Assembly (NCBI RefSeq): GCF_015350975.1
Contig: NZ_JADKRX010000002.1
Location: 1-64,000, forward strand
Direction of reading: 5' to 3'
DNA length: 64,000 nt
Source: Curtobacterium sp. VKM Ac-1395
Lineage (GTDB): Bacteria; Actinomycetota; Actinomycetes; Actinomycetales; Microbacteriaceae
In this document: positions 1-64,000 of the stretch, in pieces
Layout of the letters: each line of letters begins with the position of its first letter
How positions within the stretch are numbered: position 1 is the first letter of the stretch
The notes under the pieces: generated by a model
Database searches by the model: none
What the model saw: the letters and a program-made list of their open reading frames with translations, nothing else
What the model was told of the DNA's origin: nothing
Translations under genes and position numbers: made by a program

Positions 1-58
1 GGAAGCGGGGACTAACGACCCGTGGAGCTGACCGGTACTAATAAGCCGAAGACTTGAC
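1..58 (+). rRNA. 23S rRNA, 3' end (partial)
   Basis: The window opens inside an rRNA operon. The stretch at about 30-50 (accggtactaataagccgaa) matches the conserved 3' end of bacterial 23S rRNA, and 5S rRNA follows in the usual order. The mature 3' end is estimated at about 55-60. Only this tail is present. Confidence 0.85.
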
Positions 59-182
59 ACCAACTATTTCCCCACCTCGGTGGGGGCTCGCGTCCACTTT
101 GTGGTTCCCGACAGATGATCGGGAATCAAACTGAATAATTCGCTACGGCGGAGCAGTCTGAGACCAGGATCTGGTCGATGGT

Positions 183-301
183 GTTCCGGTGGTCATAGCG
201 AGAGGGAAACGCCCGGTCACATTCCGAACCCGGAAGCTAAGCCTCTCAGCGCCGATGGTACTGCAAGGGGGACCTTGTGGGAGAGTAGGACGCCGCCGGA
301 C
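183..301 (+). rRNA. rrf: 5S rRNA
   Basis: The sequence contains the conserved 5S blocks tccgaacccggaagctaag and gatggtactgcaaggggg. The terminal helix pairs tccgg near 185-189 with ccgga at 296-300. It lies about 125 nt after the 23S end, consistent with the last gene of an rrs-rrl-rrf operon. Exact ends are uncertain by a few bases. Confidence 0.93.
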
Positions 302-321
302 TTACTTTGCAACACCAGGGA

Positions 322-350
322 ACCCCTGACCATTCATGGTCAGGGGTTTT
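322..350 (+). terminator. rRNA operon terminator
   Basis: A 12-bp perfect stem (acccctgaccat, 322-333, with atggtcaggggt, 336-347) closes a 2-nt loop and ends in a T run. It directly follows 5S rRNA. An ATG at 336 lies inside this hairpin, so it cannot be the start of the next gene. Confidence 0.9.
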
Positions 351-380
351 CTGCGTTCGGCGGGTAGGATCGGAAGCGTC

Positions 381-1868
381 ATGACTGCGCCTTTCACCAC
401 CGCCACCGGCTCCGATGTCCGCGTCCGTTTCTGCCCGTCCCCGACAGGCACCCCGCACGTCGGACTCGTGCGGACGGCCCTGTTCAACTGGGCCTACGCC
501 CGGCACACCGGCGGCAAGCTCGTCTTCCGCATCGAGGACACCGACGCCGCGCGGGACAGCGAAGAGTCCTACGAGCAGCTCATCGACGCGCTGCGGTGGC
601 TCCGGCTGGACTGGGACGAGGGCGTCGAGGTCGGTGGACCCCACGGGCCGTACCGGCAGTCGGAGCGCACGGACGTCTACCAGGACGTCATCGCGAAGCT
701 CCAGGCCTCCGGGCACGTGTACGAGTCGTTCGTCACGCCCGAGGAGATGGAGGCCCGCAACGTCGCTGCCGGGCGTGACCCGAAGCAGGGGTACGACAAC
801 CACGAGCGCGACCTCACCGACGAGGAGCGTCAGGCGTTCCGCGACCAGGGCCGTGCGCCGGCGCTGCGACTCCGGGTGCCGGACCGCGACCTGAGCTTCC
901 AGGACCTGGTCCGCGGGGAGATCACGTTCAAGCAGGGGACGTTCCCCGACTTCGTGGTGGTGCGTCCGAACGGCAAGCCGCTCTACACGTTCACGAACCC
1001 GCTCGACGACGCACTGATGGGCATCACCCACGTGCTCCGCGGCGAGGACCTGCTGTCGTCGACGCCGCGACAGATCGCCCTGTACGAGGCCCTGTACGAG
1101 ATCGGCCTGACCGGCTTCATCCCGGTGTTCGGGCACCTGCCGTTCGTGATGGGGGAGGGCAACAAGAAGCTCTCCAAGCGCGACCCCGAGTCGAACCTGT
1201 TCCACCACCGCGCCGCCGGCATGATCCCCGAGGGGCTCATGAACTACCTGGCGCTGCTCGGCTGGTCGATCGGTCCCGACCGGGACGTGTTCTCCATCGA
1301 CGAGATGGTGCAGGCCTTCGACGTCGCCGACGTCAACCCGAACCCGGCACGCTTCGACCACAAGAAGGCCGAGGCCATCAACGGGGACCACATCCGGCTG
1401 CTCGACCCGGCCGACTTCCGTGACCGTCTGAAGCCCTACCTGACCGACTTCCTCAGCGAGCCGGCGACGCCCGAGCAGGAGCGTGTCCTCGAGCTGGCGG
1501 CGCCGCTCGTGCAGGAGCGCATGCAGCTGTTGGGGGAGGCGCCGGGCATGCTCGGGTTCCTCTTCACCGCCGACGCCGACCTGGTCGTCGAGGACGACGC
1601 GCTCGCGAGCCTCAAGGGCGACCCGACCGAGGTCCTGCAGGCGAGCACCGCCGCGCTCGAGGGCGTCGAGGACTGGCGCACCGAGCCGATCGAGGCAGCG
1701 CTCCGCACGGCACTCATCGACGGGCTCGGGCTCAAGCCGCGCGTGGCGTTCGGACCGCTGCGCGTTGCGGTCTCCGGTCGCCGGATCAGCCCGCCGCTGT
1801 TCGAGTCGATGGAGATCCTCGGCAAGGACTCCACGCTCGCCCGTCTGCGCGCCCTCGCGGCCCGCTGA
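381..1868 (+). CDS. gltX: Glutamate--tRNA ligase
   Basis: Class I aminoacyl-tRNA synthetase that charges tRNA-Glu, 495 aa, close to the usual family length. The HIGH-type signature appears as [10 protein letters not shown] near residue 18, and the KMSKS-type loop as KKLSKRD near residue 270. The Rossmann catalytic core is followed by the helical anticodon-binding C-terminus. I take ATG 381 as the start: the protein then begins just before the conserved [10 protein letters not shown] strand, and the alternative ATG at 336 lies in the rRNA terminator. TAGGAT at 365-370 is a candidate -10 box, which would give a very short leader. Some bacteria also use GltX to mis-charge tRNA-Gln for amidation; nothing here shows whether this one does. 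Confidence 0.97.
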
Positions 1869-1883
1869 GACGACGCCCACGGC

Positions 1884-2828
1884 ATGGACGAGGACGGGCA
1901 GACGGTCCACGACGTCGCGGTGATCGGTGCCGGTCCGGCCGGGCTCAGCGCCGCGCTGAACCTGGTCCGGGCGAAGCGGACCGTGCTGCTGGTCGACGCC
2001 AACCGGCCGCGCAACGCCGCCACGCTCCGGTCGCACGGGTTCCTGACGCGTGACGGCATCTCGCCGCTCGAGCTGCGCAAGCTCGGTCGCACCGAGGTCG
2101 AGCAGTACCCCGAGGCGACGGTCGTGCAGGCGATCGTCGACCGGGTGCACCCCGACGACGCGGGATGGCGGTTGCACGGCACGTGGCGTGGCGCCGAGGT
2201 CGACGCGGTGGCACGCACGGTGGTCGTCGCCACGGGGCTCCGCGAGGAGTTCCCGGCGCTGCCGTCCCTGCGCGCCTTCTACGGCAGCGCGATGCACAGC
2301 TGTGTCGAGTGCGACGGGTACGACAAGGCCGGGCAGCCGCTGGCCTTCATCTGCGAGACGCCCGACCTGGTGGACCGCGCCCTGCTCATCGCCTCGTGGA
2401 CGGACGACCTCGTGGTGTTCACGAACGGCGTCGCGCCGCTCGACGCCGACGGCCGTGCGCGACTGGCCGCTGCGGGCGTGCGCGTCGAGGAGCGTCCCGT
2501 GGCCGACCTCGAGGGGGACCGGTCCGGGATGACGGGTGTCCGGCTCGCAGACGGGCACGTGGAGCCGCGCACGGGGGGTTTCGTGCGGCCCACGTGGCAC
2601 GTCGACCTCGACTGGGTCGACGCCGCGCTCGACCGGGACGCCGAGGGCCTGGTCGTCGTCGACCGGGCAGGCCGGACCAGCGTGCCCGGGCTCTACGCGG
2701 TGGGGGACGTCACGCCGCCCGGACCCGAGCAGCTCATCGTCGCGGCCGGCCACGGCGCGACGACGGCCGCCGCGGTGCACCGCGACCTCGTCGGTGGTCT
2801 CACGGACCTCCGGGATCATGTACAGTAG
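1884..2828 (+). CDS. Thioredoxin-reductase-like NAD(P)/FAD oxidoreductase
   Basis: 314-aa pyridine nucleotide-disulfide oxidoreductase. The N-terminal FAD-binding motif is VIGAGPAGLSAALN near residue 12. A C-x-x-C pair (CVECDG) lies near residue 138, where thioredoxin reductases have CATC, so the redox-active disulfide is probably kept. The C-terminal FAD motif GLYAVGDV is near residue 272. The typical NADPH-binding GxGxxA/G in the middle domain is not clear: IASWTDDLVVF replaces it, so the electron donor may differ from classical TrxB. The gene starts 15 nt after gltX and is probably co-transcribed with it. It could instead be a TrxR-like low-molecular-weight disulfide or flavodoxin reductase. 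Confidence 0.85.
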   Translation: MDEDGQTVHDVAVIGAGPAGLSAALNLVRAKRTVLLVDANRPRNAATLRSHGFLTRDGISPLELRKLGRTEVEQYPEATVVQAIVDRVHPDDAGWRLHGTWRGAEVDAVARTVVVATGLREEFPALPSLRAFYGSAMHSCVECDGYDKAGQPLAFICETPDLVDRALLIASWTDDLVVFTNGVAPLDADGRARLAAAGVRVEERPVADLEGDRSGMTGVRLADGHVEPRTGGFVRPTWHVDLDWVDAALDRDAEGLVVVDRAGRTSVPGLYAVGDVTPPGPEQLIVAAGHGATTAAAVHRDLVGGLTDLRDHVQ

Positions 2829-2872
2829 ATGACCGTGCCCCGGACAACGGGGCGCGAGGCCGACAGGCCTCT

Positions 2873-2947
2873 TGGGGTATGGTGTAATTGGCAACACAGC
2901 GGTTTCTGGTACCGTCGTTCTTGGTTCGAGTCCAGGTACCCCAGCCA
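2873..2947 (+). tRNA. tRNA-Gln(CTG)
   Basis: Cloverleaf readable by eye. The acceptor tggggta (2873-2879) pairs with tacccca (2937-2943), then discriminator G and an encoded CCA (2945-2947). The anticodon stem gcggt/accgt encloses the loop ttctggt, giving anticodon CTG, which reads CAG. The T-loop ttcgagt is standard. Confidence 0.95.
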
Positions 2948-2955
2948 GACTGATG

Positions 2956-2985
2956 AACAGCCCCCGGGTCTCCCCGGGGGCTGTT
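2956..2985 (+). terminator. tRNA-Gln terminator
   Basis: A 13-bp perfect G/C-rich stem (aacagcccccggg with cccgggggctgtt) around a tctc loop begins 9 nt after the encoded CCA. There is no long T tract, as is common in high-GC terminators. The rest of 2986-3230 shows only a possible -10 box (tagtgt, 3171-3176) for the next gene. Confidence 0.8.
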
Positions 2986-3230
2986 CGCGTTTCTGCCGCC
3001 AGATCCTCCGAGCGACCGGTCGCCTCCGTCACGGCGCCCGAGTCTGCGCGATCTCGCAGCCCGTTGTGCGCTGTTCTGAAGGCCGTTCTGGCACGACCTC
3101 AGCGATGCGCAGAACCGCAGGATGTCCGCACGGGCCTCGGTACCCCTGGAACGAGGGTGACGATCCGACCTAGTGTCCGTTGGAGTGAGCCGGAGCGACC
3201 GGTCTCCTGACGATCCCTGAGGGCACCTCC

Positions 3231-6083
3231 TTGACGACAACAGCACCCGAGACCCGACACCCCTGGGCGTACACCGCTGCCGTCCCCGCCGCCGCGGACC
3301 ACTCCGTCGTGGACCGCTGGGCGCGGGTCGTGGCAGCACACCCGGACGCACCGGCACTCGCGGGCGAGGGTCGGCAGCTGAGCTTCGTGCAGACGGACGG
3401 GCTGGCTCGTTCGCTCGCGCTCCACCTCGGGGAACGCCTGCGCCCGGACGACCACACCGGCACCGGCACGGGCCCGACCCCGGGTGGCGCCCCGGTGCCG
3501 ATCGGCGTGATGGCGGGTCAGACCACCGAGGCGGTCGTCGGGATCCTCGCGCTCGTCATGGCCGAGCGCCTCGTGGTGGTCCTCGACGACCACCTCCCCG
3601 CCGCCCGCCTGCGCCACGTCGTGGAGCTGGCCGGGGTCACCGAGGTGCTCGCCGACGGCGACCGCTCGGCTGCGGCTGCTGCCGTGCTCGGCGCCGACGG
3701 CGTGGTCCACGACCTGCACACGCTGCTGGCCGACGCCGAGGCCGGCCGACCGGAGTCCACGGGCGACACGACCGTCGCCCCGATCGCCACGACCTCGGTG
3801 AGCGACGACGGGTCCCTCACCACGACCACGACGCCGACCACGACCACCAGCACGACCACGACCACGACCACCAGCACGACCACGGCCACGGGCCGCCCCG
3901 GCGCGAGCGACCCCCTCGTGCTCGCATTCACCTCCGGCTCCACCGGGATGCCGAAGGGCGTCGCGATCACCCACCAGCAGCAGCTCGACAACGTCGAGCA
4001 GGACGCCGTCGCGATCGGCACCGCACCCGGCGACCGGCTCGCGCTCGTGATGCCGCTGTCGTTCGCCGCCGGCTTCCTGTTCGGCTTCAGCACCCTGCTC
4101 AACGGCGGCGCGGTCGTGCTCCTCGACCCCCGCGACCTCGGCACGGACCGGGTCCTCGAGCGGATGTCCGCCGAGGACGTCAACGTCCTCGTCTGCACCC
4201 CGCACCTGCTCCGCTCCATCGTGTCGAGCGTGACGCAGGACCGGGTCCTGCAGGGCCCCGGCCAGGAGACCCGCATCGCCGCCACGAAGGCGCTCCGCGT
4301 CGTCGTCACGAGCGGCGAGGCCATCAGCGGCTCCGACGTCGTGGCCGCTCGTCCCGTCCTCAGTGACACCACGACGGTGTGGAACGCGCTCGGCGCGAGC
4401 GAGATGGGCTGTGTCGCGTTCTTCCCCGTGGCCCCCGGTGACGTCGCCCCGTCCGGTGTCGTCCCCGCCGGCTACGCGCTGCCGAACAAGCACGTGACGA
4501 TCGTCCGCGAGGACGGCACCCCGGCACCCGTGGGGGAGGCCGGTCAGATGCTCGTCGAGTCCGCGGGCCTGACCGCCGGCTACTGGGGTGCGCCCGAGAA
4601 GACCGCGGAGCACGCCGGCGTCAGCGCCGACGGCGTCCCGACCTGGCGGCAGGGCGACCTGGCCCGCATGGAGCCCGACGGCTGCATCGTGCTGCTCGGC
4701 CGTGCCGACGACGCCGTCAAGGTGCGCGGGTACCTCGTCGAACCGAGCGAGATCGAGGCCGCCATCCGCGGGCTCGACGACGTCCACGACGTGGCCGTCA
4801 CCGCGCTCGTCGAACCGCCCGCCGTGACCCGACTGGTCGCCTACGTCGTGGGCCGTCCCGGACGTCGTACCCCGTCGCCCGCCGCGATCCGCCGAGCCCT
4901 CCGCGACGTCCTGCCCGAGTACATGGTGCCCGCGACGATCGTCCCGATGCCCGCGCTGCCCAGGACCGAGCGCGGCAAGGTCGACCGGACGGAGCTGCCG
5001 AGCGCGCCGGCGATCGAGGTCGAGATGGTGGAGGGCGAGTACGACCAGTGGGAGCTCGTCGTCGGCCAGATCTGGGCCGAGGTCCTCGGCCTCCGCGGCG
5101 TGCACCTCGACGAGGACTTCTCCGCGCTCGGCGGTGACTCGCTGTCCGCCGAGGAGATGCTCGCGATCGTGCAGCAGCGCCTCGGCGTCGACCTCCGCGC
5201 CTCGGAGCTGCTCGAGCACCCGACGCTGCGCTCGTTCGCCCGGCACGTCCGCTCCGGCGCCAGCGCCCTGCCGAGCCACCCCGACATCGTGAAGGTCGCC
5301 GGGGCCAGGAACCCCGGCCACCCGCCGGTGTTCTGCCTGTCCGGTGGCGGGGCCCTCGCGCTCACGTTCCTGCCGCTGTCCCGGTACCTGCCCGACCACG
5401 ACGTCTACGCCCTGCAGCAGCACGGCATCGAGCGCCGCGGCCTGCCGGACTGGAGCATCGCCCGCGCCGCCCGTCGCTACATCGCCCTGATGCGCATCGT
5501 GCAGCCGCACGGCCCGTACCTGCTGGTCGGCCACTCCCTCGGCGGGCTCATCGCGCTCGAGGTCGCGACGATGCTGACGGAGGCGGGGGAGCAGGTCGAC
5601 CACGTCGCCCTGCTCGACACCTACCTGCCGCGCACCCGCTCCGAGAGCGCTCAGCTGCACTTCGGACGGATCGAGCAGCGGGAGCCCCAGAACACGACGG
5701 TGCGGACCGTCAAGCGCGGGCTCGACCGGGTCACCAAGCGCATCATGCCGTCCGGCCTGCCGTGGGGCGGCCTGTTCGGTCGCCGCCTGCGGGCGTACGG
5801 TGCGGGCGTGCTGCGCTTCGGCGGGCAGAAGGACTTCGACGCCTTCTTCGACCAGGCGGAGCTCGTCACCCGACGGCACACGGCCACGCCGTACCACGGG
5901 CGGTCGACGTTCGTCCTGGCGGACGGCAACCCCGACGTGCAGGGCTGGTCCGCCGTCCTGCGCGGGGACACGCGCACCGTGCGCATCCAGAGCGAGCACA
6001 GCTCGCTCCTGCGCGAGCCGCACGTGGCCGAACTGGCGGCGGTGCTCCGCGAGGCGCTCGCGCCGGCTGACGCGCGGTCCTAG
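3231..6083 (+). CDS. NRPS-like A-T-TE enzyme
   Basis: 950-aa single-module enzyme with adenylation, carrier and thioesterase domains and no condensation domain. Adenylation core motifs: A3 phosphate loop LAFTSGSTGMPKG at about 231-243, NALGASEMG, WRQGDLARM, VKVRGYLVEPSEIE at about 495-508, and RTERGKVDR. The carrier serine is in LGGDSLS near 633. The thioesterase has GHSLGG near 766 and a candidate triad His in SEHSSL near 922. A Thr/Ser-rich segment at about 197-220, just before A3, is unusual inside an adenylation domain. I chose TTG 3231 because the frame has no better-placed start. A-T-TE enzymes are known from alpha-keto-acid dimerising pathways (atromentin and ralfuranone types), but the substrate cannot be read here. 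The enzyme could instead load an acyl or amino-acid decoration for the glycan genes downstream. Confidence 0.88.
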   Translation: MTTTAPETRHPWAYTAAVPAAADHSVVDRWARVVAAHPDAPALAGEGRQLSFVQTDGLARSLALHLGERLRPDDHTGTGTGPTPGGAPVPIGVMAGQTTEAVVGILALVMAERLVVVLDDHLPAARLRHVVELAGVTEVLADGDRSAAAAAVLGADGVVHDLHTLLADAEAGRPESTGDTTVAPIATTSVSDDGSLTTTTTPTTTTSTTTTTTTSTTTATGRPGASDPLVLAFTSGSTGMPKGVAITHQQQLDNVEQDAVAIGTAPGDRLALVMPLSFAAGFLFGFSTLLNGGAVVLLDPRDLGTDRVLERMSAEDVNVLVCTPHLLRSIVSSVTQDRVLQGPGQETRIAATKALRVVVTSGEAISGSDVVAARPVLSDTTTVWNALGASEMGCVAFFPVAPGDVAPSGVVPAGYALPNKHVTIVREDGTPAPVGEAGQMLVESAGLTAGYWGAPEKTAEHAGVSADGVPTWRQGDLARMEPDGCIVLLGRADDAVKVRGYLVEPSEIEAAIRGLDDVHDVAVTALVEPPAVTRLVAYVVGRPGRRTPSPAAIRRALRDVLPEYMVPATIVPMPALPRTERGKVDRTELPSAPAIEVEMVEGEYDQWELVVGQIWAEVLGLRGVHLDEDFSALGGDSLSAEEMLAIVQQRLGVDLRASELLEHPTLRSFARHVRSGASALPSHPDIVKVAGARNPGHPPVFCLSGGGALALTFLPLSRYLPDHDVYALQQHGIERRGLPDWSIARAARRYIALMRIVQPHGPYLLVGHSLGGLIALEVATMLTEAGEQVDHVALLDTYLPRTRSESAQLHFGRIEQREPQNTTVRTVKRGLDRVTKRIMPSGLPWGGLFGRRLRAYGAGVLRFGGQKDFDAFFDQAELVTRRHTATPYHGRSTFVLADGNPDVQGWSAVLRGDTRTVRIQSEHSSLLREPHVAELAAVLREALAPADARS

Positions 6084-6417
6084 GGCCCACACAGCGCGGA
6101 CTGGAGGCTCGTGGCGGCGCCGCCACGAGCCTCCAGTCCGGTGGTCGCGCCCCGCGCCCCGCGGGCCGTTGCGGGTTTCCGTATCCGCACTCGGTGGTCC
6201 GCAAGGGACCGCACATCGCATTGACCCTCACCTCCGCCGCCGCGATGGTGGGAATCACCAGGGAACGGCGTACCCCCGTTCCTGACCACCAGGCGGGGGC
6301 ACTCGACTCCGCAGGCATCGTCGCCGACGTCTCAGCGTCTCGTCCTCCGTCACCCACGGACGACCGTTCGCTTCCCACGAACTCATCCGTATGCCCCCTG
6401 AACCCGACAGGAGCACC
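6084..6417. other. 334-bp noncoding spacer before GT2 operon
   Basis: No convincing gene. It holds the large palindrome at 6097-6140 (listed separately), which probably ends the NRPS-like transcript. A possible promoter follows: ttgacc at 6221-6226, a 17-nt spacer and gatggt at 6244-6249, which would give a leader of roughly 160 nt for the glycosyltransferase operon. The -10 match is weak. I see no recognisable structured RNA. Confidence 0.5.
6097..6140. repeat. GGAGGCTCG-family palindrome, copy 1
   Basis: Perfect inverted repeat with 20-bp arms (cggactggaggctcgtggcg and its complement) around gcgc. It starts 14 nt after the NRPS-like stop codon and probably acts as a terminator. The same arm core recurs at 14827, 24161, 50517 and 62625. 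A ggtcgcg block follows the right arm here. Confidence 0.9.
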
Positions 6418-7239
6418 ATGTCCGCCAGCACCTCCCGACCCCGAGACCCCCGCGTCTCAGTCGTCATCCCCGCTCGGAACGAAGCGAGGAACCTCGAGAT
6501 CATCCTCCCGAAGCTCCCGCCCGTGTACGAGGTGATCCTCGTCGACGGCAACTCGGTCGACGACACGATCGCCACCGCCCAGCGCCTGATGCCGTCGATC
6601 AAGGTCGTGCAGCAGACCCGCAAGGGCAAGGGCAACGCCCTGGTCTGCGGTTTCGAAGCCGTCACCGGCGACGTCGTCGTCATGTTCGACGCCGACTGCT
6701 CCGCCGACCCCGACGAGATCCCGCGCTTCGTCGACGCCCTCGTCGCCGGCGCCGACGTCGCGAAGGGCACCCGCTACGCCCTCGGTGGCGGCAGCGACGA
6801 CATCACGATCGTCCGAAGCCTGGGCAACCGTGGCCTGAACGTCGTCAGCAACGTCCTGCTCGGGGCGCGCTACACGGACCTCTGCTACGGCTACAACGCC
6901 TTCTGGGCCGACACGCTGCCGAAGATCGGCCTGCTGTCCTCGACGCTGCCGAAGCCGACCGACGGCTCGATGCTCTGGGGCGACGGCTTCGAGATCGAGA
7001 CCATCCTCACCTGCCGCTGGTCCGCCGCGGACCTGGTGATCTCCGAGGTCCCGAGCCACGAGAAGCTCCGCGTGCACGGCACCAGCAACCTCAACGCCAT
7101 CACGGACGGCATCCGCGTCCTGAAGTCGATCATGCACGAGCGTCGTCGGGCCACCGCTGCCCAGACCCGCGCGCGCATGGCTCCCATCACCCGCGCCGTG
7201 CCGACCGCCGTGCCGGCGCTCGACGAGGAAGCGGCGTGA
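6418..7239 (+). CDS. GT2 glycosyltransferase, dolichol-phosphate-mannose-synthase-like
   Basis: 273-aa GT-A fold family 2 transferase. VSVVIPARNEARNLE near residue 14 is the nucleotide-sugar-binding start, and FDADCSADP near residue 88 is the metal-binding DxD. There are no clear membrane segments, so it probably works at the cytoplasmic membrane face on a lipid-linked acceptor, as polyprenyl-phosphate sugar synthases do. Start: ATG 6418 has aggag 5-9 nt upstream; an in-frame ATG at 6391 lacks such a site. It overlaps the next glycosyltransferase by 4 nt (GTGA), so the two are translationally coupled. The sugar donor is not deducible. Confidence 0.9.
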   Translation: MSASTSRPRDPRVSVVIPARNEARNLEIILPKLPPVYEVILVDGNSVDDTIATAQRLMPSIKVVQQTRKGKGNALVCGFEAVTGDVVVMFDADCSADPDEIPRFVDALVAGADVAKGTRYALGGGSDDITIVRSLGNRGLNVVSNVLLGARYTDLCYGYNAFWADTLPKIGLLSSTLPKPTDGSMLWGDGFEIETILTCRWSAADLVISEVPSHEKLRVHGTSNLNAITDGIRVLKSIMHERRRATAAQTRARMAPITRAVPTAVPALDEEAA

Positions 7240-8204
7240 GCGCCCCGACCGTCGCGGTCGTCATCTGCGCGTACACCCAGCAGCGCTGGGGCGACCTGCA
7301 GGACTCCGTCGAGTCGGCCAAGCGCCAGCCCGAGGCGACCGAGGTCGTCGTCGTGATCGACCACGAGCCCGAGCTGTACCTCCGTGCGAAGGCCCGCTGG
7401 CCCGAGCTGCGCGTCGTCGAGAACTCCGAGGACCGCGGCCTGTCCGGGGCCCGCAACACCGGTGTCGCCCTGACGGACGCCGACGTCGTCGCGTTCCTCG
7501 ACGACGACGCCACGGCGGACGCCGACTGGCTGCAGCACCTCGTCGCAGCGCTCGAGCTCCCCGACGTCGTCGGCGTCGGCGGCCGTGCCACGCCGTCCTG
7601 GCCCACCACGACCGGTGCCGGCCCGTACCCCGCCGAGCTGCTCTGGATCGTCGGCTGCAGCTACGCCGGTCTTCCCACCGCGGCCGGCGACGTGCGCAAC
7701 GTCATCGGGTCGAGCATGGCCTTCCGTCGCGACGTGCTGCTCGCCGCCGGTGGGTTCCGCTCCGGCATCGGCCGCGTCGGCAACCAGCCGCTCGGCTGCG
7801 AGGAGACGGAGCTCTGCATCCGCATCGCCCAGGCGAAGCCGTCCTCCCGCATCCGCTACGAACCGCGCTCCAACGTCTCGCACCGTGTGTCCCCGGACCG
7901 GGTCGAGATGCGCTACGTCCGTCGCCGCAGCTACTACGAGGGCATCTCCAAGGCCGTCCTCAGCCGTCGTGTCGGCACGGGCGACTCCCTCTCGAGCGAG
8001 TCGACGTACCTGACGAAGGTGCTCCCCGGCGCGCTGCTGCGGGAACTCGGTGGGCTCGGACGCGGCGGTGGGACCCGTGCGTTCGCGATCGCCCTGTCCG
8101 TGGCGTCGACGATCACCGGCTACGCCGTCGGTCGGGTCCTCGGTGGCGTCGTCGTGTCGCCGGCCGCCCCGGTCACGGCGCCGCAGACCGTCGGTGCACC
8201 GTGA
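7236..8204 (+). CDS. GT2 family glycosyltransferase
   Basis: 322-aa family 2 transferase. It begins with APTVAVVICAYTQQRW, has the donor/metal motif FLDDDATAD near residue 88, and the acceptor-side CEETELCIRIAQ near residue 188, equivalent to the ED motif of GT2 enzymes. A short hydrophobic C-terminal segment (AFAIALSVASTITGYAVG, about 286-303) may anchor it to the membrane. GTG 7236 overlaps the upstream stop by 4 nt, and its own stop overlaps the next GTG by 4 nt. It is the middle gene of a coupled glycan-assembly operon. Donor and acceptor are unknown. Confidence 0.9.
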   Translation: MSAPTVAVVICAYTQQRWGDLQDSVESAKRQPEATEVVVVIDHEPELYLRAKARWPELRVVENSEDRGLSGARNTGVALTDADVVAFLDDDATADADWLQHLVAALELPDVVGVGGRATPSWPTTTGAGPYPAELLWIVGCSYAGLPTAAGDVRNVIGSSMAFRRDVLLAAGGFRSGIGRVGNQPLGCEETELCIRIAQAKPSSRIRYEPRSNVSHRVSPDRVEMRYVRRRSYYEGISKAVLSRRVGTGDSLSSESTYLTKVLPGALLRELGGLGRGGGTRAFAIALSVASTITGYAVGRVLGGVVVSPAAPVTAPQTVGAP

Positions 8205-11200
8205 CCCGTTCCACCCTGGCGATGGTCATCTCGCCGGTCGTCCAAGGGCCGCTGTTCCCGACGTGGGACGGCGCCGTGTGGGTCGGCGAGGTCGACCGTG
8301 CCGACGTGCACGCCTCGAGCCACCGGGACGTCATCGCGCTCCGCGGGGCCGAGGGCTACCGGCGCGCACGGCTCCTCGTGCGTGACCACGGCGAGCCGCT
8401 CGGCTTCGTCGAGACGGAGGTCACCGAACGCCGACGCATCGGCGCGACGATCGACGTCCGCACGCTCCAGCGCGCGATCCGCCCGATGTCCGCACCCGTG
8501 ACACGGCCGGCAGCAGACCAGGTGCTGCCGTCCGTCACCGTGGTGCTCTGCACCGATGGCGCCGCCGACCAGACGATGCGCTCGCTGCTCGCGGTGCGCC
8601 ACGAGGACTTCGACGTGCTCGTCGTCTCCCACGCGGCCGAGGCCGGGGACGCCACGGTCGTCACCATCGACGGTCGCCGCGTCACCACGATCGCCGCGCC
8701 GACGGGTGGCCTCGCCGCCGCCCGCAACGCCGGACTCCTCGCCGCGACCGGTGAGGTCGTCGCGTTCCTCGACGAGGGCGCGATCGTGGACGAGGGATGG
8801 CTCTCGGCCGTCACCGCCGCCTTCGCCGCCGACGCCGACGTGGCCTGCGTCACCGGGCTCGTCCCGAGCGCCGAGCTGCGCACCCCCGCGCAGCGCTGGC
8901 ACGACGACCGCACGCCGGCCGCCCGCACCGTCCGCCGCCGGGTCATCCGTCGCGACGACGAGCAGGACGACGGCACGCTCCACCCGTTCGCGGCCTCTGC
9001 CTACGGCACCGGCGGCAACCTCGCCGTGCACCGCGCGACCGTCCTCCGGATGGGTGGGTTCGACACCGCCTTCGGTCCGGGGACCCGCGTCGGCGGTGGC
9101 GACGACCTCGACCTCTTCACCCGACTGCTGTTCGCGGGCTCCGCGATCGCCGTCGAACCGGCCGCCATCGTCTGGCAGCGCTCAGCGGACGACGTCGCGT
9201 CGCTCCGTGCGGCAGCTGCGGCGCACGGCCACGGACTCGGAGCATGGATGACCAAGAACGCCTTCGACCGTGAGACGCTCACCGCGTCGGTCGACGCCGC
9301 GCCCGGGGCCGTCAGCGCCTTCGCGCGGCTCGGTCTCGAGCAGGGTGACCACGCCTCCGACCTCGGCGCGCTCGCACGCCGTGCGACGGGTGTCGAGCCG
9401 GATGCCGACACCGGTGCCGTGCCGGCGGACGCCGTCGACGCGGAGTTCCGCGCGACGAAGCACCGCCTGCGCGGTGTCGAGCGACGCTCCGTGCTCACCG
9501 CACCGTTCCTCGCGCTCCGCGAACGCCTCGGAGGCGCCGGCACGATCGACCGCACCGCCCGCGGTCGTCACGAGCTGGAGCGCGGCCTGAGCACGGCCGG
9601 TCCCGCACGGACCACCGAGAACGGTGCCATGGGCCCCGTCGCGCGCCTCGTCGCCGCCGGCATCGTCCTGGCGACGCTGCTCCTCGCCGCGATCGGCACC
9701 CTCGCCGGGCTGCCGGTGCTGCGCGCCAGCGCCATCGCCGTCTACCTCTTCGCACTGCTCGGGGTCGCCCCGCTGCTGCTCGTCCGTCCGATGCCGCTGG
9801 CCCGGTTCGCGGCGTTCGCCGTCACCGCGTCGCTCGTCGGCACGATCGGCATCGGGTACACGATGGCGACGTTCCACATCTGGGCACCCGTCGTGCCGTT
9901 CGTCGGCGTCACGGTGCTGACGGCCCTCGCCCTCGCGATCGCCGTCCCGCGCGACGTCGCCGACCTCCGCCGCAGTCGCCTCGCCACTCCCGAGGGCACC
10001 CTCCGCGCCCGGTGGGGCACCACGGCGACGGTCACCACGCTGACGCTCGTCGGCCTGGCGATCGTGGTCGTCTCCGCACTCACGCACGTCGGCGACCCCG
10101 TCCCGGCCGGCCTGTTCGGCTCGCTCGGCCCGGGACTGGCCATAGGGCTGCTCGTCATCGTCGCGGCGGCCGTCGTGGCGCTCGTCCGTGGGCGTGGCGT
10201 GGCCGTGCCCGTCGTGGTCCTCGGCGGCGTCGTCCAGCTCGCCCAGGCGATCACGTACGGCATGCCGACCGTGACCGCGGCAGCACGCCACATCGGCGTC
10301 CTCGAGTACATCCGTCGGTTCGGCGGCACGAACCCGACCGCCGACATCTTCCAGACCTGGTCGGGGCTCTTCGCCGCCGGTGCCTGGGTCGCCGACGTCG
10401 GCGGCATCGTCAACACGATGCTCATCGCCGCGTGGTTCCCCGTGCTCCTGGCGTTCACCACCACGATCGCCGTCGGCGTCCTCGCGGCCAGCTGGCTGCC
10501 CGGTGCCCGTCGCCCGTGGATCGCCGCGTTCCTGACCGCGATGACCGGTTCGCTGAACACGACGTACTTCTCCCCGCAGTCCACCGGCATCCTGATGTCG
10601 GTCGTGATCCTGGTGCTCGCCACCGGCCAGCTCCGCACCGCGGTCCTGACCGGACCCGACGGCGAGCCCGTGGAGACGCTGCGTGCCCGCAAGGTCGGGC
10701 TGTCCCGGCTCATCGCGATCGGCGGCATCGCGATCGTCCTCGCCGTGACGCACCAGATCTCGCCGTACCTGACGGTCGCGGCGCTCGTCACCCTGGTCGT
10801 CTTCCGCCTGCTCCGTCCGTGGTGGCTGCCGGTCGTGGTCCTCGTCCCCGCCGTGGTGTTCGCGCTGCTCAACGACGACGTCCTCGGCAAGTTCCTGTCG
10901 CTCGCCGCCGTCGGTCGGGTGCTCGACAACGTGCAGCCCCCGTCGCACGACATGACGGTCCTCCCGAAGCCGCTCGTCACCCGCCTGGCGTTCGACATCC
11001 CGGCCGCCGCGCTCATCGTGCTCGGGCTGATCGCGCTCCTCACCGTCCTGCTCCGTCGGGACCGGCTGCACTGGGGCCTGCTGGCCGCAGCGGCGAGCCC
11101 GATCTCCCTGCTCGTCGCCACGAACTACGGCCAGGAGGGCATCTTCCGCGTCGTCCTGTTCGCCACCCCGTGGATCGCGATCCTCGCCGCGGCGCTCCCG

Positions 11201-11779
11201 GCTCCGGCCGGCCGCCTCGCCTGGTCGGGACGTCTGGTGGAACGCTCGATGCGTCCGACCGCCGTCAAGTACGCGGTGGCGGCCGCCGGGGTCGCGGCGC
11301 TCGTCGCGGTCGGGGCGTTCGGCCAGACCGCGCTCGACTGGAACCGCGTCCCGACGCGCAGCCAGTCCGAGGCGACGCAGCTCTACGACCGGACGGCACC
11401 GAAGGGCTCCCTGATGCTCCTGACGGGCTCCGCGAACGCCGTGCCGAGCAACACCGGCTCCCGGTACTTCGACGTCAACTACCTGTCGCGTGAGGTCCTC
11501 GGGGCGTACCCGGACCCGACCGGCTCGTACGACGCCACCGCGGACGTGTCGAAGATGACCCGGGACCTCGTCAGCACCTGGCCGGCCACGAAGTACTACG
11601 CCCTGGTGGCGGAGCCCTTCGGCGCCTACGACGAGCGCTACGGGTACCAGAGCGACGCCGACTACCAGCAGCTCGGCGCGGCGATGGCGAAGTCCCCGTA
11701 CTGGGAGCGCGTCTGGTCCTCCGGCACCACCGCGATGTACCAGCTGACCCCGGCGGGACTGCGTCATGGCGCCGAGTAG
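8201..11779 (+). CDS. GT2-like domain fused to large polytopic membrane domain
   Basis: 1192 aa. Residues 1 to about 95 form an N-terminal region (AVWVGEVDR, YRRARLLVRD) shared with the GT2 protein at 19262. A GT2-like domain spans about 105-350, but the DxD position reads FLDEGA near residue 189, whereas the neighbouring enzymes have DDD. From about 480 to 1080 there are a dozen or more hydrophobic segments, followed by a C-terminal extracytoplasmic tail. The layout resembles membrane-embedded glycan polymerase/transferase proteins in which a GT domain feeds a membrane channel or GT-C-like module. It overlaps the preceding gene by 4 nt and the next by 14 nt. The cytosolic domain may be catalytically weak or metal-independent. 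Confidence 0.8.
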   Translation: MTRSTLAMVISPVVQGPLFPTWDGAVWVGEVDRADVHASSHRDVIALRGAEGYRRARLLVRDHGEPLGFVETEVTERRRIGATIDVRTLQRAIRPMSAPVTRPAADQVLPSVTVVLCTDGAADQTMRSLLAVRHEDFDVLVVSHAAEAGDATVVTIDGRRVTTIAAPTGGLAAARNAGLLAATGEVVAFLDEGAIVDEGWLSAVTAAFAADADVACVTGLVPSAELRTPAQRWHDDRTPAARTVRRRVIRRDDEQDDGTLHPFAASAYGTGGNLAVHRATVLRMGGFDTAFGPGTRVGGGDDLDLFTRLLFAGSAIAVEPAAIVWQRSADDVASLRAAAAAHGHGLGAWMTKNAFDRETLTASVDAAPGAVSAFARLGLEQGDHASDLGALARRATGVEPDADTGAVPADAVDAEFRATKHRLRGVERRSVLTAPFLALRERLGGAGTIDRTARGRHELERGLSTAGPARTTENGAMGPVARLVAAGIVLATLLLAAIGTLAGLPVLRASAIAVYLFALLGVAPLLLVRPMPLARFAAFAVTASLVGTIGIGYTMATFHIWAPVVPFVGVTVLTALALAIAVPRDVADLRRSRLATPEGTLRARWGTTATVTTLTLVGLAIVVVSALTHVGDPVPAGLFGSLGPGLAIGLLVIVAAAVVALVRGRGVAVPVVVLGGVVQLAQAITYGMPTVTAAARHIGVLEYIRRFGGTNPTADIFQTWSGLFAAGAWVADVGGIVNTMLIAAWFPVLLAFTTTIAVGVLAASWLPGARRPWIAAFLTAMTGSLNTTYFSPQSTGILMSVVILVLATGQLRTAVLTGPDGEPVETLRARKVGLSRLIAIGGIAIVLAVTHQISPYLTVAALVTLVVFRLLRPWWLPVVVLVPAVVFALLNDDVLGKFLSLAAVGRVLDNVQPPSHDMTVLPKPLVTRLAFDIPAAALIVLGLIALLTVLLRRDRLHWGLLAAAASPISLLVATNYGQEGIFRVVLFATPWIAILAAALPAPAGRLAWSGRLVERSMRPTAVKYAVAAAGVAALVAVGAFGQTALDWNRVPTRSQSEATQLYDRTAPKGSLMLLTGSANAVPSNTGSRYFDVNYLSREVLGAYPDPTGSYDATADVSKMTRDLVSTWPATKYYALVAEPFGAYDERYGYQSDADYQQLGAAMAKSPYWERVWSSGTTAMYQLTPAGLRHGAE

Positions 11780-13847
11780 GGCCAGGCACCGACGGGCTCG
11801 GCGAGGGATCGCCGCGCCCGTCGCGGCCGTCCTCGTCGCCGCGGTCGCCGTCGTCGGCCTGGTGGTCGGCCCCGTGGCCGCGAACGCGTGGACCGGTGCG
11901 ACCAGGACGTCGTCAGCGTCGACGACGTCCGGCTCGACCACGTACGGCACGGCAGCGGTCACCCGGGCGACCGGCACCACGGCGAGCGGCGCGGCCGACT
12001 GCAGCGCCGGCCGTGTGCTGACCGTCGTGGCCCACGCCGACGACGACCTGCTCTTCGACGGCACCGCGCTCCGCACGGACGTCGACGCCGGGCGCTGCGT
12101 GCGCTCCGTCGTCGTGACCGGCGGCGACGCCGGCAAGCCCGCCTGGTACTGGCAGGGTCGCGAGGACGGCCTGATGGCCGCGTACGCGAACCTGGCCGGC
12201 GTCGCCCCGCAGTGGGCGTCCGGCACGCTCACCGCCGGCGGCAAGACGCTCCGCACCGCGACGCTCACCACGAACCCGCGTCTGAGCCTGGTCTTCCTGG
12301 AGCTGCCCGACGGCAACGTCGACGGCTCCGGCTTCGCCGCCGACGGCAGCGAGAGCCTGCAGAAGCTGTACCAGGGCGGCATCACGACGATGCACACGCT
12401 CACCGGAGCGGCCCAGCCCACGACGTACACCCTGCCGCAGCTCAAGGCCACGCTGCTCGGGGTCATGCAGGACTTCGCCCCGACCGACGTCCACACCCTC
12501 GACCACGTGGGCGGCTACGGCGACGGGGACCACAGCGACCACCACACGATCGGCTACCTGACCGACCAGGTGCAGAAGCAGTACACCGGCACGCACGCCT
12601 TCACCGGGTACATGGGGTACCCGATCGCGAACCGTCCGTCGAACCTCACCCAGGCGCAGACCGACGCCAAGGGCGCCGTGTTCTACACGTACGCCGCCCA
12701 CGACGGGGAGACCTGCGCCTCGTGGCAGGCCTGCTCCTCGAAGCCGGAGGGCTCGTGGCTGAGCCGCCAGTACACCGCCGGTTCGAGCGTCCCGACGACC
12801 CCCGGCAACCCCACGAACCCGGGCGGCACCACGCCGACCGAGCCGACGAGCCCGACCCGCGGCACCGACGTCACCGGCACGGCCACCGTCACGGCCAGCG
12901 GCGAGAACGCGGCCGACGGGCAGACGGCGAAGAAGGCCGTCGACGGCGTCTTCAGCGGCTACCCCGACGCCCCGACCGCCGAGTGGGCCGTCCCGTGGGG
13001 CGGTGTCGGCACCTGGATCCAGCTCGGCTGGTCCGGCGCGACGACCATCGGCGAGGTCGACCTGGCCGACCGTCCCAACGCCGACGACCAGGTCACCGGC
13101 GGCACCCTCACGTTCTCCGACGGCTCGAGCCTGACCGTCCCGACGCTCGACAACGGCGGCGCCGTGACCCGCCTGGCGTTCACGGCCAGGAAGGTCACGT
13201 GGGCCCGGTTCACGGTCACGGCCGTCAGCGGCAGCACCCGGAACGTCGGCCTCTCCGAGATCCGCGTCTACGGTCCGGCCACGTCGTCCACGCCGAGCCC
13301 GACGCCGACACCGACCGCCACGTCGACCCCGACCTCGACGCCCACCGCGACCCCGACGTCGACCCCCACCGCGACGCCGACGGGGACGCCCACCGCGACA
13401 CCCACCCCGACGCCCACGCCGACGTCCGCCGACATCACCGGCAGCGCGACCCCGACCGCCGCGTGGGACAACCCCGCCGACGGCCAGACCGTCGCGAAGG
13501 GCGTCGACGGCATCGTGTCCGGCTACCCGAAGAACTCGGCCGCCGAGTGGGTCGCACCGTGGGGCCGCACCGGCGTCTGGTTCCAGCTCGACTGGTCGTC
13601 GTCGGTCTCCCTGCAGCGCATCGTCCTGAACGACCGGCCGAACCTGTCCGACCGGATCACGAGCGGCACCCTGACGTTCTCGGACGGCAGCCAGGTGCAG
13701 GTCGGTTCCCTGCCGGACGACGGCTCGGCCCTGACGGTCGACTTCAGCGCACGGAACGTGAAGTGGGTCCGCTTCACCACGACCGGGGTGTCGAACAGCA
13801 CCACGAACGTCGGGCTCTCGGAGATCCGCGCGTGGGGAGTCCGGTGA
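11766..13847 (+). CDS. Secreted PIG-L family deacetylase with two discoidin-like domains
   Basis: 693 aa. An Arg-rich N-terminus and hydrophobic stretch (about 15-40) form a signal peptide or anchor. The PIG-L/LmbE zinc-deacetylase domain has AHADDDLLFDG near 89-99, a variant of the usual AHPDDE, and the metal ligands GDHSDHH near 255. Two homologous F5/8-type-C-like beta domains follow (about 367-505 and 558-693), each ending in NVGLSEIR. They are joined by a Pro/Thr repeat linker (about 506-557) typical of secreted actinobacterial enzymes. Family members de-N-acetylate GlcNAc-type sugars, so this one probably trims the exported polysaccharide while its C-terminal domains bind glycan. The sugar substrate is inferred from context. 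Confidence 0.85.
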   Translation: MAPSRARHRRARRGIAAPVAAVLVAAVAVVGLVVGPVAANAWTGATRTSSASTTSGSTTYGTAAVTRATGTTASGAADCSAGRVLTVVAHADDDLLFDGTALRTDVDAGRCVRSVVVTGGDAGKPAWYWQGREDGLMAAYANLAGVAPQWASGTLTAGGKTLRTATLTTNPRLSLVFLELPDGNVDGSGFAADGSESLQKLYQGGITTMHTLTGAAQPTTYTLPQLKATLLGVMQDFAPTDVHTLDHVGGYGDGDHSDHHTIGYLTDQVQKQYTGTHAFTGYMGYPIANRPSNLTQAQTDAKGAVFYTYAAHDGETCASWQACSSKPEGSWLSRQYTAGSSVPTTPGNPTNPGGTTPTEPTSPTRGTDVTGTATVTASGENAADGQTAKKAVDGVFSGYPDAPTAEWAVPWGGVGTWIQLGWSGATTIGEVDLADRPNADDQVTGGTLTFSDGSSLTVPTLDNGGAVTRLAFTARKVTWARFTVTAVSGSTRNVGLSEIRVYGPATSSTPSPTPTPTATSTPTSTPTATPTSTPTATPTGTPTATPTPTPTPTSADITGSATPTAAWDNPADGQTVAKGVDGIVSGYPKNSAAEWVAPWGRTGVWFQLDWSSSVSLQRIVLNDRPNLSDRITSGTLTFSDGSQVQVGSLPDDGSALTVDFSARNVKWVRFTTTGVSNSTTNVGLSEIRAWGVR

Positions 13848-14812
13848 CGGACACGTCACTCGACGACCCACCGGTCGACGACGACGCCGCGGCGGCGCAC
13901 GGAGCCGCACCGGCCCACGGTGAGGGGCTCGCACGCCACCGCCCGACGCACCGCCCGACACACGGTCGCGGTGCCCGGCGCCTGGCGCTCGGCGTCGGCG
14001 CCCTGGTGCTGGTCGCCGGTGTCGTCGCCGCGTCGGTGACGAGCACCGCCGACCAGGACAGCCACGACCCGAGCGGAGTGACGATGCCGACCACCGACGG
14101 TGACGGGTGGAACCGCGTGTTCTCCGAGGACTTCGCCGACACCACGCCCACGGGCGCCTTCGAGGGCACGTACGCCGACCGGTTCTCCGTGTACCACGGC
14201 TTCGCGGACACCGCGGGGACCGGCCGCTACCAGGCCGACGTGCTCACGGCCCACGACGGCATGCTCGACATGCGGCTCCGCACCACGAAGGCCGGCACAC
14301 CGCTCGCCGGCGGCGTCGTCCCGCTCATCGACGGCCAGTGGGGCGGCCAGACCTCCGGCCGCTACACCGTGCGCATGCGGAGCGACGAGGTCGCCGGGTA
14401 CGGCGTCGCGATGCTCCTCTGGAGCGACCAGAACGTCTGGTCGGACGGCGAGATCGACTTCCCCGAGGGTGCGCTCGGCGCGCCGGCCTGGCTGAACGTG
14501 CACTGCCTCGCCGACCCTGCCGAGAAGTGCGTCCACCTCGAGACCGGGGCGTCCCTGGCCGACTGGCACACCTACACGATCGAGTGGACCCCGACGCGGA
14601 TGTCGTTCCTCATCGACGACGAGGTCGTCGGCTCCACCACGGAGAACATCCCGACGGCGCGGATGCACCTCGTCATCCAGGCGGGCTCCAACGACGGCAA
14701 CCCGCCGGCCGACGCCGACGGGTCCCTGCTCATCGACTGGATGACGATCGACGTCCCGGCCGACGGTGCGGCGCCGGAGGCGACCCTGCCGACGCAGCCG
14801 GCGGCCGGCTGA
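13844..14812 (+). CDS. Membrane-anchored GH16-like glycan hydrolase/transglycosylase
   Basis: 322 aa from GTG 13844, which overlaps the upstream stop by 4 nt. A hydrophilic His/Arg-rich cytoplasmic N-terminus (1 to about 45) is followed by one membrane segment (about 46-66) and a concanavalin-like beta-sandwich. The sequence EIDFPE at about 203-208 fits the GH16 catalytic E-x-D-x-x-E signature, with aromatic residues around it (NVWSDGEID). GH16 enzymes cleave or transfer beta-1,3/1,4-glycans, and those inside exopolysaccharide operons often process the polymer made by the same cluster. It is the last gene of the run 6418-14812, and palindrome copy 2 lies 14 nt after its stop. Confidence 0.8.
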   Translation: MTDTSLDDPPVDDDAAAAHGAAPAHGEGLARHRPTHRPTHGRGARRLALGVGALVLVAGVVAASVTSTADQDSHDPSGVTMPTTDGDGWNRVFSEDFADTTPTGAFEGTYADRFSVYHGFADTAGTGRYQADVLTAHDGMLDMRLRTTKAGTPLAGGVVPLIDGQWGGQTSGRYTVRMRSDEVAGYGVAMLLWSDQNVWSDGEIDFPEGALGAPAWLNVHCLADPAEKCVHLETGASLADWHTYTIEWTPTRMSFLIDDEVVGSTTENIPTARMHLVIQAGSNDGNPPADADGSLLIDWMTIDVPADGAAPEATLPTQPAAG

Positions 14813-14826
14813 GCGGTCACCGCGTC

Positions 14827-14872
14827 ACGGACGGGAGGCTCGGTGCCAGCTGGCACCGAGCCTCCCGTCCGT
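14827..14872. repeat. GGAGGCTCG-family palindrome, copy 2
   Basis: Perfect 46-bp inverted repeat centred on gccag/ctggc, with arm core gggaggctcggtgcc. It sits between two convergent operons (ending at 14812 and 15021) and is a likely bidirectional terminator. Confidence 0.9.
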
Positions 14873-14928
14873 CGTGTGGTGGCGACACGACGAGGTGGCC
14901 GGCCCCGACGGGACCGGCCACCTGACTG

Positions 14929-15020
14929 TGTCGTGCCACGAGCTCGTGTCGTGCCGCGAGCTCGCGTCGTGCGACGAGCTCGCGTCGTGCGACGAGCTCG
15001 GGTCCTGCGACGGGCTCGCG
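14929..15020. repeat. 18-bp tandem repeat, about 4-5 units
   Basis: Units of the form agctcgcgtcgtgcgacg run from 14941 to 15012. The two central units are identical, the outer ones are diverged, and there are partial units at both ends. The array abuts the stop codon of the GT4 gene at 15021. No coding or known regulatory role is visible. Confidence 0.85.
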
Positions 15021-16280
15021 TCAGCGGCGTCCGTGGGCCCGCAGCGCGCGGAGCAGCCCGGTCAGGTGCGGCTCGGGGCCGTAGTGCTCGCGGACCCACT
15101 CGCGGCACCGTGCGCCGAGGGAGGGGTCGTGCACGGCCTCGTCGAGGACGTCGAGGACCTTCTTCGCGAGCGCCGCGGTGTCCTCGGGGTCGACGGTGAA
15201 CCGTGCCCACTCGCCCGCGAGGATCTCGCCGGTCCCACCGGAGGCGGCCGCGACGACGGGGCGTCCGGCGGACATCGCCTCGACGACGACGCGGCCGAAG
15301 CCCTCCGGCTCGATCGAGGGCACGACGACCAGGTCGGCCGCGTGCAGGAGCGGGACGACGTCGTCCCGCTCGGGCAGCACGAGGACCGAGCCGTCGGGGA
15401 GCGCGTCGATCGCCCGCTGCACCGCGGGGGCGTCGGCGGGGTAGAGCGCGCCGGCGAGCACCAGGAGGGGCTCACGGCGCGGGGCGCTGGAACTGCTCGA
15501 GCTGCCCGAGCCGCTCGTGACGATCGTCACGGGCAGGCGGTCGGAGGCCGCGGCGAGGACGCGGCCCCACGCCTCGAGCAGGGCGAGCACGCCCTTGGAC
15601 GGGGTGAGCCGTCCGTAGTACAGGACCGTGGGCGTGGCGTCGTCGATGCCGAGCGCCACGCGGGCGGCGTGCACCTGCGTCGGCGTCGACGCGGGGAAGG
15701 CGTCGGTGTCGACCCCGTTCGGGACGACCGTGATGCGCTGCGGCGGCACACCGGCTGCGGCCCAGGCACGCGCCATCGCGTGCGAGACCGCGAGGTACTC
15801 GGTGCGTCCGCCGGCCAGCAGCCCGAGGCGTGCGTAGTTCGGTGCGTGGTGCAGGTGGACCACGAGCGGGACGCGGGCGACCGTCGAGACCAGCCGACCC
15901 CACGGCAGGAACTCCGGCCGGTTCAGCCAGAGCACGTCGAGGCGGGCCCGGCGCAGTGCGAGGCCCTGGCGGACGAAGCGGACGGCGTCACCGAACGCGG
16001 ACCGCAGCGTGAAGCGGTAGTCGCTCGCACGGTGCAGGCGGACGCCGAGCCGGTCGTAGGGTGCACGGCCGGCGTCCGCGGGGCCGGTGAGCGCGGGGCG
16101 GTGCCAGACCTCGACGTCGAGGCCGGCGGCGACGAGGTCGCGGGTGTCCTCGAGGACGCAGCGTTCCACGCCGCCCGTGATCGCGAGGCCGTTCGTCACG
16201 ACGCCGACCCGTGGGGGACGCGTCGCGGTGGTCTGGTGCCGACGGCGCGGACGCCGACGGTCGATGCCGCGGTGGCTCAT
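15021..16280 (-). CDS. GT4 family glycosyltransferase
   Basis: 419-aa GT-B fold transferase. The N-terminal Gly-rich loop TNGLAITGGVERCVLED lies in the acceptor half. The C-terminal donor half carries the E-x7-E signature EGFGRVVVE followed by AMSAGRPVVAAASGGTGEIL. Start ATG 16280 overlaps the upstream flippase stop by 4 nt (ATGA), so it is coupled last gene of a three-gene operon (18792 to 15021). A Ser-rich stretch (SGSGSSSSSSAP) between the domains looks like an expanded low-complexity insert. It presumably adds a sugar to the lipid-linked unit exported by the flippase. The sugar is unknown. Confidence 0.92.
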   Translation of the reverse strand: MSHRGIDRRRPRRRHQTTATRPPRVGVVTNGLAITGGVERCVLEDTRDLVAAGLDVEVWHRPALTGPADAGRAPYDRLGVRLHRASDYRFTLRSAFGDAVRFVRQGLALRRARLDVLWLNRPEFLPWGRLVSTVARVPLVVHLHHAPNYARLGLLAGGRTEYLAVSHAMARAWAAAGVPPQRITVVPNGVDTDAFPASTPTQVHAARVALGIDDATPTVLYYGRLTPSKGVLALLEAWGRVLAAASDRLPVTIVTSGSGSSSSSSAPRREPLLVLAGALYPADAPAVQRAIDALPDGSVLVLPERDDVVPLLHAADLVVVPSIEPEGFGRVVVEAMSAGRPVVAAASGGTGEILAGEWARFTVDPEDTAALAKKVLDVLDEAVHDPSLGARCREWVREHYGPEPHLTGLLRALRAHGRR

Positions 16281-17887
16281 GCGACACCGCCGCGAGCCGC
16301 GCGCAGGCGGCGGAAGAACCAGGGCATGCAGGCGAGGACACCGGCGACCCGGACGCAGTTCCAGAACAGGTCCTGCGGCACGAACACCGAGATGCCGGCG
16401 ACGAGGAGGGACCCGAGGACGACGAGGACCACGCGGAGCTGCGGGCCGCGCCACTCACGGCGGTCGGACAGCGCCCACTGCTGCATGGCGGCGAGCCCGG
16501 CGTACGCCACGACGGTGGCGACGCCTGCCCCGGCGATGCCGAGGACCGGCACCAGGAGCAGGTTGGCGCCGATGTTCACGGCGCCGGCGATGGCACCGAT
16601 CACCCCGACGGCGACACCGCGGCGCTCGACCAGCAGGAGCCTGCCGGTGGCACCGCTCGCGACGACCGGGAAGGCGGTGATCGCCACGACGAACACCACG
16701 ACGGTGAGGTCCTGCACGCGGTAGGAGGCCGGCGCCAGGATCGGCAACGCCACCGGTGACACCAGGGTCACGGCGAGGAGCACGGGGGCGAGGAGCTTGT
16801 ACAGCTCGTCGCGGGAGTGCATCGCGAGCTGCCGACGGGCGACGCCGTCCCGGAGGGCGGCGAAGTGCGGCGCCCAGGCCTGGTTCGTGAAGGTCAGCAG
16901 GAGGATGACGGCCGACCCGACGACGTAGGCGATCTGGTAGCGGGCGACCTCGTCCGGGCCGAGCAGCCGCTGCACGACGAGGCGGTCCCCGGCGTTCAGC
17001 ACGAAGTAGGACAGGCTGCCGAGGGCGATCGGGATGCCGAGGCGGAACGCCCTGGCGGTCGTCTTCCGGTCCAGGAGCCCGGCCAGGCGCGGCTTCGTCG
17101 CCGCGATGCCGATGACCATCGCCGCGCCCTGCGCGACGACACCGCCCCACGCGTACGTGGTGGCGTCGGCGCGCACGAAGGTGAGCAGCCCGAGCCCGAT
17201 GATCGAGCCGCCGATGGAGGAGAGGAGGCTCGTCACGGCGAAGACCTTGATGCGGTCCTGCGCGACGAGGAGCGCGAGGGAGATCTGCACGATCGCCGCG
17301 GGGCCGGTCCACAGCACGGCGACGAGGAGCAGCGGGTGGTTGCCGATGAACCCGGCGGCGTCGCCCCAGAGCGGGATGGTCGTCAGGGCGATGACCGTGA
17401 CGATGCTCGCCGTGATCATGCCGACGGCGAGCAGCCCACGGGCACGGGTGTCGGCACCGTCCTCGGCGCGCTGGAGCACCGACGCCTGGTCGATGCCCAT
17501 CACCGCGAGGACGACGAGCGCCTGGTACAGGGCGATCGCGGACGCCAGCACGCCGAACTCCGCGGGCGGCATGAGGTGCGCCAGCACGGGGGAGATGAGC
17601 GAGGAGACGACGAGCTGCATCGACCAGACGACGACGTACAGCAGGCCACGGCCGAACAGGACCGACGCGCCCTTGCGGACGGCGACGCTGCCCGTGTCGA
17701 GGGACGCCGTCGCGTCCTCGGTGGGAGCGAGGTCCGGGACGGTGATGGTGCCGGTCGCGGTGGCGCCGGGGGCAGGAGCAGCGGCGGCACCGGGTGCCGG
17801 GGCAGCGGTCGGCGCAGCAGCGGTGGGGGTGCCGGCGGCGGCGTCGCGGGCGGCGCGGGCTTCGCGGCGGGTCTGGGGGGCGCTCAC
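16277..17887 (-). CDS. Polysaccharide-type flippase (Wzx/MATE superfamily)
   Basis: 536-aa integral membrane protein. About 70 hydrophilic Ala/Pro-rich cytoplasmic residues precede RKGASVLFGRGLLYVVVW, the usual entry into the first helix of Wzx-like exporters. About 12-14 hydrophobic segments follow. GTG 17887 overlaps the stop of the GT14-like gene by 4 nt, and the stop overlaps the GT4 start by 4 nt, so the three genes are co-translated. Members flip undecaprenyl-linked repeat units or other lipid-linked glycans across the membrane, which fits a glycan operon. The exact cargo is not deducible. Confidence 0.88.
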   Translation of the reverse strand: MSAPQTRREARAARDAAAGTPTAAAPTAAPAPGAAAAPAPGATATGTITVPDLAPTEDATASLDTGSVAVRKGASVLFGRGLLYVVVWSMQLVVSSLISPVLAHLMPPAEFGVLASAIALYQALVVLAVMGIDQASVLQRAEDGADTRARGLLAVGMITASIVTVIALTTIPLWGDAAGFIGNHPLLLVAVLWTGPAAIVQISLALLVAQDRIKVFAVTSLLSSIGGSIIGLGLLTFVRADATTYAWGGVVAQGAAMVIGIAATKPRLAGLLDRKTTARAFRLGIPIALGSLSYFVLNAGDRLVVQRLLGPDEVARYQIAYVVGSAVILLLTFTNQAWAPHFAALRDGVARRQLAMHSRDELYKLLAPVLLAVTLVSPVALPILAPASYRVQDLTVVVFVVAITAFPVVASGATGRLLLVERRGVAVGVIGAIAGAVNIGANLLLVPVLGIAGAGVATVVAYAGLAAMQQWALSDRREWRGPQLRVVLVVLGSLLVAGISVFVPQDLFWNCVRVAGVLACMPWFFRRLRAARGGVA

Positions 17888-18792
17888 GGTGCGACCACCT
17901 CGCGGGCGGCCGCGGTGCGCAGGTCGAACGCGGCGTCGATGACGTCGAGCAGGTCGGAGCTGACCGCGGTGGAGAACTTCCGCGCGAACACGTGCTGGGG
18001 CTGTTCGCCCGGCTCCGTCCGACGCTCGAGCAGGCGCCCGGCGTCGGCGGTGGTCAGCCACGGCGGGCTCTTCTGCGCGGTGCCGTCCCACCCGATCCAC
18101 CAGAGGGCGTGCGGGACGTGCTCGTCGGCGAAGTCCGGCACGAGGGCGGGGGAGCGCAGCACCGACGGCACGAAGGTCTCGTCCGCGATCCACACGCGCT
18201 TCCAGAACCGGACCAGGTCCGGACGGCTGTCGACGACCTCGACGACGGCCTCGGCGTGGTGCCTGGCGAGGACCTTGAGCTGCGAACCACCGGCGAAGAC
18301 CACGTCACGCGGGACCCGGCGCGGCAGCGGCACGCGGAGCATGCGCTTGCGCCACGCCCAGTGCGGGAAGCGGATCCGCGAGGTCCCGCCGTCCCGACCC
18401 CACGCGGGGTGCGGCAGCGGGCGGGCGTCGACGAACGACTCCTCGGGGTGCGCAGCGAGCAGGTCCTGGATCTCCGACGCGTTCGCCAGCGGGTAGTCGC
18501 TCCCGGTCAGGAGCGCGACGTGCGAGGCGTCCGTCTCGGCGAGTGCCGCGCGGTACCCGGCGACCTCGGCGGCGACGTTCTCCCACTTCGCCCACCCGGT
18601 GCGGATCCGGGGCAGCACCCGGACACGGTCGGGCAGGCCGTCCGTCATCTCCCGGAAGACGGACTCCGGGGTGCGCGCGTCGCAGTGCAGGAACACCGGG
18701 AACGGATCGAGCGCCTCGACGAGTCGGCGCACGTGCCGTGGGTCCTCATGGGCGAGGACGATGCACGCGAGAGCGGCTGGGGAGATGGCCAT
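17884..18792 (-). CDS. GT14-like (core-2/I-branching type) glycosyltransferase
   Basis: 302 aa beginning ACIVLAHEDPRHVRRLVEAL, the typical opening of bacterial core-2/I-branching beta-1,6-N-acetylglucosaminyltransferase-like proteins. It also has LLTGSDYPL near residue 98, FAGGSQLKVL near 165 and ADETFVPSVL near 193, where the acidic residues are expected to act. It is the first gene of the opposing operon. The start ATG 18792 lies 7 nt after TAGCGT (18805-18800 on this strand), with ttgtcg 18 nt further upstream, so the mRNA is probably leaderless. Family membership is solid; the acceptor glycan is unknown. Confidence 0.88.
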   Translation of the reverse strand: MAISPAALACIVLAHEDPRHVRRLVEALDPFPVFLHCDARTPESVFREMTDGLPDRVRVLPRIRTGWAKWENVAAEVAGYRAALAETDASHVALLTGSDYPLANASEIQDLLAAHPEESFVDARPLPHPAWGRDGGTSRIRFPHWAWRKRMLRVPLPRRVPRDVVFAGGSQLKVLARHHAEAVVEVVDSRPDLVRFWKRVWIADETFVPSVLRSPALVPDFADEHVPHALWWIGWDGTAQKSPPWLTTADAGRLLERRTEPGEQPQHVFARKFSTAVSSDLLDVIDAAFDLRTAAAREVVAP

Positions 18793-18828
18793 GGACGCGA
18801 CGCTAACGGCGGCGTTCCCGCGCCGACA
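18793..18828 (-). promoter_or_regulatory. Promoter of GT14-flippase-GT4 operon
   Basis: Reading leftward: TTGTCG, 18 nt, TAGCGT (complement of 18800-18805), then 7 nt to ATG 18792. This fits an actinobacterial -35/-10 pair with transcription starting at or beside the start codon. Confidence 0.6.
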
Positions 18829-18895
18829 AGGCGATCAGGGGCCGACTGCGGGGAAGCGGCGGTTTCCCGCACCCACCCGCCGATCCGGGGTGTGA

Positions 18896-19102
18896 TCAGC
18901 GTTTCTTGCGGAACCGGGGGCAGTCGCACAGCGCGCAGTCACTCCCGCGTCGGTAGTGCTCGTGCGCCGCCTGCTGGTGGCCGCAGACGCAGGTCGCGGT
19001 GTCGGCCGCCAGGTCCAGCACGACGGGGGCGTCGTCGGGCGCGCGGTCGGTGCCGTCGGTCGTGCTGATGACGCCGAGCTCGGTCGTTGGGCCCAGCGGC
19101 AT
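18896..19102 (-). CDS. Small zinc-ribbon-like protein
   Basis: 68-aa protein with a hydrophilic N-terminal half and a Cys/His-rich end: CVCGH, then H-x-H, then C-x2-C-x-C (DCALCDC) and a basic tail (RFRKKR). The spacing suggests one structural zinc site, as in small actinobacterial zinc-ribbon proteins of unknown role. Start ATG 19102 has a strong aggagg site 4-9 nt upstream. It lies alone between the GT14 operon and a divergent GT2 gene. No specific function can be assigned. Confidence 0.75.
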   Translation of the reverse strand: MPLGPTTELGVISTTDGTDRAPDDAPVVLDLAADTATCVCGHQQAAHEHYRRGSDCALCDCPRFRKKR

Positions 19103-19261
19103 GCGTCCTCCTCGTGCCCGACGTGCTGCCGTCGGGTCGTACGCTGATTCTAGGGGGAACACGCCGCTCACGTAGCGGCAAACCGCAAGAGCCGCGACCG
19201 TCGCCGCAACCGCCCGCCAGCGGCGTTGACCCCGCCCCCCGGCCACCGGAGCATCGACGAC

Positions 19262-20575
19262 ATGACCGACCCCCAGGCGACCACGACCCGTGTGCTCACG
19301 ATCACGCCCGCCATGCCCTCGCCCGACGCCCCGGCGTGGGCCGGTGCGGCCTGGGTCGGCGCCGTCGACCGGCAGGAGGCGCTCGCGGCGTCCGCCGTCG
19401 AGCTCGCCGGTGCCGCCGGCTTCCGCCGCGCCCGCCTGCTCGTCCGTGACGGCCGCGAGGTCGCCGGCTTCGTCGACGTGGCCGTCGACGCCAGCGGCGA
19501 CGTGGACCTGGCCGAGCTGGGACCGGCCCTCGACGCGCTCCGCACCACGAGCCTCCCGTCCGGCCCCGCCGGCACGCCGGTCGGCCGCGTCTCCGTCGTC
19601 ATCGGCACCCGCGACCGTCCCGACGACGTCCGCACCTGCGTGCAGTCCGTCCTGGCGTCGGCGTACGACGACTTCGAGGTCTTCGTCGTCGACAACGCCC
19701 CGTCCACCACCGCGACCCGCGACGTGGTCGCGTCGTTCGCGGACCCGCGCGTCCACTACGTCCTGGAGGCCCGACCCGGCGTCTCCCGCGCACGGAACGC
19801 CGGTCTCGCCCTCGCCTCCGGCAGCGTGGTCGCCTTCGTCGACGACGACGTCGTCGTCGACCGGTCCTGGCTCGCCGGCGTCGCCGACGCCTTCGCCCGC
19901 GACGCGGACGTCGTCTGCGTGACCGGACTCGTGCCGAGCGGCGAGCTGCGGACCCCCACGCAGCGGTACTTCGACGAGCGGGTGACCTGGGCGCGGAACC
20001 TCGAGCGCCGGGTGTTCCGCACCGCGACGCCGCCCGCCGACCTGCCGCTGTTCCCGTTCTCCGTCGGTGCGTTCGGCACCGGCGCGAACATGTCGCTCCG
20101 ACGCGAGCCCGCACTCGCCCTCGGCGGGTTCGACGTCGCCCTCGGCCCGGGGACCCCGTCCCGCGCGGGCGAGGACCCCGACCTGTTCACCCGCGTGCTG
20201 CTCTCGGGCGGGGCGCTCGCCGTGGAGCCCTCCGCCTTCGTGTGGCACCGGCACCGTTCCGACCGGGCGGCCCTGCGGTCGCAGGCGCTCGGGTACGGCA
20301 CCGGGCTCGGCGCCTGGGTCACGAAGCTGATGTTCCGCCCCGCGACGGCCCTCGCCGTGTTCCGCCGGGCGACCGGTGCGCTGAAGCAGCTCGGGGCGCT
20401 CGGCCAGGGTGCCGGGACCGACCAGGTGTCGGCCGCCGTTGACGCCGTGGGCGGGTGGCCCGTGGACGAGGAGTTCCGCGCTGCCACCGCCGGGCTCAAG
20501 CGCGTCGAGCTCGTCGCGGCGCTCGGCGGGCCGTGGCGGTACCTGCTCGGCCGGCTGCGGTCGCGGCGGGGCTGA
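19262..20575 (+). CDS. GT2 glycosyltransferase with N-terminal WVGxVDR domain
   Basis: 437 aa. Residues 1 to about 105 form an extra N-terminal region (AAWVGAVDR, FRRARLLVRD) also found in the protein at 8201. The GT2 domain starts at VSVVIGTRDRPDDV (about 115) with DDD in FVDDDVVVD near 198. GEDPDLFTRVLL near 303 supplies the acceptor-side acidic motif. No membrane segment is evident. The start at 19262 follows a weak promoter (ttgacc at 19226, 17 nt, gagcat), with 7 nt between -10 and ATG. It faces the GT2 gene ending at 21246 across the repeat region. Donor and acceptor are unknown. Confidence 0.88.
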   Translation: MTDPQATTTRVLTITPAMPSPDAPAWAGAAWVGAVDRQEALAASAVELAGAAGFRRARLLVRDGREVAGFVDVAVDASGDVDLAELGPALDALRTTSLPSGPAGTPVGRVSVVIGTRDRPDDVRTCVQSVLASAYDDFEVFVVDNAPSTTATRDVVASFADPRVHYVLEARPGVSRARNAGLALASGSVVAFVDDDVVVDRSWLAGVADAFARDADVVCVTGLVPSGELRTPTQRYFDERVTWARNLERRVFRTATPPADLPLFPFSVGAFGTGANMSLRREPALALGGFDVALGPGTPSRAGEDPDLFTRVLLSGGALAVEPSAFVWHRHRSDRAALRSQALGYGTGLGAWVTKLMFRPATALAVFRRATGALKQLGALGQGAGTDQVSAAVDAVGGWPVDEEFRAATAGLKRVELVAALGGPWRYLLGRLRSRRG

Positions 20576-20688
20576 GGCGCGGGGCGGTCCGTCCGCCCGT
20601 CCGTCCGTCCGCTGACGGTCTGACTCGCTGATCGGCTCCGCTGGTCCGCTTCGCTCCGCTCCGCTCCGCTCCGCTGATCGGACTCGGA

Positions 20689-21074
20689 ACGACATCGTGG
20701 TCGTCGTACGACAGCGATGGTGTCGTCTGATGCGGGCGCATGTGGTGCGTGTGCATGGTCCGACAGCTCATGCGTCGTTCGACTCGTGCGATGTCGTCTG
20801 ATGCGGGCGCATGTCGTGCGTGTGCATCGTCCGACACCGCACGCGTCGTTCGACTCGCGCGACGTCGGAGCATGCGCCCGGATCGACTCCACGCGACATC
20901 GTGGACGTCGTACGACAGCGGTGGTGTCGCTGGCGGCTGGGGCCGCAGCGTGATCCCGCGCCGAGCGACATCGTGGTCGTCGTACGACAGCGGTGGTGTC
21001 GCTGGCGGCTGGGGCCGCAGCGCGATCCCGCGCCGCGCGACATCGTCGACGTCGCACGACAGCGATGATGTCGC
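20689..21074. repeat. Array of 38-bp nested-palindrome repeats
   Basis: Four units at 20689-20726, 20893-20930, 20965-21002 and 21037-21074. Each has outer arms like gcgacatcgtsg and cgrtggtgtcgc around an inner palindrome, gtcgtacgac in three of the four units. The last three are spaced by near-identical 34-bp linkers. A solo copy occurs at 52304-52341. Confidence 0.88.
20722..20865. repeat. Tandem ~71-bp direct repeat (two copies)
   Basis: Two consecutive copies start gtcgtctgatgcgggcgcat (about 20723 and 20793). They share gcgtgtgcat, gtccgaca and cgtcgttcgactcg at matching offsets, with a handful of substitutions. They fill the gap between the first and second 38-bp units. Confidence 0.8.
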
Positions 21075-21245
21075 ACGCGCGCGGCGCCCGCCGTCACGCC
21101 CGTGCCGGTCTCGACTCGGACCGACAGCGTCGTCGTCGAACGACAGCGCAGCGCCACCGCCCGCCCCACGCACGACGACGCCGGGGTCACGAGGACCCCG
21201 GCGTCGGCCGGTCTACGCAGGGGCAGCAGCAGCGCTGCACGCGCC

Positions 21246-22577
21246 CTACGCGCGGAAGCGCCCGGCCTCCACGTCACGCCAGCGGCGACGGCTGCGGTAC
21301 CAGGCGGCGGGACCGGCCGGGAAGCCGCGGAGCTCGTGGTACGCCAGGGACCGCGGGATGCGCGTGGTCGAGGCCTCGTTCGTGGTCTCGGCGGCCGCGT
21401 CACGACGACCGGCGAGCCGCGACGCCATCTGCTTCGCCTTGACCTTCGCGGCGAGCGGCATCAGGCGCGCGAGCACCGTCAGGTGGCGCTTGTCCTTCGC
21501 GGCGAGCGCGCACATGAGCGCGGTGAACCCGACGCCGTTGCCGTGGAGCTGCTTGTGCAGGTCCTCGACGGTCTGGCGGTGCCGGTGGTGCACGACGGCC
21601 TTCGGCTCGAAGCCGATGCGGCCACCGCGCCAGAGCGTCTCGATGAACATCGCCAGGTCCTCGCCGCCGCGGGCGGGGGAGCCGGCGCCGAGCGTGGTGT
21701 CGAACCCGCCGACGGTGTCGATGAGGGAGCGGCGGTACGCCATGTTCGCGCCGGCACCGTACGCACCGATGCCGTACACGGCGAAGGTCTTCCGGACGGT
21801 CCCGTCGGGACGCACGGCGGAGACACGGGCGTGCCGCATCGCGCCCTTGACGTCGTCGGGGACGATCGTGACGGGGGCGAAGGTGCGCTCGGCGCTGAAG
21901 CCGCCGTAGTACGCCTCGTACCAGATCTGCGCCGGGGTGGTCAGCTCGACGGGCAGGATGACACCGGTGACCGCGTCGAGGCCGGGCTCGCGGACGAACC
22001 GGGTGCCGATCGCGCGGAGCCACTGCGGGTCGACGCGGACGTCGTCGTCGGTGAACGCGATGACCTCACCGGTCGCGGCGGCCACACCGGCGTTGCGCCC
22101 GGCGGAGAGCCCCGGGCGTCGCTCGGTGACCAGCCGGACGTTGCGGCCCTCGAGCATGCCGGGCAGCGCGTCGATGTCGGGGAGCTTCACGCGGTTGTCG
22201 ACGAGGACGACCTCGTGGCGCGGGTAGTCGAGGTGCTCGAGCACGTCGAGCAGCTTCCCGAGGTCCTCGACGCGGTCGACGACGGTGGAGACCACGACGG
22301 AGATCGTCGGCAGGTCGTCGTCGGACACGGGGGCGTGGTCGTCGAAGGCGCCCTCCTCGACCATGGAGGAGACCAGCGGCGCGAGCGCACGGGAGGCGTC
22401 GGCCGGGTCGGCGGTGAGCAGGAGGTCGAGGGTGGTGACCGGGTACCCGTCGCGGTAGCCGATGACCAGCGCGGAGGCACCGGTCTCGTCCGCGACGAGC
22501 TCGGGCAGGGGAGCGTCGAGGTTGATGCCGATGACACGGCGCGGGCCGGGCACGTTGACGGCTGGGAGGGAGACCAT
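21246..22577 (-). CDS. GT2 family glycosyltransferase
   Basis: 443 aa from ATG 22577. An N-terminal region (about 1-95) precedes the GT2 domain at PTISVVVSTVVDRVEDL. FTDDDVRVD near residue 170 carries the acidic metal motif, and GGEDLAMFIETLWRGGRI near 300 the acceptor-side motif, followed by HHRHRQ. The C-terminus is basic (WYRSRRRWRDVE). ATG 22577 is preceded on its strand by TAGCGT and 7 nt, which suggests a leaderless transcript; a TTG 36 nt upstream is an alternative start. It is the last glycosyltransferase of the surface-glycan region and points toward the repeat array. The substrate is unknown. Confidence 0.88.
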   Translation of the reverse strand: MVSLPAVNVPGPRRVIGINLDAPLPELVADETGASALVIGYRDGYPVTTLDLLLTADPADASRALAPLVSSMVEEGAFDDHAPVSDDDLPTISVVVSTVVDRVEDLGKLLDVLEHLDYPRHEVVLVDNRVKLPDIDALPGMLEGRNVRLVTERRPGLSAGRNAGVAAATGEVIAFTDDDVRVDPQWLRAIGTRFVREPGLDAVTGVILPVELTTPAQIWYEAYYGGFSAERTFAPVTIVPDDVKGAMRHARVSAVRPDGTVRKTFAVYGIGAYGAGANMAYRRSLIDTVGGFDTTLGAGSPARGGEDLAMFIETLWRGGRIGFEPKAVVHHRHRQTVEDLHKQLHGNGVGFTALMCALAAKDKRHLTVLARLMPLAAKVKAKQMASRLAGRRDAAAETTNEASTTRIPRSLAYHELRGFPAGPAAWYRSRRRWRDVEAGRFRA

Positions 22578-22668
22578 GAGGGGGACGCTACGGTTCCCCC
22601 ATCCTGCGGACAACGGAAGGCGGAGTCCGTGGCGGGGTTCATGCGGGGTTCCGCAGGCCCCTCGTGGA

Positions 22669-22680
22669 GTGAGCGCTCAC
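22669..22680. promoter_or_regulatory. LacI-type operator, distal (GTGAGCGCTCAC)
   Basis: A 12-bp perfect palindrome identical to the core of the ideal symmetric lac operator. Its centre lies 62 bp upstream of the centre of the second palindrome at 22731-22742, close to six helical turns. Control by the LacI-type protein at 26539 is inferred. Confidence 0.6.
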
Positions 22681-22730
22681 CGGCGAACTCCCCGCCGATC
22701 CGAAGGTCACACTCAGGTCACGGACCCGGT

Positions 22731-22767
22731 GCAACCGGTTGCGCAGGCTGTGGACCGGGCGTAGCGT
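22731..22767 (+). promoter_or_regulatory. Promoter and proximal LacI-type operator of sugar ABC operon
   Basis: The palindrome gcaaccggttgc (22731-22742) is a typical LacI-family operator. It overlaps a -35 box ttgcgc (22739-22744), which is followed by a 17-nt spacer and the -10 tagcgt (22762-22767). A repressor bound here would cover the -35 region. The transcript would have a leader of about 85 nt before the GTG at 22859. Confidence 0.7.
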
Positions 22768-22858
22768 CACCGCCCAGCAGGCAGCGTCGCCTGCTCCAGG
22801 CCGGTGCCGTCGCGACTCGACGGGCGCTGCCTGGTGATCTCGATGAGGAGACAACGCC

Positions 22859-24139
22859 GTGAAGAACACACGCGAGAAGATGCGTCTTGCATCGGTGGCC
22901 GGGATCGCCGTGATCGGCCTGGCACTGGCCGGCTGCTCGAGCGGGAGCTCGGCCTCGGACGACGCGAAGAGCGGTCAGGACAGCCGCGGTCCGATCACCT
23001 ACGTGCAGGGCAAGGACAACTCGAACGTGGTCCGTCCGCTGATCGCCAAGTGGAACAAGGCCCACCCCGACGAGAAGGTCACCTTCAAGGAGCAGTCCGA
23101 CCAGGCCGACCAGCAGCACGACGACCTCGTGCAGCACTTCCAGGCGAAGGACGACGGCTACGACGTGGTGGACGTCGACGTGGTGTGGACGGCGGAGTTC
23201 GCCGCGAAGAGCTGGCTCACGCCGCTCACCGGCGACATGGCGATCGACACGTCGAAGCTGCTGCCGTCGACCGTGAAGACGGCGACGTACAACGACACCC
23301 TCTACGCGGCCCCGCAGACCTCCGACGGTGCGCTGCTCTACTACCGCAAGGACCTCGTCAAGACCCCGCCCACCACCTGGGCGGAGATGATGAAGGACTG
23401 CTCGATCGCGAAGGACGCCGGCATCGGCTGCTACGCCGGCCAGTTCGCCAAGTACGAGGGCCTGACGGTGAACGCCTCGGAGGCCGTGAACGGCTCCGGC
23501 GGCTCGATCCTGAACGCGAAGGGCGCCCCGGACGTCGACACGTCGAAGGCCAAGGCCGGCCTGCAGAACCTGGTCGACGCGTTCAAGGACGGCAACATCC
23601 CGGCCGAGGCGATCACGTACCAGGAGGAGCAGGGCCGCACCGCGTTCGAGGACGGCAAGCTCCTGTTCCTGCGCAACTGGCCCTACGTCTACAACCTCGC
23701 CAAGACCGACGGCTCCTCGAAGGTCAAGGACACCTTCGGCATCGCCCCGATCCCGGGTGCGGACGGCGTCGGTGCGTCGACCCTCGGCGGGCACAACGCG
23801 GCGATCAGCGTCTACTCGAAGCACAAGGCGACGGCGCACGACTTCCTCGAGTTCCTGATCTCGAACGACACGCAGAAGTTCTTCGCGACGCAGGGCTCGC
23901 TCGCCCCGGTCGTCGGTGACCTCTACACGGACTCCGAGCTGACGGCGAAGCTGCCGTACCTGCCCACGCTGCTGGAGTCGATCAAGAGCGCCGAGCCCCG
24001 CCCGGTGACGCCCTTCTACCCGGCGGTGACCAAGGCGATCCAGGACAACACGTACGCCGCGCTCAAGGGCTCGAAGAGCGTGGACGAGGCCACGAAGGAC
24101 ATGGACGCCGCCCTGAAGTCGGCGACCAGCAGCAACTAG
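22859..24139 (+). CDS. Sugar ABC transporter substrate-binding lipoprotein
   Basis: 426-aa family 1 extracellular solute-binding protein. The N-terminus is a lipoprotein signal with lipobox LAGC (Cys at about residue 26), then a Ser/Gly linker and the mature fold beginning ITYVQGKDNSN. Features such as AAPQTSDGALLYYRKDL and FLFLRNWPYVYNLA-like segments are typical of carbohydrate binders. Start GTG 22859 has gaggag 9-14 nt upstream. It leads the operon with two permeases and shares it with a small membrane protein and a LacI regulator. An oligosaccharide such as trehalose or maltose type is plausible but not shown. Confidence 0.92.
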   Translation: MKNTREKMRLASVAGIAVIGLALAGCSSGSSASDDAKSGQDSRGPITYVQGKDNSNVVRPLIAKWNKAHPDEKVTFKEQSDQADQQHDDLVQHFQAKDDGYDVVDVDVVWTAEFAAKSWLTPLTGDMAIDTSKLLPSTVKTATYNDTLYAAPQTSDGALLYYRKDLVKTPPTTWAEMMKDCSIAKDAGIGCYAGQFAKYEGLTVNASEAVNGSGGSILNAKGAPDVDTSKAKAGLQNLVDAFKDGNIPAEAITYQEEQGRTAFEDGKLLFLRNWPYVYNLAKTDGSSKVKDTFGIAPIPGADGVGASTLGGHNAAISVYSKHKATAHDFLEFLISNDTQKFFATQGSLAPVVGDLYTDSELTAKLPYLPTLLESIKSAEPRPVTPFYPAVTKAIQDNTYAALKGSKSVDEATKDMDAALKSATSSN

Positions 24140-24160
24140 CGGCTCACGCCGCATCGGACT

Positions 24161-24234
24161 GGAGGCTCGTGGCGACGCCGCCACGAGCCTCCCCCCACCG
24201 GCACGGCCCGGCCGTCGCTGGCGCGACGGCCGGG
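24161..24234 (+). repeat. GGAGGCTCG-family stem-loop (copy 3) plus second hairpin between binding protein and permease
   Basis: ggaggctcgtggc (24161-24173) pairs with gccacgagcctcc (24180-24192). The outer ggact arm on the left has lost its partner. A second stem cccggccgtcg/cgacggccggg (24207-24234) follows. Both lie in the 157-nt gap after the binding-protein gene, where stem-loops often limit read-through or protect the upstream mRNA, giving more binding protein than permease. Confidence 0.8.
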
Positions 24235-24296
24235 AACCGGCGGCGTGGGCCCAGTCCGTTCCTCAAGGAGTTCCGACACCGGCAAGGAGGCCGTCA

Positions 24297-25319
24297 GTGT
24301 CAGCAGCAACCGAGATCCCCGCAGCCATCCCGAACCCCCAGGGGATGGAGCCGCGGAAGCGGCGGAAGGGCGGGCTCAACGCGGAGCACGGCCGATGGGC
24401 CGTGTACCTCATCGGCCCGACGATCCTGCTCCTCGCCATCGTCATCGGCTACCCCGTCGTCAGCGCGGTCATCCAGTCGTTCCAGCTCGACGCCGGCCTC
24501 GACAAGGCGACCGGCCTGTTCGTCGCCGGCGGCTTCGCGGGCGTCACCAACTACGTGCACTGGCTCGGACAGCGGTGCGGCGACGTCACCTGCCCACCCG
24601 GCAGCCTCGGCTCGCAGTTCTGGGTGGCGTTCGGCAACACGTTCTTCTTCACCGTCGTCACGGTCGTGCTCGAGACCGTGATCGGGCTGTGGATGGCCAT
24701 CATCATGAACCGGAACTTCAAGGGCCGAGCACTCGTCCGTGCCGCGATCCTGGTGCCGTGGGCCATCCCGACCGCCGTCACCGCGAAGCTCTGGTACTTC
24801 ATCTTCGACGCGAACGGCGTGCTCAACCACGTCATCGGACACCAGGTGCTCTGGTTCTCCGACGAGTGGGCGTCCCGGTTCGCGATCGTCATCGCGGACA
24901 CCTGGAAGACGACGCCGTTCATGGCGCTGCTCATCCTGGCCGGGCTGCAGCTCATCCCGGACGAGGTCTACGAGGCGAGCAAGATGGACGGCGCCTCGAC
25001 GATGCAGCGCTTCCTGCTCATCACGCTCCCGCTCGTCCGACCCGCGCTCATGGTGGCCGTGCTGTTCCGCGTGCTCGACGCACTCCGCATCTACGACCTC
25101 ATCGCCATCATGACCGGCGGCGGCGGTGGTTCCGGCAACGCCACGGTCTCCCTCTCGGTGCTCGTCGTGGACCAAATCCGGCAGGGCTTCAACGCCGCGT
25201 CGGCACTGTCCACGATCACCTTCGTCATCGTCTTCCTCGTCGCGTTCGTGTTCGTCCGGTTCCTCGGGGCGAACGTCGTGCAGACCCAGGCAGCCCAGCA
25301 GAAGGGTGAACTCAAGTGA
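24297..25319 (+). CDS. Sugar ABC transporter permease (MalF type)
   Basis: 340-aa inner-membrane permease. About 40 cytoplasmic residues, rich in basic amino acids (EPRKRRKGG), come before the first helix VYLIGPTILLLAIVIGYPV. The cytoplasmic EAA loop reads YEASKMDGASTMQRF (about residue 222), the site that docks the ATPase. GTG 24297 is preceded by aaggagg at about 24285-24291. It overlaps the next permease by 4 nt (GTGA). No ATPase gene is linked, so it probably uses a shared MsiK-type ATPase encoded elsewhere, as is common for actinobacterial sugar importers. Confidence 0.93.
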   Translation: MSAATEIPAAIPNPQGMEPRKRRKGGLNAEHGRWAVYLIGPTILLLAIVIGYPVVSAVIQSFQLDAGLDKATGLFVAGGFAGVTNYVHWLGQRCGDVTCPPGSLGSQFWVAFGNTFFFTVVTVVLETVIGLWMAIIMNRNFKGRALVRAAILVPWAIPTAVTAKLWYFIFDANGVLNHVIGHQVLWFSDEWASRFAIVIADTWKTTPFMALLILAGLQLIPDEVYEASKMDGASTMQRFLLITLPLVRPALMVAVLFRVLDALRIYDLIAIMTGGGGGSGNATVSLSVLVVDQIRQGFNAASALSTITFVIVFLVAFVFVRFLGANVVQTQAAQQKGELK

Positions 25320-26227
25320 CCCTCGCAGCAGACCGACCCCGCGCCTCCGCCCGGTCCCGCGACCGCGCCGTCGACACCAGTGACGTGCGCGTCAAGCGGC
25401 ACACCGGCCCCCGGGTCCGCACGGCGATCCAGGCGCTCGTCATCGCCGTGTGGTGCCTCCTGCCCTTCTACTGGATGATCGTCACGAGCTTCCGGGACGT
25501 CGGGTACACGTTCGACCCGACGCCGTGGTTCACGCACGTGACGCTCGACAACTACGCGACGGCGTTCTCGACGGCCCTCGGCAACCACCTGGGCCGCGCG
25601 CTGCTCAACAGCGTGTTCATCGGCGCGGTCGTGACGGTCATCGCGCTGCTCGTCGGCACCACGGCCGCCTACGCCCTGGCCCGGCTCGAGTTCCGCGGCA
25701 AGTCCCTCATCGCCGGCGCGATCCTGGCCGCGTCGATGTTCCCGGGCGTCGCGCTGATCTCGCCGCTGTTCCAGCTCTTCACCGACATCGGGTGGATGGG
25801 CTCGTACCAGGCGCTGATCCTGCCGAGCATCTCGTTCGTGCTGCCGCTGACGGTCTACACGCTGGCGTCGTTCTTCCGCGAGATGCCGTGGGACCTCGAG
25901 GAGGCCGCCCGGATCGACGGCTGCACCCGCGTGCAGGCGTTCCGCCGGATCATCCTGCCGCTGGCCGCCCCCGCGGTGTTCACGACGGCGATCCTGGCGT
26001 TCATCTCGTCCTGGAACGAGTACCTCATCTCGTCCCAGCTCTCGAGCGACGCCACCCAGCCGGTCACCGTCGCGATCGCGTCCTTCGCCGGGTCCCAGCC
26101 GCACCAGGAGCCGTACACCGCGGTGATGGCCGCGGGGACGATCGTCACGATCCCGCTCGTCATCCTCGTGCTCGTGTTCCAGCGGCGCATCGTGGCGGGG
26201 CTCACCGCCGGCGGCGTGAAGGGCTGA
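25316..26227 (+). CDS. Sugar ABC transporter permease (MalG type)
   Basis: 303-aa partner permease with a short basic N-terminus and about six helices. The EAA loop is EEAARIDGCTRVQAFRRI near residue 196. GTG 25316 overlaps the stop of the MalF-type gene by 4 nt, giving coupled 1:1 synthesis. The segment SWNEYLISSQLSS and the basic C-terminal end are typical of MalG-like proteins. It forms the transmembrane channel with its partner and receives sugar from the lipoprotein. Confidence 0.93.
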   Translation: MTLAADRPRASARSRDRAVDTSDVRVKRHTGPRVRTAIQALVIAVWCLLPFYWMIVTSFRDVGYTFDPTPWFTHVTLDNYATAFSTALGNHLGRALLNSVFIGAVVTVIALLVGTTAAYALARLEFRGKSLIAGAILAASMFPGVALISPLFQLFTDIGWMGSYQALILPSISFVLPLTVYTLASFFREMPWDLEEAARIDGCTRVQAFRRIILPLAAPAVFTTAILAFISSWNEYLISSQLSSDATQPVTVAIASFAGSQPHQEPYTAVMAAGTIVTIPLVILVLVFQRRIVAGLTAGGVKG

Positions 26228-26232
26228 CGGCC

Positions 26233-26514
26233 GTGGCGCTGAAGGCACCCCGTCGCCCGACGGCAGCGATCGAGGAGGCCATGGGCTTCGTCGGCTTCTT
26301 CGGAGTCGTGTTCCTCGTCGTCACCGTCGCCTGCGAGCTGACCGGTCGGCCGGCGCTCGGTTGGGCGCTGACGCTCCTCGTGCTGGTCCTCGTCGTCGTC
26401 GTGCTCGACCGCTGGCGGGTCCGGGTGCTCCGGCGGACGGTGGTGACGTCGGACCCGTCGCCGGCGGCCGTGAGCCGGGTCGCCGCGGGCGCGACGCGCG
26501 CGTCGGACGGCTGA
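26233..26514 (+). CDS. Small two-helix membrane protein
   Basis: 93 aa from GTG 26233, 5 nt after the permease stop. A short amphipathic N-terminus is followed by two hydrophobic segments (about 18-37 and 41-59) separated by ELTGRPALGW, then a basic cytoplasmic tail (DRWRVRVLRR). The position between the permease and the LacI gene suggests a role linked to the importer. I recognise no family. The coding call rests on position, coupling and the membrane pattern. Confidence 0.6.
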   Translation: MALKAPRRPTAAIEEAMGFVGFFGVVFLVVTVACELTGRPALGWALTLLVLVLVVVVLDRWRVRVLRRTVVTSDPSPAAVSRVAAGATRASDG

Positions 26515-26538
26515 CGAGCCTCCCGGTCGGGGCACCGC

Positions 26539-27594
26539 GTGGGGATCCAGGAGATCGCGACCGTCACCGGACTGTCGAAGGCGACGGTGTCCCGCGCACT
26601 GCGCGGGCTGCCGTCGGTGGCGGACACGACCGTCGACCACGTGCGGCGGGTCGCCGACGAGCTCGGGTACGTGCCGAGCTCCGCGGCGGCCGGCCTGGCC
26701 ACCGGACGGCAGCGCGCGGTCGGCGTCGTCGTGCCGGTCATCGACCGGTGGTTCTACGCCAAGGCCATCGGCGGCGTCGACGCGGAGCTGCGCCGGGCCG
26801 GGTACGACCTGGTGCTCTACAACCTCGGCGGCCCGGGCGGTGACCGGGACCGGGCGTTCCGACGGTCCATGCTGCGGCACCGGGTCGACGCGCTCGTGCT
26901 GCTGTCGCTCGTGCTCGACGAGACGGAGCGTTCCGAACTGGAGCTCACCCGGCACCCGATGATCGTGATCGGGGGACCAACTCCCGGACTCCGGAACGTC
27001 GGGGTCGACGACGTCGCGGTCGCGGCCACCGCGGTCGGGCACCTGCTCGGGCTCGGACACCGGCGCATCGCGTACGTCGGCGGGCAGGACGAGGCCGGCA
27101 TGAACGTCGCCGTGCCGTTCCGACGGCGGGACGGGTTCCTCGACGCCATGGCCGGCGCCGGCGTGCACGTGCCGCCGTCGTGGCTGGTGGACGGACGGTT
27201 CTCGTTCGCCGGGGGAGCGGCAGCCGGCGGGCTGCTGCTCGCCGGGTCCGGGTCCGGGTCCGGGGCCAGGGCCGGGGCCGGGGCCGGGTCCGCGTCCGCG
27301 TCGGAGCGTCCCACCGCGGTGTTCTGCGCCTCGGACGAGATGGCGCTCGGGGTGCTGCTCGCGGCGCGGCGGCTCGGGATCGCGGTGCCCGGTGAGCTGT
27401 CCGTGATCGGCATCGACGGACACGAGTACGGCGCTGCCGTGGGTCTGACGACCATCGCGCAGGACCCCGAGGCGCAGGGGCGGACGGCTGCGTGCGCGGT
27501 GCTCGCCGAGGTCGACGGGGCTCGGCCCGGAGTCGTGCCGCCCGCGCTCGCGACGCTGGTGGTGCGGGGGACGACCGGGCCGCCGCCGCGGTAG
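26539..27594 (+). CDS. LacI family transcriptional regulator
   Basis: 351 aa from GTG 26539. The N-terminal helix-turn-helix reads IQEIATVTGLSKATVSRAL, followed by the hinge helix (YVPSSAAAGLATG) that inserts into the minor groove. A periplasmic-binding-protein-like effector domain follows: VGVVVPVIDRWFYAKAIGGV, VDDVAVAATAVGHLLGLGHRRIAYVGG in part, and ASDEMALGVLLAARRLG. A Gly/Ser/Ala-rich insert at about 235-254 is encoded by ggtccg-type microsatellite DNA (27240-27300) and is not usual for the family. It closes the sugar importer operon and probably represses it via the palindromes at 22669 and 22731. Confidence 0.92.
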   Translation: MGIQEIATVTGLSKATVSRALRGLPSVADTTVDHVRRVADELGYVPSSAAAGLATGRQRAVGVVVPVIDRWFYAKAIGGVDAELRRAGYDLVLYNLGGPGGDRDRAFRRSMLRHRVDALVLLSLVLDETERSELELTRHPMIVIGGPTPGLRNVGVDDVAVAATAVGHLLGLGHRRIAYVGGQDEAGMNVAVPFRRRDGFLDAMAGAGVHVPPSWLVDGRFSFAGGAAAGGLLLAGSGSGSGARAGAGAGSASASERPTAVFCASDEMALGVLLAARRLGIAVPGELSVIGIDGHEYGAAVGLTTIAQDPEAQGRTAACAVLAEVDGARPGVVPPALATLVVRGTTGPPPR

Positions 27595-27869
27595 GGCGTG
27601 GGCGTGGGGTGCCGGGGCCGTGGCGGGGGTTCCAGGGTCGGGGCCGTGGCCGTGGCCGTGGCGCGGGACGGCGTCGCACAACCGAGGTCGGCTCGCGCCA
27701 CCGAAGACCGTGGTTCGAGCCGACGCTCGTGGTGCGGGGCCAGCCAGCGCCACGGAGGCCGCAGGCAGCCCCGCGGCCGCCCGCCGCGCGCACGCTCGCC
27801 AGCCGCAGGCCGTCCCGCGGCCGCCCGCCGCGCGTCCGCCCCGCGTCCGCCCCGCGTACGCTCGCCCGC
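27595..27869. other. 275-bp GC-rich spacer with short direct repeats
   Basis: No gene supported. It contains imperfect direct repeats of gcaggc...ccgcggccgcccgccgcgcg (about 27760-27790 and 27806-27836) and gcggt/gtggc runs. TACGCT at 27857-27862 lies 7 nt before the ATG of the next gene and is its likely -10 box. Confidence 0.5.
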
Positions 27870-28499
27870 ATGGAGGTCACCAAGCTCGAGCACGCCTGCC
27901 AGGTCGTCACCATCGGCGACGCCCGCCTGGTGATCGACCCCGGCGGCTTCACCCGCCCGGTCGAGGCCACCGGAGTCGTCGCCGTCGTCGTCACCCACGA
28001 GCACCCCGACCACGTCACGCCCGAACAGGTCGCCGGGATCCTCGGGCGCAACCCCGGCGCCGTCGTCCTCGGCCCGGCCGGGGTCGCCCGGGTGCTGCCC
28101 GACGTCGCCGTCGAGGTCGTCACCGACGGCGACCACCGCACGGTCGGCCCGTTCGAGCTCACCTTCCACGGCACCCGCCACAACGTCATCCACAGCTCGG
28201 TCCCCGTCGTCGACAACACCGGGGTGCTGGTCAACGAGCGCCTCTTCCACCCCGGCGACGCCTACACGGTCCCCGACGTACCCGTGGAGGTCCTCGCCGC
28301 ACCCGTCGGCGCCCCGTGGCTCAAGGTCGCCGAGATGATGGACTTCGTCGCCGCCGTCGCACCCCGCCGCGCGTACCCGGTGCACGAGGCCACCCTCTCC
28401 GACGTCGGCTTCGCCATGCACCTCGGCCGGCTCCGCGAGGCGGTGGCCCCGACCGGCTCGGTCGTCGTGCTCGCGCCCGGCGAGTCGCTCACGATCTGA
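27870..28499 (+). CDS. MBL-fold metallo-hydrolase
   Basis: 209-aa metallo-beta-lactamase-fold protein beginning MEVTKLEHACQVV, with dinuclear metal motif THEHPDHV near residue 47, GTRHNVIH near 101 and HPGDAY near 129. It resembles the UlaG/YtnP-like L-ascorbate-lactonase or general MBL hydrolase group; the substrate is unknown. ATG 27870 follows TACGCT by 7 nt, so the transcript is probably leaderless. Its last 238 nt are antisense to the open 3' extension of the DUF72 gene. Confidence 0.85.
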   Translation: MEVTKLEHACQVVTIGDARLVIDPGGFTRPVEATGVVAVVVTHEHPDHVTPEQVAGILGRNPGAVVLGPAGVARVLPDVAVEVVTDGDHRTVGPFELTFHGTRHNVIHSSVPVVDNTGVLVNERLFHPGDAYTVPDVPVEVLAAPVGAPWLKVAEMMDFVAAVAPRRAYPVHEATLSDVGFAMHLGRLREAVAPTGSVVVLAPGESLTI

Positions 28500-29464
28500 C
28501 GCTGGTCACCACCAGGACAGCCGGGAGGCGCGGCCCAGCACCGCCAGTCGGCCCGGCTCCGTCGGTCGGCCCGGCTCCGCAGGCGCTCGCCGACGATCCG
28601 GTCGAGGGCGAGCGCGTCCCAGGGGGCGTGGCGCTCGGCGTCGTTGTCGAAGAAGACGTAGGTGTCCCGTCCGGCGTCGAGGTGCTCGAGGACCGTCGTC
28701 GCCCACGTGCCGAGCGCCTGCGCGAAGTAGCCGTCGTGGTACGTCCTGGGCGCTCCGTGCAGCCGGAGGTACGCGATCGGTGCACCGGTGTCGTGCCGGT
28801 GCCGCGGGAAGTCGCCGGCGTGTGAGTCCACGAGTGCGACGCGGTGACGACGGAGGACCTCGAGGTGCTCGTCGGTGACGGCGTCCGCCGCGGCTGACCG
28901 GATCTCGAGCGCGTGCTGGATGGTCGTCTGCGGGGCGACGACCGGGTCCACCGAGGCCGTCGGCACCTTGTCGTCGTGCTGTGCGGCGAGCGCCGCGGCG
29001 GCAGCGTGGGTCGTCGGGAGCTCCGCGAGGAAGGTGTCGAGGAGCTCGGGGCTCGGCGCCAGACGCTCGGGCAGCTGCCAGAGCACGGGGCCGAGCGTGT
29101 CGCCGAGCTCGAGCGGCCCCGAGGCGAAGAAGTTCGCCAGCGCCGTGTGCACGTGCCGGAGCCGGAGCATGTGGGTCACGTACCGTCCGCCCTTGACCGC
29201 GAACCGGAAGGGCTGGGCGCCCGTCACCGTCCGCCAGGCGCGGTACCGCTCCGGCCGTTGCAGGGAGTAGAAGGAGCCGTTCAGCTCGACCGTCGGGAAG
29301 CGCTCCGCGACGTGCTCCAGCCACCGGCGCTTCGCGAGGCGCTCCGGGTAGAAGTCGCCGCGCCAGCCGTCGTACTGCCAGCCGGACAGCCCGATGCGGA
29401 GCATGGCCGGACGGACGCCGTCGACGCGGACCGCGTGTGCGCGGGCGTCCCGGTCCACCGTCAT
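28262..29464 (-). CDS. DUF72 (YecE-like) TIM-barrel protein with aberrant C-terminal extension
   Basis: The DUF72 domain begins RIGLSGWQYDGWRGDFYPE (about residue 22) and includes ELNGSFYSLQ, FRFAVKGGRYVTH, AYLRLHG and DTYVFFDNDAERHAPWDAL, ending near residue 300. The frame then continues about 100 residues rich in Ser, Thr and Arg, entirely antisense to the MBL gene. This tail has no DUF72 counterpart and looks like read-through after loss of the native stop. An 18-bp tandem duplication (tcggcccggctccg core, about 28548-28583) and a lone palindrome arm (28521-28533) lie at the junction. Start ATG 29464 is preferred; ATG 29404 is possible. The biochemical role of DUF72 is not established. Confidence 0.78.
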   Translation of the reverse strand: MTVDRDARAHAVRVDGVRPAMLRIGLSGWQYDGWRGDFYPERLAKRRWLEHVAERFPTVELNGSFYSLQRPERYRAWRTVTGAQPFRFAVKGGRYVTHMLRLRHVHTALANFFASGPLELGDTLGPVLWQLPERLAPSPELLDTFLAELPTTHAAAAALAAQHDDKVPTASVDPVVAPQTTIQHALEIRSAAADAVTDEHLEVLRRHRVALVDSHAGDFPRHRHDTGAPIAYLRLHGAPRTYHDGYFAQALGTWATTVLEHLDAGRDTYVFFDNDAERHAPWDALALDRIVGERLRSRADRRSRADWRCWAAPPGCPGGDQRQIVSDSPGASTTTEPVGATASRSRPRCMAKPTSERVASCTGYARRGATAATKSIISATLSHGAPTGAARTSTGTSGTV

Positions 29465-29519
29465 CGATCCACCGTAGGCGCTCGCCGCACCGTGGCGCAC
29501 CCGGGCGACACACCGCGTT

Positions 29520-29548
29520 TTGGCAGGCTGCGCCGCTTGTGCCATACT
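29520..29548 (+). promoter_or_regulatory. Promoter of tRNA-Glu genes
   Basis: ttggca (29520-29525), a 17-nt spacer and catact (29543-29548), with the first tRNA starting 17 nt downstream. Spacing and box quality fit a strong housekeeping promoter. Confidence 0.7.
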
Positions 29549-29565
29549 TGTCGAGTTGTCGGAAC

Positions 29566-29641
29566 GGCCCCATCGTATAGCGGCCTAGTACGCTGCCCTC
29601 TCACGGCGGTAACGCGGGTTCGAATCCCGCTGGGGTCACCA
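29566..29641 (+). tRNA. tRNA-Glu(CTC), copy 1
   Basis: Acceptor ggcccca pairs with tggggtc, discriminator A, encoded CCA at 29639-29641. The anticodon stem ctgcc/ggcgg surrounds the loop ctctcac, so the anticodon is CTC (reads GAG). T-arm gcgggttcgaatcccgc is canonical. Confidence 0.95.
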
Positions 29642-29702
29642 CAGGTGACTTGCTCCGAGTCCGACAACAGGCATGGGAACACTGTTCCTCCGTGCCAGCC
29701 GC

Positions 29703-29778
29703 GGCCCCATCGTATAGCGGCCTAGTACGCTGCCCTCTCACGGCGGTAACGCGGGTTCGAATCCCGCTGGGGTCACCA
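29703..29778 (+). tRNA. tRNA-Glu(CTC), copy 2
   Basis: Identical to the copy at 29566, including the encoded CCA (29776-29778), after a 61-nt spacer. It is probably processed from one precursor transcript. Confidence 0.95.
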
Positions 29779-29780
29779 GC

Positions 29781-29816
29781 ACGAAGGCCCCCGCCGGATC
29801 CGGCGGGGGCCTTCGT
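29781..29816. terminator. Terminator after tRNA-Glu
   Basis: 36-bp perfect palindrome (acgaaggcccccgccgga and its complement). It starts 2 nt after the CCA and lies 15 nt before the stop of the convergent GH76 gene, so it may serve both directions. Confidence 0.88.
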
Positions 29817-29831
29817 CTTCTGCTCCTGCGG

Positions 29832-31370
29832 TCAGAGCGAGACCGTGATGCGGTCCAGGTTGAGGTAGTTCCCGCTGTCGGTGGTGTTGCTGATCGCCAC
29901 CGGGTTCGAGCCGGTGCCGAGCTGCACGGGCACCGTGACCGTGGCCCATGTCGACCACGAGCCGGTCGCCGGGAAGGTGACGGTGACCGGTGTACCACCG
30001 CCGACGCTCACGGTCCGGGTCGCAGTCCCGGCCGCCGCCGCGTACCGGAGCGTGAGCGTGTGCGTCCCGGCTGCGGCGACGTTCACGTGGGCGGTCGCCG
30101 TCGTGCCTGTGGCGTTCCACCCCGCGAGGTAGCCGCGACCGGTGAACCCGGCGTTCGACGACTCGCTCCCGATGCCCGGGTGGTCGACGTTCTCGGCCTG
30201 GTACACACCGTCGCCCTGCACCACGGCGGTGGAGCCGTCGGGCGTGGCCTGCTGCAGCACCGCGACGGTCGCCGACGCCGCGAGGGACTGTTGCGGTGAC
30301 GCGGCGATCGACGGCGTCGGCGCTGTCCAGTCGGGTCCCCCGATCCGCTCGGGCGAGACGTGCGCGGCCGCCTGGGACGCGTTCGCGGTCAGCACTGCTT
30401 CGTACTGCGTCTGTCCGGCGTCGTCGATCAGGTCTCGGATGTCCCGCGTGAGGATGGCTTTGAAGCCCTGCGTGTCGCTCGAGCCCTCGTTGACGAAGGT
30501 GCCGGCGACGGTCAGGTTCGCGATCGCCCAGTCCACCGACCGGGTGGCGGCGGTGAGGTACTGCTGGTCGTTCGTGAGCAGGTACATCTGCAGGGCGGCC
30601 CCGGCGTACTGCCCCTGGTTGTAGGTCCAGTCGTAGTCGGTGAACTGCCCGGTGCCGCTGACGTGGTCCCGGATGTGCCCGTTCCGGTCGAAGTCGGTCT
30701 GCAGCCATGCGAAGAGGCGTTCGGCCGTGTCCCGGTAGGTCGTGTCGCCGGTCGCCGCGTAGAGCCGGAGCGCGGTCTGCACGGCGGTGCCGTTCGTCGC
30801 GACGTTCTTCTCGTTCTTGCTCCCGTCGCCGACGTCGACGTTCTTCCACCAGATGCCGCCACCGTACGTGGAGTCCTCGTACTGAGCGATGAACCCGAAG
30901 ATGTCCTCCGACTCGTCGAGGAACCGCTGCTCGCCGGTGAGCTCGTACGCGCGGACTGCGCCTCGTGCCCACCAGCCCATGTCGTCGTTCCAGTCGTTCT
31001 GCCGGAAGTCCGGGTACGCCGCCTGCCAGCCGTCGAACACGTCGTCGATCATCTGCCGGCTCGCCGCGTCGTGGGTGCGTTCGTAGCGGTCCATCACCGC
31101 CTCCCAGTTCTGGGCCTCCCACCAGTAGTCGGTGTACAGCCCGCCCTGCGGGCCGACCGCGTGCTCCTGGTGGACCTGCCGGTCGCTGTAGGTGGTGAAG
31201 TACTTCGCGTCCGCGTCCCAGTAGGTGGCGACGAACGCGTCGTACGCGTCCGTCGCCTGCGTGGTCGTCAGGGCGGAGGCTCGGCCAGGGTCGGTCGCGA
31301 TGCCCACGCCGGTGAGCGTGGCCGTCGCGACGGCGCCGGTCACGAGCAGGCTGACGAGTCTGTGCTGCAT
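29832..31370 (-). CDS. Secreted GH76 alpha-1,6-mannanase with C-terminal CBM
   Basis: 512 aa. A signal peptide (about 1-32) precedes an (alpha/alpha)6-barrel GH76 domain (about 35-370). The catalytic-type Asp pair is in NDWNDDMGWWARGA near residue 127, with DWTYNQGQYAGAALQMY near 250 characteristic of the family. A beta-sandwich CBM6/35-like module (about 385-512) starts VYQAENVDHPGIGSESSNAGF and ends NYLNLDRITVSL. GH76 enzymes are endo-acting on alpha-1,6-mannan backbones such as those of yeast and fungal cell walls. ATG 31370 is preceded by gaaggag. It is divergent from the uptake and exo-mannosidase operon and would supply it with oligosaccharides. Confidence 0.93.
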   Translation of the reverse strand: MQHRLVSLLVTGAVATATLTGVGIATDPGRASALTTTQATDAYDAFVATYWDADAKYFTTYSDRQVHQEHAVGPQGGLYTDYWWEAQNWEAVMDRYERTHDAASRQMIDDVFDGWQAAYPDFRQNDWNDDMGWWARGAVRAYELTGEQRFLDESEDIFGFIAQYEDSTYGGGIWWKNVDVGDGSKNEKNVATNGTAVQTALRLYAATGDTTYRDTAERLFAWLQTDFDRNGHIRDHVSGTGQFTDYDWTYNQGQYAGAALQMYLLTNDQQYLTAATRSVDWAIANLTVAGTFVNEGSSDTQGFKAILTRDIRDLIDDAGQTQYEAVLTANASQAAAHVSPERIGGPDWTAPTPSIAASPQQSLAASATVAVLQQATPDGSTAVVQGDGVYQAENVDHPGIGSESSNAGFTGRGYLAGWNATGTTATAHVNVAAAGTHTLTLRYAAAAGTATRTVSVGGGTPVTVTFPATGSWSTWATVTVPVQLGTGSNPVAISNTTDSGNYLNLDRITVSL

Positions 31371-31422
31371 GGGATCTCCTTCGATCCGAGGTCCGATCCA
31401 CCCTGCCGCGTGCAGGCGCAAA

Positions 31423-31496
31423 AAGTATACTTGAACTACTTCTTGCGTGGATTCGACGAATCCCTATAGTTGGAGCAGTACCAGTGAAAGTCAAGG
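31423..31496. promoter_or_regulatory. Overlapping divergent promoters with 15-bp palindromic operator
   Basis: Rightward: ttgcgt (31443-31448), 16 nt, tatagt (31465-31470), serving the GH125 gene. Leftward: TTGACT (complement of 31489-31494), 17 nt, AACTAT (complement of 31466-31471), serving the GH76 gene. The -10 boxes overlap face to face. The perfect palindrome ggattcgacgaatcc (31449-31463) fills the rightward spacer and lies at the leftward start site. A second palindrome, aagtatactt, is at 31423-31432. One bound regulator could block both operons. Confidence 0.65.
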
Positions 31497-31503
31497 GAGC
31501 AAC

Positions 31504-32811
31504 GTGGCTCAGATACATGCAGACCTCGTGGGCAGGGTCGCCCAGCAGGTCGAGGACCGGATGGGGGCCGACGTCGGCGCGGTGTTTGCGAACTGCTTCG
31601 CGAACACCCTGTCGACGACGATGACGGCCATGCCGGACGGAACGACCTTCATGGTCACCGGCGACATCCCGGCGATGTGGCTGCGCGACTCGACCGCTCA
31701 GCTCACGCCGTACCTGCACTTCGTCGCCGATGACGAGGCGCTCGCCGACACCGTGGCGTCGGTGTCACGGCGGCAGCTCGAGTACGTCCTCGTCGACCCC
31801 TACGCCAACGCCTTCAACCGCACGCCCGATGGTGCCGGTCATGCCGACGACGACACGGCGATGGACCCGTGGGTCTGGGAGCGCAAGTACGAGATCGACT
31901 CGCTCTGCTACCCGATCCGCCTTGCGTACGACCTCTGGGCGCGCACCGGGCGGACCGACCACCTCGACCGGTTCGCCGAGGTCGCTGCTGCGGTGATCGC
32001 GCTCTGGACCGTCGAGCAGGACCACGAGGCAGGCTCGCCGTACCGGTTCGAACGACCAGACCCACTGCTGCCGAGTGACACGCTCGTCCGCCAGGGACGC
32101 GGCCCGCGCACCGTGCGGACCGGTCTGACCTGGAGTGCGTTCCGGCCGAGCGACGACGCGACGACCCTGGGCTTCAACGTCCCGGGGAACGCGTTCGCCG
32201 TCACCGAGCTGCGACACGTCGCCGAACTCGGCGCGGCGGTGCTCGACGACGAGGACCTGGCACGGCGGGCGACAGCCCTCGCCGACGAGATCGACCACGC
32301 CATCCGGACACACGGCGTGGTCCACCACCCCGACCACGGCGCGGTCCTGGCCTACGAGGTCGACGGCACCGGGGACGCCCTGCTCATGGACGACGCGAAC
32401 GTCCCGAGCCTGCTGTCCCTGCCGGTCCTCGGGTGGTGCGACCGCGACGACCCGCTGTACCGGCGCACCCGTGCCGCCGTGCTCTCGCCCACGAACCCGT
32501 ACTGGTTCAGCGGGGCGGCCGGCAGCGGCATCGGCAGCCCGCACACACCCGGCCGCAACGTCTGGCCGATCGCCCTCGCCGTCCAGGGGCTCACCGCCAC
32601 CGACGCCGACGAACGGGACCACGTCCTGCGGCAGCTGTGTGCGACCCACGCCGGGACACAGCTCATGCACGAGTCCTTCGACGTCGACGACCCTGCCACC
32701 TACACCCGTCCCTGGTTCTCCTGGGCCAACGCGATGTTCTGCGAGTTCGTGCTCGACCTCGCCGGCCTGCGCACCACCGCGGCACCGGTGCCCGATCGGA
32801 GCGCCCGATGA
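31504..32811 (+). CDS. GH125 exo-alpha-1,6-mannosidase
   Basis: 435 aa with no signal peptide, so cytoplasmic. GH125 hallmarks: GDIPAMWLRDSTAQ near residue 53, WSAFRPSDD near 208, MDDANVPSLLSLP near 295 and NPYWFSG near 328. Family members are metal-independent inverting enzymes that remove alpha-1,6-linked mannose from the non-reducing end. GTG 31504 has aagggag 5-11 nt upstream, while the frame extends further back into the promoter. It leads the operon 31504-37097 and overlaps the permease start by 4 nt. It would degrade mannooligosaccharides after import. Confidence 0.93.
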   Translation: MAQIHADLVGRVAQQVEDRMGADVGAVFANCFANTLSTTMTAMPDGTTFMVTGDIPAMWLRDSTAQLTPYLHFVADDEALADTVASVSRRQLEYVLVDPYANAFNRTPDGAGHADDDTAMDPWVWERKYEIDSLCYPIRLAYDLWARTGRTDHLDRFAEVAAAVIALWTVEQDHEAGSPYRFERPDPLLPSDTLVRQGRGPRTVRTGLTWSAFRPSDDATTLGFNVPGNAFAVTELRHVAELGAAVLDDEDLARRATALADEIDHAIRTHGVVHHPDHGAVLAYEVDGTGDALLMDDANVPSLLSLPVLGWCDRDDPLYRRTRAAVLSPTNPYWFSGAAGSGIGSPHTPGRNVWPIALAVQGLTATDADERDHVLRQLCATHAGTQLMHESFDVDDPATYTRPWFSWANAMFCEFVLDLAGLRTTAAPVPDRSAR

Positions 32812-33791
32812 GCGTCGTCACGACCCCCGAGGAGCAGGCCGTCGTCGCGGGCGAAGCCGATGATGCCCTCGACGTCGCGTCCCCGAAGCGGCGGCGGGTA
32901 GAACGGGGGAGCGGCGTCAGCGCGACGCGCAAGCAGCAGACCCGTGCGGCCTGGGTGTTCCTCGCGCTGCCGGGTCTCCTGTTCCTGCTGTTCACGGCGT
33001 GCCCGGTCGTCATCGCCGCCGTCGTGAGCCTGAGCGACTACGCCGTCATCGGGCCGCTCACCTGGACCGGGTTCGACAACTACGTCCGCATCGCCTCCGA
33101 CCCGTTCTTCTGGATCGCGCTCCGCAACACCGTGCTCTACACGGTGCTGTACGTGCCGCTCGGCCTCGTCATCGCGATGGCCACCGCGCTGCTGCTCAAC
33201 CGCAGCGCCCGCAGCGCGCGCGTCTTCCGCACGCTGTTCTACATCCCGGTCGTCTCGTCCACCGTGGCGACCGCGACGATCTGGTACTGGGTGCTCAACC
33301 CGCAGCACGGCTTGCTGAACGAGGCGCTGAGCTGGTTCGGCATCAACGGACCGGCCTGGCTCTACGACTCCCACTGGGCCATGTCCGCGATCGTCATGAT
33401 GAGCGTGTGGGCCGGCTTCGGCGGCAACATGATGATCTTCCTCGGCGGGCTGCAGGGCGTGTCGCCGGACCTCCGCGAAGCAGCACGCCTCGACGGCGCG
33501 AACGCCTGGCAGGTCTTCCGGTACGTCGTCGTGCCGAGCATCCGACGAACCACGTTCCTCGTCTCGACACTGCTCATCATCAACGCGTTCCAGGTCTTCG
33601 ACCAGGCGTACGTGCTCACCAAGGGCGGTCCGGGCAACTCCACCGTCACGATCGTCTACTACATCTACGACCGCGGGTTCGGGTCGCTGCAGATGGGCTA
33701 CGCGTCCGCGCTCTCGTTCATCCTGTTCGTGGTCATCCTCGCGTTCTCCCTCGTCAACGCCCGCCTCACGAACCGGGACACCGAACGATGA
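32808..33791 (+). CDS. Mannooligosaccharide ABC permease (MalF type)
   Basis: 327 aa. About 48 cytoplasmic residues with a basic patch (SPKRRRVERG) precede six predicted helices. The EAA loop reads REAARLDGANAWQVFRYV near residue 224. ATG 32808 overlaps the GH125 stop (ATGA), and its own stop overlaps the next ATG by 4 nt. It pairs with the MalG-type gene. The ligand is inferred from the surrounding mannan enzymes. The locus has no ATPase. Confidence 0.92.
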   Translation: MSVVTTPEEQAVVAGEADDALDVASPKRRRVERGSGVSATRKQQTRAAWVFLALPGLLFLLFTACPVVIAAVVSLSDYAVIGPLTWTGFDNYVRIASDPFFWIALRNTVLYTVLYVPLGLVIAMATALLLNRSARSARVFRTLFYIPVVSSTVATATIWYWVLNPQHGLLNEALSWFGINGPAWLYDSHWAMSAIVMMSVWAGFGGNMMIFLGGLQGVSPDLREAARLDGANAWQVFRYVVVPSIRRTTFLVSTLLIINAFQVFDQAYVLTKGGPGNSTVTIVYYIYDRGFGSLQMGYASALSFILFVVILAFSLVNARLTNRDTER

Positions 33792-34726
33792 CCGCGACCG
33801 CCACCCGTTCCACGCCCGGCGTGCTCACCGACCGCGACCGACAGCACCTGCGGCGCCGAGCGGCCGTCGTCCGTCGCACGAAGACGATCGCCTGGTGGGT
33901 GGGCGTCTGTCTCGTGAGCATCGTCACGGTCGCGCCGCTCGTCTGGACCCTGGCGACCTCGCTCAAGCCCGCGGGGGAGATCCTCGCGAGTTCGCTGTCG
34001 TTGATCCCGCAGAACCCGACCATCGACAACTACGTGCAGGCGGTGACGACCGTCCCGTACGGTCGCTACTTCGTCAACTCGCTCGTCCTCGGGGTCGGTG
34101 GCGCCGTGGCGAACCTGTTCTTCGGGTCCCTCGCCGGGTACGCGCTCGCCAAGCTCCGGTTCGCGGGGCGTCAGGCCGTGTTCGTCACGTTCCTGTCGTC
34201 GCTCATGGTGCCGAGCATCGTGACGATGATCCCCACCTTCCTCATCCTCCGACACTTCCCGTTGCTCGGTGGGAACGGCGTCGGCGGCAACGGCGGCCTC
34301 GGGCTCATCAACACCTACTGGGCCGTCATCGTCCCCGGGGCGGCCGGCGCGTTCGCGGTCTTCTTCATGAAGCAGTTCTTCGAGTCGCTGCCCGACGAGC
34401 TCGGCGAAGCGGCCCGCATCGACGGCGCTGGGGAGTTCCGTGTCTTCGCGGTCATCTACTTCCCGCTCACGAAAGCCGGGCTCGCCGTGCTCGGCCTGCT
34501 CAGCTTCCAGGCCGGCTGGAACAACTTCCTCTGGCCGCTCATCGTCCTCAACGACCCGAAGATGATGACTGTCCAGGTCGGGCTCGCGGGGTTCGTCAAC
34601 AACTACACGACGAACTACGGCCCGCTGATGGCCGGGACGGTGATCACGATGCTCCCCGTCCTGGTCGTGTTCATCCTCGCGCAGCGCTGGATCATCGAGG
34701 GCATCGCGCACGCCGGCACCAAGTAG
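33788..34726 (+). CDS. Mannooligosaccharide ABC permease (MalG type)
   Basis: 312 aa. First helix near residues 34-55 (IAWWVGVCLVSIVTVAPLVW). EAA loop GEAARIDGAGEFRVF near 217. C-terminal half contains FQAGWNNFLWPLIVLND, a MalG/carbohydrate-permease signature. ATG 33788 overlaps the upstream stop by 4 nt. It is followed by a 62-nt gap before the binding-protein gene, which has only a weak ribosome site. Confidence 0.92.
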   Translation: MTATATRSTPGVLTDRDRQHLRRRAAVVRRTKTIAWWVGVCLVSIVTVAPLVWTLATSLKPAGEILASSLSLIPQNPTIDNYVQAVTTVPYGRYFVNSLVLGVGGAVANLFFGSLAGYALAKLRFAGRQAVFVTFLSSLMVPSIVTMIPTFLILRHFPLLGGNGVGGNGGLGLINTYWAVIVPGAAGAFAVFFMKQFFESLPDELGEAARIDGAGEFRVFAVIYFPLTKAGLAVLGLLSFQAGWNNFLWPLIVLNDPKMMTVQVGLAGFVNNYTTNYGPLMAGTVITMLPVLVVFILAQRWIIEGIAHAGTK

Positions 34727-34788
34727 CTCATCCCGTCCACCTCGGGGTGCCGGTCTGTCGGCCCCCACACAGCAGAAAGCACACGACA

Positions 34789-36045
34789 ATGACGTCACGT
34801 CGTCTCCTCGGCGCAGCCGCCGCGCTCGCCGCAGCCGCGCTCGTCCTCACGGGCTGTTACTCCGGGTCGTCCGGCGCCACCGGCGCTGACGGCCGCCAGG
34901 AGGTCACCATGTGGGGCTCCTGGTCCGGTGACCAGGTCGACCAGATCAACACCATGACCAGCGCCTTCAACAAGGCGCAGACGAAGTACACGGTCAAGTA
35001 CGTCCCGCAGGAGCTCGTCGAGCAGAAGCTGCTCACGGCGATCGCTGGCGGGAAGGTGCCGGACCTCGTGCTCTGGGACCGGTACCAGACCTCGCTCTAC
35101 GCACCGAAGGGGGCGCTGCAGTCCATCGACGACCGTGTCGAGGAGGACGACGTCGACACGAAGGACTTCTACCCGCAGGCCCTGTCCGAGATGCGGTACG
35201 ACGGCAAGCTCTACGGTCTGCCGCTGCTCGTCGACAACCGGTCGCTCGTCTACAACGAGGACCTGTTCGCGAAGGCCGGGTTGCAGCCGCCGACGACGTG
35301 GGACGAGCTGAAGACCGACGCGAAGCAGCTGACCGTCAGCAGAGGCGGTAAGCTGCAGCAGTCCGGGTTCATGCTGAACGACCCGGGTCTGTTCTCGATG
35401 TGGCTCCAGCAGGCCGGTGGGCAGCTCCTGACGAAGGACGGCACGGCGACGGCCTTCGACAGTCCCGAGGGCATCGAGGTGCTCGACTTCTGGAAGAGCC
35501 TGATGGACGACGGCGTCTACACGAACGGCTTCGGCGACACCAACGACGTCTTCGCGGCCGGCGAGGCGGCGATGAAGTACGACGGACCGTGGGACGTGCC
35601 GAACCTCGACAAGGCGGACGGCCTGAAGTGGGGCGTGACGGAATCGGTCGCCGGACCCGGCGGGGCCCAGGGTGCCGTGATGGGCGGCTTCGGACTCGCG
35701 ATCCCGACCGGCGCGCAGCAGGCGGACGGCGCCTGGGCCTTCGAGAAGTGGTGGGCAACCAAGGCCGAGAACGGCGTGGACTTCGCGAAGGTCTCCGGGT
35801 GGATCCCGGCCAACCGCTCCTCGGCCAACGACCCGTTCTTCACCGACGAGCCGCGGTACGCCGGCTTCGTGAAGACGCTCGACTACGCGTCCGTCCGTCC
35901 GGACGTCCCCGGGTACAGCGACGTCGAGGGCAAGGCCCTCACCCCCGCGCTCGAGAAGTTCATGTCCGGCCAGCTGACCGCGAAGCAGGCACTCGCCCAG
36001 GCAGCGAAGCAGGGCGACCGGATCCTCCAGGAGAACCGCACATGA
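34789..36045 (+). CDS. Mannooligosaccharide-binding lipoprotein
   Basis: 418-aa family 1 solute-binding protein. The signal peptide ends in lipobox LTGC (Cys at about residue 23), followed by YSGSSGATGADG and the mature start EVTMWGSWSGDQVDQ. It includes LYGLPLLVDNRSLVYNEDLF, AMKYDGPWDVPNL and PTGAQQADGAWAFEKWW, all typical of sugar binders. Unusually it follows the permease genes rather than preceding them. Its stop overlaps the ATG of the cytoplasmic GH76 gene by 4 nt. Sugar specificity is inferred from context. Confidence 0.92.
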   Translation: MTSRRLLGAAAALAAAALVLTGCYSGSSGATGADGRQEVTMWGSWSGDQVDQINTMTSAFNKAQTKYTVKYVPQELVEQKLLTAIAGGKVPDLVLWDRYQTSLYAPKGALQSIDDRVEEDDVDTKDFYPQALSEMRYDGKLYGLPLLVDNRSLVYNEDLFAKAGLQPPTTWDELKTDAKQLTVSRGGKLQQSGFMLNDPGLFSMWLQQAGGQLLTKDGTATAFDSPEGIEVLDFWKSLMDDGVYTNGFGDTNDVFAAGEAAMKYDGPWDVPNLDKADGLKWGVTESVAGPGGAQGAVMGGFGLAIPTGAQQADGAWAFEKWWATKAENGVDFAKVSGWIPANRSSANDPFFTDEPRYAGFVKTLDYASVRPDVPGYSDVEGKALTPALEKFMSGQLTAKQALAQAAKQGDRILQENRT

Positions 36046-37097
36046 CCGACATCCTCACCGGCGTCTGGGCAGACCGCGCTGACCGCATGCAGGACAGCAT
36101 CGAACAGCTCTACGGGGCCCCGTGGCCGCAGTACCTCCACAACGCCTGGCCGGTGGAGGACGCCGACGACGGCACGTTCAACTACTGGTGGTTGGCCCAC
36201 CTCCTCGACGTCCGACTCGACGCCCACGAGCGCAGTGCCGACCCGGTCCGGCTCGAACAGGCCAGGACGGTGCACCGGAACATCGTCGAGCGGAACGGTG
36301 GCTCGTTGTTCAACGACTACTTCGACGACATGCTCTGGTTCGCCCTCGCGACCCTGCGGCTGCACGGTGCGACCGGGGAGCCGAGGTACCTCGAGGACGC
36401 CGTCGCGCTGTTCGACCACGTCGTCGAGCACGGGTGGAACGACCACGGCGGGACGAGTCTGGCCTGGCGGAAGCAGCAGCTCGCGTACAAGAACACCCCG
36501 GCGAACGGACCCCTCGTGATCTTGGGCACACGGCTGCACCGCGTGACCGGGGACGACCGGTTCCTGCGGTTCGCGGAGACGGCGTTCGACTGGCTCACCG
36601 AACACCTGGTCGACGATGCCGACGGGTTCGTCGAGGACGGCGTCAACCGCGAGGGGGACGGCCGGGTCGACACGCAGTGGCGGTTCACGTACAACCAGGG
36701 GCTCTACGTCGGTGCCGCCGTCGAGCTCGCCGACCGCCGACCGGACAACGACCTCCTCGCGGTCGCGGTCCGGACCGCCCGCACCGCCGTCACCGAGCTG
36801 TCCGACGGGGTCGTCTTCCGTCAGGAGGGCGACGGTGGCGACGAAGGGCTGTTCAAGGGCGTGTACTACCGGTACCTCGGGCTCCTCCTGGAGCGGCTGC
36901 CGGACGGGGACGCCGACGGCGTCGCCCTGACGGCGTTCGTCCGTGCCAGCACCGACGCGCTCTGGGGGGCGTTCCCGGAGGAGCTCGACCGGCCGGCCGC
37001 GAACGACTGGAGCGAGCCTCCCGTCGGTGCAGTGCCGTACTCGACCCAGCTCAGCGCCGTGATGGCGACCGAGCTGCGCGCGCGGCTCGACCGGTAG
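36042..37097 (+). CDS. Cytoplasmic GH76 glycosidase
   Basis: 351 aa without signal peptide or CBM. The GH76 core is clear: DDGTFNYWWLAHLLDVRLDA near residue 40, catalytic-type Asp pair in NDYFDDMLWFAL near 93, and WRFTYNQGLYVGAAVEL near 215. The first half of the pair with GH125, it probably shortens imported alpha-1,6-mannan chains that GH125 finishes. ATG 36042 overlaps the binding-protein stop by 4 nt. Its last 47 nt overlap the 3' end of the convergent regulator gene, whose poorly conserved Ala/Arg-rich tail takes up the overlap. Confidence 0.9.
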   Translation: MTDILTGVWADRADRMQDSIEQLYGAPWPQYLHNAWPVEDADDGTFNYWWLAHLLDVRLDAHERSADPVRLEQARTVHRNIVERNGGSLFNDYFDDMLWFALATLRLHGATGEPRYLEDAVALFDHVVEHGWNDHGGTSLAWRKQQLAYKNTPANGPLVILGTRLHRVTGDDRFLRFAETAFDWLTEHLVDDADGFVEDGVNREGDGRVDTQWRFTYNQGLYVGAAVELADRRPDNDLLAVAVRTARTAVTELSDGVVFRQEGDGGDEGLFKGVYYRYLGLLLERLPDGDADGVALTAFVRASTDALWGAFPEELDRPAANDWSEPPVGAVPYSTQLSAVMATELRARLDR

Positions 37098-38178
37098 GCG
37101 GGGGCGCGGTCGACAGGCCGTCCACCAGCTGCGCAGGCACGAGGATCTTCCGGGAGCCGCTCTCGCCTCGTGCCTGTCGCAGCACCTGGGCCACGGCCTG
37201 CCGTCCGACTCCCGGCTGGTCCTGGGCGATGTGCGTGAAGCGGAAGAGTCGACGGTCGAACGTGGCGTCCGGGTGGTCGAAGCAGACGATCGAGACGTCG
37301 TCCGGCACCCGCTTGCCGACCCGTTCCAGTGCGTCCCGCAGGAGCAGTGCGATGTTGTACTCACCGGCGACGAACGCCGTCGCCTCCGGATGCGCCTCGA
37401 CGAACGCGGCCAGGCGGGCGACGTCGTCCTCGGGACGGTCGGTGGCACCGGGGAGGGTCGACTCGACGTCGTGGAACGCGAGCCGGTCGTCGAGCGCCTT
37501 GTCCTTGCGGGCGTGCGCGCCGACCCAGCCGCGCCGCCGGTCGTCGTTCGACGTCACGCGGCTGTCCGAGGTCACGAGTGCGACCGTGCGGTGTCCGAGG
37601 TCGAACAGGTACTCGGTCGCCGCTGCGCCTGCCGCGATGTTGTCCGTCGAGATGTCCGTCACCGGGATGCCCTCGTAGCGACGGTCGAGGATCACCACGG
37701 GGAACCCCGTCGGCAGGAGTTCGAGCACGGCCGGTGGGATGAACTCGGAGCTGCTCGGCAGGACGACCAGGCCGTGCACGCGGCGCGCGAGCGCACGGAT
37801 GGCGGCGTCCTCGGTGTCGTGGTCGCCGTGCGTGCGCTTGACGATGACGTCGGTCTCGGCGCCGGCCTCGTCGAGCATGCCCTCGAGCACCCGAGTCCCG
37901 AACGTGTCGTCGAAGTTGGTCAGGACGACGCCGATCTCCGTGTGCGCGGTCGGCTGCTGCCGCGCGGTCGGCTCGGCGCTGACGACCGTCGTGCCGACAC
38001 GGGGACGGCGCGCGACGTACCCGGCTTCGCGGAGCATGTCGAGGGCACGGCGGAGGGTGATCGCGCTGACGTCGTAGTGCGCGAGCAGCTCGGCCTCCGA
38101 CGGCAGTCGCTGGCCGACGGGGAACTCGCCGGCGCTGATGCGGGACCGGAGGTCCTCGAACGTGGTCTGGTACAGCAT
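37051..38178 (-). CDS. GntR-LacI chimeric regulator of the mannan locus
   Basis: 375 aa. An N-terminal GntR-type winged helix (about 1-68: QTTFEDLRSRISAGEFPVGQRLPSE in part, VSAITLRRALDMLREAGYV) is fused to a LacI/periplasmic-binding-type effector domain (about 80-350: EIGVVLTNFDDTFG, VVILDRRYEGIPVTDISTDN in part, TAFVAGEYNIALLLRDALE). This is the AraR-like architecture, where binding of a sugar releases DNA. ATG 38178 has gaggag 8-13 nt upstream. An inverted repeat tcaat-N6-attga (38189-38204) overlaps its ribosome site region and could mediate autoregulation. It probably controls the divergent GH76/GH125 promoters. Confidence 0.9.
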   Translation of the reverse strand: MLYQTTFEDLRSRISAGEFPVGQRLPSEAELLAHYDVSAITLRRALDMLREAGYVARRPRVGTTVVSAEPTARQQPTAHTEIGVVLTNFDDTFGTRVLEGMLDEAGAETDVIVKRTHGDHDTEDAAIRALARRVHGLVVLPSSSEFIPPAVLELLPTGFPVVILDRRYEGIPVTDISTDNIAAGAAATEYLFDLGHRTVALVTSDSRVTSNDDRRRGWVGAHARKDKALDDRLAFHDVESTLPGATDRPEDDVARLAAFVEAHPEATAFVAGEYNIALLLRDALERVGKRVPDDVSIVCFDHPDATFDRRLFRFTHIAQDQPGVGRQAVAQVLRQARGESGSRKILVPAQLVDGLSTAPPPTGRAARAARSPSRR

Positions 38179-38188
38179 CGCCCACTCC

Positions 38189-38211
38189 TCAATCCGTACA
38201 TTGAGAATACG
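38189..38211 (-). promoter_or_regulatory. Candidate promoter and operator of the GntR-LacI gene
   Basis: Leftward TATTCT (complement of 38206-38211) is a good -10. The adjoining inverted repeat tcaatccgtacattga (38189-38204) lies just downstream and runs into the gaggag ribosome site. Binding there would block transcription and translation start. It is not the same sequence as the 15-bp palindrome at 31449. Confidence 0.5.
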
Positions 38212-38232
38212 GCAAGAGCAGAAGTGCGTCGA

Positions 38233-39168
38233 TCAGGCGCCGACGGTGACGCTCCGCACGACGAAGCGCGGGACCTCCACGGCGAGCGTCGCACGGCAGG
38301 TTGTGTACGTCGCAGCGGTCCGCACCCGCTCGAGGTCGACGCGGACCGTGTGCCCGTCGGTGTCGAGGTCGACGGACCAGTCGGTGCCGTCCATCGTCGG
38401 TTCGGACACCGACACCGGTCGGAAGGCGTCGATCCGGTCGTCCCCGGTCTCGGCGACGGCCGCCGCGATCGCCGCCTGTTCGACGTGCGTGTGCGTCGAC
38501 CGACCACGGAACCCGAGGGGCGCGATGCGTCCGTGGAGGTACTGGTCGGCGATGACGACGGGGTCGTGCTCGTCGACGCGGCCGTGGTTCAGCCCGTGCG
38601 GGAAGACCATGGTCGTCGCCGCGAACCGGTCCCCGCCGAGGTGGGAGCACTCCCACGTCTCGTCGGGGTACGCGGCAGCGAGCCGTTCCACCACCGAGCG
38701 CCCGCGGACCGCGCAGCACTCGTCGTGGCGGCCGTGGGCGCACACGGCGAACACCGGGCGCTCGGACAGCTCGCCCGTGCTGCCGTCGAGCGGGAGCGTC
38801 AGGAGGTCCCCGGGCCCGTCGACCTCACCCCAGCGCACCGTGGGCCGTGGTGCGTCAGAGTCGACCACGGCCCACCGCCAGCGTCCTGCACCGCGGAGGC
38901 GGCCGGTCCGACGGATTGCGAGGATGCGCATGCCGGCCCGCTGGGCACGGCGCGCCAACGCCGTCCCGATCTCGGGCGGGAGCGCCGGCGACTGGGTCCA
39001 GACGTCCCAGCCCCAGGCGCTCGCGACCTCGACGAGGAGCCACCGCCTCCCGGGGGAGGCGGTGGCGACCAGGTCCTCGTCGCTCGCACGGGAGCGCGCG
39101 CTGCACGCCGGACCGCCCTGCGACCGGGGTGGTCCGAGCGCAGGGCCCGTTCGGCGCCACTCGGTCAC
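38233..39168 (-). CDS. Suc/Fer-like (thioredoxin-fold ferredoxin) protein
   Basis: 311-aa member of the sucrase/ferredoxin-like family. The signature is complete: CAHGRHDECCAVRG (about residues 143-156), then ECSHLGGDRFAATTMVFPHG with its HxxGG motif (about 173-192). Cys and His here are expected to hold a [2Fe-2S] cluster on a thioredoxin-like fold. GTG 39168 overlaps the stop of the oxygenase gene by 4 nt, so the two are translationally coupled. That makes it a likely electron carrier or maturation partner for the oxygenase. Family function is poorly known; the old sucrase name should not be read as enzymatic activity. Confidence 0.87.
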   Translation of the reverse strand: MTEWRRTGPALGPPRSQGGPACSARSRASDEDLVATASPGRRWLLVEVASAWGWDVWTQSPALPPEIGTALARRAQRAGMRILAIRRTGRLRGAGRWRWAVVDSDAPRPTVRWGEVDGPGDLLTLPLDGSTGELSERPVFAVCAHGRHDECCAVRGRSVVERLAAAYPDETWECSHLGGDRFAATTMVFPHGLNHGRVDEHDPVVIADQYLHGRIAPLGFRGRSTHTHVEQAAIAAAVAETGDDRIDAFRPVSVSEPTMDGTDWSVDLDTDGHTVRVDLERVRTAATYTTCRATLAVEVPRFVVRSVTVGA

Positions 39169-40412
39169 GGGACGGGTACCAGGACGCCTTCCCGGAGGAG
39201 CCGGCGGACCACGACGACGGCGTCGTCCTCGTCGAGCGCGGGGAGCGACCCGACCGCGAGCGTCTCGCCGCCGTGCAGCGCCTGGACGGCTGAGAGTGCC
39301 ACGACGGGCAGTCGGACCGTCTTCGACGGCAGCACGATGGCGACCTGTCCGGCGTCCTCGCGGACCACGGCGTGGAGTTCGTCGCGCCAGCGGACCCGGT
39401 CGGAGCCCGCCAGCCCTGCTGCGACCTCGACCGTGTGGAGCGGACGGACCGGCTCAGCACGGGTCGACCGGCGGAACCGGGACCCGACGCGCACCGCGAC
39501 CTCGTCCACCGAGGACCCGTCGGCTGCACCCTGGAGGGACGCGATGAGGTCCTCCGCGGCTGCCCGGACGTCGTCGGCGATCTGGGCCGGGTCGGCGAGG
39601 TCGATGCCGAGGGGCAACGACGCACGCAGTCGGTCCGACCGGAGCGCTCGGCCGATGAGGTCCCGCGCCAGGTCGGCCCGGGTGACGGCGGGCATGCCGA
39701 TCGTCAGGTGGATCGTGGTGCCGACGAGCGCCGTCGCCGAGTGCAGCCACCCGCGCGGCAGGTACAGGGCGTCGCCGGGGGAGAGCACGGTGTCGATCGC
39801 GGGTTCGCCGGCGGCCTGTGCGGCCACCGCGTCCCGTCGGTCGCCCCACGGCTCGTCGGCGAAGGGCAGCTCGTGGACCGGCTCGTGGATGACCCAGCGC
39901 TTCTGGCCCGCGATCTGCAGCACGAACACGTCGTGCACGTCGTAGTGGGGGTCGAAGCCGCGGGACGACGCCGGGGTGATGTAGGCGTTGACCTGCGCGG
40001 GGTGCCCGAGCTCGGCGACGAGCCGTCGGGTGAACTCCTGCAGCGGCGGCCACGTTCGGTGCAGCCCCTGGAGGACGATCGTCGACCCGGCGGCGAACTC
40101 CGCGAGCACCTTCTCGGAGCTGACCTGGTCACCGACCTCGGCGCCGTAGCCGCCCGGAGCGGTGAAGGCACTCGGTGCCAGCACCGAACCCTCCTTGGCC
40201 ATCCGGATGAACGGCGTGCGCAGGCCCCGGACCGAGAGCAGCTCGTCGGCGGCCTCGGTCGAGAAGAGGTCGTCGAACGTCGTCCCGAGGTCCGCGGCAC
40301 TGCTCAGCAGCGCGCGCTTGCCCCAGTGGTCCGCGGCGAACTCCGCGACGGAGACGGCGATGCACCGGTCGAGGGCGCTCACCGTCTCCGTCGAGTCGGA
40401 CTCTCGGCTCAC
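39165..40412 (-). CDS. Cupin-4/JmjC-like 2-oxoglutarate oxygenase (ribosomal-oxygenase type)
   Basis: 415 aa. The double-stranded beta-helix carries HYDVHDVFVLQIAGQKRW near residue 155, the H-x-D pair of Fe(II) ligands, and YLPRGWLHSATAL near 216, the distal His. These are the marks of YcfD/NO66/MINA53-type enzymes, which hydroxylate Arg or His side chains in ribosomal proteins with 2-oxoglutarate and O2. A winged-helix-like C-terminal region follows. GTG 40412 overlaps the stop of the tiny repeat-protein gene, and its stop overlaps the ferredoxin start, both by 4 nt. The coupling suggests that the repeat protein, not the ribosome, may be its substrate; this is inference. Confidence 0.87.
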   Translation of the reverse strand: MSRESDSTETVSALDRCIAVSVAEFAADHWGKRALLSSAADLGTTFDDLFSTEAADELLSVRGLRTPFIRMAKEGSVLAPSAFTAPGGYGAEVGDQVSSEKVLAEFAAGSTIVLQGLHRTWPPLQEFTRRLVAELGHPAQVNAYITPASSRGFDPHYDVHDVFVLQIAGQKRWVIHEPVHELPFADEPWGDRRDAVAAQAAGEPAIDTVLSPGDALYLPRGWLHSATALVGTTIHLTIGMPAVTRADLARDLIGRALRSDRLRASLPLGIDLADPAQIADDVRAAAEDLIASLQGAADGSSVDEVAVRVGSRFRRSTRAEPVRPLHTVEVAAGLAGSDRVRWRDELHAVVREDAGQVAIVLPSKTVRLPVVALSAVQALHGGETLAVGSLPALDEDDAVVVVRRLLREGVLVPVP

Positions 40413-40672
40413 GCCGAGCCGTCCGCGCCGCCGTCGTGGCCGTTCGGGTTGGCGCCGCCGTCGGCCGGGCCTTCGCCGGCGTCGGCGTCGGCCGAGCCGT
40501 CGGCGCCGCCGTCGTGGCCGTTCGGGTTGGCGCCGCCGTCCGCGGGGCCTTCGCCGGCGTCGGCCGAGCCGTCGGCGCCGCCGTCGTGCCCGTTCGGGTT
40601 GGCGCCGCCGTCAGCCGGGCCTTCGCCGGCGCTCTGGGTGTCCGTCGTGATGTCGTCGTCGTTGATGCTCAT
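40409..40672 (-). CDS. 87-aa acidic three-repeat protein (candidate multicore precursor)
   Basis: A 14-residue N-terminus (MSINDDDITTDTQS) is followed by three identical 23-residue units starting AGEGPADGG and containing NPNGHDGG, joined by D and DAD. Each unit has one His and two Asn, several Asp-Gly pairs and no Cys, Lys, aromatic or bulky aliphatic residue, so it should be disordered. The DNA units are also nearly identical (72- and 78-nt periods), showing recent expansion or selection for sequence. ATG 40672 has gagagg upstream. Its stop overlaps the oxygenase GTG by 4 nt. I recognise no characterised family. The design (leader plus identical cores beside a modifying enzyme) recalls RiPP precursors. 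Confidence 0.8.
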   Translation of the reverse strand: MSINDDDITTDTQSAGEGPADGGANPNGHDGGADGSADAGEGPADGGANPNGHDGGADGSADADAGEGPADGGANPNGHDGGADGSA

Positions 40673-40756
40673 GGAGGTCCCTCTCGTCAGTCGGCCGGAG
40701 TGCCGTCTGCGCCCGAGAGTAGGACGTCCGCCTGGCCACGGTCCAGGATTGGTCGG

Positions 40757-41185
40757 GTGAACGACGAGCGACCACCACACCACCGCCTGGGGCGCATCGG
40801 GCTGGTCGCGCTCGGGGGCGCGCTCGGCACGGGCCTCCGTGCCGTGCTCACGGACCTGGTGCCGGCCGTCGACGGCGTGAGCTGGGCCGTCCTCGGCATC
40901 AACGTCGTCGGGGCGTTCTGCCTCGGGCTGCTCCTCGACGTCCTGGCGCGCCGTGGGCCGGACGTCGGACATCGGCGCACCGTCCGGCTGTTCGTCGGCA
41001 CGGGGGTCCTCGGCGGCTTCACGACGTACAGCGCGCTCGCCGACGACACGGCGCGGCTGCTCGACGCGGGCCGGTGGGCCGCGGGGAGCGGGTACGCGCT
41101 GCTCTCCGTGCTGCTCGGGCTCGCGGCGGTCGTCGCGGGACGCTGGACGGCCGGGCGCCTGCGTGGACAGGAGCGCGCACGATGA
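40757..41185 (+). CDS. crcB: Fluoride channel subunit CrcB (first of pair)
   Basis: 142-aa membrane protein with about four helices. Family motifs: GGALGTGLRAVL near residue 20, NVVGAFCLGLL near 46 and GVLGGFTTYSAL near 82, the last containing the Phe/Thr/Ser filter residues of Fluc channels. GTG 40757 is divergent from the repeat-protein operon across 84 nt. The stop overlaps the second crcB ATG by 4 nt. Paired CrcB proteins usually make heterodimeric channels that let cells expel fluoride. Confidence 0.92.
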   Translation: MNDERPPHHRLGRIGLVALGGALGTGLRAVLTDLVPAVDGVSWAVLGINVVGAFCLGLLLDVLARRGPDVGHRRTVRLFVGTGVLGGFTTYSALADDTARLLDAGRWAAGSGYALLSVLLGLAAVVAGRWTAGRLRGQERAR

Positions 41186-41556
41186 ACGCCGTCGAGCTGC
41201 TGCTCGTCGCCGTCGGGGGCGGTGTCGGTGCCGCGCTGCGCTTCGTGCTGGACGGCACGGTGAAGGCGCGCGTCGCCGGCTTCCCGCTCGGCACGATGGT
41301 CATCAACGCCTCCGGGTCGTTCGTCCTCGGCCTGCTGACCGGGCTCGGCGAGGCGGGGACGCTGCCGATCCCGGCAGTCGCCGTGCTCGGCACGGGCATG
41401 ATGGGTGGGTACACGACGTTCTCGACGGCGAGCGTCGAGACCGTGCAGCTCCTCCGATCCGGCAAGACCCGGCTCGCCGTCCTGAACGGCCTCGGCATGC
41501 TCGTCGTCTCGGTCGGCGCAGCTGCGCTCGGCCTCTGGATCGGAAGGAACCCATGA
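41182..41556 (+). CDS. crcB: Fluoride channel subunit CrcB (second of pair)
   Basis: 124 aa, four predicted helices. Motifs GGGVGAALRFVLDG near residue 12, NASGSFVLGLLTG near 41 and GMMGGYTTFSTAS near 72 are classical CrcB/Fluc. ATG 41182 overlaps the first subunit by 4 nt, and its own stop overlaps the phosphatase ATG by 4 nt. Equal coupled synthesis of two unlike subunits fits a heterodimeric channel. No crcB-motif fluoride riboswitch is seen upstream. Confidence 0.93.
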   Translation: MNAVELLLVAVGGGVGAALRFVLDGTVKARVAGFPLGTMVINASGSFVLGLLTGLGEAGTLPIPAVAVLGTGMMGGYTTFSTASVETVQLLRSGKTRLAVLNGLGMLVVSVGAAALGLWIGRNP

Positions 41557-42155
41557 CCTCGGAACGCCCCGGCGAACTCGTCCTCGTCCGCCACGGCGAG
41601 ACGGAGTGGTCCAAGAGCGGCCAGCACACCGGCCGCACGGACATCCCGCTCACCGACAACGGCATCGAACAGGCCGAACGGGCCGGTCGGTACCTCGCCG
41701 ACCGCGAGTTCGCGCTCGCGCTGTCCAGCCCGCTGCAGCGCGCCCGGGCCACGGCGACGCTGATCGGCGTCGACCCCGAGCTCGACGACGACCTGTACGA
41801 GTGGGACTACGGCGCCTACGAGGGCCTGACCACGCCGCAGATCAAGGTGCAGCGCCACGGGCCGTGGGACCTCTGGACCGACGGGGTCCCGGCCGGGGCC
41901 ACACCGGGGGAGAGCGCCGCGGAGGTCCGGGTCCGGGCGGAACGCGTGCTGAACCGAGCCCGGCCGTTCCTCGCCGAGGGGCACGACGCCGTCTTCATCG
42001 CGCACGGACACGTCCTGCGCGCGATCGGTGCCGCCTGGATCCGCCTCGCCCCGCAGGACGGTGCCGTGTTGAAGCTCGGCACGGCCTCGGTCAGCATCCT
42101 CGGCTACGAGCACGGCCGCCCGGTCATCGACGCCTGGAACCTGCAGCCGCGCTAG
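41553..42155 (+). CDS. Histidine phosphatase (phosphoglycerate-mutase-like)
   Basis: 200 aa. Catalytic LVRHGETEWSKSGQHTGRTD starts near residue 10 with RHG, the second-site SSPLQRARATA lies near 57, an acidic YEWDYGAYEG near 80, and the second His in IAHGHVLRAIG near 149. The family includes broad-specificity acid phosphatases and cofactor-dependent mutases; this short form is more likely a phosphatase. ATG 41553 overlaps crcB by 4 nt. Pairing with fluoride exporters may be coincidental, though fluoride inhibits many phosphoryl-transfer enzymes. Its TAG overlaps the stop of the convergent GNAT gene. Confidence 0.9.
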   Translation: MTSERPGELVLVRHGETEWSKSGQHTGRTDIPLTDNGIEQAERAGRYLADREFALALSSPLQRARATATLIGVDPELDDDLYEWDYGAYEGLTTPQIKVQRHGPWDLWTDGVPAGATPGESAAEVRVRAERVLNRARPFLAEGHDAVFIAHGHVLRAIGAAWIRLAPQDGAVLKLGTASVSILGYEHGRPVIDAWNLQPR

Positions 42156-42577
42156 TCGTCCGCCCCGAGCACCATCGCCATCCCGAGGCTCGGGGCGACG
42201 TCGTCGAACCCGAGCGTGCGGTACAGCCGCTGCCCGGGGGGATCGCCGACGAGCGACAGGTACGCCCCCTCCGGCGCCCGGGTGCGCACGTCGGCGATCA
42301 GCCACTCGACGACCCGGCGCCCGAGTCCCTGCCGCTGGTGGCCGGGGTCGGTGGCGACGTCCACGAGGTGGAAATACCACCCGCCGTCGCCGATGACCCG
42401 TCCCATGGCGACCGGCACGCCGTCGGCGTCGACCACGTGGCACGCCGACCAGCTGCCGGTGACCGCGGCGGCACCCTGGTCGGCGCGCACCGGCGTCAGC
42501 CCGGAGTCGCGGCGGAGCCGGAGGTAGTGCTCGAGCGGCGGCGGCCCCTCGACGAGGCGCAGGGCGTTCGTGTCCAT
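42152..42577 (-). CDS. GNAT family N-acetyltransferase
   Basis: 141 aa. The acetyl-CoA-binding motif A reads VDVATDPGHQRQGLGRRVVEWL (about residues 79-100) with the Q-x-x-G-x-G/A turn, and the C-terminal strand has GQRLYRTLGFDDV. ATG 42577 is chosen over an upstream GTG because the protein then begins at the usual MDTNALRLVEG-like segment and because CAGGAT lies 7 nt upstream, a plausible leaderless -10. The acceptor substrate cannot be predicted. Confidence 0.85.
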   Translation of the reverse strand: MDTNALRLVEGPPPLEHYLRLRRDSGLTPVRADQGAAAVTGSWSACHVVDADGVPVAMGRVIGDGGWYFHLVDVATDPGHQRQGLGRRVVEWLIADVRTRAPEGAYLSLVGDPPGQRLYRTLGFDDVAPSLGMAMVLGADD

Positions 42578-42598
42578 GGACCCGATCCTGCCCGAGAC

Positions 42599-42646
42599 CA
42601 CCGGTCGGGCGGTACCGCCGGTCAGGCGGTACCGCCGGTCAGGCGG
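42599..42646. repeat. 17-bp tandem palindromic repeat
   Basis: Two consecutive copies of a 17-bp unit aggcggtaccgccggtc (the first with g for a at its first base) plus a third partial copy, each containing the palindrome ggcggtaccgcc. They lie between the GNAT start and the FUSC stop and may form weak stem-loops. Confidence 0.7.
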
Positions 42647-42655
42647 TCCCTCCGC

Positions 42656-43723
42656 TCAGACGGTGCGGATCGCGCTGGTGGCCCCGAGCGCCCGACCACG
42701 CCGCCGCTCGATGCCCCGCCCGACGACGAGCAGCGCGACGCTGACCAGGGCGCCGAGGGTCGTCTGCGCGATCCGGTCGAGCGCCAGGAGCTCCGGCGCC
42801 TCGGGCAGGCTCAGCCACGACACGGCGAGCGCGAGCGGCGTCAGGAACAGCAGGCTCACGGCGTAGTGCCGCGCCACGAAGACCTCGGCGAAGAACTGCC
42901 CGACCACCGCGATCACGACGATCCACCACAGGCCCGGCTCGAGCAGCAGGATGCCCACCGCGATGACCGTGCCGCCGGCCGTCCCGACCAGGCGTTGGAC
43001 CGCGCGGACGACCGTGTGGCGCTGTCGCAGGGCCGGCAGGATCGACACCACCGCGATGACCGCCCAGTACGGGTGCCCGAGCCCGGGGATCGTCTCGGCG
43101 ACCGCGCCGGCGACGAGGGCGCCGACGACGTTGAGCGCGACGGTCTCCCAGAGCGCAGCGGTCCGGAGCACCGACAGGTCACGGTGCTTCCGGTCGCCGA
43201 GCGGACGGAAGGCATGCGGGGCGCGCGGGTGACCGACCCGCCGCACCACGGCGCCGGACATCGCGACGAGCCACGCCCACGCGACGGACCCGAGGATGAC
43301 CACGGTCACGAGGGGCAGGTCGGACGGCCGGAGCGGCACGAGGGCCGAGACCACGAACGCGAACACCGGGAAGATCGGCTGCGCCGGGATCGCCCGCAGT
43401 GCGCTGAGCGTGCCGATCGCGACGACGAGCACGACGACGAGCCCGACCGCCTGCAGCCACAGCGGCGACCCGACGAGCGCGACCCCGATGCCTGCGAACA
43501 TGCACAGCATCTGCAGTGCCCCGGCGACCCCGGTGGTGACGGCGCGCTGCCGGTAGGGCTCGGTCTGCCCGAAGACCGCCGTGAACCCGGCGAACATCGC
43601 GAAGGCCGCGTAGCCCGGCATGCCCAGGGCGATGAGCAGCGCGAGCGGTGCCCCGCCGGCGATCGCGGCGCGCGTCGCGCCCTCGAGGTTGACGGTGCGG
43701 GACGAGTGTGGCGGCTTCTGCAT
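42656..43723 (-). CDS. FUSC family (aromatic acid exporter-like) membrane protein
   Basis: 355 aa with about ten hydrophobic segments in two blocks and a loop of about 45 polar residues in the middle ([19 protein letters not shown] in part). The second block contains [21 protein letters not shown] and [16 protein letters not shown], with the WA pattern of fusaric-acid-resistance-type (FUSC) transporters. Shorter than two-domain AaeB proteins. ATG 43723 has AGGAT about 8 nt upstream, possibly a leaderless start. Probable efflux role; cargo unknown. Confidence 0.82.
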
Positions 43724-43816
43724 GACCCGGCCATCCTCTCACCGCGACACGTGTCGGCGAACGGCAGGTGAGCCTCCCGGCCGTGCGGAGCCGGCCACGG
43801 GGCGGGGTGGGCCCGT

Positions 43817-43836
43817 TGGTATACCAGTGGTAGCAT
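43817..43836 (+). promoter_or_regulatory. leuCD promoter region with TGGTATACCA palindrome
   Basis: The perfect 10-bp palindrome tggtatacca (43817-43826) lies directly upstream of tagcat (43831-43836), a plausible -10 box. A repressor bound there would cover the space between -35 and -10. Actinobacterial leuCD is often under IclR-type control, and GntR proteins use TGGT...ACCA half sites; which applies is unknown. Confidence 0.5.
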
Positions 43837-43892
43837 CGCTGCACCGCACCGCGACAGCGGGGTGGACGGACACGAACCGAAGGGTCGAGAGC

Positions 43893-45329
43893 ATGGGCAG
43901 GACGCTCGCCGAGAAGGTGTGGGACGACCACGTCGTCGTCAAGGGCGAGGACGGCAACCCCGACCTCCTCTACATCGACCTCCACCTCGTGCACGAAGTG
44001 ACGAGCCCGCAGGCCTTCGACGGGCTGCGGCAGGCCGGTCGTCCGGTGCGCCGCCTCGACCTGACGATCGCGACCGAGGACCACAACACCCCGACGCTCG
44101 CCATCGACCGCCCCATCGCGGACCCGACGAGCCGCATCCAGATCGAGACGCTCCGCCGCAACTGCGAGGAGTTCGGCGTCCGCCTGCACTCGCTGGGCGA
44201 CAAGGAGCAGGGCATCGTCCACGTGGTCGGCCCGCAGCTCGGGCTGACCATGCCGGGCATCACCGTCGTCTGCGGCGACTCGCACACCTCGACGCACGGG
44301 GCATTCGGCGCCATGGCGTTCGGCATCGGCACGAGCGAGGTCGAGCACGTCCTGGCGACGCAGACCCTGCCGTTGAAGCCGTTCAGGACGATGGCCGTCA
44401 CGGTCGAGGGCACGCTCCGGACCGGCGTCACCGCGAAGGACATCATCCTCGCCGTGATCGCACAGATCGGGACCGGCGGCGGGCAGGGCTACGTGCTCGA
44501 GTACCGCGGCTCGGCCATCCGGGCGCTCTCGATGGAGGGCCGCATGACGATCTGCAACATGTCGATCGAAGCCGGTGCCCGGGCCGGCATGGTCGCCCCC
44601 GACCAGACCACGTACGACTACGTCCAGGGCCGCGACCACGCCCCGACCGGCGCCGACTGGGACGAGGCCGTCGCGTACTGGGACACCCTCGCCACCGACG
44701 ACGACGCGGTCTTCGACGCCGAGGTGTTCATCGACGCGGACACCCTGGAGCCCTTCGTCACCTGGGGCACGAACCCCGGCCAGGGCGTCTCGCTGTCGCA
44801 GTCCGTACCGGACCCGGCCAGCTACGCGGACCCGAACGACCGCGCTGCGGCCTCCCGGGCGCTGGAGTACATGGACATCGCCGCCGGCACCCCGATGAAG
44901 GAGATCGCCGTCGACGCGGTCTTCATGGGGTCCTGCACGAACTCCCGGATCGAGGACCTCCGGGCCTTCGCGTCCGTGATCAAGGGCCGCGAGAAGGCGC
45001 CGGGCGTCCGCGTCATGGTCGTGCCCGGGTCCGCCCGTGTCCGGCTCGAGGCCGAGGCCGAGGGGCTCGACAAGGTCTTCACCGACTTCGGTGCCGAGTG
45101 GCGCTTCGCCGGGTGCTCGATGTGCCTCGGCATGAACCCGGACCAACTGGCGCCGGGGGAGCGGTGCGCGAGCACGTCGAACCGCAACTTCGAGGGACGC
45201 CAGGGCAAGGGCGGTCGCACGCACCTCGTGTCGCCGCTCGTCGCCGCGGCGACCGCGGTGCGCGGGACGCTCTCGAGCCCCTGGGACCTGACGAACGAGC
45301 ACGAGGCCGCACTCGAAGGAGCCGTCTGA
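43893..45329 (+). CDS. leuC: 3-isopropylmalate dehydratase, large subunit
   Basis: 478 aa. With LeuD it interconverts 2- and 3-isopropylmalate in leucine synthesis. The three [4Fe-4S] ligands are visible: Cys in [12 protein letters not shown] near residue 348, and C-x-x-C in [10 protein letters not shown] near 408-411. [16 protein letters not shown]-like segments ([20 protein letters not shown]) sit near 128. ATG 43893 begins [15 protein letters not shown], the usual LeuC opening, whereas the open frame extends back over the promoter. It overlaps leuD by 1 nt (TGATG). Confidence 0.97.
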
Positions 45330-45925
45330 TGGACGCCATCACCACCGTCACCGGGATCGCCGCACCGCTGAAGCGGTCGAACGTCGACACCGACCAGATC
45401 ATCCCCGCCGTGTACCTGAAGCGGGTCACGAAGACGGGCTTCGAGGACGCGCTGTTCTCCGGCTGGCGGCAGGACCCCGAGTTCGTCCTGAACCAGGAGC
45501 GGTACCAGGGTGCGAAGGTGCTGGTCGCCGGACCGGACTTCGGCACCGGGTCGTCCCGCGAGCACGCCGTGTGGGCGCTCCGCGACTTCGGGTTCTCAGT
45601 CGTGGTCTCACCCCGTTTCGCGGACATCTTCAAGGGCAACGCGGGCAAGCAGGGCCTGGTCACCGCGATGGTCACCGAGCCCGACGTGGAGCGGCTCTGG
45701 GCGGAGATCGAGGCGAAGCCGGGGATCGAGGCCACGGTGGACCTCGTGACCCAGCGCGTGTCGCTGGGCGATGTGGACGTGGCTTTCGAGATCGACGCTT
45801 ACACTCGTTGGCGGTTGATGGAAGGGCTCGACGACATCGGGCTCACCCTCCGTGACGAGACCTCGATCACGGAGTTCGAATCCCGCCGGGCAACTTGGCG
45901 GCCGAAAACATTGCCGGTGAAGTAG
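45329..45925 (+). CDS. leuD: 3-isopropylmalate dehydratase, small subunit
   Basis: 198-aa swivelling domain partner of LeuC. Diagnostic [15 protein letters not shown] near residue 19 and [17 protein letters not shown] near 69, which binds the substrate carboxylate. ATG 45329 shares one base with the leuC stop. Its TAG overlaps the murA GTG by one base (tagtg), so leucine and cell-wall genes are joined in one coupled transcript here. Confidence 0.97.
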
Positions 45926-47292
45926 TGAACTCTCTCGTACAGGACGCAGCAGCAGCAGGAGCGCGCGTGGGACTCAAGTCGGACGAGATCGTCATCCGCG
46001 GCGGCAAGCCGCTGGTCGGACGCATCGAAGTCCGTGGGGCCAAGAACCTCGCGACCAAGGCCATGGTGGCCTCCCTGCTCGGCGACACCCCCTCGATCCT
46101 CAAGGACGTCCCGGACATCTCCGACGTCAAGGTCGTCCGGGCGCTGCTCGAGGTGCACGGTGTGCGCATCACGGACCCTGCACGAGGCGAGCTCATCCTC
46201 GACCCGTCGAACGTCGAGTCGGCCCACTTCGCCGAGATCGACGCCCACGCCGGCTCGAGCCGCATCCCGATCCTGTTCTGCGGCCCGCTGCTGCACAAGC
46301 TCGGCGAGGCGTTCATCCCCGACCTCGGCGGCTGCCGCATCGGTGACCGTCCGATCGACTTCCACCTCGACGCCCTGCGGGCCATGGGCGCGGTCGTCGA
46401 CAAGCAGATCTCCGGCATCCACATCACGGCGCCGAACGGCCTCAAGGGCGCGGACATCGAGCTGCCCTACCCGAGCGTCGGCGCGACCGAGCAGGTCCTG
46501 CTCTCCGCCACGCTCGCCGACGGCACCACCGAGCTCCGCAACGCCGCGATCGAGCCCGAGATCATGGACCTCATCGCGATCCTGCAGAAGATGGGCGCGA
46601 TCATCACGGTCGAGCCGAACCGCACGATCTTCATCGAGGGCGTGAAGTCGCTCCGCGGCTACACCCACCGCGCGATCAACGACCGCAACGAGGCCGCCAG
46701 CTGGGCCTCCGCCGCACTCGCGACGAACGGCGACATCTTCGTCGAGGGCGCGAAGCAGCAGGAGCTCATGACGTTCCTCAACGTCTTCCGCAAGGTCGGC
46801 GGCGGGTTCGACATCCAGGAGGACGGCATCCGGTTCTACCGGGAGCTCGAGGTCCTGAAGCCCGTCGTCATCGAGACCGACGTGCACCCCGGCTTCATGA
46901 CCGACTGGCAGCAGCCGCTCGTCGTGGCGCTGACGCAGGCCGAGGGCCGCAGCGTCGTGCACGAGACCGTCTACGAGAACCGCTTCGGCTTCACCGACGC
47001 CCTCAACGAGATGGGTGCCGACATCGTCGTGCACAAGGAGGGGCTGCCCGGCCACGACCGCCGCGTCGCCCGCCGTCCGTTCGAGCAGGCCGCGGTCATC
47101 ACCGGCCCGACGAAGCTGCACGGCGCGAACGTCCGCGTCCCCGACCTCCGCGGCGGCTTCAGCCACCTCATCGCGGCGCTGACCGCCGAGGGCGAGTCCC
47201 ACATCACGAACGTCGGCATCATCAGCCGCGGGTACGAGCACTTCATCCCGAAGCTGCGCAAGCTCGGGGCGGACTTCGACTTCGCCGGCTGA
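45925..47292 (+). CDS. murA: UDP-N-acetylglucosamine 1-carboxyvinyltransferase
   Basis: 455-aa EPSP-synthase-fold enzyme that transfers enolpyruvate from PEP to UDP-GlcNAc, the first committed peptidoglycan step. RGGKPLVGRIEVRGAKN is the N-terminal substrate loop. GGCRIGDRPID near residue 137 holds the Cys that fosfomycin alkylates, so the enzyme should be of the fosfomycin-sensitive Cys type (many mycobacteria have Asp instead). GTG 45925 abuts the leuD stop; the next GTG at 45967 is an alternative that would shorten a non-conserved leader ([14 protein letters not shown]). Confidence 0.95.
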   Translation: MNSLVQDAAAAGARVGLKSDEIVIRGGKPLVGRIEVRGAKNLATKAMVASLLGDTPSILKDVPDISDVKVVRALLEVHGVRITDPARGELILDPSNVESAHFAEIDAHAGSSRIPILFCGPLLHKLGEAFIPDLGGCRIGDRPIDFHLDALRAMGAVVDKQISGIHITAPNGLKGADIELPYPSVGATEQVLLSATLADGTTELRNAAIEPEIMDLIAILQKMGAIITVEPNRTIFIEGVKSLRGYTHRAINDRNEAASWASAALATNGDIFVEGAKQQELMTFLNVFRKVGGGFDIQEDGIRFYRELEVLKPVVIETDVHPGFMTDWQQPLVVALTQAEGRSVVHETVYENRFGFTDALNEMGADIVVHKEGLPGHDRRVARRPFEQAAVITGPTKLHGANVRVPDLRGGFSHLIAALTAEGESHITNVGIISRGYEHFIPKLRKLGADFDFAG

Positions 47293-47293
47293 G

Positions 47294-48157
47294 ATGGCTG
47301 CACGATCGCACGGGGACGGTTCCGACCGCTCCGACGACGGCCGAGCGCTCAACAGCTCCGACCGCCCCGGCGGCGGCGCTCTCGACACCGTGACCACTGG
47401 CCTGCCCAACCCGGGCCGGCGGTGGAAGCGGGGCGAGCGCAACATCGCCTTCCGCATCACCTCGGTCTTCGTCATCCCGCTGTTCCGCTGGGTGTCGGCC
47501 TACCGCTGGCACGGGCCGAACCGCCTGCCCGAGCACGGGGCGTTCGTCCTCGCGCCGAACCACTACACGAACATCGACCCCCTGGTGGTCGGCACCGCGG
47601 TCTGGGTGTCCCGACGCCTGCCGCGGTTCCTCGCCAAGGCGTCGATCTTCCGCGTGCCGGTCGTCGGGCGCCTGATGACGGGCATGGGCCAGATCCCCGT
47701 CGAGCGGTCGGGGCGCACGCGCCTCAACGACCCGCTCGGCGGCGGCCGCAGCCTGGTCGAGCAGGGCGGCGCGGTGATCGTCTACCCCGAGGGCACGCTC
47801 ACCCGTGACCCCGCCCTGTGGCCGATGCGCGGCAAGACCGGCGCCGCACGGATCGCGCTCGAGAACGACGTCCCGCTCATCCCGATGGCCCACTGGGGCA
47901 CGCAGCGGATCATGCCGCGGTACTCCAAGAAGCTGCACCTGTTCCGGCAGGCGCACGTGGACGTCATCGTCGGTGAGCCCATGGACCTGTCGGCGTACCG
48001 CGGCAAGCCCCTCGACCAGCAGCTGCTGGCCGAGGTGACGGCGGAGCTGATGGCGCAGATCACCGCGCTCGTCGAACAGCTGCGCGGCGAACGGGCACCC
48101 GAGCAGCGCTGGGACCCGAGTGCGAACAACCAGAAGGAGACCGGCAAGTTTGAGTGA
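47294..48157 (+). CDS. plsC: 1-acyl-sn-glycerol-3-phosphate acyltransferase
   Basis: 287 aa. Acyltransferase block I NHYTNIDPL (H-x4-D) near residue 94, block III YPEGTLTRD near 165, and VPLIPMAHWG near 193. A hydrophobic stretch before block I (ITSVFVIPLFRWVSAY) would associate it with the membrane. It makes phosphatidic acid from lysophosphatidic acid. The N-terminal 45 residues are hydrophilic and variable. ATG 47294 starts 1 nt after the murA stop, and its 3' end overlaps the probable gpsA TTG start. Next to gpsA, it forms a phospholipid precursor pair. Confidence 0.9.
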   Translation: MAARSHGDGSDRSDDGRALNSSDRPGGGALDTVTTGLPNPGRRWKRGERNIAFRITSVFVIPLFRWVSAYRWHGPNRLPEHGAFVLAPNHYTNIDPLVVGTAVWVSRRLPRFLAKASIFRVPVVGRLMTGMGQIPVERSGRTRLNDPLGGGRSLVEQGGAVIVYPEGTLTRDPALWPMRGKTGAARIALENDVPLIPMAHWGTQRIMPRYSKKLHLFRQAHVDVIVGEPMDLSAYRGKPLDQQLLAEVTAELMAQITALVEQLRGERAPEQRWDPSANNQKETGKFE

Positions 48158-49277
48158 CGCAGCCGACCGGACCACCGCGCCCGGCCTCCGCCCGCACGAC
48201 GACCACCCGGACCCCTCCGTCGCCGCGCGCGGCGCCGTCGACACCGCGGCCATCCGCGTCGTCATGCAGTCCACCGACAAGCCGCGCGTCGCCGTCATCG
48301 GTGCCGGCAGCTGGGGCACCACGTTCGCGAAGGTCCTCGCCGAGGGCGGCGCGGAGACGGTCCTCTGGGCCCGCCGTCCGGAGATCGCCCGCGAGATCAC
48401 CGAGACCAAGCGCAACTCCGAGTACCTCCCCGGCATCAACCTGCCCCGCACCCTGACCGCCAACACCTCGCTGGCCCGGGTGCTCGAGGGCGCCGAGCAG
48501 GTCTACGTCTCGGTGCCGTCGCAGACCCTCCGCTCCAACCTCGACGCGATCCGCGAGCTGCTGCCAGCCGGCGTCCCCGTCGTCAGCCTGATGAAGGGCG
48601 TCGAGAAGGGCACGGGCCTCCGGATGAGCGAGGTCCTGCTCCAGGGCCTCGGCATCGACCAGGACCGCATCGCCGTCGCGAGCGGGCCGAACCTGGCGCT
48701 CGAGATCGCCCGCCGCCAGCCGACCGCCGCCGTCATCTCGTCGTCGAGCGTGGACACCGCGACCGCCGTCGCCGCGGTCGCCACGAACCCGTACTTCCGG
48801 TCGTTCATCAACACGGACGTCATCGGCACCGAGTTCGGCGGTGTGCTGAAGAACCTGATCGCCGTGGCGATCGGCATCGTGGACGGCGTCGGCTACGGCG
48901 AGAACACCAAGGCGTCGATCATCACGCGCGGCCTCGCCGAGATGACCGAGTTCGCGGTGTCGCTCGGTGCGCAGCCCTCGACGCTGTCCGGGCTCGCGGG
49001 CCTCGGCGACCTCATCGCCACGTGCCAGTCCCCGCTCTCGCGCAACAACACCGCCGGTCGGCTGCTCGGCCAGGGGTACCGCTTCGACGAGGTCGTCCGG
49101 CAGATGAACCAGACCGCCGAGGGGCTGGCGTCCGTCGCGCCGATCCTCGAGCTCGCCGCGGCGAACGGGGTCGACATGCCCATCGTGGGCCAGGTCGCCG
49201 AGGTCCTCGCCGGTAGGCTCGATCCGCGCAACATCGCACCGCACCTCACCGAGACCGACGAGCCCCAGGGCGAGTGA
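48150..49277 (+). CDS. gpsA: Glycerol-3-phosphate dehydrogenase [NAD(P)+]
   Basis: 375 aa. Reduces dihydroxyacetone phosphate to sn-glycerol-3-phosphate for phospholipids. NAD(P)-binding loop VAVIGAGSWGTTFAKVLA, catalytic Lys in FGGVLKNLIAVAIG, and GLAGLGDLIATCQSPLSRN with the substrate-binding GD/T-C-x-S-x-x-SRN pattern. TTG 48150 is chosen because aaggag lies 11-16 nt upstream and the start overlaps the acyltransferase stop; ATG 48264 (before STDKPRVAVIGAG) would remove 38 non-conserved residues and is a real alternative. Confidence 0.94.
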   Translation: MSDAADRTTAPGLRPHDDHPDPSVAARGAVDTAAIRVVMQSTDKPRVAVIGAGSWGTTFAKVLAEGGAETVLWARRPEIAREITETKRNSEYLPGINLPRTLTANTSLARVLEGAEQVYVSVPSQTLRSNLDAIRELLPAGVPVVSLMKGVEKGTGLRMSEVLLQGLGIDQDRIAVASGPNLALEIARRQPTAAVISSSSVDTATAVAAVATNPYFRSFINTDVIGTEFGGVLKNLIAVAIGIVDGVGYGENTKASIITRGLAEMTEFAVSLGAQPSTLSGLAGLGDLIATCQSPLSRNNTAGRLLGQGYRFDEVVRQMNQTAEGLASVAPILELAAANGVDMPIVGQVAEVLAGRLDPRNIAPHLTETDEPQGE

Positions 49278-49309
49278 CCGGTCCGGCCACTCTGCAACCA
49301 GGAGCGTCC

Positions 49310-50395
49310 ATGACCAGCACCACCACCGTCGTCGTCCTGTTCGGCGGCCGCTCCAGCGAGCACGAGATCAGCTGCGTCACCGCCGGCGGCATCATGGACG
49401 CCGTCGACCGGACCGCGTACGACGTCGTCCCCGTCGGCATCACCAAGGACGGCGACTTCACCCTCCAGCCGGACGACCCGTCGGCGTGGGCCCTCGACGG
49501 CCAGCACCTGCCGGTGGTGCCGGACAACGGCACCCGCGTGCGGTTCCCGAGCGCGGCCGAGCCCCCCGAGCTGACGGTCGAACACCCCGACGGCTCCGTC
49601 ACCACCGTCGCCGTCGACATCGTCTTCCCGATCCTGCACGGACCCTTCGGCGAGGACGGCACCATCCAGGGCATGCTCGAGATCGCCGGGCTGCCGTACG
49701 TCGGGGACGGCGTGCTCGCCAGCGCCCTCGCCATGGACAAGCACGTCGCCAAGGCGGTCCTCGAACACGCGGGCCTCCGGGTCGCCCCGTGGTCGACGGT
49801 GCTCCGCCGCGAGTGGGACGCTGACCGCCTCGGCATCGCGGAGAGCATCGCGATCCACGGCTGGCCGCTGTTCGTCAAGCCCGCCCGCGCCGGGTCGAGC
49901 ATGGGCGTCTCGCGCGTCGACGAGCCGTCCGAGCTCGGTGCCGCGATGGACCTGGCCTTCGAGCACGACAGCAAGGTCATCGTCGAGCCCCGGGTCCTCG
50001 GTCGCGAGGTCGAGGTCGCCGTGCTCGAGGGCCGTGACGGCGTCCCGCGCACCAGCCTGCCCGGCGAGATCGTCGTCGCCGAGGACGGCTTCTACGACTT
50101 CGCCGCCAAGTACCTCGGCGGCGACGAGCAGCTCCTCTGCCCGGCGCCCCTGACCGAGGACGAGACCGACGCGATCCGCTCCTTCGGGGCCCGCGCGTTC
50201 GAGGCCATCGGCGGCTCGGGCCTGGCCCGCGTCGACTGCTTCCTCACCGATGACGGCTTCGTCGTGAACGAGGTCAACACGATGCCCGGCTTCACGCCGT
50301 TCTCGATGTACCCGCGGTGCTGGGCGGCGACCGGGATGTCCTACCCGGAGCTCGTGGCCGAGCTCATCGAGCTGGGGCGCGCCGCCATCCGCTGA
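49310..50395 (+). CDS. ddl: D-alanine--D-alanine ligase
   Basis: 361-aa ATP-grasp enzyme that makes the D-Ala-D-Ala dipeptide of peptidoglycan. LFGGRSSEHEISCVTAGG near residue 10, PILHGPFGEDGTIQGMLE near 107, FVKPARAGSSMGVSRV near 190, and NEVNTMPGFTPFSMYP near 322 are the family landmarks. ATG 49310 has aggag 7-11 nt upstream, and 32 nt separate it from gpsA. The Phe/Tyr residue controlling D-Ala versus D-Lac specificity was not checked against a structure. Last gene of the leuCD-murA-plsC-gpsA-ddl run. Confidence 0.96.
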   Translation: MTSTTTVVVLFGGRSSEHEISCVTAGGIMDAVDRTAYDVVPVGITKDGDFTLQPDDPSAWALDGQHLPVVPDNGTRVRFPSAAEPPELTVEHPDGSVTTVAVDIVFPILHGPFGEDGTIQGMLEIAGLPYVGDGVLASALAMDKHVAKAVLEHAGLRVAPWSTVLRREWDADRLGIAESIAIHGWPLFVKPARAGSSMGVSRVDEPSELGAAMDLAFEHDSKVIVEPRVLGREVEVAVLEGRDGVPRTSLPGEIVVAEDGFYDFAAKYLGGDEQLLCPAPLTEDETDAIRSFGARAFEAIGGSGLARVDCFLTDDGFVVNEVNTMPGFTPFSMYPRCWAATGMSYPELVAELIELGRAAIR

Positions 50396-50680
50396 CGCGC
50401 CGGTGGTCCTTCCGCGCGGAGTGAGTCCTTCCGCGCGTAGGGGGTCGGAAGTTCTGACCTGCAACGCGCGTTCCGACTCGCCGACGCCGCGTCAGCAGGT
50501 GGGAACGCGCGTTCCACCGGACTGGAGGCTCGGTGCCGGACGTCCGCCGAGCCTCCAGTCCGGCGACTGGTCGCCACGCACCGCGCGCTGTCCGCCGGGC
50601 GGTCACCCGTCGTCGCCTGCGACGCCGTCAGGCGACGGGACCTGACCGCTCAGCAGACGTGAGCGGGGTGTCCCGACCGC
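50396..50680. other. 285-bp spacer between convergent ddl and DUF3515 genes
   Basis: No gene. It contains a direct repeat of gtccttccgcgcg (from about 50405), two copies of the palindromic core aacgcgcgttcc (about 50464 and 50504), the large palindrome copy 4 (50517-50563) and a duplicated gaccgctcag (50644, 50675). Transcription from both sides probably ends in the palindrome. Confidence 0.6.
50517..50563. repeat. GGAGGCTCG-family palindrome, copy 4
   Basis: 17-bp perfect arms (ccggactggaggctcgg and complement) around an inner palindrome cggacgtccg. It lies between two convergent genes. Outer arm sequence matches copy 1, inner loop differs. Confidence 0.9.
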
Positions 50681-51166
50681 TCAGCCCTGCACCTGGGACG
50701 GGTCGAGGCACTCGTGGCCGTCCTTCGGCAGGGAGTCGACCGCGTTGCCGACGTCCTGCAGCACGGACGCGGTCGCCTTCGACGTGTCGATGACGACCTG
50801 CACGGCCGGGTCCCGCCCGAACGTCGTGTAGACGACCTGCTTGCCGCGGTCGTCGCGGATCCAGTCGACGGACCCCTGCGAGAAGCACGGCAGGTCGGAA
50901 ACCGTCGGGACGGCCACGCCGCAGTGGTAGACCGCGGCCGAGGGGTCACCCCACGCGGCGGTCGACTGCGCGTCCGTGTTGCGGAGCGCGTACTTCGTGT
51001 CGACCGTCTCGGGGAGCCGGACCTGCGCGTTCGCGCACGCCGCGGCGTTCGCCGACGGGGCGGCCGTCATCGGGACCGCGTTCGTGCACCCGGTGAGCAC
51101 ACCGGCCACGGCGACGAGCAGCGCGAGTCCGGCGGTGATCCGGGTGGTGCGGCGCGCGGTGTCCAT
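50681..51166 (-). CDS. DUF3515 family lipoprotein
   Basis: 161 aa. Basic N-terminus, hydrophobic core (about 12-24) and lipobox LTGC at about residue 27. The mature part holds CANAQVRLPETV, NTDAQSTAAWGDPSAAVYHCGV, and two further Cys (DLPCF, HECLD), so two disulfides are possible outside the cell. It matches the actinobacterial DUF3515 family, usually found next to thiL or ddl, function unknown. It is divergent from thiL with 24 nt between starts. Confidence 0.85.
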   Translation of the reverse strand: MDTARRTTRITAGLALLVAVAGVLTGCTNAVPMTAAPSANAAACANAQVRLPETVDTKYALRNTDAQSTAAWGDPSAAVYHCGVAVPTVSDLPCFSQGSVDWIRDDRGKQVVYTTFGRDPAVQVVIDTSKATASVLQDVGNAVDSLPKDGHECLDPSQVQG

Positions 51167-51190
51167 CGTCGACCAGGTTACCGTTCTCGT

Positions 51191-52228
51191 GTGGACGAGA
51201 CGGACGAGTCGAGCGGACCCGTGGACCCCTGGACCGGACCGACCGTGGGGGAGCTGGGCGAACTCGTCGTGCTCGATCGGGTGGTCTCCCGGCTGCCGAC
51301 GGGCTCGCCGCTGGTGGGCCCCGGGGACGACTGCGCGGTGGTGGCCGCGCCGGACGGACGCTTCGTCGTCACGACGGACCTCATGGTGCACGGGCCGGAC
51401 TTCCGGTGGGCGTGGTCCTCGCCCGAGGACGTCGGCTGGAAGGCCGCCGCCACGAACCTCTCCGACGTCGCCGCGATGGGCGCCGTGCCGTCCGGGCTCG
51501 TCGTCGCGCTGGCTGCGCCGCAGGACACCCCCGTGGCGGTGCTCGAGGGCATCGCGGACGGCTTCCGGCTGGCGGTCGCGGCACTCGCGCCCGGCTGTGG
51601 TGTCGTGGGCGGGGACCTGTCGACCTCGTCGGCGTTCACGGTCGCGGTGACGGCGTTCGGCGACCTCGAGGGCCGGGCTCCGGTGCTCCGGTCGGGCGCC
51701 CGGGTCGGGGACGTCGTGGCGGTGTCCGGGGAGCTCGGCGCCGCGGCCCGGGGACTCGGGCGGCTGTTCCGCGACGGCGTCGACGTGCACGGGGAACCCT
51801 CGGCCGCAGCGGTACGGGCGTCGGGACTGGACACCGACCCGGACGTCGGACGGCAGCGTCGCCCGGTGCCGCCGATCGCTGACGGTCCCGCCGCCGGTGT
51901 CGCCGGAGCCACGGCGATGCTCGACCTGTCGGACGGGCTCGCGATCGACGCCGGGCGGCTCGCGCGGGCGAGTCGGGTGACGCTCGAGCTCGACGCCGGT
52001 GCCGGTGCCGCTGCTGGTGTCGATGTCGTCTCGGACGAGATCGCACTGCACGGGGGCGAGGACCACGGCCTGCTCGCGACCTTCCCCGCGGACGTCGCAC
52101 TGCCCGGGGGCTTCCGGCGCATCGGCGTGGTGGTCCCGCGTGGCGAGGCAGATCTGCTGCGCGCGGGCGAGCCGGTGCCGACCACGGGGTGGGACCCCTA
52201 CGCGGACTGGGACGGCGTCGCGGGCTGA
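51191..52228 (+). CDS. thiL: Thiamine-monophosphate kinase
   Basis: 345-aa ATP-dependent kinase that makes thiamine diphosphate from thiamine monophosphate. VGPGDDCAVV near residue 43 and TTDLMVHGPDF near 62 are metal/substrate motifs; GWKAAATNLSDVAAMGAVP near 83 is the ThiL/PurM-type signature; LDLSDGLAIDAGRLAR and LHGGEDHGLLATF occur in the C-terminal half. GTG 51191 lies 6 nt after TACCGT (51179-51184), so transcription probably starts at the start codon. The frame extends upstream without further conserved residues. Confidence 0.95.
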   Translation: MDETDESSGPVDPWTGPTVGELGELVVLDRVVSRLPTGSPLVGPGDDCAVVAAPDGRFVVTTDLMVHGPDFRWAWSSPEDVGWKAAATNLSDVAAMGAVPSGLVVALAAPQDTPVAVLEGIADGFRLAVAALAPGCGVVGGDLSTSSAFTVAVTAFGDLEGRAPVLRSGARVGDVVAVSGELGAAARGLGRLFRDGVDVHGEPSAAAVRASGLDTDPDVGRQRRPVPPIADGPAAGVAGATAMLDLSDGLAIDAGRLARASRVTLELDAGAGAAAGVDVVSDEIALHGGEDHGLLATFPADVALPGGFRRIGVVVPRGEADLLRAGEPVPTTGWDPYADWDGVAG

Positions 52229-52303
52229 GGTGGTGCGGCGTCGTGCGGCGTGGTGTCGTTCCGGGTCGGGCGCCGCGGGCACGGGCGTGCGCTGGGGCGG
52301 TGC

Positions 52304-52341
52304 GCGACAACGTCGAGGTCGTACGACAGCGATGGTGTCGT
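52304..52341. repeat. Solo 38-bp nested-palindrome repeat
   Basis: Same structure and length as the units at 20689-21074: gcgacaacgt...gtcgtacgac...gatggtgtcgt. It lies between the convergent thiL and rsmD genes, flanked by two copies of gttccgggtcgg. Confidence 0.85.
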
Positions 52342-52368
52342 TCCGGGTCGGTCGCAGCCCGTCGCGGA

Positions 52369-52932
52369 TCAGGCCGCTGCGACCACTGCCTCCCACGCGA
52401 CGGTCTCGCCGTAGCTGCGCTTGCTGAAGGGTTCGAGCCCCGCGGGCCAGCTCGGCTCGGGGGAGCGCTTGCTCCGCTCCACGACGACCACGGCGTCCGC
52501 GGTCAGCCGCGGCACCAGGGCCTCGAGCACCTCGGCGATCTCGTGCTCGGTGACCTCGTACGGCGGGTCGATGAAGACCAGGTCGAACGTCCGGACGGTC
52601 CCGCGCAGGAACCCGAGCGCGGGCTGCGCGTGCACGTCGATGCGGACACCGGGCACCCGCTGCTTCACGATCCGCGCGTTCTCGCGACAGGCCGTGGCCG
52701 CGGCGGCCGCGCGGTCGACCAGGACGACCTCCACCGCGCCGCGCGACGCGGCTTCGAGCCCCAGGGCGCCGGTGCCCGCGTACAGGTCGGCCACCGCGGT
52801 GTCGTCGACGAGCCCGCGGGACTCCAGCGAGGAGAACAGCGCCTCGCGCACGCGGTCGCTCGTCGGGCGGGTACCCGACTTCGGCACCCGGAGCGTCGTG
52901 GAGCCGGCGGCGCCGGCGATGATGCGGGTCAT
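52369..52932 (-). CDS. rsmD: 16S rRNA (guanine(966)-N(2))-methyltransferase
   Basis: 187 aa. Begins MTRIIAGAAGSTTLRVP, then RPTSDRVREALFSSL, SAM-binding ADLYAGTGALGLEAASRG near residue 48 and the catalytic FIDPPYE near 114, all diagnostic of RsmD. It methylates G966 of 16S rRNA on the small subunit. ATG 52932 lies 6 nt after TACGGT on its strand, so it is probably leaderless. It is divergent from recG, whose promoter lies beside it. Confidence 0.95.
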   Translation of the reverse strand: MTRIIAGAAGSTTLRVPKSGTRPTSDRVREALFSSLESRGLVDDTAVADLYAGTGALGLEAASRGAVEVVLVDRAAAAATACRENARIVKQRVPGVRIDVHAQPALGFLRGTVRTFDLVFIDPPYEVTEHEIAEVLEALVPRLTADAVVVVERSKRSPEPSWPAGLEPFSKRSYGETVAWEAVVAAA

Positions 52933-53029
52933 GCAGCAACCGTAGCGGCCGCCCGCGGGCCCGCAGCGGTTGTCCACAGGCCGGATCGGAGGCTCGGTGC
53001 ACGTCGGCCGTCCCGGGTACCGTTGCCGT

Positions 53030-55345
53030 GTGGTCACCTCACGAGCCGCTGCACGCACGAGCGCGTCGTCCGCCGCCGCCCCCGGTGCGGCGGATGCGTC
53101 CGCAGCTGACGGGTCCGCAGCCGACGCCTCCGCGGCGACGGACCTGCCCGCGGGCACCGCATGGGCGCCGGCGCCGCTTGACACCCGCCTGGCGAACGTG
53201 CTCGGCGGCCGCACCGCCAAGGCCGTCGAGAAGGCGTTCGGGCACCGCACGGTGGGCGACTTCCTCGAGCACGCGCCGCGTCGGTACGCCGAGCGCGGGG
53301 CCCTCACGGCGCTGGACTCGCTCGCGATCGGGGAGGCCGTCACCATCGTCGCCGAGGTCGTCGACGTCCGGGAACGCACGATGCGCCAGCGTCGTGGCTC
53401 CATCCTCGAAGCCAAGATCGGCGACGGCAAGGGCCTGCTCACGCTGACGTTCTTCAACCAGGGCTGGCGGACCAAGGACCTCGTGGTCGGTGCCCGCGGG
53501 ATCTTCGCGGGCAAGGTCGGTGACTACCGCGGCGCTCGACAGCTGGCCCACCCGGACTACGAGCTGTTCGACGCCGACGACCCCCGCGCCTCGGCGGACC
53601 CCGAGTCCGACGAGGCGATCCGCTTCTCCCGCCAGCCGATCCCGATCTACCCGGCCACCGCGTCCCTGTCGTCATGGCAGATCGCCAAGGCCATGGCCGT
53701 GGTGCTCGACACGCTGCCGGAGATCGCCGACCCGGTGCCCGCATCGGTGCGGGCTCGACTCGACCTGGTGCCGTTCCGCCGTGCCCTCGAGCTGCTGCAC
53801 CGCCCCGAGAAGGTCGCCGACTTCAAGCGGGCCCAGGACGCCCTCCGGTACCGCGAGGCCTTCGTGCTGCAGACCGCCCTGGTCCAGCGCCGCATCGCCG
53901 CCCGCGCGACCGCCTCGACCCCGCGCACGGCGGCCCCGGGCGGGGTCCTCGAGCGCTTCGACGCCACGCTCCCCTTCACCCTGACCGAGGACCAGCGCTC
54001 CGTGGGCGACGAGATCGCGCACGACCTTGCCGGGGACTGGCCGATGCACCGGCTCGTGCAGGGGGAAGTCGGCTCCGGCAAGACCCTCGTGGCGATCCGC
54101 GCGATGCTCACCGTCGCGGAGTCCGGCGGGCAGTCCGCGCTCATCGCCCCGACGGAGGTGCTCGCCGCCCAGCACCTGCGGTCCATCGTCAAGTTCCTCG
54201 GCCCCGACCTCGCCGCGGAGCTGCGCCCGGTGATCCTGACCGGGTCGCAGTCGACGGACGAACGCCGCCGCTCGCTCCTCGCAGCGGCCTCGGGCGGGTC
54301 GCGGTTGGTCGTCGGCACGCACGCGCTCCTCGGCGACCGTGTGGACTTCGCCGAGCTCGGCCTCGTCGTCGTCGACGAGCAGCACCGGTTCGGCGTCGAG
54401 CAGCGCGAGGCACTCCGGACGAAGGGCCAGGCCCCGCCGCACGTGCTCGTGCTCACGGCGACGCCGATCCCGCGCACCGTGGCGATGACGGTGTTCGGCG
54501 ACCTCGACGTCTCCACCATCGCGGGCATGCCGTCCGGCCGTGCCGGCGTCGAGACATTCACGGTGGGCCTCGCCGAGCACCCGGGCTGGGAGTCGCGCAT
54601 CTGGACCCGGATGGCCGAGGAGCTCGCATCCGGCCGCCAGGCCTTCGTGGTGTGCCCGGCGATCGACGACGCCCACGCCGAGGACGACGGCGAGCCCGAC
54701 CCGGAGACGGACGAGGACACCCCGAAGCGCACGCCGGCGACGGTGCTGGCGACGGCGGAGCGCATGCGCACGATGCCGGTCCTGCAGGGCCGGCGGATCG
54801 AGGTCCTGCACGGCCGGATGTCCGGCGACGAGAAGGACCGCGTGATGACCGCGTTCGCCGCCGGGGACGTCGACGTCCTCGTCGCGACGACCGTGATCGA
54901 GGTCGGGGTGGACGTGCCGAACGCCTCGATGATGGCGATCCTCGACGCCGACCGCTTCGGGGTGTCGCAGCTGCACCAGCTCCGCGGACGCATCGGCCGT
55001 GGCCAGTACCCGGGCGTGTGTCTGCTCGTGACCGCCGCCGAGGACGAGACGACCTCCCGCGAACGCGTCGACGCCGTGGCGGCCACGGACGACGGCTTCG
55101 AGCTGGCCCGGGTCGACCTCGAGCTCCGGCGCGAGGGCGACGTGCTCGGCGAACGACAGTCCGGCGGGCGCTCGTCGCTCAACCTCCTGCGGGTGGTGCG
55201 GGACGCCGACGTCATCGTCGATGCGCGAGAAGAGGCCGAGCGCCTGCTCGAGCGCGACCCCGACCTCGCCGACCAGCCCGAGCTGCGCGACGCCCTGGCC
55301 CGGCGGCTGGACGAGTCCGACGCGGCGTTCCTCGGCAAGAACTGA
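53030..55345 (+). CDS. recG: ATP-dependent DNA helicase RecG
   Basis: 771-aa superfamily 2 branch-migration helicase acting on stalled forks and recombination intermediates. The N-terminal wedge/OB part includes GDFLEHAPRRYAERG and FNQGWRTKDLVVG. Helicase motifs: Walker A QGEVGSGKTLVA near residue 345, DEQH in VVDEQHRFGV near 450, LTATPIPRT, and HQLRGRIGRGQYPG near 650. An Ala/Ser/Asp-rich N-terminal leader (about 1-45) with repeated SAAD-like units lengthens it. GTG 53030 follows TACCGT by 6 nt, so the mRNA is probably leaderless. Confidence 0.95.
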   Translation: MVTSRAAARTSASSAAAPGAADASAADGSAADASAATDLPAGTAWAPAPLDTRLANVLGGRTAKAVEKAFGHRTVGDFLEHAPRRYAERGALTALDSLAIGEAVTIVAEVVDVRERTMRQRRGSILEAKIGDGKGLLTLTFFNQGWRTKDLVVGARGIFAGKVGDYRGARQLAHPDYELFDADDPRASADPESDEAIRFSRQPIPIYPATASLSSWQIAKAMAVVLDTLPEIADPVPASVRARLDLVPFRRALELLHRPEKVADFKRAQDALRYREAFVLQTALVQRRIAARATASTPRTAAPGGVLERFDATLPFTLTEDQRSVGDEIAHDLAGDWPMHRLVQGEVGSGKTLVAIRAMLTVAESGGQSALIAPTEVLAAQHLRSIVKFLGPDLAAELRPVILTGSQSTDERRRSLLAAASGGSRLVVGTHALLGDRVDFAELGLVVVDEQHRFGVEQREALRTKGQAPPHVLVLTATPIPRTVAMTVFGDLDVSTIAGMPSGRAGVETFTVGLAEHPGWESRIWTRMAEELASGRQAFVVCPAIDDAHAEDDGEPDPETDEDTPKRTPATVLATAERMRTMPVLQGRRIEVLHGRMSGDEKDRVMTAFAAGDVDVLVATTVIEVGVDVPNASMMAILDADRFGVSQLHQLRGRIGRGQYPGVCLLVTAAEDETTSRERVDAVAATDDGFELARVDLELRREGDVLGERQSGGRSSLNLLRVVRDADVIVDAREEAERLLERDPDLADQPELRDALARRLDESDAAFLGKN

Positions 55346-55423
55346 CCCGGGCTCCACGACCCGAACGCGCCCCGAACGCGCCCGGAACGCGCCCCGACGG
55401 GCACCGCCGGTATCGTCGACGAC

Positions 55424-55915
55424 ATGACGCAGATCGCGGTGGTCCCCGGCTCCTTCGACCCCGTGACCCTCGGGCACCTCGACGTGATCGGGCGTGCGGC
55501 GGGGCTGTTCGAAGAGGTCCACGTCCTCGTGGTCCACAACTTGGCGAAGTCGACGGCGATGTTCGACGCCGTCGACCGGGTCCGGCTCATCGAGGAGTCC
55601 CTCGCCGAGGTCGGTGCGCCGAGCAACATCCGGGTCGGGGAGTGGACCGCCGGGCTGCTCGTCGACTACTGCCGCCAGGTCGGAGCGACGGTCCTGGTGA
55701 AGGGCGTGCGTTCCGGGGAGGACGTCGCCTACGAGACCCCGATGGCGATCATGAACCGGCACCTCGCGGACGTCGAGACGGTGTTCCTGCTGCCGGAGGC
55801 CTCGCGGGCACACGTCTCCAGCTCGCTCATCCGTCAGGTCGCCACGCTCGGCGGTGACGTGACGCCGTACGTGCCCACCGTGGTGGAGCGTGCGCTGCAC
55901 GACCGCCTGCGCTGA
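55424..55915 (+). CDS. coaD: Phosphopantetheine adenylyltransferase
   Basis: 163-aa nucleotidyltransferase that makes dephospho-CoA. Signature [16 protein letters not shown] at the N-terminus (TxGH-type motif) and [21 protein letters not shown] near residue 130 for ATP binding. ATG 55424 lies 7 nt after TATCGT (55411-55416), predicting a leaderless transcript. Three tandem gaacgcgcc-like units (about 55361-55392) lie just upstream. Confidence 0.96.
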
Positions 55916-56001
55916 TCCCCGCGACGCCAGCAACACGCCACGCCCCGACACGGCACGCCGCTCCTCGACGTGGGAGCGGTCCCGCGCTAGGATGGTCGAT
56001 C

Positions 56002-56601
56002 GTGTCTTCCCCCGTGAACAGCCCCTACGCCCTGCGCGTGCGTGACCTCGCGCACCGACCGGGCGAGATGCGCGAGCACACGCTCGACCTCGTCGTTCCG
56101 GAAGGCCTCGGAGCCGGCGTCGTCGCCGTCCGTCAGGGCGACGAGATGCACATCGAGCTCCGCCTCGAAGGCCTCCACGAGGGCGTGCTCGTATCCGGGC
56201 ACGCGTCAGCCGAGGCCACCGGACAGTGCTCGCGCTGCCTCATCGACATCTCCGAACCCGTCGAGGTCGATTTCGCCGAGCTGTTCGCGTATGATCCCTC
56301 GGAGGATTTCGACTTCCATGTTCACGAAGACCACGTGGATTGTGAACCGGTCGTTCGAGACGCAGTGGTGCTGTCACTGCCGTTCCAGCCGGTCTGCCGA
56401 CCGGACTGCCCAGGCCTCGACCCGGTGACGGGCGAACGTCTGGCAGACCTCGGTGACCGTCCCGCTTCCGGGCCCACGGATCCCCGTTGGGCCGCGCTGG
56501 ACGGGCTCCGGTTCGACGACAGCAGCACGACGCACAGCACCACCACCGCCCCCGATGCCACCGATGGCGCGGCGCGGACCGAAGCCGACTCGGCTGAGTG
56601 A
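56002..56601 (+). CDS. DUF177 (YceD-like) protein
   Basis: 199 aa. YceD/DUF177 landmarks: GVVAVRQGDEMHIELRLEG-like beta segments, CSRCLIDISEPVEVDFAELF near residue 76 with C-x-x-C, and VCRPDCPGLDP near 132 with a further Cys pair. It is next to rpmF, as in most bacteria, and is thought to take part in ribosome or rRNA maturation. The C-terminal about 45 residues are a Ser/Thr-rich extension. GTG 56002 follows TAGGAT by 8 nt (leaderless). Confidence 0.9.
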   Translation: MSSPVNSPYALRVRDLAHRPGEMREHTLDLVVPEGLGAGVVAVRQGDEMHIELRLEGLHEGVLVSGHASAEATGQCSRCLIDISEPVEVDFAELFAYDPSEDFDFHVHEDHVDCEPVVRDAVVLSLPFQPVCRPDCPGLDPVTGERLADLGDRPASGPTDPRWAALDGLRFDDSSTTHSTTTAPDATDGAARTEADSAE

Positions 56602-56647
56602 CCGCACCCCCACCGACTGACCACCGACCAACCGAAAGAGAACCACC

Positions 56648-56851
56648 ATGGCCGTTCCGAAGCGCAAGCAGTCACGTTCCAACACGCACGCCCGTCGTTC
56701 GCAGTGGAAGGCCGCACCGGTCCAGCTCGTGAAGACGATCGAGAACGGTCAGGTCACCTACAGCCTCCCGCACCGCGCGAAGGTCGTCGAGGACTCGGCC
56801 GGCACGCCCCTGTACATGGAGTACAAGGGCCGCAAGGTCGCCGACGTCTGA
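56648..56851 (+). CDS. rpmF: 50S ribosomal protein L32
   Basis: 67 aa beginning [20 protein letters not shown], the conserved L32 start. It has no Cys, so it is the zinc-independent form lacking the C-x2-C pairs seen in other L32 proteins. A purine-rich site (gaaagaga) precedes ATG 56648. It is 46 nt downstream of the DUF177 gene and probably co-transcribed with it and rnc. Confidence 0.96.
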
Positions 56852-56865
56852 TCCGGACTGAACGC

Positions 56866-57639
56866 ATGACAGCGACGTCCGGCTCCGCGGGGTCCAACCC
56901 GGTGGGGTCGGACGTCGTTCGTCTGCGTGCACTCCTCGGGGTGGACGTCGACCTCGACCTGCTCGAGCTCGCCCTCACCCACCGCTCGTACGCGTACGAG
57001 CACGGCGGCATCCGACACAACGAGCGCCTCGAGTTCCTCGGCGACTCGATCCTCGGGCAGGCCGTCACCGTCAAGCTCTTCCGTGACTTCCCCGACCTCG
57101 ACGAAGGCGACCTGGCCAAGCGCCGGGCCAGTCTGGTGTCGACGGTCGCCCTCGCGGAGATCGCCCGTCTGAACGGACTCGGCGCCTGGCTCCGGCTCGG
57201 CAAGGGTGAAGAGCAGACCGGCGGCCGCGACAAGTCCTCGATCCTCGCGGACACCGTCGAGGCCATCATCGGCGCGACGTACCTCTCGGCCGGACCGGAC
57301 CCCGCGACCGCGCTGGTGCTGCGACTCGTCGACCCGCTGCTCATCGACCCGGACCGCTTCGGCGCCGCGATGGACCCGAAGACCAGCCTGCAGGAGCTCG
57401 CCGCGTCCCTGACGCTCGGCAACCCGGCGTACCGGGTCACCGAAGAGGGCCCCGACCACGACAAGACCTTCCACGCGACGGTCGTGCTGCAGGGCGAGGA
57501 CGTCGCCACCGGTTCGGGCTCGAGCAAGAAGGCGGCCGAGATGTCCGCTGCCCTCGAAGCCTGGACGCGCCTGTCCGGCCGGGCCGACGAGACGGCCGAC
57601 CCGACGTCGACGTCGACGACGAGCGCCCCCGGAGCCTGA
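56866..57639 (+). CDS. rnc: Ribonuclease III
   Basis: 257-aa double-strand-specific RNase that processes rRNA precursors. The catalytic signature is NERLEFLGDSILGQ near residue 45, with the second acidic site in DTVEAIIGATYL near 128. The C-terminal dsRNA-binding domain begins DPKTSLQELAASL near 168 and ends GSGSSKKAAEMSAAL. A short Thr/Ser tail follows. ATG 56866 starts 14 nt after rpmF. Confidence 0.96.
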   Translation: MTATSGSAGSNPVGSDVVRLRALLGVDVDLDLLELALTHRSYAYEHGGIRHNERLEFLGDSILGQAVTVKLFRDFPDLDEGDLAKRRASLVSTVALAEIARLNGLGAWLRLGKGEEQTGGRDKSSILADTVEAIIGATYLSAGPDPATALVLRLVDPLLIDPDRFGAAMDPKTSLQELAASLTLGNPAYRVTEEGPDHDKTFHATVVLQGEDVATGSGSSKKAAEMSAALEAWTRLSGRADETADPTSTSTTSAPGA

Positions 57640-57643
57640 CCAG

Positions 57644-58669
57644 GTGCCGGAACTCCCCGAGGTCGAGGTCGTCCGCGCCGGCCTCGAACCCGCGGTCAGC
57701 GGTGCCCGGGTCCTCGCCGTCCACGTCCTCGACGAACGGGCACTCACCAGGCACGACGGCCCCGGCGAGGACTTCGCCCACCGGCTGACCGGACGGACCA
57801 TCGCCGCAGCTGTCCGGCGTGGCAAGTTCCTCTGGATGCCGCTCGAACCAGCACCGAACCCCGAAGCCGCCAGCACCGAGCACACCGAGCACGCCGAGCA
57901 CGCCGAGCACGCCGGGCACCCTGAGGCCCTCGTCGCCCACCTCGGCATGAGCGGCCAGATCCTCCTCGGCCGCGGTGACCGACCCGCGGCGAAGCACCGC
58001 CGCATCCTGCTCGAGGTCCAGCCCGCCGGCACCGACCGTGACGGCACGCAGGAACCCCCGGTCGAGCTCGAGTTTGTCGACCAGCGCACGTTCGGCTCGA
58101 TGGCGATCGACACGATGGTCCCGACGATCGACGGCGCCGCGGCCGGGTTCGCCGGGCACGTCGACGACGAGCACCCGGACGCGTCCTGGCGCCGGAGCAT
58201 CCCGAGCCAGGTGTCGCACATCGCCCGCGACCCGCTCGACCCCGCGTTCGACGACGACCGCTTCATCGCGATGGCCCGGAAGCGCGCCAGCGGCATCAAG
58301 CGCGTCCTGCTCGACCAGGGCGTCGTCAGCGGCATCGGGAACATCTACGCCGACGAGTCGCTGTGGGGCGCGAAGCTCCACTACGACCGCCCAGCGGAGC
58401 GCTTGACCCGGGCTGACCTGCGCCTGCTCCTCGCCGAGGTCCGCGCGGTCCTCGGCCGCGCGCTCGAGGACGGCGGCACGAGCTTCGACGCCCAGTACGT
58501 CAACATCAACGGGCAGTCCGGCTACTTCTCCCAGCGCCTCGCGGTCTACGGACAGCAGGGCAAGCCGTGCCCCCGCTGCGGCACCCCGATCGTGCGCGAG
58601 GCCTTCATGAACCGGTCCAGCCACCGTTGCCCCGTGTGCCAACCGCGTCCGCGGGCCACCAGGCGTTAG
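57644..58669 (+). CDS. mutM: Formamidopyrimidine-DNA glycosylase
   Basis: 341-aa base-excision enzyme for 8-oxoguanine. After the initiator, PELPEVEVV gives catalytic Pro2 and Glu3. GAKLHYDRPAE-like H2TH and RLAVYGQQGKPCPRCG lead into the C-terminal zinc finger (CPRCG near 314 and CPVCQ near 333). A Glu/His-rich insert (EHTEHAEHAEHAGH, about 81-94) is encoded by a 9-bp microsatellite at 57886-57918 and is not part of the usual fold. GTG 57644 starts 4 nt after rnc. Confidence 0.96.
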   Translation: MPELPEVEVVRAGLEPAVSGARVLAVHVLDERALTRHDGPGEDFAHRLTGRTIAAAVRRGKFLWMPLEPAPNPEAASTEHTEHAEHAEHAGHPEALVAHLGMSGQILLGRGDRPAAKHRRILLEVQPAGTDRDGTQEPPVELEFVDQRTFGSMAIDTMVPTIDGAAAGFAGHVDDEHPDASWRRSIPSQVSHIARDPLDPAFDDDRFIAMARKRASGIKRVLLDQGVVSGIGNIYADESLWGAKLHYDRPAERLTRADLRLLLAEVRAVLGRALEDGGTSFDAQYVNINGQSGYFSQRLAVYGQQGKPCPRCGTPIVREAFMNRSSHRCPVCQPRPRATRR

Positions 58670-58700
58670 CCTTCCGGCAACGAGGGAGCCCGGAGACCGC

Positions 58701-61700
58701 ATGTACTTGAAGAGCCTGACCATCAAGGGGTTCAAGTCCTTCGCGCAGCCGACGACGTTCGCGTTCGAGCCCGGCGTCACGTGCATCGTCGGGCCGAACG
58801 GCTCGGGCAAGTCCAACGTCGTCGACGCCCTCGCCTGGGTGATGGGGGAGCAGGGGGCGAAGACCCTCCGCGGCGGCACCATGGAGGACGTCATCTTCGC
58901 CGGCACCTCGAGCCGCGGACCGCTCGGCCGCGCGCAGGTGCTGCTCACCATCGACAACGCCGACGGTGTGCTGCCGATCGACTACACCGAGGTCACGATC
59001 GCCCGCACGCTGTTCCGCAACGGCGGCAGCGAGTACGCCATCAACGGCGAGAACTGCCGGCTCCTCGACGTCCAGGAGCTCCTCAGCGACACCGGCCTCG
59101 GCCGCGAGATGCACGTGATCGTCGGGCAGGGCCAGCTCGACAAGGTCCTGCGCGCCACCCCGGAGGACCGGCGCGGCTTCATCGAGGAGGCCGCCGGGAT
59201 CCTCAAGCACCGTCGCCGCAAGGAGAAGACCCTCCGCAAGCTCGCCGCGATGCAGACGAACCTGACGCGCCTGTCCGACCTGGCGGGGGAGATCCGTCGC
59301 CAGCTGAAGCCCCTGGGCCGCCAGGCGGAGGTCGCCCGCAAGGCCCAGTCCGTCGCCGCCGTCGCCCGGGACGCCAAGGCCCGCATCCTCGCGGACGACG
59401 TCGTGCGGCTGCGCCGTGAGCTGCACGAGCACCAGGAGGTCGAGGCCGGCCGGAAGTCCGAGCGGATCGTCCTGTCCGAACGCCTCGACCAGACCCGCAC
59501 GCGCCAGCAGCAGGTCGAGCAGAGCATGGTCGGCGACGACGTGGACCGCGCCCGCACGGTCGTGCACCGGCTGGAGAGCGTGCAGGAGCGACTCCGCGGC
59601 CTGTCGAGCCTGGCGAACCAGCGCCTGATGCTCCTCGCGCAGCAGGCGGACACGCCGCAGCAGGGCCCGACGATCACGCCGGAACAGGTCGACGGGGTCC
59701 GCGCCGAGGCCACCCGGCTCGACGCCCAGGCAGCGGAGATGGCCGGCGGGATGGTCGCGACCGCCGAGACCGTCCGTGCCGCCAGGTCCACCCTCGACGC
59801 CCTCGACGAGCGGATCGCCGCGCAGGCGGCCCTCGTCACCCAGCACGACCTCGCCGCGCAGCGCCTCACGAGCGCCGTCGACGTCGCGCGGTCGAAGCGC
59901 GGGTCCGTCGTCGCCGACCGCGAGCGCCGTGAGCGTGCCCTCGCCGAGGCCGCCGAGCGCGCCCGCACCGCCGAGGCCGCGTTGGCCGAGGTCGGCACGG
60001 ACCCGTCGGCCGACGCCGACCCCGACGCCCTCCAGACCGCGCTCGAGACCGCCAGGGCCGGTCTCGAGCAGGCGCAGACCGAGCGCGATGTCCTCCGTGA
60101 CCGCCTGCACGGCCTCGAACGTGAACGCGACGCGCTCGACGCACGCGTCGTCGCCCTCGCCATGTCGATCGACGTCCGCGACGGCTCGCAGGCCCTCATC
60201 GACGCCGGTCGCGCCGGCATCGTCGGCCGCCTGGCCGACCGCCTCCACGTCACACCCGGCCACGAGGGCGCGATCGCTGCCGCCCTCGACGGCCTCGCCG
60301 ACGCGGTCCTCGCGGAGGACCGCTCCGCCGCGCTCGACGCCGTCACCCACGCCAGGTCCGAGGACATCGGCCGCATCGACGTCGTCGTCGCCGACGCAGC
60401 CGGCACACGCTCCGCCGGCCCGGTCCCCGACGGCGTCCGTCCGGCCCTCGACCTCGTCACCGGCCCGCCCGCCCTCGCCGCGATCCTGGCCGACACGTTG
60501 GTCGTGGTGTCCGACGACGTCGACCTGGAGGCCGTGCTCACCGCCGCCCCGCAGGCCACGGTCGTGACACGGTCGGGTGACCTGGTCCGCGCGGTCCGTG
60601 TCACGGGTGGCGGTGCCCGCACCACGTCCCGCATCGAGCTCGCGGCCGAACGCGACGACGCCGTGGTCCGACGTGACGCGGTCGCGACCGACGCCGAGGA
60701 CGCGGCCACGAGCCTCCAGGCCGCGCGCAGCGCCGTCGACGACGCGCGCCGCCAGCTGGACGACGCGGACCGGGCGAGCCGTGCGCACGCCGCCGCGGTG
60801 GCCGAGTACGACCGCACCAGTGCGTCGGTCCGGGCACGCGCGGAGAACGCCGCTGCCGAGGTCGAGCGCCTCCGGGCGGCTCTGGGGGAGACGGACGGGG
60901 CGGTGGCGGCAGCGGAGCAGGCCCTCGCCTACGCCGACCGCGCGCAGCAGGAGCACGCTGCGCAGCCGCGACCGCGCGTCGACGCCTCGGGGCGGCAGGG
61001 GCTGCTCGACGCGCTCGAGGCCGCTCGTGCGGCGGAGATCGAACAGCGCATCCAGGTCGAGACCGTGCGCGAGCGCGCCCGTTCCGAGCGGACGCGCGCC
61101 GACCAGCTCGACCGGCAGCTCGCGTCCGAGCGGGCCGCCGCCGCCGAGGCCGCACGGCTCGCCGTGATCCGGCGCGGGCAGATGGCCACCGCCGAGCGCG
61201 TGCTCGCCGACCTGCCCGAGGTGCTCGGCGCCGTGGACCGCTCGCTCGCCGAGGCCCGGGTGCGCCTGGCGACCGAGGAGTCGGAGCGGGCGAAGCGGAA
61301 CACCGAGCTGCAGACGATCCGCACCGAGGAACGCGAGCTCCGCGACCGGCTGCAGCGGATCACCGACGGGGTGCACTCGCTCGAGATGGAGATCTACGAG
61401 AAGAAGCTGCACGTCTCGGGCGTGGTGGACCGGGCGCTCAGCGAACTCGGTCTGGTGGAGTCCGTCCTCGTGGCTGAGTACGGGCCGCACGTGCCGGTGC
61501 CCGTCGACGTGCTCATCGACCCCCGGGTGCTCGCGCGACGGCACCGGGACGCCGAACGGGCGGCAGCGGCTGCGGCCGGCGACGGCGACGTGGCGGACAG
61601 CGACGACGCGGACAGCACCGACACGGCCGGTACCGACGCGGACAGCACCGACACGCAGACCGACGAAGACACCGACGGGCTCCTGTCCGCCGAGTCCACG

Positions 61701-62465
61701 CTCCCCGGTGGCCCGGCGCTGCCCGAGTTCGACGCCTCGGACGAGGTCGACCCCGCCGACGTCGAGACGGTGCCCTACGTCCGCGCGGAGCAGGAGCGTC
61801 GACTCGCGGCAGCCGAACGCGACCTCGGGCAGCTCGGCCGGGTGAACCCCCTGGCGCTCGAGGAGTTCCAGGCGCTCGAGCAGCGGCACGCGTTCCTGAC
61901 CGACCAGCTCGAGGACCTGCAGAAGACCCGCACGGACCTGATGACGATCATCGAGGAGCTCGACGCGAAGATGCAGACGATCTTCGAGTCGGCGTTCAAC
62001 GACACGAAGGACGCCTTCGACGTCGTGTTCCCGATCCTGTTCCCCGGCGGCTCGGGGTCGATCACGCTGACGGACCCCACGGACATGCTCGCGACGGGCA
62101 TCGAGGTGCAGGTGAAGCCCGCCGGCAAGAAGATCGACCGGTTGACCCTGCTGTCCGGCGGTGAGCGGTCCCTGGCGGCGGTGGCGCTCCTCGTGGCGAT
62201 CTTCACCGCCCGGCCGTCGCCGTTCTACATCATGGACGAGGTCGAGGCGGCGCTCGACGACGCGAACCTCGGCCGGCTGCTCACCGTGTTCGAGCGGCTC
62301 CGCGACACCTCGCAGCTCATCGTGATCACGCACCAGAAGCGCACGATGGAGATCGCCGACGCGCTGTACGGGGTGTCGATGCGGCAGGACGGCGTCTCCG
62401 CCGTGGTGGGGCAGCGCGTGCAGCGCCGCGAGGCCGAGCCGGCCGACGCGGTCGCGGTCGCGTAG
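58701..62465 (+). CDS. smc: Chromosome segregation protein SMC
   Basis: 1254-aa condensin ATPase. Walker A in VGPNGSGKSNVVDAL near residue 33, long coiled coil, hinge (about 495-650, IVGRLADRLHV to SGDLVRAVRVTGGG), second coiled coil, ABC signature LSGGERSLAAVAL near 1151 and Walker B FYIMDEVEAALDD near 1174. An acidic Asp/Thr/Ser repeat insert (about 960-1000) sits in the C-terminal coiled coil near the head. ATG 58701 has ggag about 8 nt upstream. It folds and segregates chromosomes together with ScpAB, which is not in the window. Confidence 0.97.
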   Translation: MYLKSLTIKGFKSFAQPTTFAFEPGVTCIVGPNGSGKSNVVDALAWVMGEQGAKTLRGGTMEDVIFAGTSSRGPLGRAQVLLTIDNADGVLPIDYTEVTIARTLFRNGGSEYAINGENCRLLDVQELLSDTGLGREMHVIVGQGQLDKVLRATPEDRRGFIEEAAGILKHRRRKEKTLRKLAAMQTNLTRLSDLAGEIRRQLKPLGRQAEVARKAQSVAAVARDAKARILADDVVRLRRELHEHQEVEAGRKSERIVLSERLDQTRTRQQQVEQSMVGDDVDRARTVVHRLESVQERLRGLSSLANQRLMLLAQQADTPQQGPTITPEQVDGVRAEATRLDAQAAEMAGGMVATAETVRAARSTLDALDERIAAQAALVTQHDLAAQRLTSAVDVARSKRGSVVADRERRERALAEAAERARTAEAALAEVGTDPSADADPDALQTALETARAGLEQAQTERDVLRDRLHGLERERDALDARVVALAMSIDVRDGSQALIDAGRAGIVGRLADRLHVTPGHEGAIAAALDGLADAVLAEDRSAALDAVTHARSEDIGRIDVVVADAAGTRSAGPVPDGVRPALDLVTGPPALAAILADTLVVVSDDVDLEAVLTAAPQATVVTRSGDLVRAVRVTGGGARTTSRIELAAERDDAVVRRDAVATDAEDAATSLQAARSAVDDARRQLDDADRASRAHAAAVAEYDRTSASVRARAENAAAEVERLRAALGETDGAVAAAEQALAYADRAQQEHAAQPRPRVDASGRQGLLDALEAARAAEIEQRIQVETVRERARSERTRADQLDRQLASERAAAAEAARLAVIRRGQMATAERVLADLPEVLGAVDRSLAEARVRLATEESERAKRNTELQTIRTEERELRDRLQRITDGVHSLEMEIYEKKLHVSGVVDRALSELGLVESVLVAEYGPHVPVPVDVLIDPRVLARRHRDAERAAAAAAGDGDVADSDDADSTDTAGTDADSTDTQTDEDTDGLLSAESTLPGGPALPEFDASDEVDPADVETVPYVRAEQERRLAAAERDLGQLGRVNPLALEEFQALEQRHAFLTDQLEDLQKTRTDLMTIIEELDAKMQTIFESAFNDTKDAFDVVFPILFPGGSGSITLTDPTDMLATGIEVQVKPAGKKIDRLTLLSGGERSLAAVALLVAIFTARPSPFYIMDEVEAALDDANLGRLLTVFERLRDTSQLIVITHQKRTMEIADALYGVSMRQDGVSAVVGQRVQRREAEPADAVAVA

Positions 62466-62624
62466 CCGCGGCCGCCGGTCGGCCGCCCGGCGGCCGCGCC
62501 GAGACTCGCTCCCGCGGACAGGTCCGCGCCGGAACCGGCCGCAGGGTGTCCGCATGGCCGAGACTCGGCGCCTGGCCGCCTGGCCGCCAGGGCGGGCGGG
62601 CGGACTCGCCCGGCCACAGACGAG

Positions 62625-62660
62625 CGGGAGGCGCGGTGCCAGCTGGCACCGCGCCTCCCG
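62625..62660. repeat. GGAGGCTCG-family palindrome, copy 5 (GGAGGCGCG variant)
   Basis: 18-bp perfect arms (cgggaggcgcggtgccag and complement) meeting at the centre. It lies between the convergent smc and TerC-family genes, 14 nt from the TerC stop, followed on the right by ggtcgcg as in copy 1. Confidence 0.9.
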
Positions 62661-62673
62661 TCAGCTGGTCGCG

Positions 62674-63702
62674 TTACTTCGCGTCGGTCGTCTCGACGGT
62701 GCGCTGCGAGCCGGTCGGGGTGAGCCCGCGCTCCTGGCGCTTCTTCGAGACCACCAGGGAGGCAGCGGTGGCGACCGCGATCGTCAGCATGATGAACCCG
62801 AGCGAGAACCAGATCGGGATCTCCGGCGCCCACTCGATGTGCTCGCCGCCGTTGATGAAGGGCAGCTCGTTGACGTGCATGGCGTGGAAGACGAGCTTCA
62901 CGCCGATGAAGCCGAGGATGACCGCGAGGCCCTGGCCCAGGTAGATGAGGCGCTCGAGCAGCCCGGCGATGAGGAAGTACAGCTGGCGGAGCCCGAGGAG
63001 CGAGAACGCGTTCGCGGTGAACACGATGAAGGCGTCCTGCGTCAGCCCGAAGATCGCGGGGATGGAGTCGAGCGCGAACAGCACGTCGGTCAGGCCGATC
63101 GCGACCATGACGAGCAGCATCGGGGTGAAGAGGCGCTTGCCGTCGACGCGGGTGGTCAGGCGGTCGCCGTCGTAGTGGTCCGCGGTCGGGATGACGCGCT
63201 TGAGGATGCGGATCAGGCGGGAGTCACCCTCGTCGGCGCCGTGGTCGTTGCCGCTGCGGGCCTGCGACCAGGCGAGCCAGAACAGCAGCGCGCCGAAGAG
63301 GTAGAACACCCACGAGAAGTTGTCGATGATCGTGACGCCGAGGGCGATGAACACACCGCGGGCAGCGAGGGCGATGGCGACACCGACCAGCAGGACCTTC
63401 TGCTGGAACTCCTTCGGCACCGCGAAGGAGGACATGATGATGAGGAACACGAAGAGGTTGTCGACCGACAGGGCCTTCTCGGTGAGCCACCCGGCGAAGT
63501 ACTCACCGCCGGCCTGCCCGCCGCCGAAGACCAGGATGCCGATGCCGAACACGATCGCCAGCGCGATGTAGACGGCCGACCAGATCGCGGACTCGCGGAT
63601 GTGTGGCACGTGCGGCGTGCGCACGTGCGAGTAGAAGTCGAAGACCAGCAGCGCCAGGATGCCGGCGATGGTGATGAGCCAGACTGAGGTGGGGACGTCC
63701 AC
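62674..63702 (-). CDS. TerC/Alx-family membrane protein
   Basis: 342 aa with about nine membrane segments. TerC landmarks: TEKALSVDNLFVFLIIMSSF near residue 78, with acidic Asp in the helix, and DVLFALDSIPAIFGLT near 215. A long cytoplasmic loop in the middle carries ADHYDGDRLTTRVDGKRLF. Such proteins export or handle metal ions, especially Mn2+ (Alx/MeeF type), and some load metal onto secreted enzymes. GTG 63702 has gaagga 7 nt upstream and directly precedes the conserved region. The leader contains a yybP-ykoY riboswitch, which supports Mn2+ homeostasis. Confidence 0.9.
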   Translation of the reverse strand: MDVPTSVWLITIAGILALLVFDFYSHVRTPHVPHIRESAIWSAVYIALAIVFGIGILVFGGGQAGGEYFAGWLTEKALSVDNLFVFLIIMSSFAVPKEFQQKVLLVGVAIALAARGVFIALGVTIIDNFSWVFYLFGALLFWLAWSQARSGNDHGADEGDSRLIRILKRVIPTADHYDGDRLTTRVDGKRLFTPMLLVMVAIGLTDVLFALDSIPAIFGLTQDAFIVFTANAFSLLGLRQLYFLIAGLLERLIYLGQGLAVILGFIGVKLVFHAMHVNELPFINGGEHIEWAPEIPIWFSLGFIMLTIAVATAASLVVSKKRQERGLTPTGSQRTVETTDAK

Positions 63703-63710
63703 GGATGGAT

Positions 63711-63752
63711 CCTTCAGGTGCGTGGGCGAGTGGGTACGCCGAGGCCTGAAGG
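63711..63752 (-). promoter_or_regulatory. Expression platform: P1 strand complementary to Shine-Dalgarno
   Basis: In the RNA, ccuucagg (63752-63745), which includes the 3' strand of riboswitch stem P1, is perfectly complementary over 8 nt to ccugaagg (63718-63711), which contains the ribosome site of the TerC gene. The two pairings exclude each other. With metal bound, P1 forms and the ribosome site is free; without it the site is masked. Confidence 0.75.
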
Positions 63753-63858
63753 TCTCTTCCGCCGATGTCGCCCGAGTGGGCGTCACGCGACCGGCGCCCC
63801 GGGACCGGATCGTTCCGGCCCGTACTGACGGGGACACCGAGAGGGAATACTCCCCTTC
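63748..63858 (-). ncRNA. yybP-ykoY (Mn2+) riboswitch upstream of TerC-family gene
   Basis: On the minus strand: the 5' gaaggggagta (from 63858) matches the conserved L1 GGGGAGUA block, then cgtcagtacg, gccgg stems, and the 3' ggaagagaccttc ending at 63748, which matches the L3 GAAGACC block and the closing strand. P1 pairs gaagg with ccttc. The class senses Mn2+ and commonly precedes TerC/Alx genes. The stop-start arrangement leaves 45 nt to GTG 63702. Confidence 0.85.
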
Positions 63859-63913
63859 GTGATGCCCATGGTAGCGGGGCACGGCCACATCCGCGGCGCT
63901 CTAAGCTGGGAGC

Positions 63914-64000
63914 ATGGCGAGTACTTGGTCACTGTCCTCCCGTCTCCGGGGCCTCTTCCAGCGGAAGACCATCGACGACACGACGTGGGACGACCTCGAG
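63914..64000 (+). CDS. ftsY: Signal recognition particle receptor FtsY (N-terminal fragment)
   Basis: Only 29 codons before the window ends: MASTWSLSSRLRGLFQRK, then TIDDTTWDDLE. This matches the start of actinobacterial FtsY, where the N domain begins with a DDxxWDDLE-like segment, and smc-ftsY is a conserved gene order. ATG 63914 lies 6 nt after TAAGCT (63902-63907), so the transcript is probably leaderless. The GTPase domain is outside the window. Confidence 0.8.
   Translation, partial: MASTWSLSSRLRGLFQRKTIDDTTWDDLE

Follow-up and report, generated by a model that had tools for sequence, protein, structure and literature searches.

The window, by which we mean the whole 64,000-nucleotide stretch of Curtobacterium DNA analysed here, carries on its minus strand three consecutive genes for an 87-aa repeat protein, a 415-aa oxygenase and a 311-aa Suc/Fer-like protein, and it is rather likely that they constitute a RiPP-like operon, in which a JmjC oxygenase hydroxylates Asp in a multi-core precursor, with the Suc/Fer protein as a helper and an acidic, metal-suited peptide as the product. 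The proposal is built upon the trio itself, its linkage, the clustering of core types with the enzymes, purifying selection and predicted folds, and from these we infer the modification, its Asp site, the leader binding, the ferredoxin role and the metal binding. We regard it as highly probable, from the sequence comparisons below, that the repeat protein is the dedicated substrate of the oxygenase, and Asp is a reasonably good candidate for the modified residue.

An earlier note on this DNA had described three repeats of 23 residues, an oxygenase and a Suc/Fer protein with 4-nt overlaps between the genes, and all of this was confirmed at the positions given in Table 1. The sequence GTGA is common to the precursor stop and the oxygenase start, and again to the oxygenase stop and the Suc/Fer start, and a 4-nt overlap is the commonest spacing among 182 oxygenase-Suc/Fer pairs, a set that takes in overlapping locus copies and script-chosen starts. 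Repeat-finding at 38.0-38.7 kb returned short two-copy repeats only, and no RNA element reached the Rfam gathering score between 37 and 42 kb.

Table 1 Features of the three-gene operon in the window.
Feature	Positions	Strand	Basis
Repeat precursor gene, 87 aa, stop codon counted in	40409..40672	-	ORF and translation
GAGAGG, Shine-Dalgarno-like, 7 nt ahead of the precursor ATG	40680..40685	-	read from sequence
Leader segment MSINDDDITTDTQS, conserved motif D-D-D-I-T-T	40631..40672	-	strict motif form in 125/151 distinct precursors
Repeat unit 1, AGEGPADGGANPNGHDGGADGSA	40562..40630	-	read from sequence
Repeat unit 2, protein same as unit 1	40490..40558	-	read from sequence
Repeat unit 3, protein same as unit 1	40412..40480	-	read from sequence
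JmjC_2 / cupin-4 2OG-Fe(II) oxygenase, 415 aa, GTG start; H156-x-D158...H224 and K171 invariant	39165..40412	-	
Oxygenase C-terminal winged-helix-like domain, approximately residues 335-415, candidate leader-binding domain	39168..39410	-	model, strands then helices; NO66/MINA/YcfD alignment
Suc/Fer-like thioredoxin-fold iron-sulfur protein, 311 aa, GTG start	38233..39168	-	
Suc/Fer thioredoxin-like ferredoxin domain, residues 136-223; C143, C151, C152, H176 invariant; D180	38500..38763	-	alignment, fold comparison

The repeat protein consists of the 14-residue leader MSINDDDITTDTQS and three copies of AGEGPADGGANPNGHDGGADGSA (residues 15-37, 39-61 and 65-87), encoded by 69-nt copies that translate identically, with 3-4 silent nucleotide differences between them. 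The array has a TRF score of 361, the highest among the 30 TRF rows in the window. Neither Pfam nor NCBIfam gave a match to the window precursor up to E 1, and for the tested precursors of the family there was no Pfam match and NCBIfam returned weak low-complexity matches for one peptide only. Compared with five further Curtobacterium loci (L002, L003, L005, L006 and L009) each repeat unit has 2-8 synonymous codon differences and none that is non-synonymous, whereas the oxygenase of L005 differs from that of the window by 77 non-synonymous and 108 synonymous codon differences of 415. For the enzyme, L009 is left out of the comparison, as its sequence is of another length and was set against that of the window ungapped. 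Since the units lack any amino-acid change where the L005 oxygenase has 77, the peptide is more constrained than its enzyme, unlike a fast-evolving antibiotic. We take the codon differences to show that strong purifying selection acts on the repeat protein and that the repeat gene is real and constrained. That the repeats are nearly frozen points to a physiological role, such as metal handling or stress, and not to warfare; cores of this kind are also unlike those of most antibiotic RiPPs, which counts against the RiPP-like reading. The same strong selection, the acidity of the protein (calculated pI 4.05, Asp being 16 of the 87 aa) and the lack of a widely conserved exporter would suit a metal-binding chaperone that is no substrate and delivers iron to both proteins encoded with it, or acts alone. 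We consider such a chaperone decidedly unlikely, as the leader-like N-terminus is unlike the repeats, precursors of one core type tend to cluster on the oxygenase tree, and in ten distant JmjC relatives an altogether different peptide of 35-38 aa takes the same position.

A search of actinobacteria for Asp-rich repeat ORFs upstream of cupin-4 and Suc/Fer genes, as suggested in the earlier note, gave 147 loci, of which the best 80, from named genomes, were kept. Such an ORF was present just upstream of the oxygenase in 77 of these 80 (76 by script and L101 by eye), and a linked Suc/Fer gene in 75 of the same 80. Locus L103, without a repeat ORF, has 59 bases of contig left upstream, and L044, without a called repeat ORF, has an N run (assembly gap) inside the repeats with the first unit intact. 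In L099 the precursor is frameshifted after the first unit, and this is the one case among the 80 where the enzymes persist beside an absent or frameshifted repeat gene, a situation which the earlier note held to speak against its own reading. The class sample covered 90 of 130 listed places (the best 94 minus G621, G371, G453 and G394), and here an Asp-rich ORF was present in 82 and a linked Suc/Fer gene in 61, all 61 of which have the Asp-rich ORF. The 82 include ten ORFs of the 35-38-aa peptide type as well as L201 and L203, where the acidic ORF has no clear repeats and no Suc/Fer gene is linked, and neither gene was present at 8 of the 90 places. Among the 30 loci of the phylum sample, for which 10 genomes were already in the earlier samples, the script found the ORF in 29 and a linked Suc/Fer gene in 26; L265 is cut by a contig end.

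The other neighbours of the trio vary. Apart from the trio itself and an antisense artefact, no ORF group within 4 kb occurred in more than 7 of the 80 loci, the ORFs being called crudely and grouped without family annotation, and no widely conserved transporter or protease was seen near the trio in these calls, which extends to 80 loci what the earlier note had said of the window. A leader-removal step of the classical kind is therefore not apparent in the neighbourhood, which counts against the RiPP-like reading, although unlinked enzymes may serve. By eye, an ABC-transporter ATPase-like ORF was recognised in 6 of the 80 loci and a possible membrane transporter in 5, so such genes do occur locally, but none accompanies the trio in general.

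Far from being confined to this locus, related trios are found in many actinobacterial families. An oxygenase of this kind is present in 9 of 66 Curtobacterium genomes, and in overlapping samples it was matched in 37 of 299 genomes of the family and 114 of 394 of the class (both at E 1e-20) and in 36 of 246 of the phylum (E 1e-40). The genera represented among the best 80 of the 147 loci include Curtobacterium, Herbiconiux, Subtercola, Leifsonia, Agreia, Cryobacterium, Cellulomonas, Rhodococcus, Gordonia, Dietzia, Williamsia, Motilibacter, Mycolicibacterium and Mycobacterium. All nine Curtobacterium loci have the repeat ORF (broken by N in L007) and the Suc/Fer gene, and all lie at most approximately 1.45 kb from a crcB pair; a tenth match, G031, is a partial relative of 35% identity whose 3.4-kb locus yielded no repeat. 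In the site comparison, where 30 of the 66 Curtobacterium loci were viewed, 21 trio-less loci showed the site without the oxygenase, with tRNA-Glu genes there in 15 of the 21, and in the trio-less L292 and L303 crcB is directly adjoined by the regulator gene located after the trio in the window (compared by eye). Since the three genes are either together at one site or the oxygenase is missing there, the cassette seems to come and go as one block. The regulator gene itself was judged by eye to be LacI/GntR kin. As for mobile elements, 50 plasmid records contain JmjC relatives, all below 60% identity and at 32-34% among the 20 matches listed. A phage or virus origin was rejected, as a search of 50,697 phage records at E 1e-5 returned no match to the oxygenase; of five pattern matches in viral contigs none was confirmed. 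A part in anti-phage defence was likewise dropped, as none of the three proteins had a PADLOC match at E 0.01.

For comparison of the precursors we used 222 loci with an Asp-rich ORF, a set that excludes the overlapping copies L148-L177 and still holds genomes reached via two collections; 33 without a clear start were dropped, and of the remaining 189 precursors, a few with a doubtful start, 151 are distinct. They have in common a leader motif of about D-D-D-I-x-T, so with this motif and the repeated cores the gene-encoded leader and core arrangement of a RiPP precursor is present, and a dedicated modifying enzyme beside it is indicated by the linkage and by the clustering of core types on the oxygenase tree. 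The cores differ between precursors, being of the form NPxGHDGGADG, mostly (ADGG)n as in L139 and L140, or (TDGDAxD)n, with EGTPGVQDGGADGGA units also among them, and the core of L195 is composed of Gly, Ala and Asp only. Repeats of Asp, Thr, Gly, Ala and Ser, with up to approximately 42% Asp in the last 45 residues, are found in L214, L215, L217-L221 and most of L247-L266. On a quick FastTree of 64 of the 227 oxygenases, which gave long-branch warnings, the core types cluster, none as a single clade, with 4-6 changes for each of the three main types.

Beyond residue 20, Asp occurs in 150 of the 151 distinct precursors, His in 117, Asn in 100, aromatic residues in 3 and Cys in 2. The earlier note had taken the repeats as the oxygenase substrate and pointed to His (or Asn) as the modified residue. 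Linkage, leader and tree clustering uphold the repeat protein as a dedicated partner, but this choice of residue is not supported, since 34 of the 151 lack His in this region and the L195 core has neither His nor Asn; with Asp all but constant, the substrate idea was therefore kept and the likely site moved from His to Asp. Hydroxylation of the single His of each NPxGHDGG repeat, after the manner of NO66 and MINA, would fit the window's repeat type, where His occurs in 267 of 269 units from 98 precursors and is as conserved as Asp, and the closest folds are histidyl hydroxylases. Such a site is nevertheless unlikely, considering the precursors without His and the finding that the L195 core and the (TDGDAxD)n cores of L212, L217 and L221 lie beside oxygenases with the same active-site residues. 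In an alignment of 88 oxygenase rows H156, D158, H160, D161, K171, H224 and H235 are invariant, and the enzymes of L195, L207, L212, L217 and L221 retain all seven. Asp would be the simplest common target.

The oxygenase belongs to Pfam JmjC_2 (PF08007, E 5.3e-27), and its predicted structure resembles NO66 and MINA along the whole length. The alignment with NO66, MINA53 and YcfD extends to the last residues of the enzyme, and the model presents the JmjC fold with the HxD...H triad, the conserved Lys and the C-terminal winged helix of that family, at approximately 22-25% identity to NO66. According to their titles the nearest solved relatives hydroxylate His or Arg in ribosomal proteins, NO66, MINA53 and YcfD acting on L8, L27A or L16, whereas the window oxygenase is encoded with a repeat peptide. 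This whole-chain match would be expected of an ordinary ribosomal-protein oxygenase that shares an operon with an unrelated repeat protein by chance. We find that very improbable, as the linkage is kept across many families while other neighbours change, and as all three genes are at one site in nine Curtobacterium genomes with the oxygenase missing there in 21 others; the genomic context thus points to the repeat peptide, rather than a ribosomal protein, as the substrate. In its C-terminal domain the modelled order of strands then helices fits the beta3-alpha3 winged helix of an RRE, and this domain would most likely hold the leader. The Pfam PqqD/RRE model matched it in 0 of the 46 members scanned, so the leader binding rests on fold and analogy.

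Residues R65, H118 and R343 of the oxygenase are conserved but not retained in five distant actinobacterial JmjC rows of the alignment without Suc/Fer. A set of 18 distant JmjC relatives (27-34% identity, no Suc/Fer nearby) proved unsuitable as a negative control, as 10 of them have a conserved acidic peptide of 35-38 aa upstream (MDPIEVEVEDLAEVTSRDITAGGDSDGTDGSSDFI and kin), with a DGTD element, or a close form, in common with the repeat precursors; the other 8 have no such upstream ORF by the criteria applied. With the small acidic peptide in 10 of 18, this JmjC branch may be tied to such precursors more generally.

The third protein matches Pfam Suc_Fer-like (PF06999, E 3.5e-14) with 53.7 bits against a gathering cut-off of 34.9, and its domain has the thioredoxin-like ferredoxin fold of [2Fe-2S] proteins such as Aquifex Fd (1m2a). 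Residues C143, C151, C152 and H176, candidate Cys/His ligands of the iron-sulfur cluster, are invariant among the members, Cys22 is conserved in 62 and Cys291 in 63 of the 64 aligned, and Asp180 is present in 63 of these 64, in contrast to the His found there in the four paralogues seen. A search at E 1e-10 of 17 genomes without a linked Suc/Fer gene found none in 7. The protein, mostly linked and in some genomes encoded elsewhere, may support the reaction, as the earlier note had proposed, without always being needed. It is unlikely that the oxygenase and the iron-sulfur protein jointly desaturate, decarboxylate, cross-link or cleave at Asp, since JmjC_2 enzymes are best known as hydroxylases and the search found no Suc/Fer gene in 7 of those 17 genomes. 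Chemistry beyond hydroxylation would be in line with a second redox protein that is usually linked and has the unusual Asp, and also with the SmaO/SmaX pair, described in PMC13097080 as converting Asp to aminomalonate.

In the hydroxylation mechanism that we prefer, the precursor would be a multi-core peptide with the N-terminal leader (D-D-D-I-x-T) ahead of its Asp-rich repeats, and the oxygenase, as a relative of NO66, MINA and YcfD, its dedicated modifying enzyme. With the leader most likely held by the C-terminal winged-helix-like domain, the jelly-roll active site would hydroxylate Asp in each repeat (ADGG or DGGADG in the lineage of the window) using 2OG and O2, probably at the beta carbon, a reaction for which the Asp oxidation by SmaO/SmaX is a precedent. 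The Suc/Fer protein would probably keep the iron enzyme reduced, supply electrons or iron, or carry out a second redox step. The outcome would be a very acidic peptide that stays in the cell and whose many hydroxy-aspartates suit it to metal-ion binding; metal handling as its role is a possibility in which we place limited confidence. More broadly, we tentatively suggest that across Actinomycetota a JmjC oxygenase guided by the leader makes, together with a special iron-sulfur partner, intracellular poly(hydroxy-aspartate) metal buffers or stores, with the precursor type diversifying with the enzyme and only Asp remaining constant.

The oxygenase fold, JmjC hydroxylases in RiPPs and multi-core precursors are all known. 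BipG and PbsQ of the biphenomycin-type RiPPs are likewise JmjC/cupin-like 2OG enzymes hydroxylating a ribosomal precursor, a likeness at the level of described function; BipG acts on ornithine (PMC12707348), and the clusters differ from the trio in their Orn target and in containing an MNIO, a radical SAM enzyme and a metalloprotease. Corallotide and other graspetides combine repeated core motifs with a 2OG oxygenase as the trio does, but their biosynthesis involves a graspetide synthetase, which was not seen in the trio operon, and the corallotide oxygenase is PF13640 and that of the trio PF08007. From sponge bacteria, a cupin-4 enzyme encoded next to NHLP precursors is described (PMC9426513), and work on 2OG-dioxygenase macrocyclisation in RiPPs, cited in PMC12710340, could contain an earlier description. 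Six repeat and leader strings were absent from the open-access literature searched, which leaves out most subscription journals. What we propose as new, on sequence grounds, is a RiPP-like class of Asp-repeat peptides bearing multiple hydroxylations, undescribed in the literature searched, though it may have been reported elsewhere.

Should the repeats be hydroxylated by the oxygenase, the RiPP-like class would be widespread, with its tested precursors outside Pfam and NCBIfam; it would provide a natural polymer built from modified aspartates and give the NO66/MINA/YcfD fold a new kind of substrate, and the winged-helix domain would become testable as a peptide-binding (RRE-like) module. A two-gene test in E. 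coli could be run entirely with genes from the window.

In a comparison of 136 distinct stretches upstream of the precursors for shared regulatory DNA, the over-represented words were mostly ribosome-binding or minus-10-like, and AAATGTGA, one of the others, occurs in 7 of the 136.

Of 18 distant relatives of the trio oxygenase (27-34% identity), whose genes have no Suc/Fer gene nearby, 10 are preceded by a conserved peptide of 35-38 aa ending in DGTDSSSDFI or a similar sequence; the gap between the peptide and the JmjC_2 gene is about 65-141 nt, and the table lists these 10 loci. The peptides look like a second, single-core precursor family. A 45-aa ORF (MAETKTLKMDEIQVETAPAADPQFLICDPDPSDDCWIVCNPNYCY) with a ribosome-binding-like site lies ~134 nt upstream of the oxygenase gene in L210, a locus from another actinobacterial genome; Pfam and NCBIfam searches with the peptide gave no match, and we regard it as another precursor-like peptide adjoining a JmjC gene.

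Within the SHxGG[H/D]RF motif the trio-type Suc/Fer proteins carry an Asp (D180 in the window's protein), whereas some paralogues carry a His, and this substitution may alter the set of iron-sulfur ligands in the trio-type proteins. L221 encodes, upstream of the trio's precursor gene, an additional Suc/Fer-type protein with the His180 form of the motif.

In L099 the oxygenase and Suc/Fer genes still match, but the repeat ORF is frame-shifted past unit 1; this is a single draft genome, and the frameshift could stem from a sequencing error. Two further genomes, G621 and G682, have trio-type oxygenase genes that are apparently split or contain an internal TGA.

Locations of features
Feature	Location	Strand	Remark
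D180 codon, Suc/Fer protein	window 38629-38631	minus	
Tandem arrays	window 20721-21074		
Frame-shifted repeat ORF	L099 3650-4080		
Apparently interrupted oxygenase gene	G621:C1:60595-61774		
Apparently interrupted oxygenase gene	G682:C1:1613852-1615063		
35-38-aa peptide	L216, L222, L223, L226-L230, L233, L235		JmjC_2 gene without Suc/Fer nearby

In Curtobacterium genomes a conserved stretch, CAGACCCGGCAGTGGGGCCTGCCGG...GGCGATAGGAG, precedes crcB in L284, L288, L289, L293 and L294; it was not seen ahead of the window's crcB, and an Rfam search upstream of crcB in L284, L288 and L293 gave no match at this stretch. Elsewhere in the window there are two tandem arrays, with units of 71 and 72 nt matching at 90-92%.
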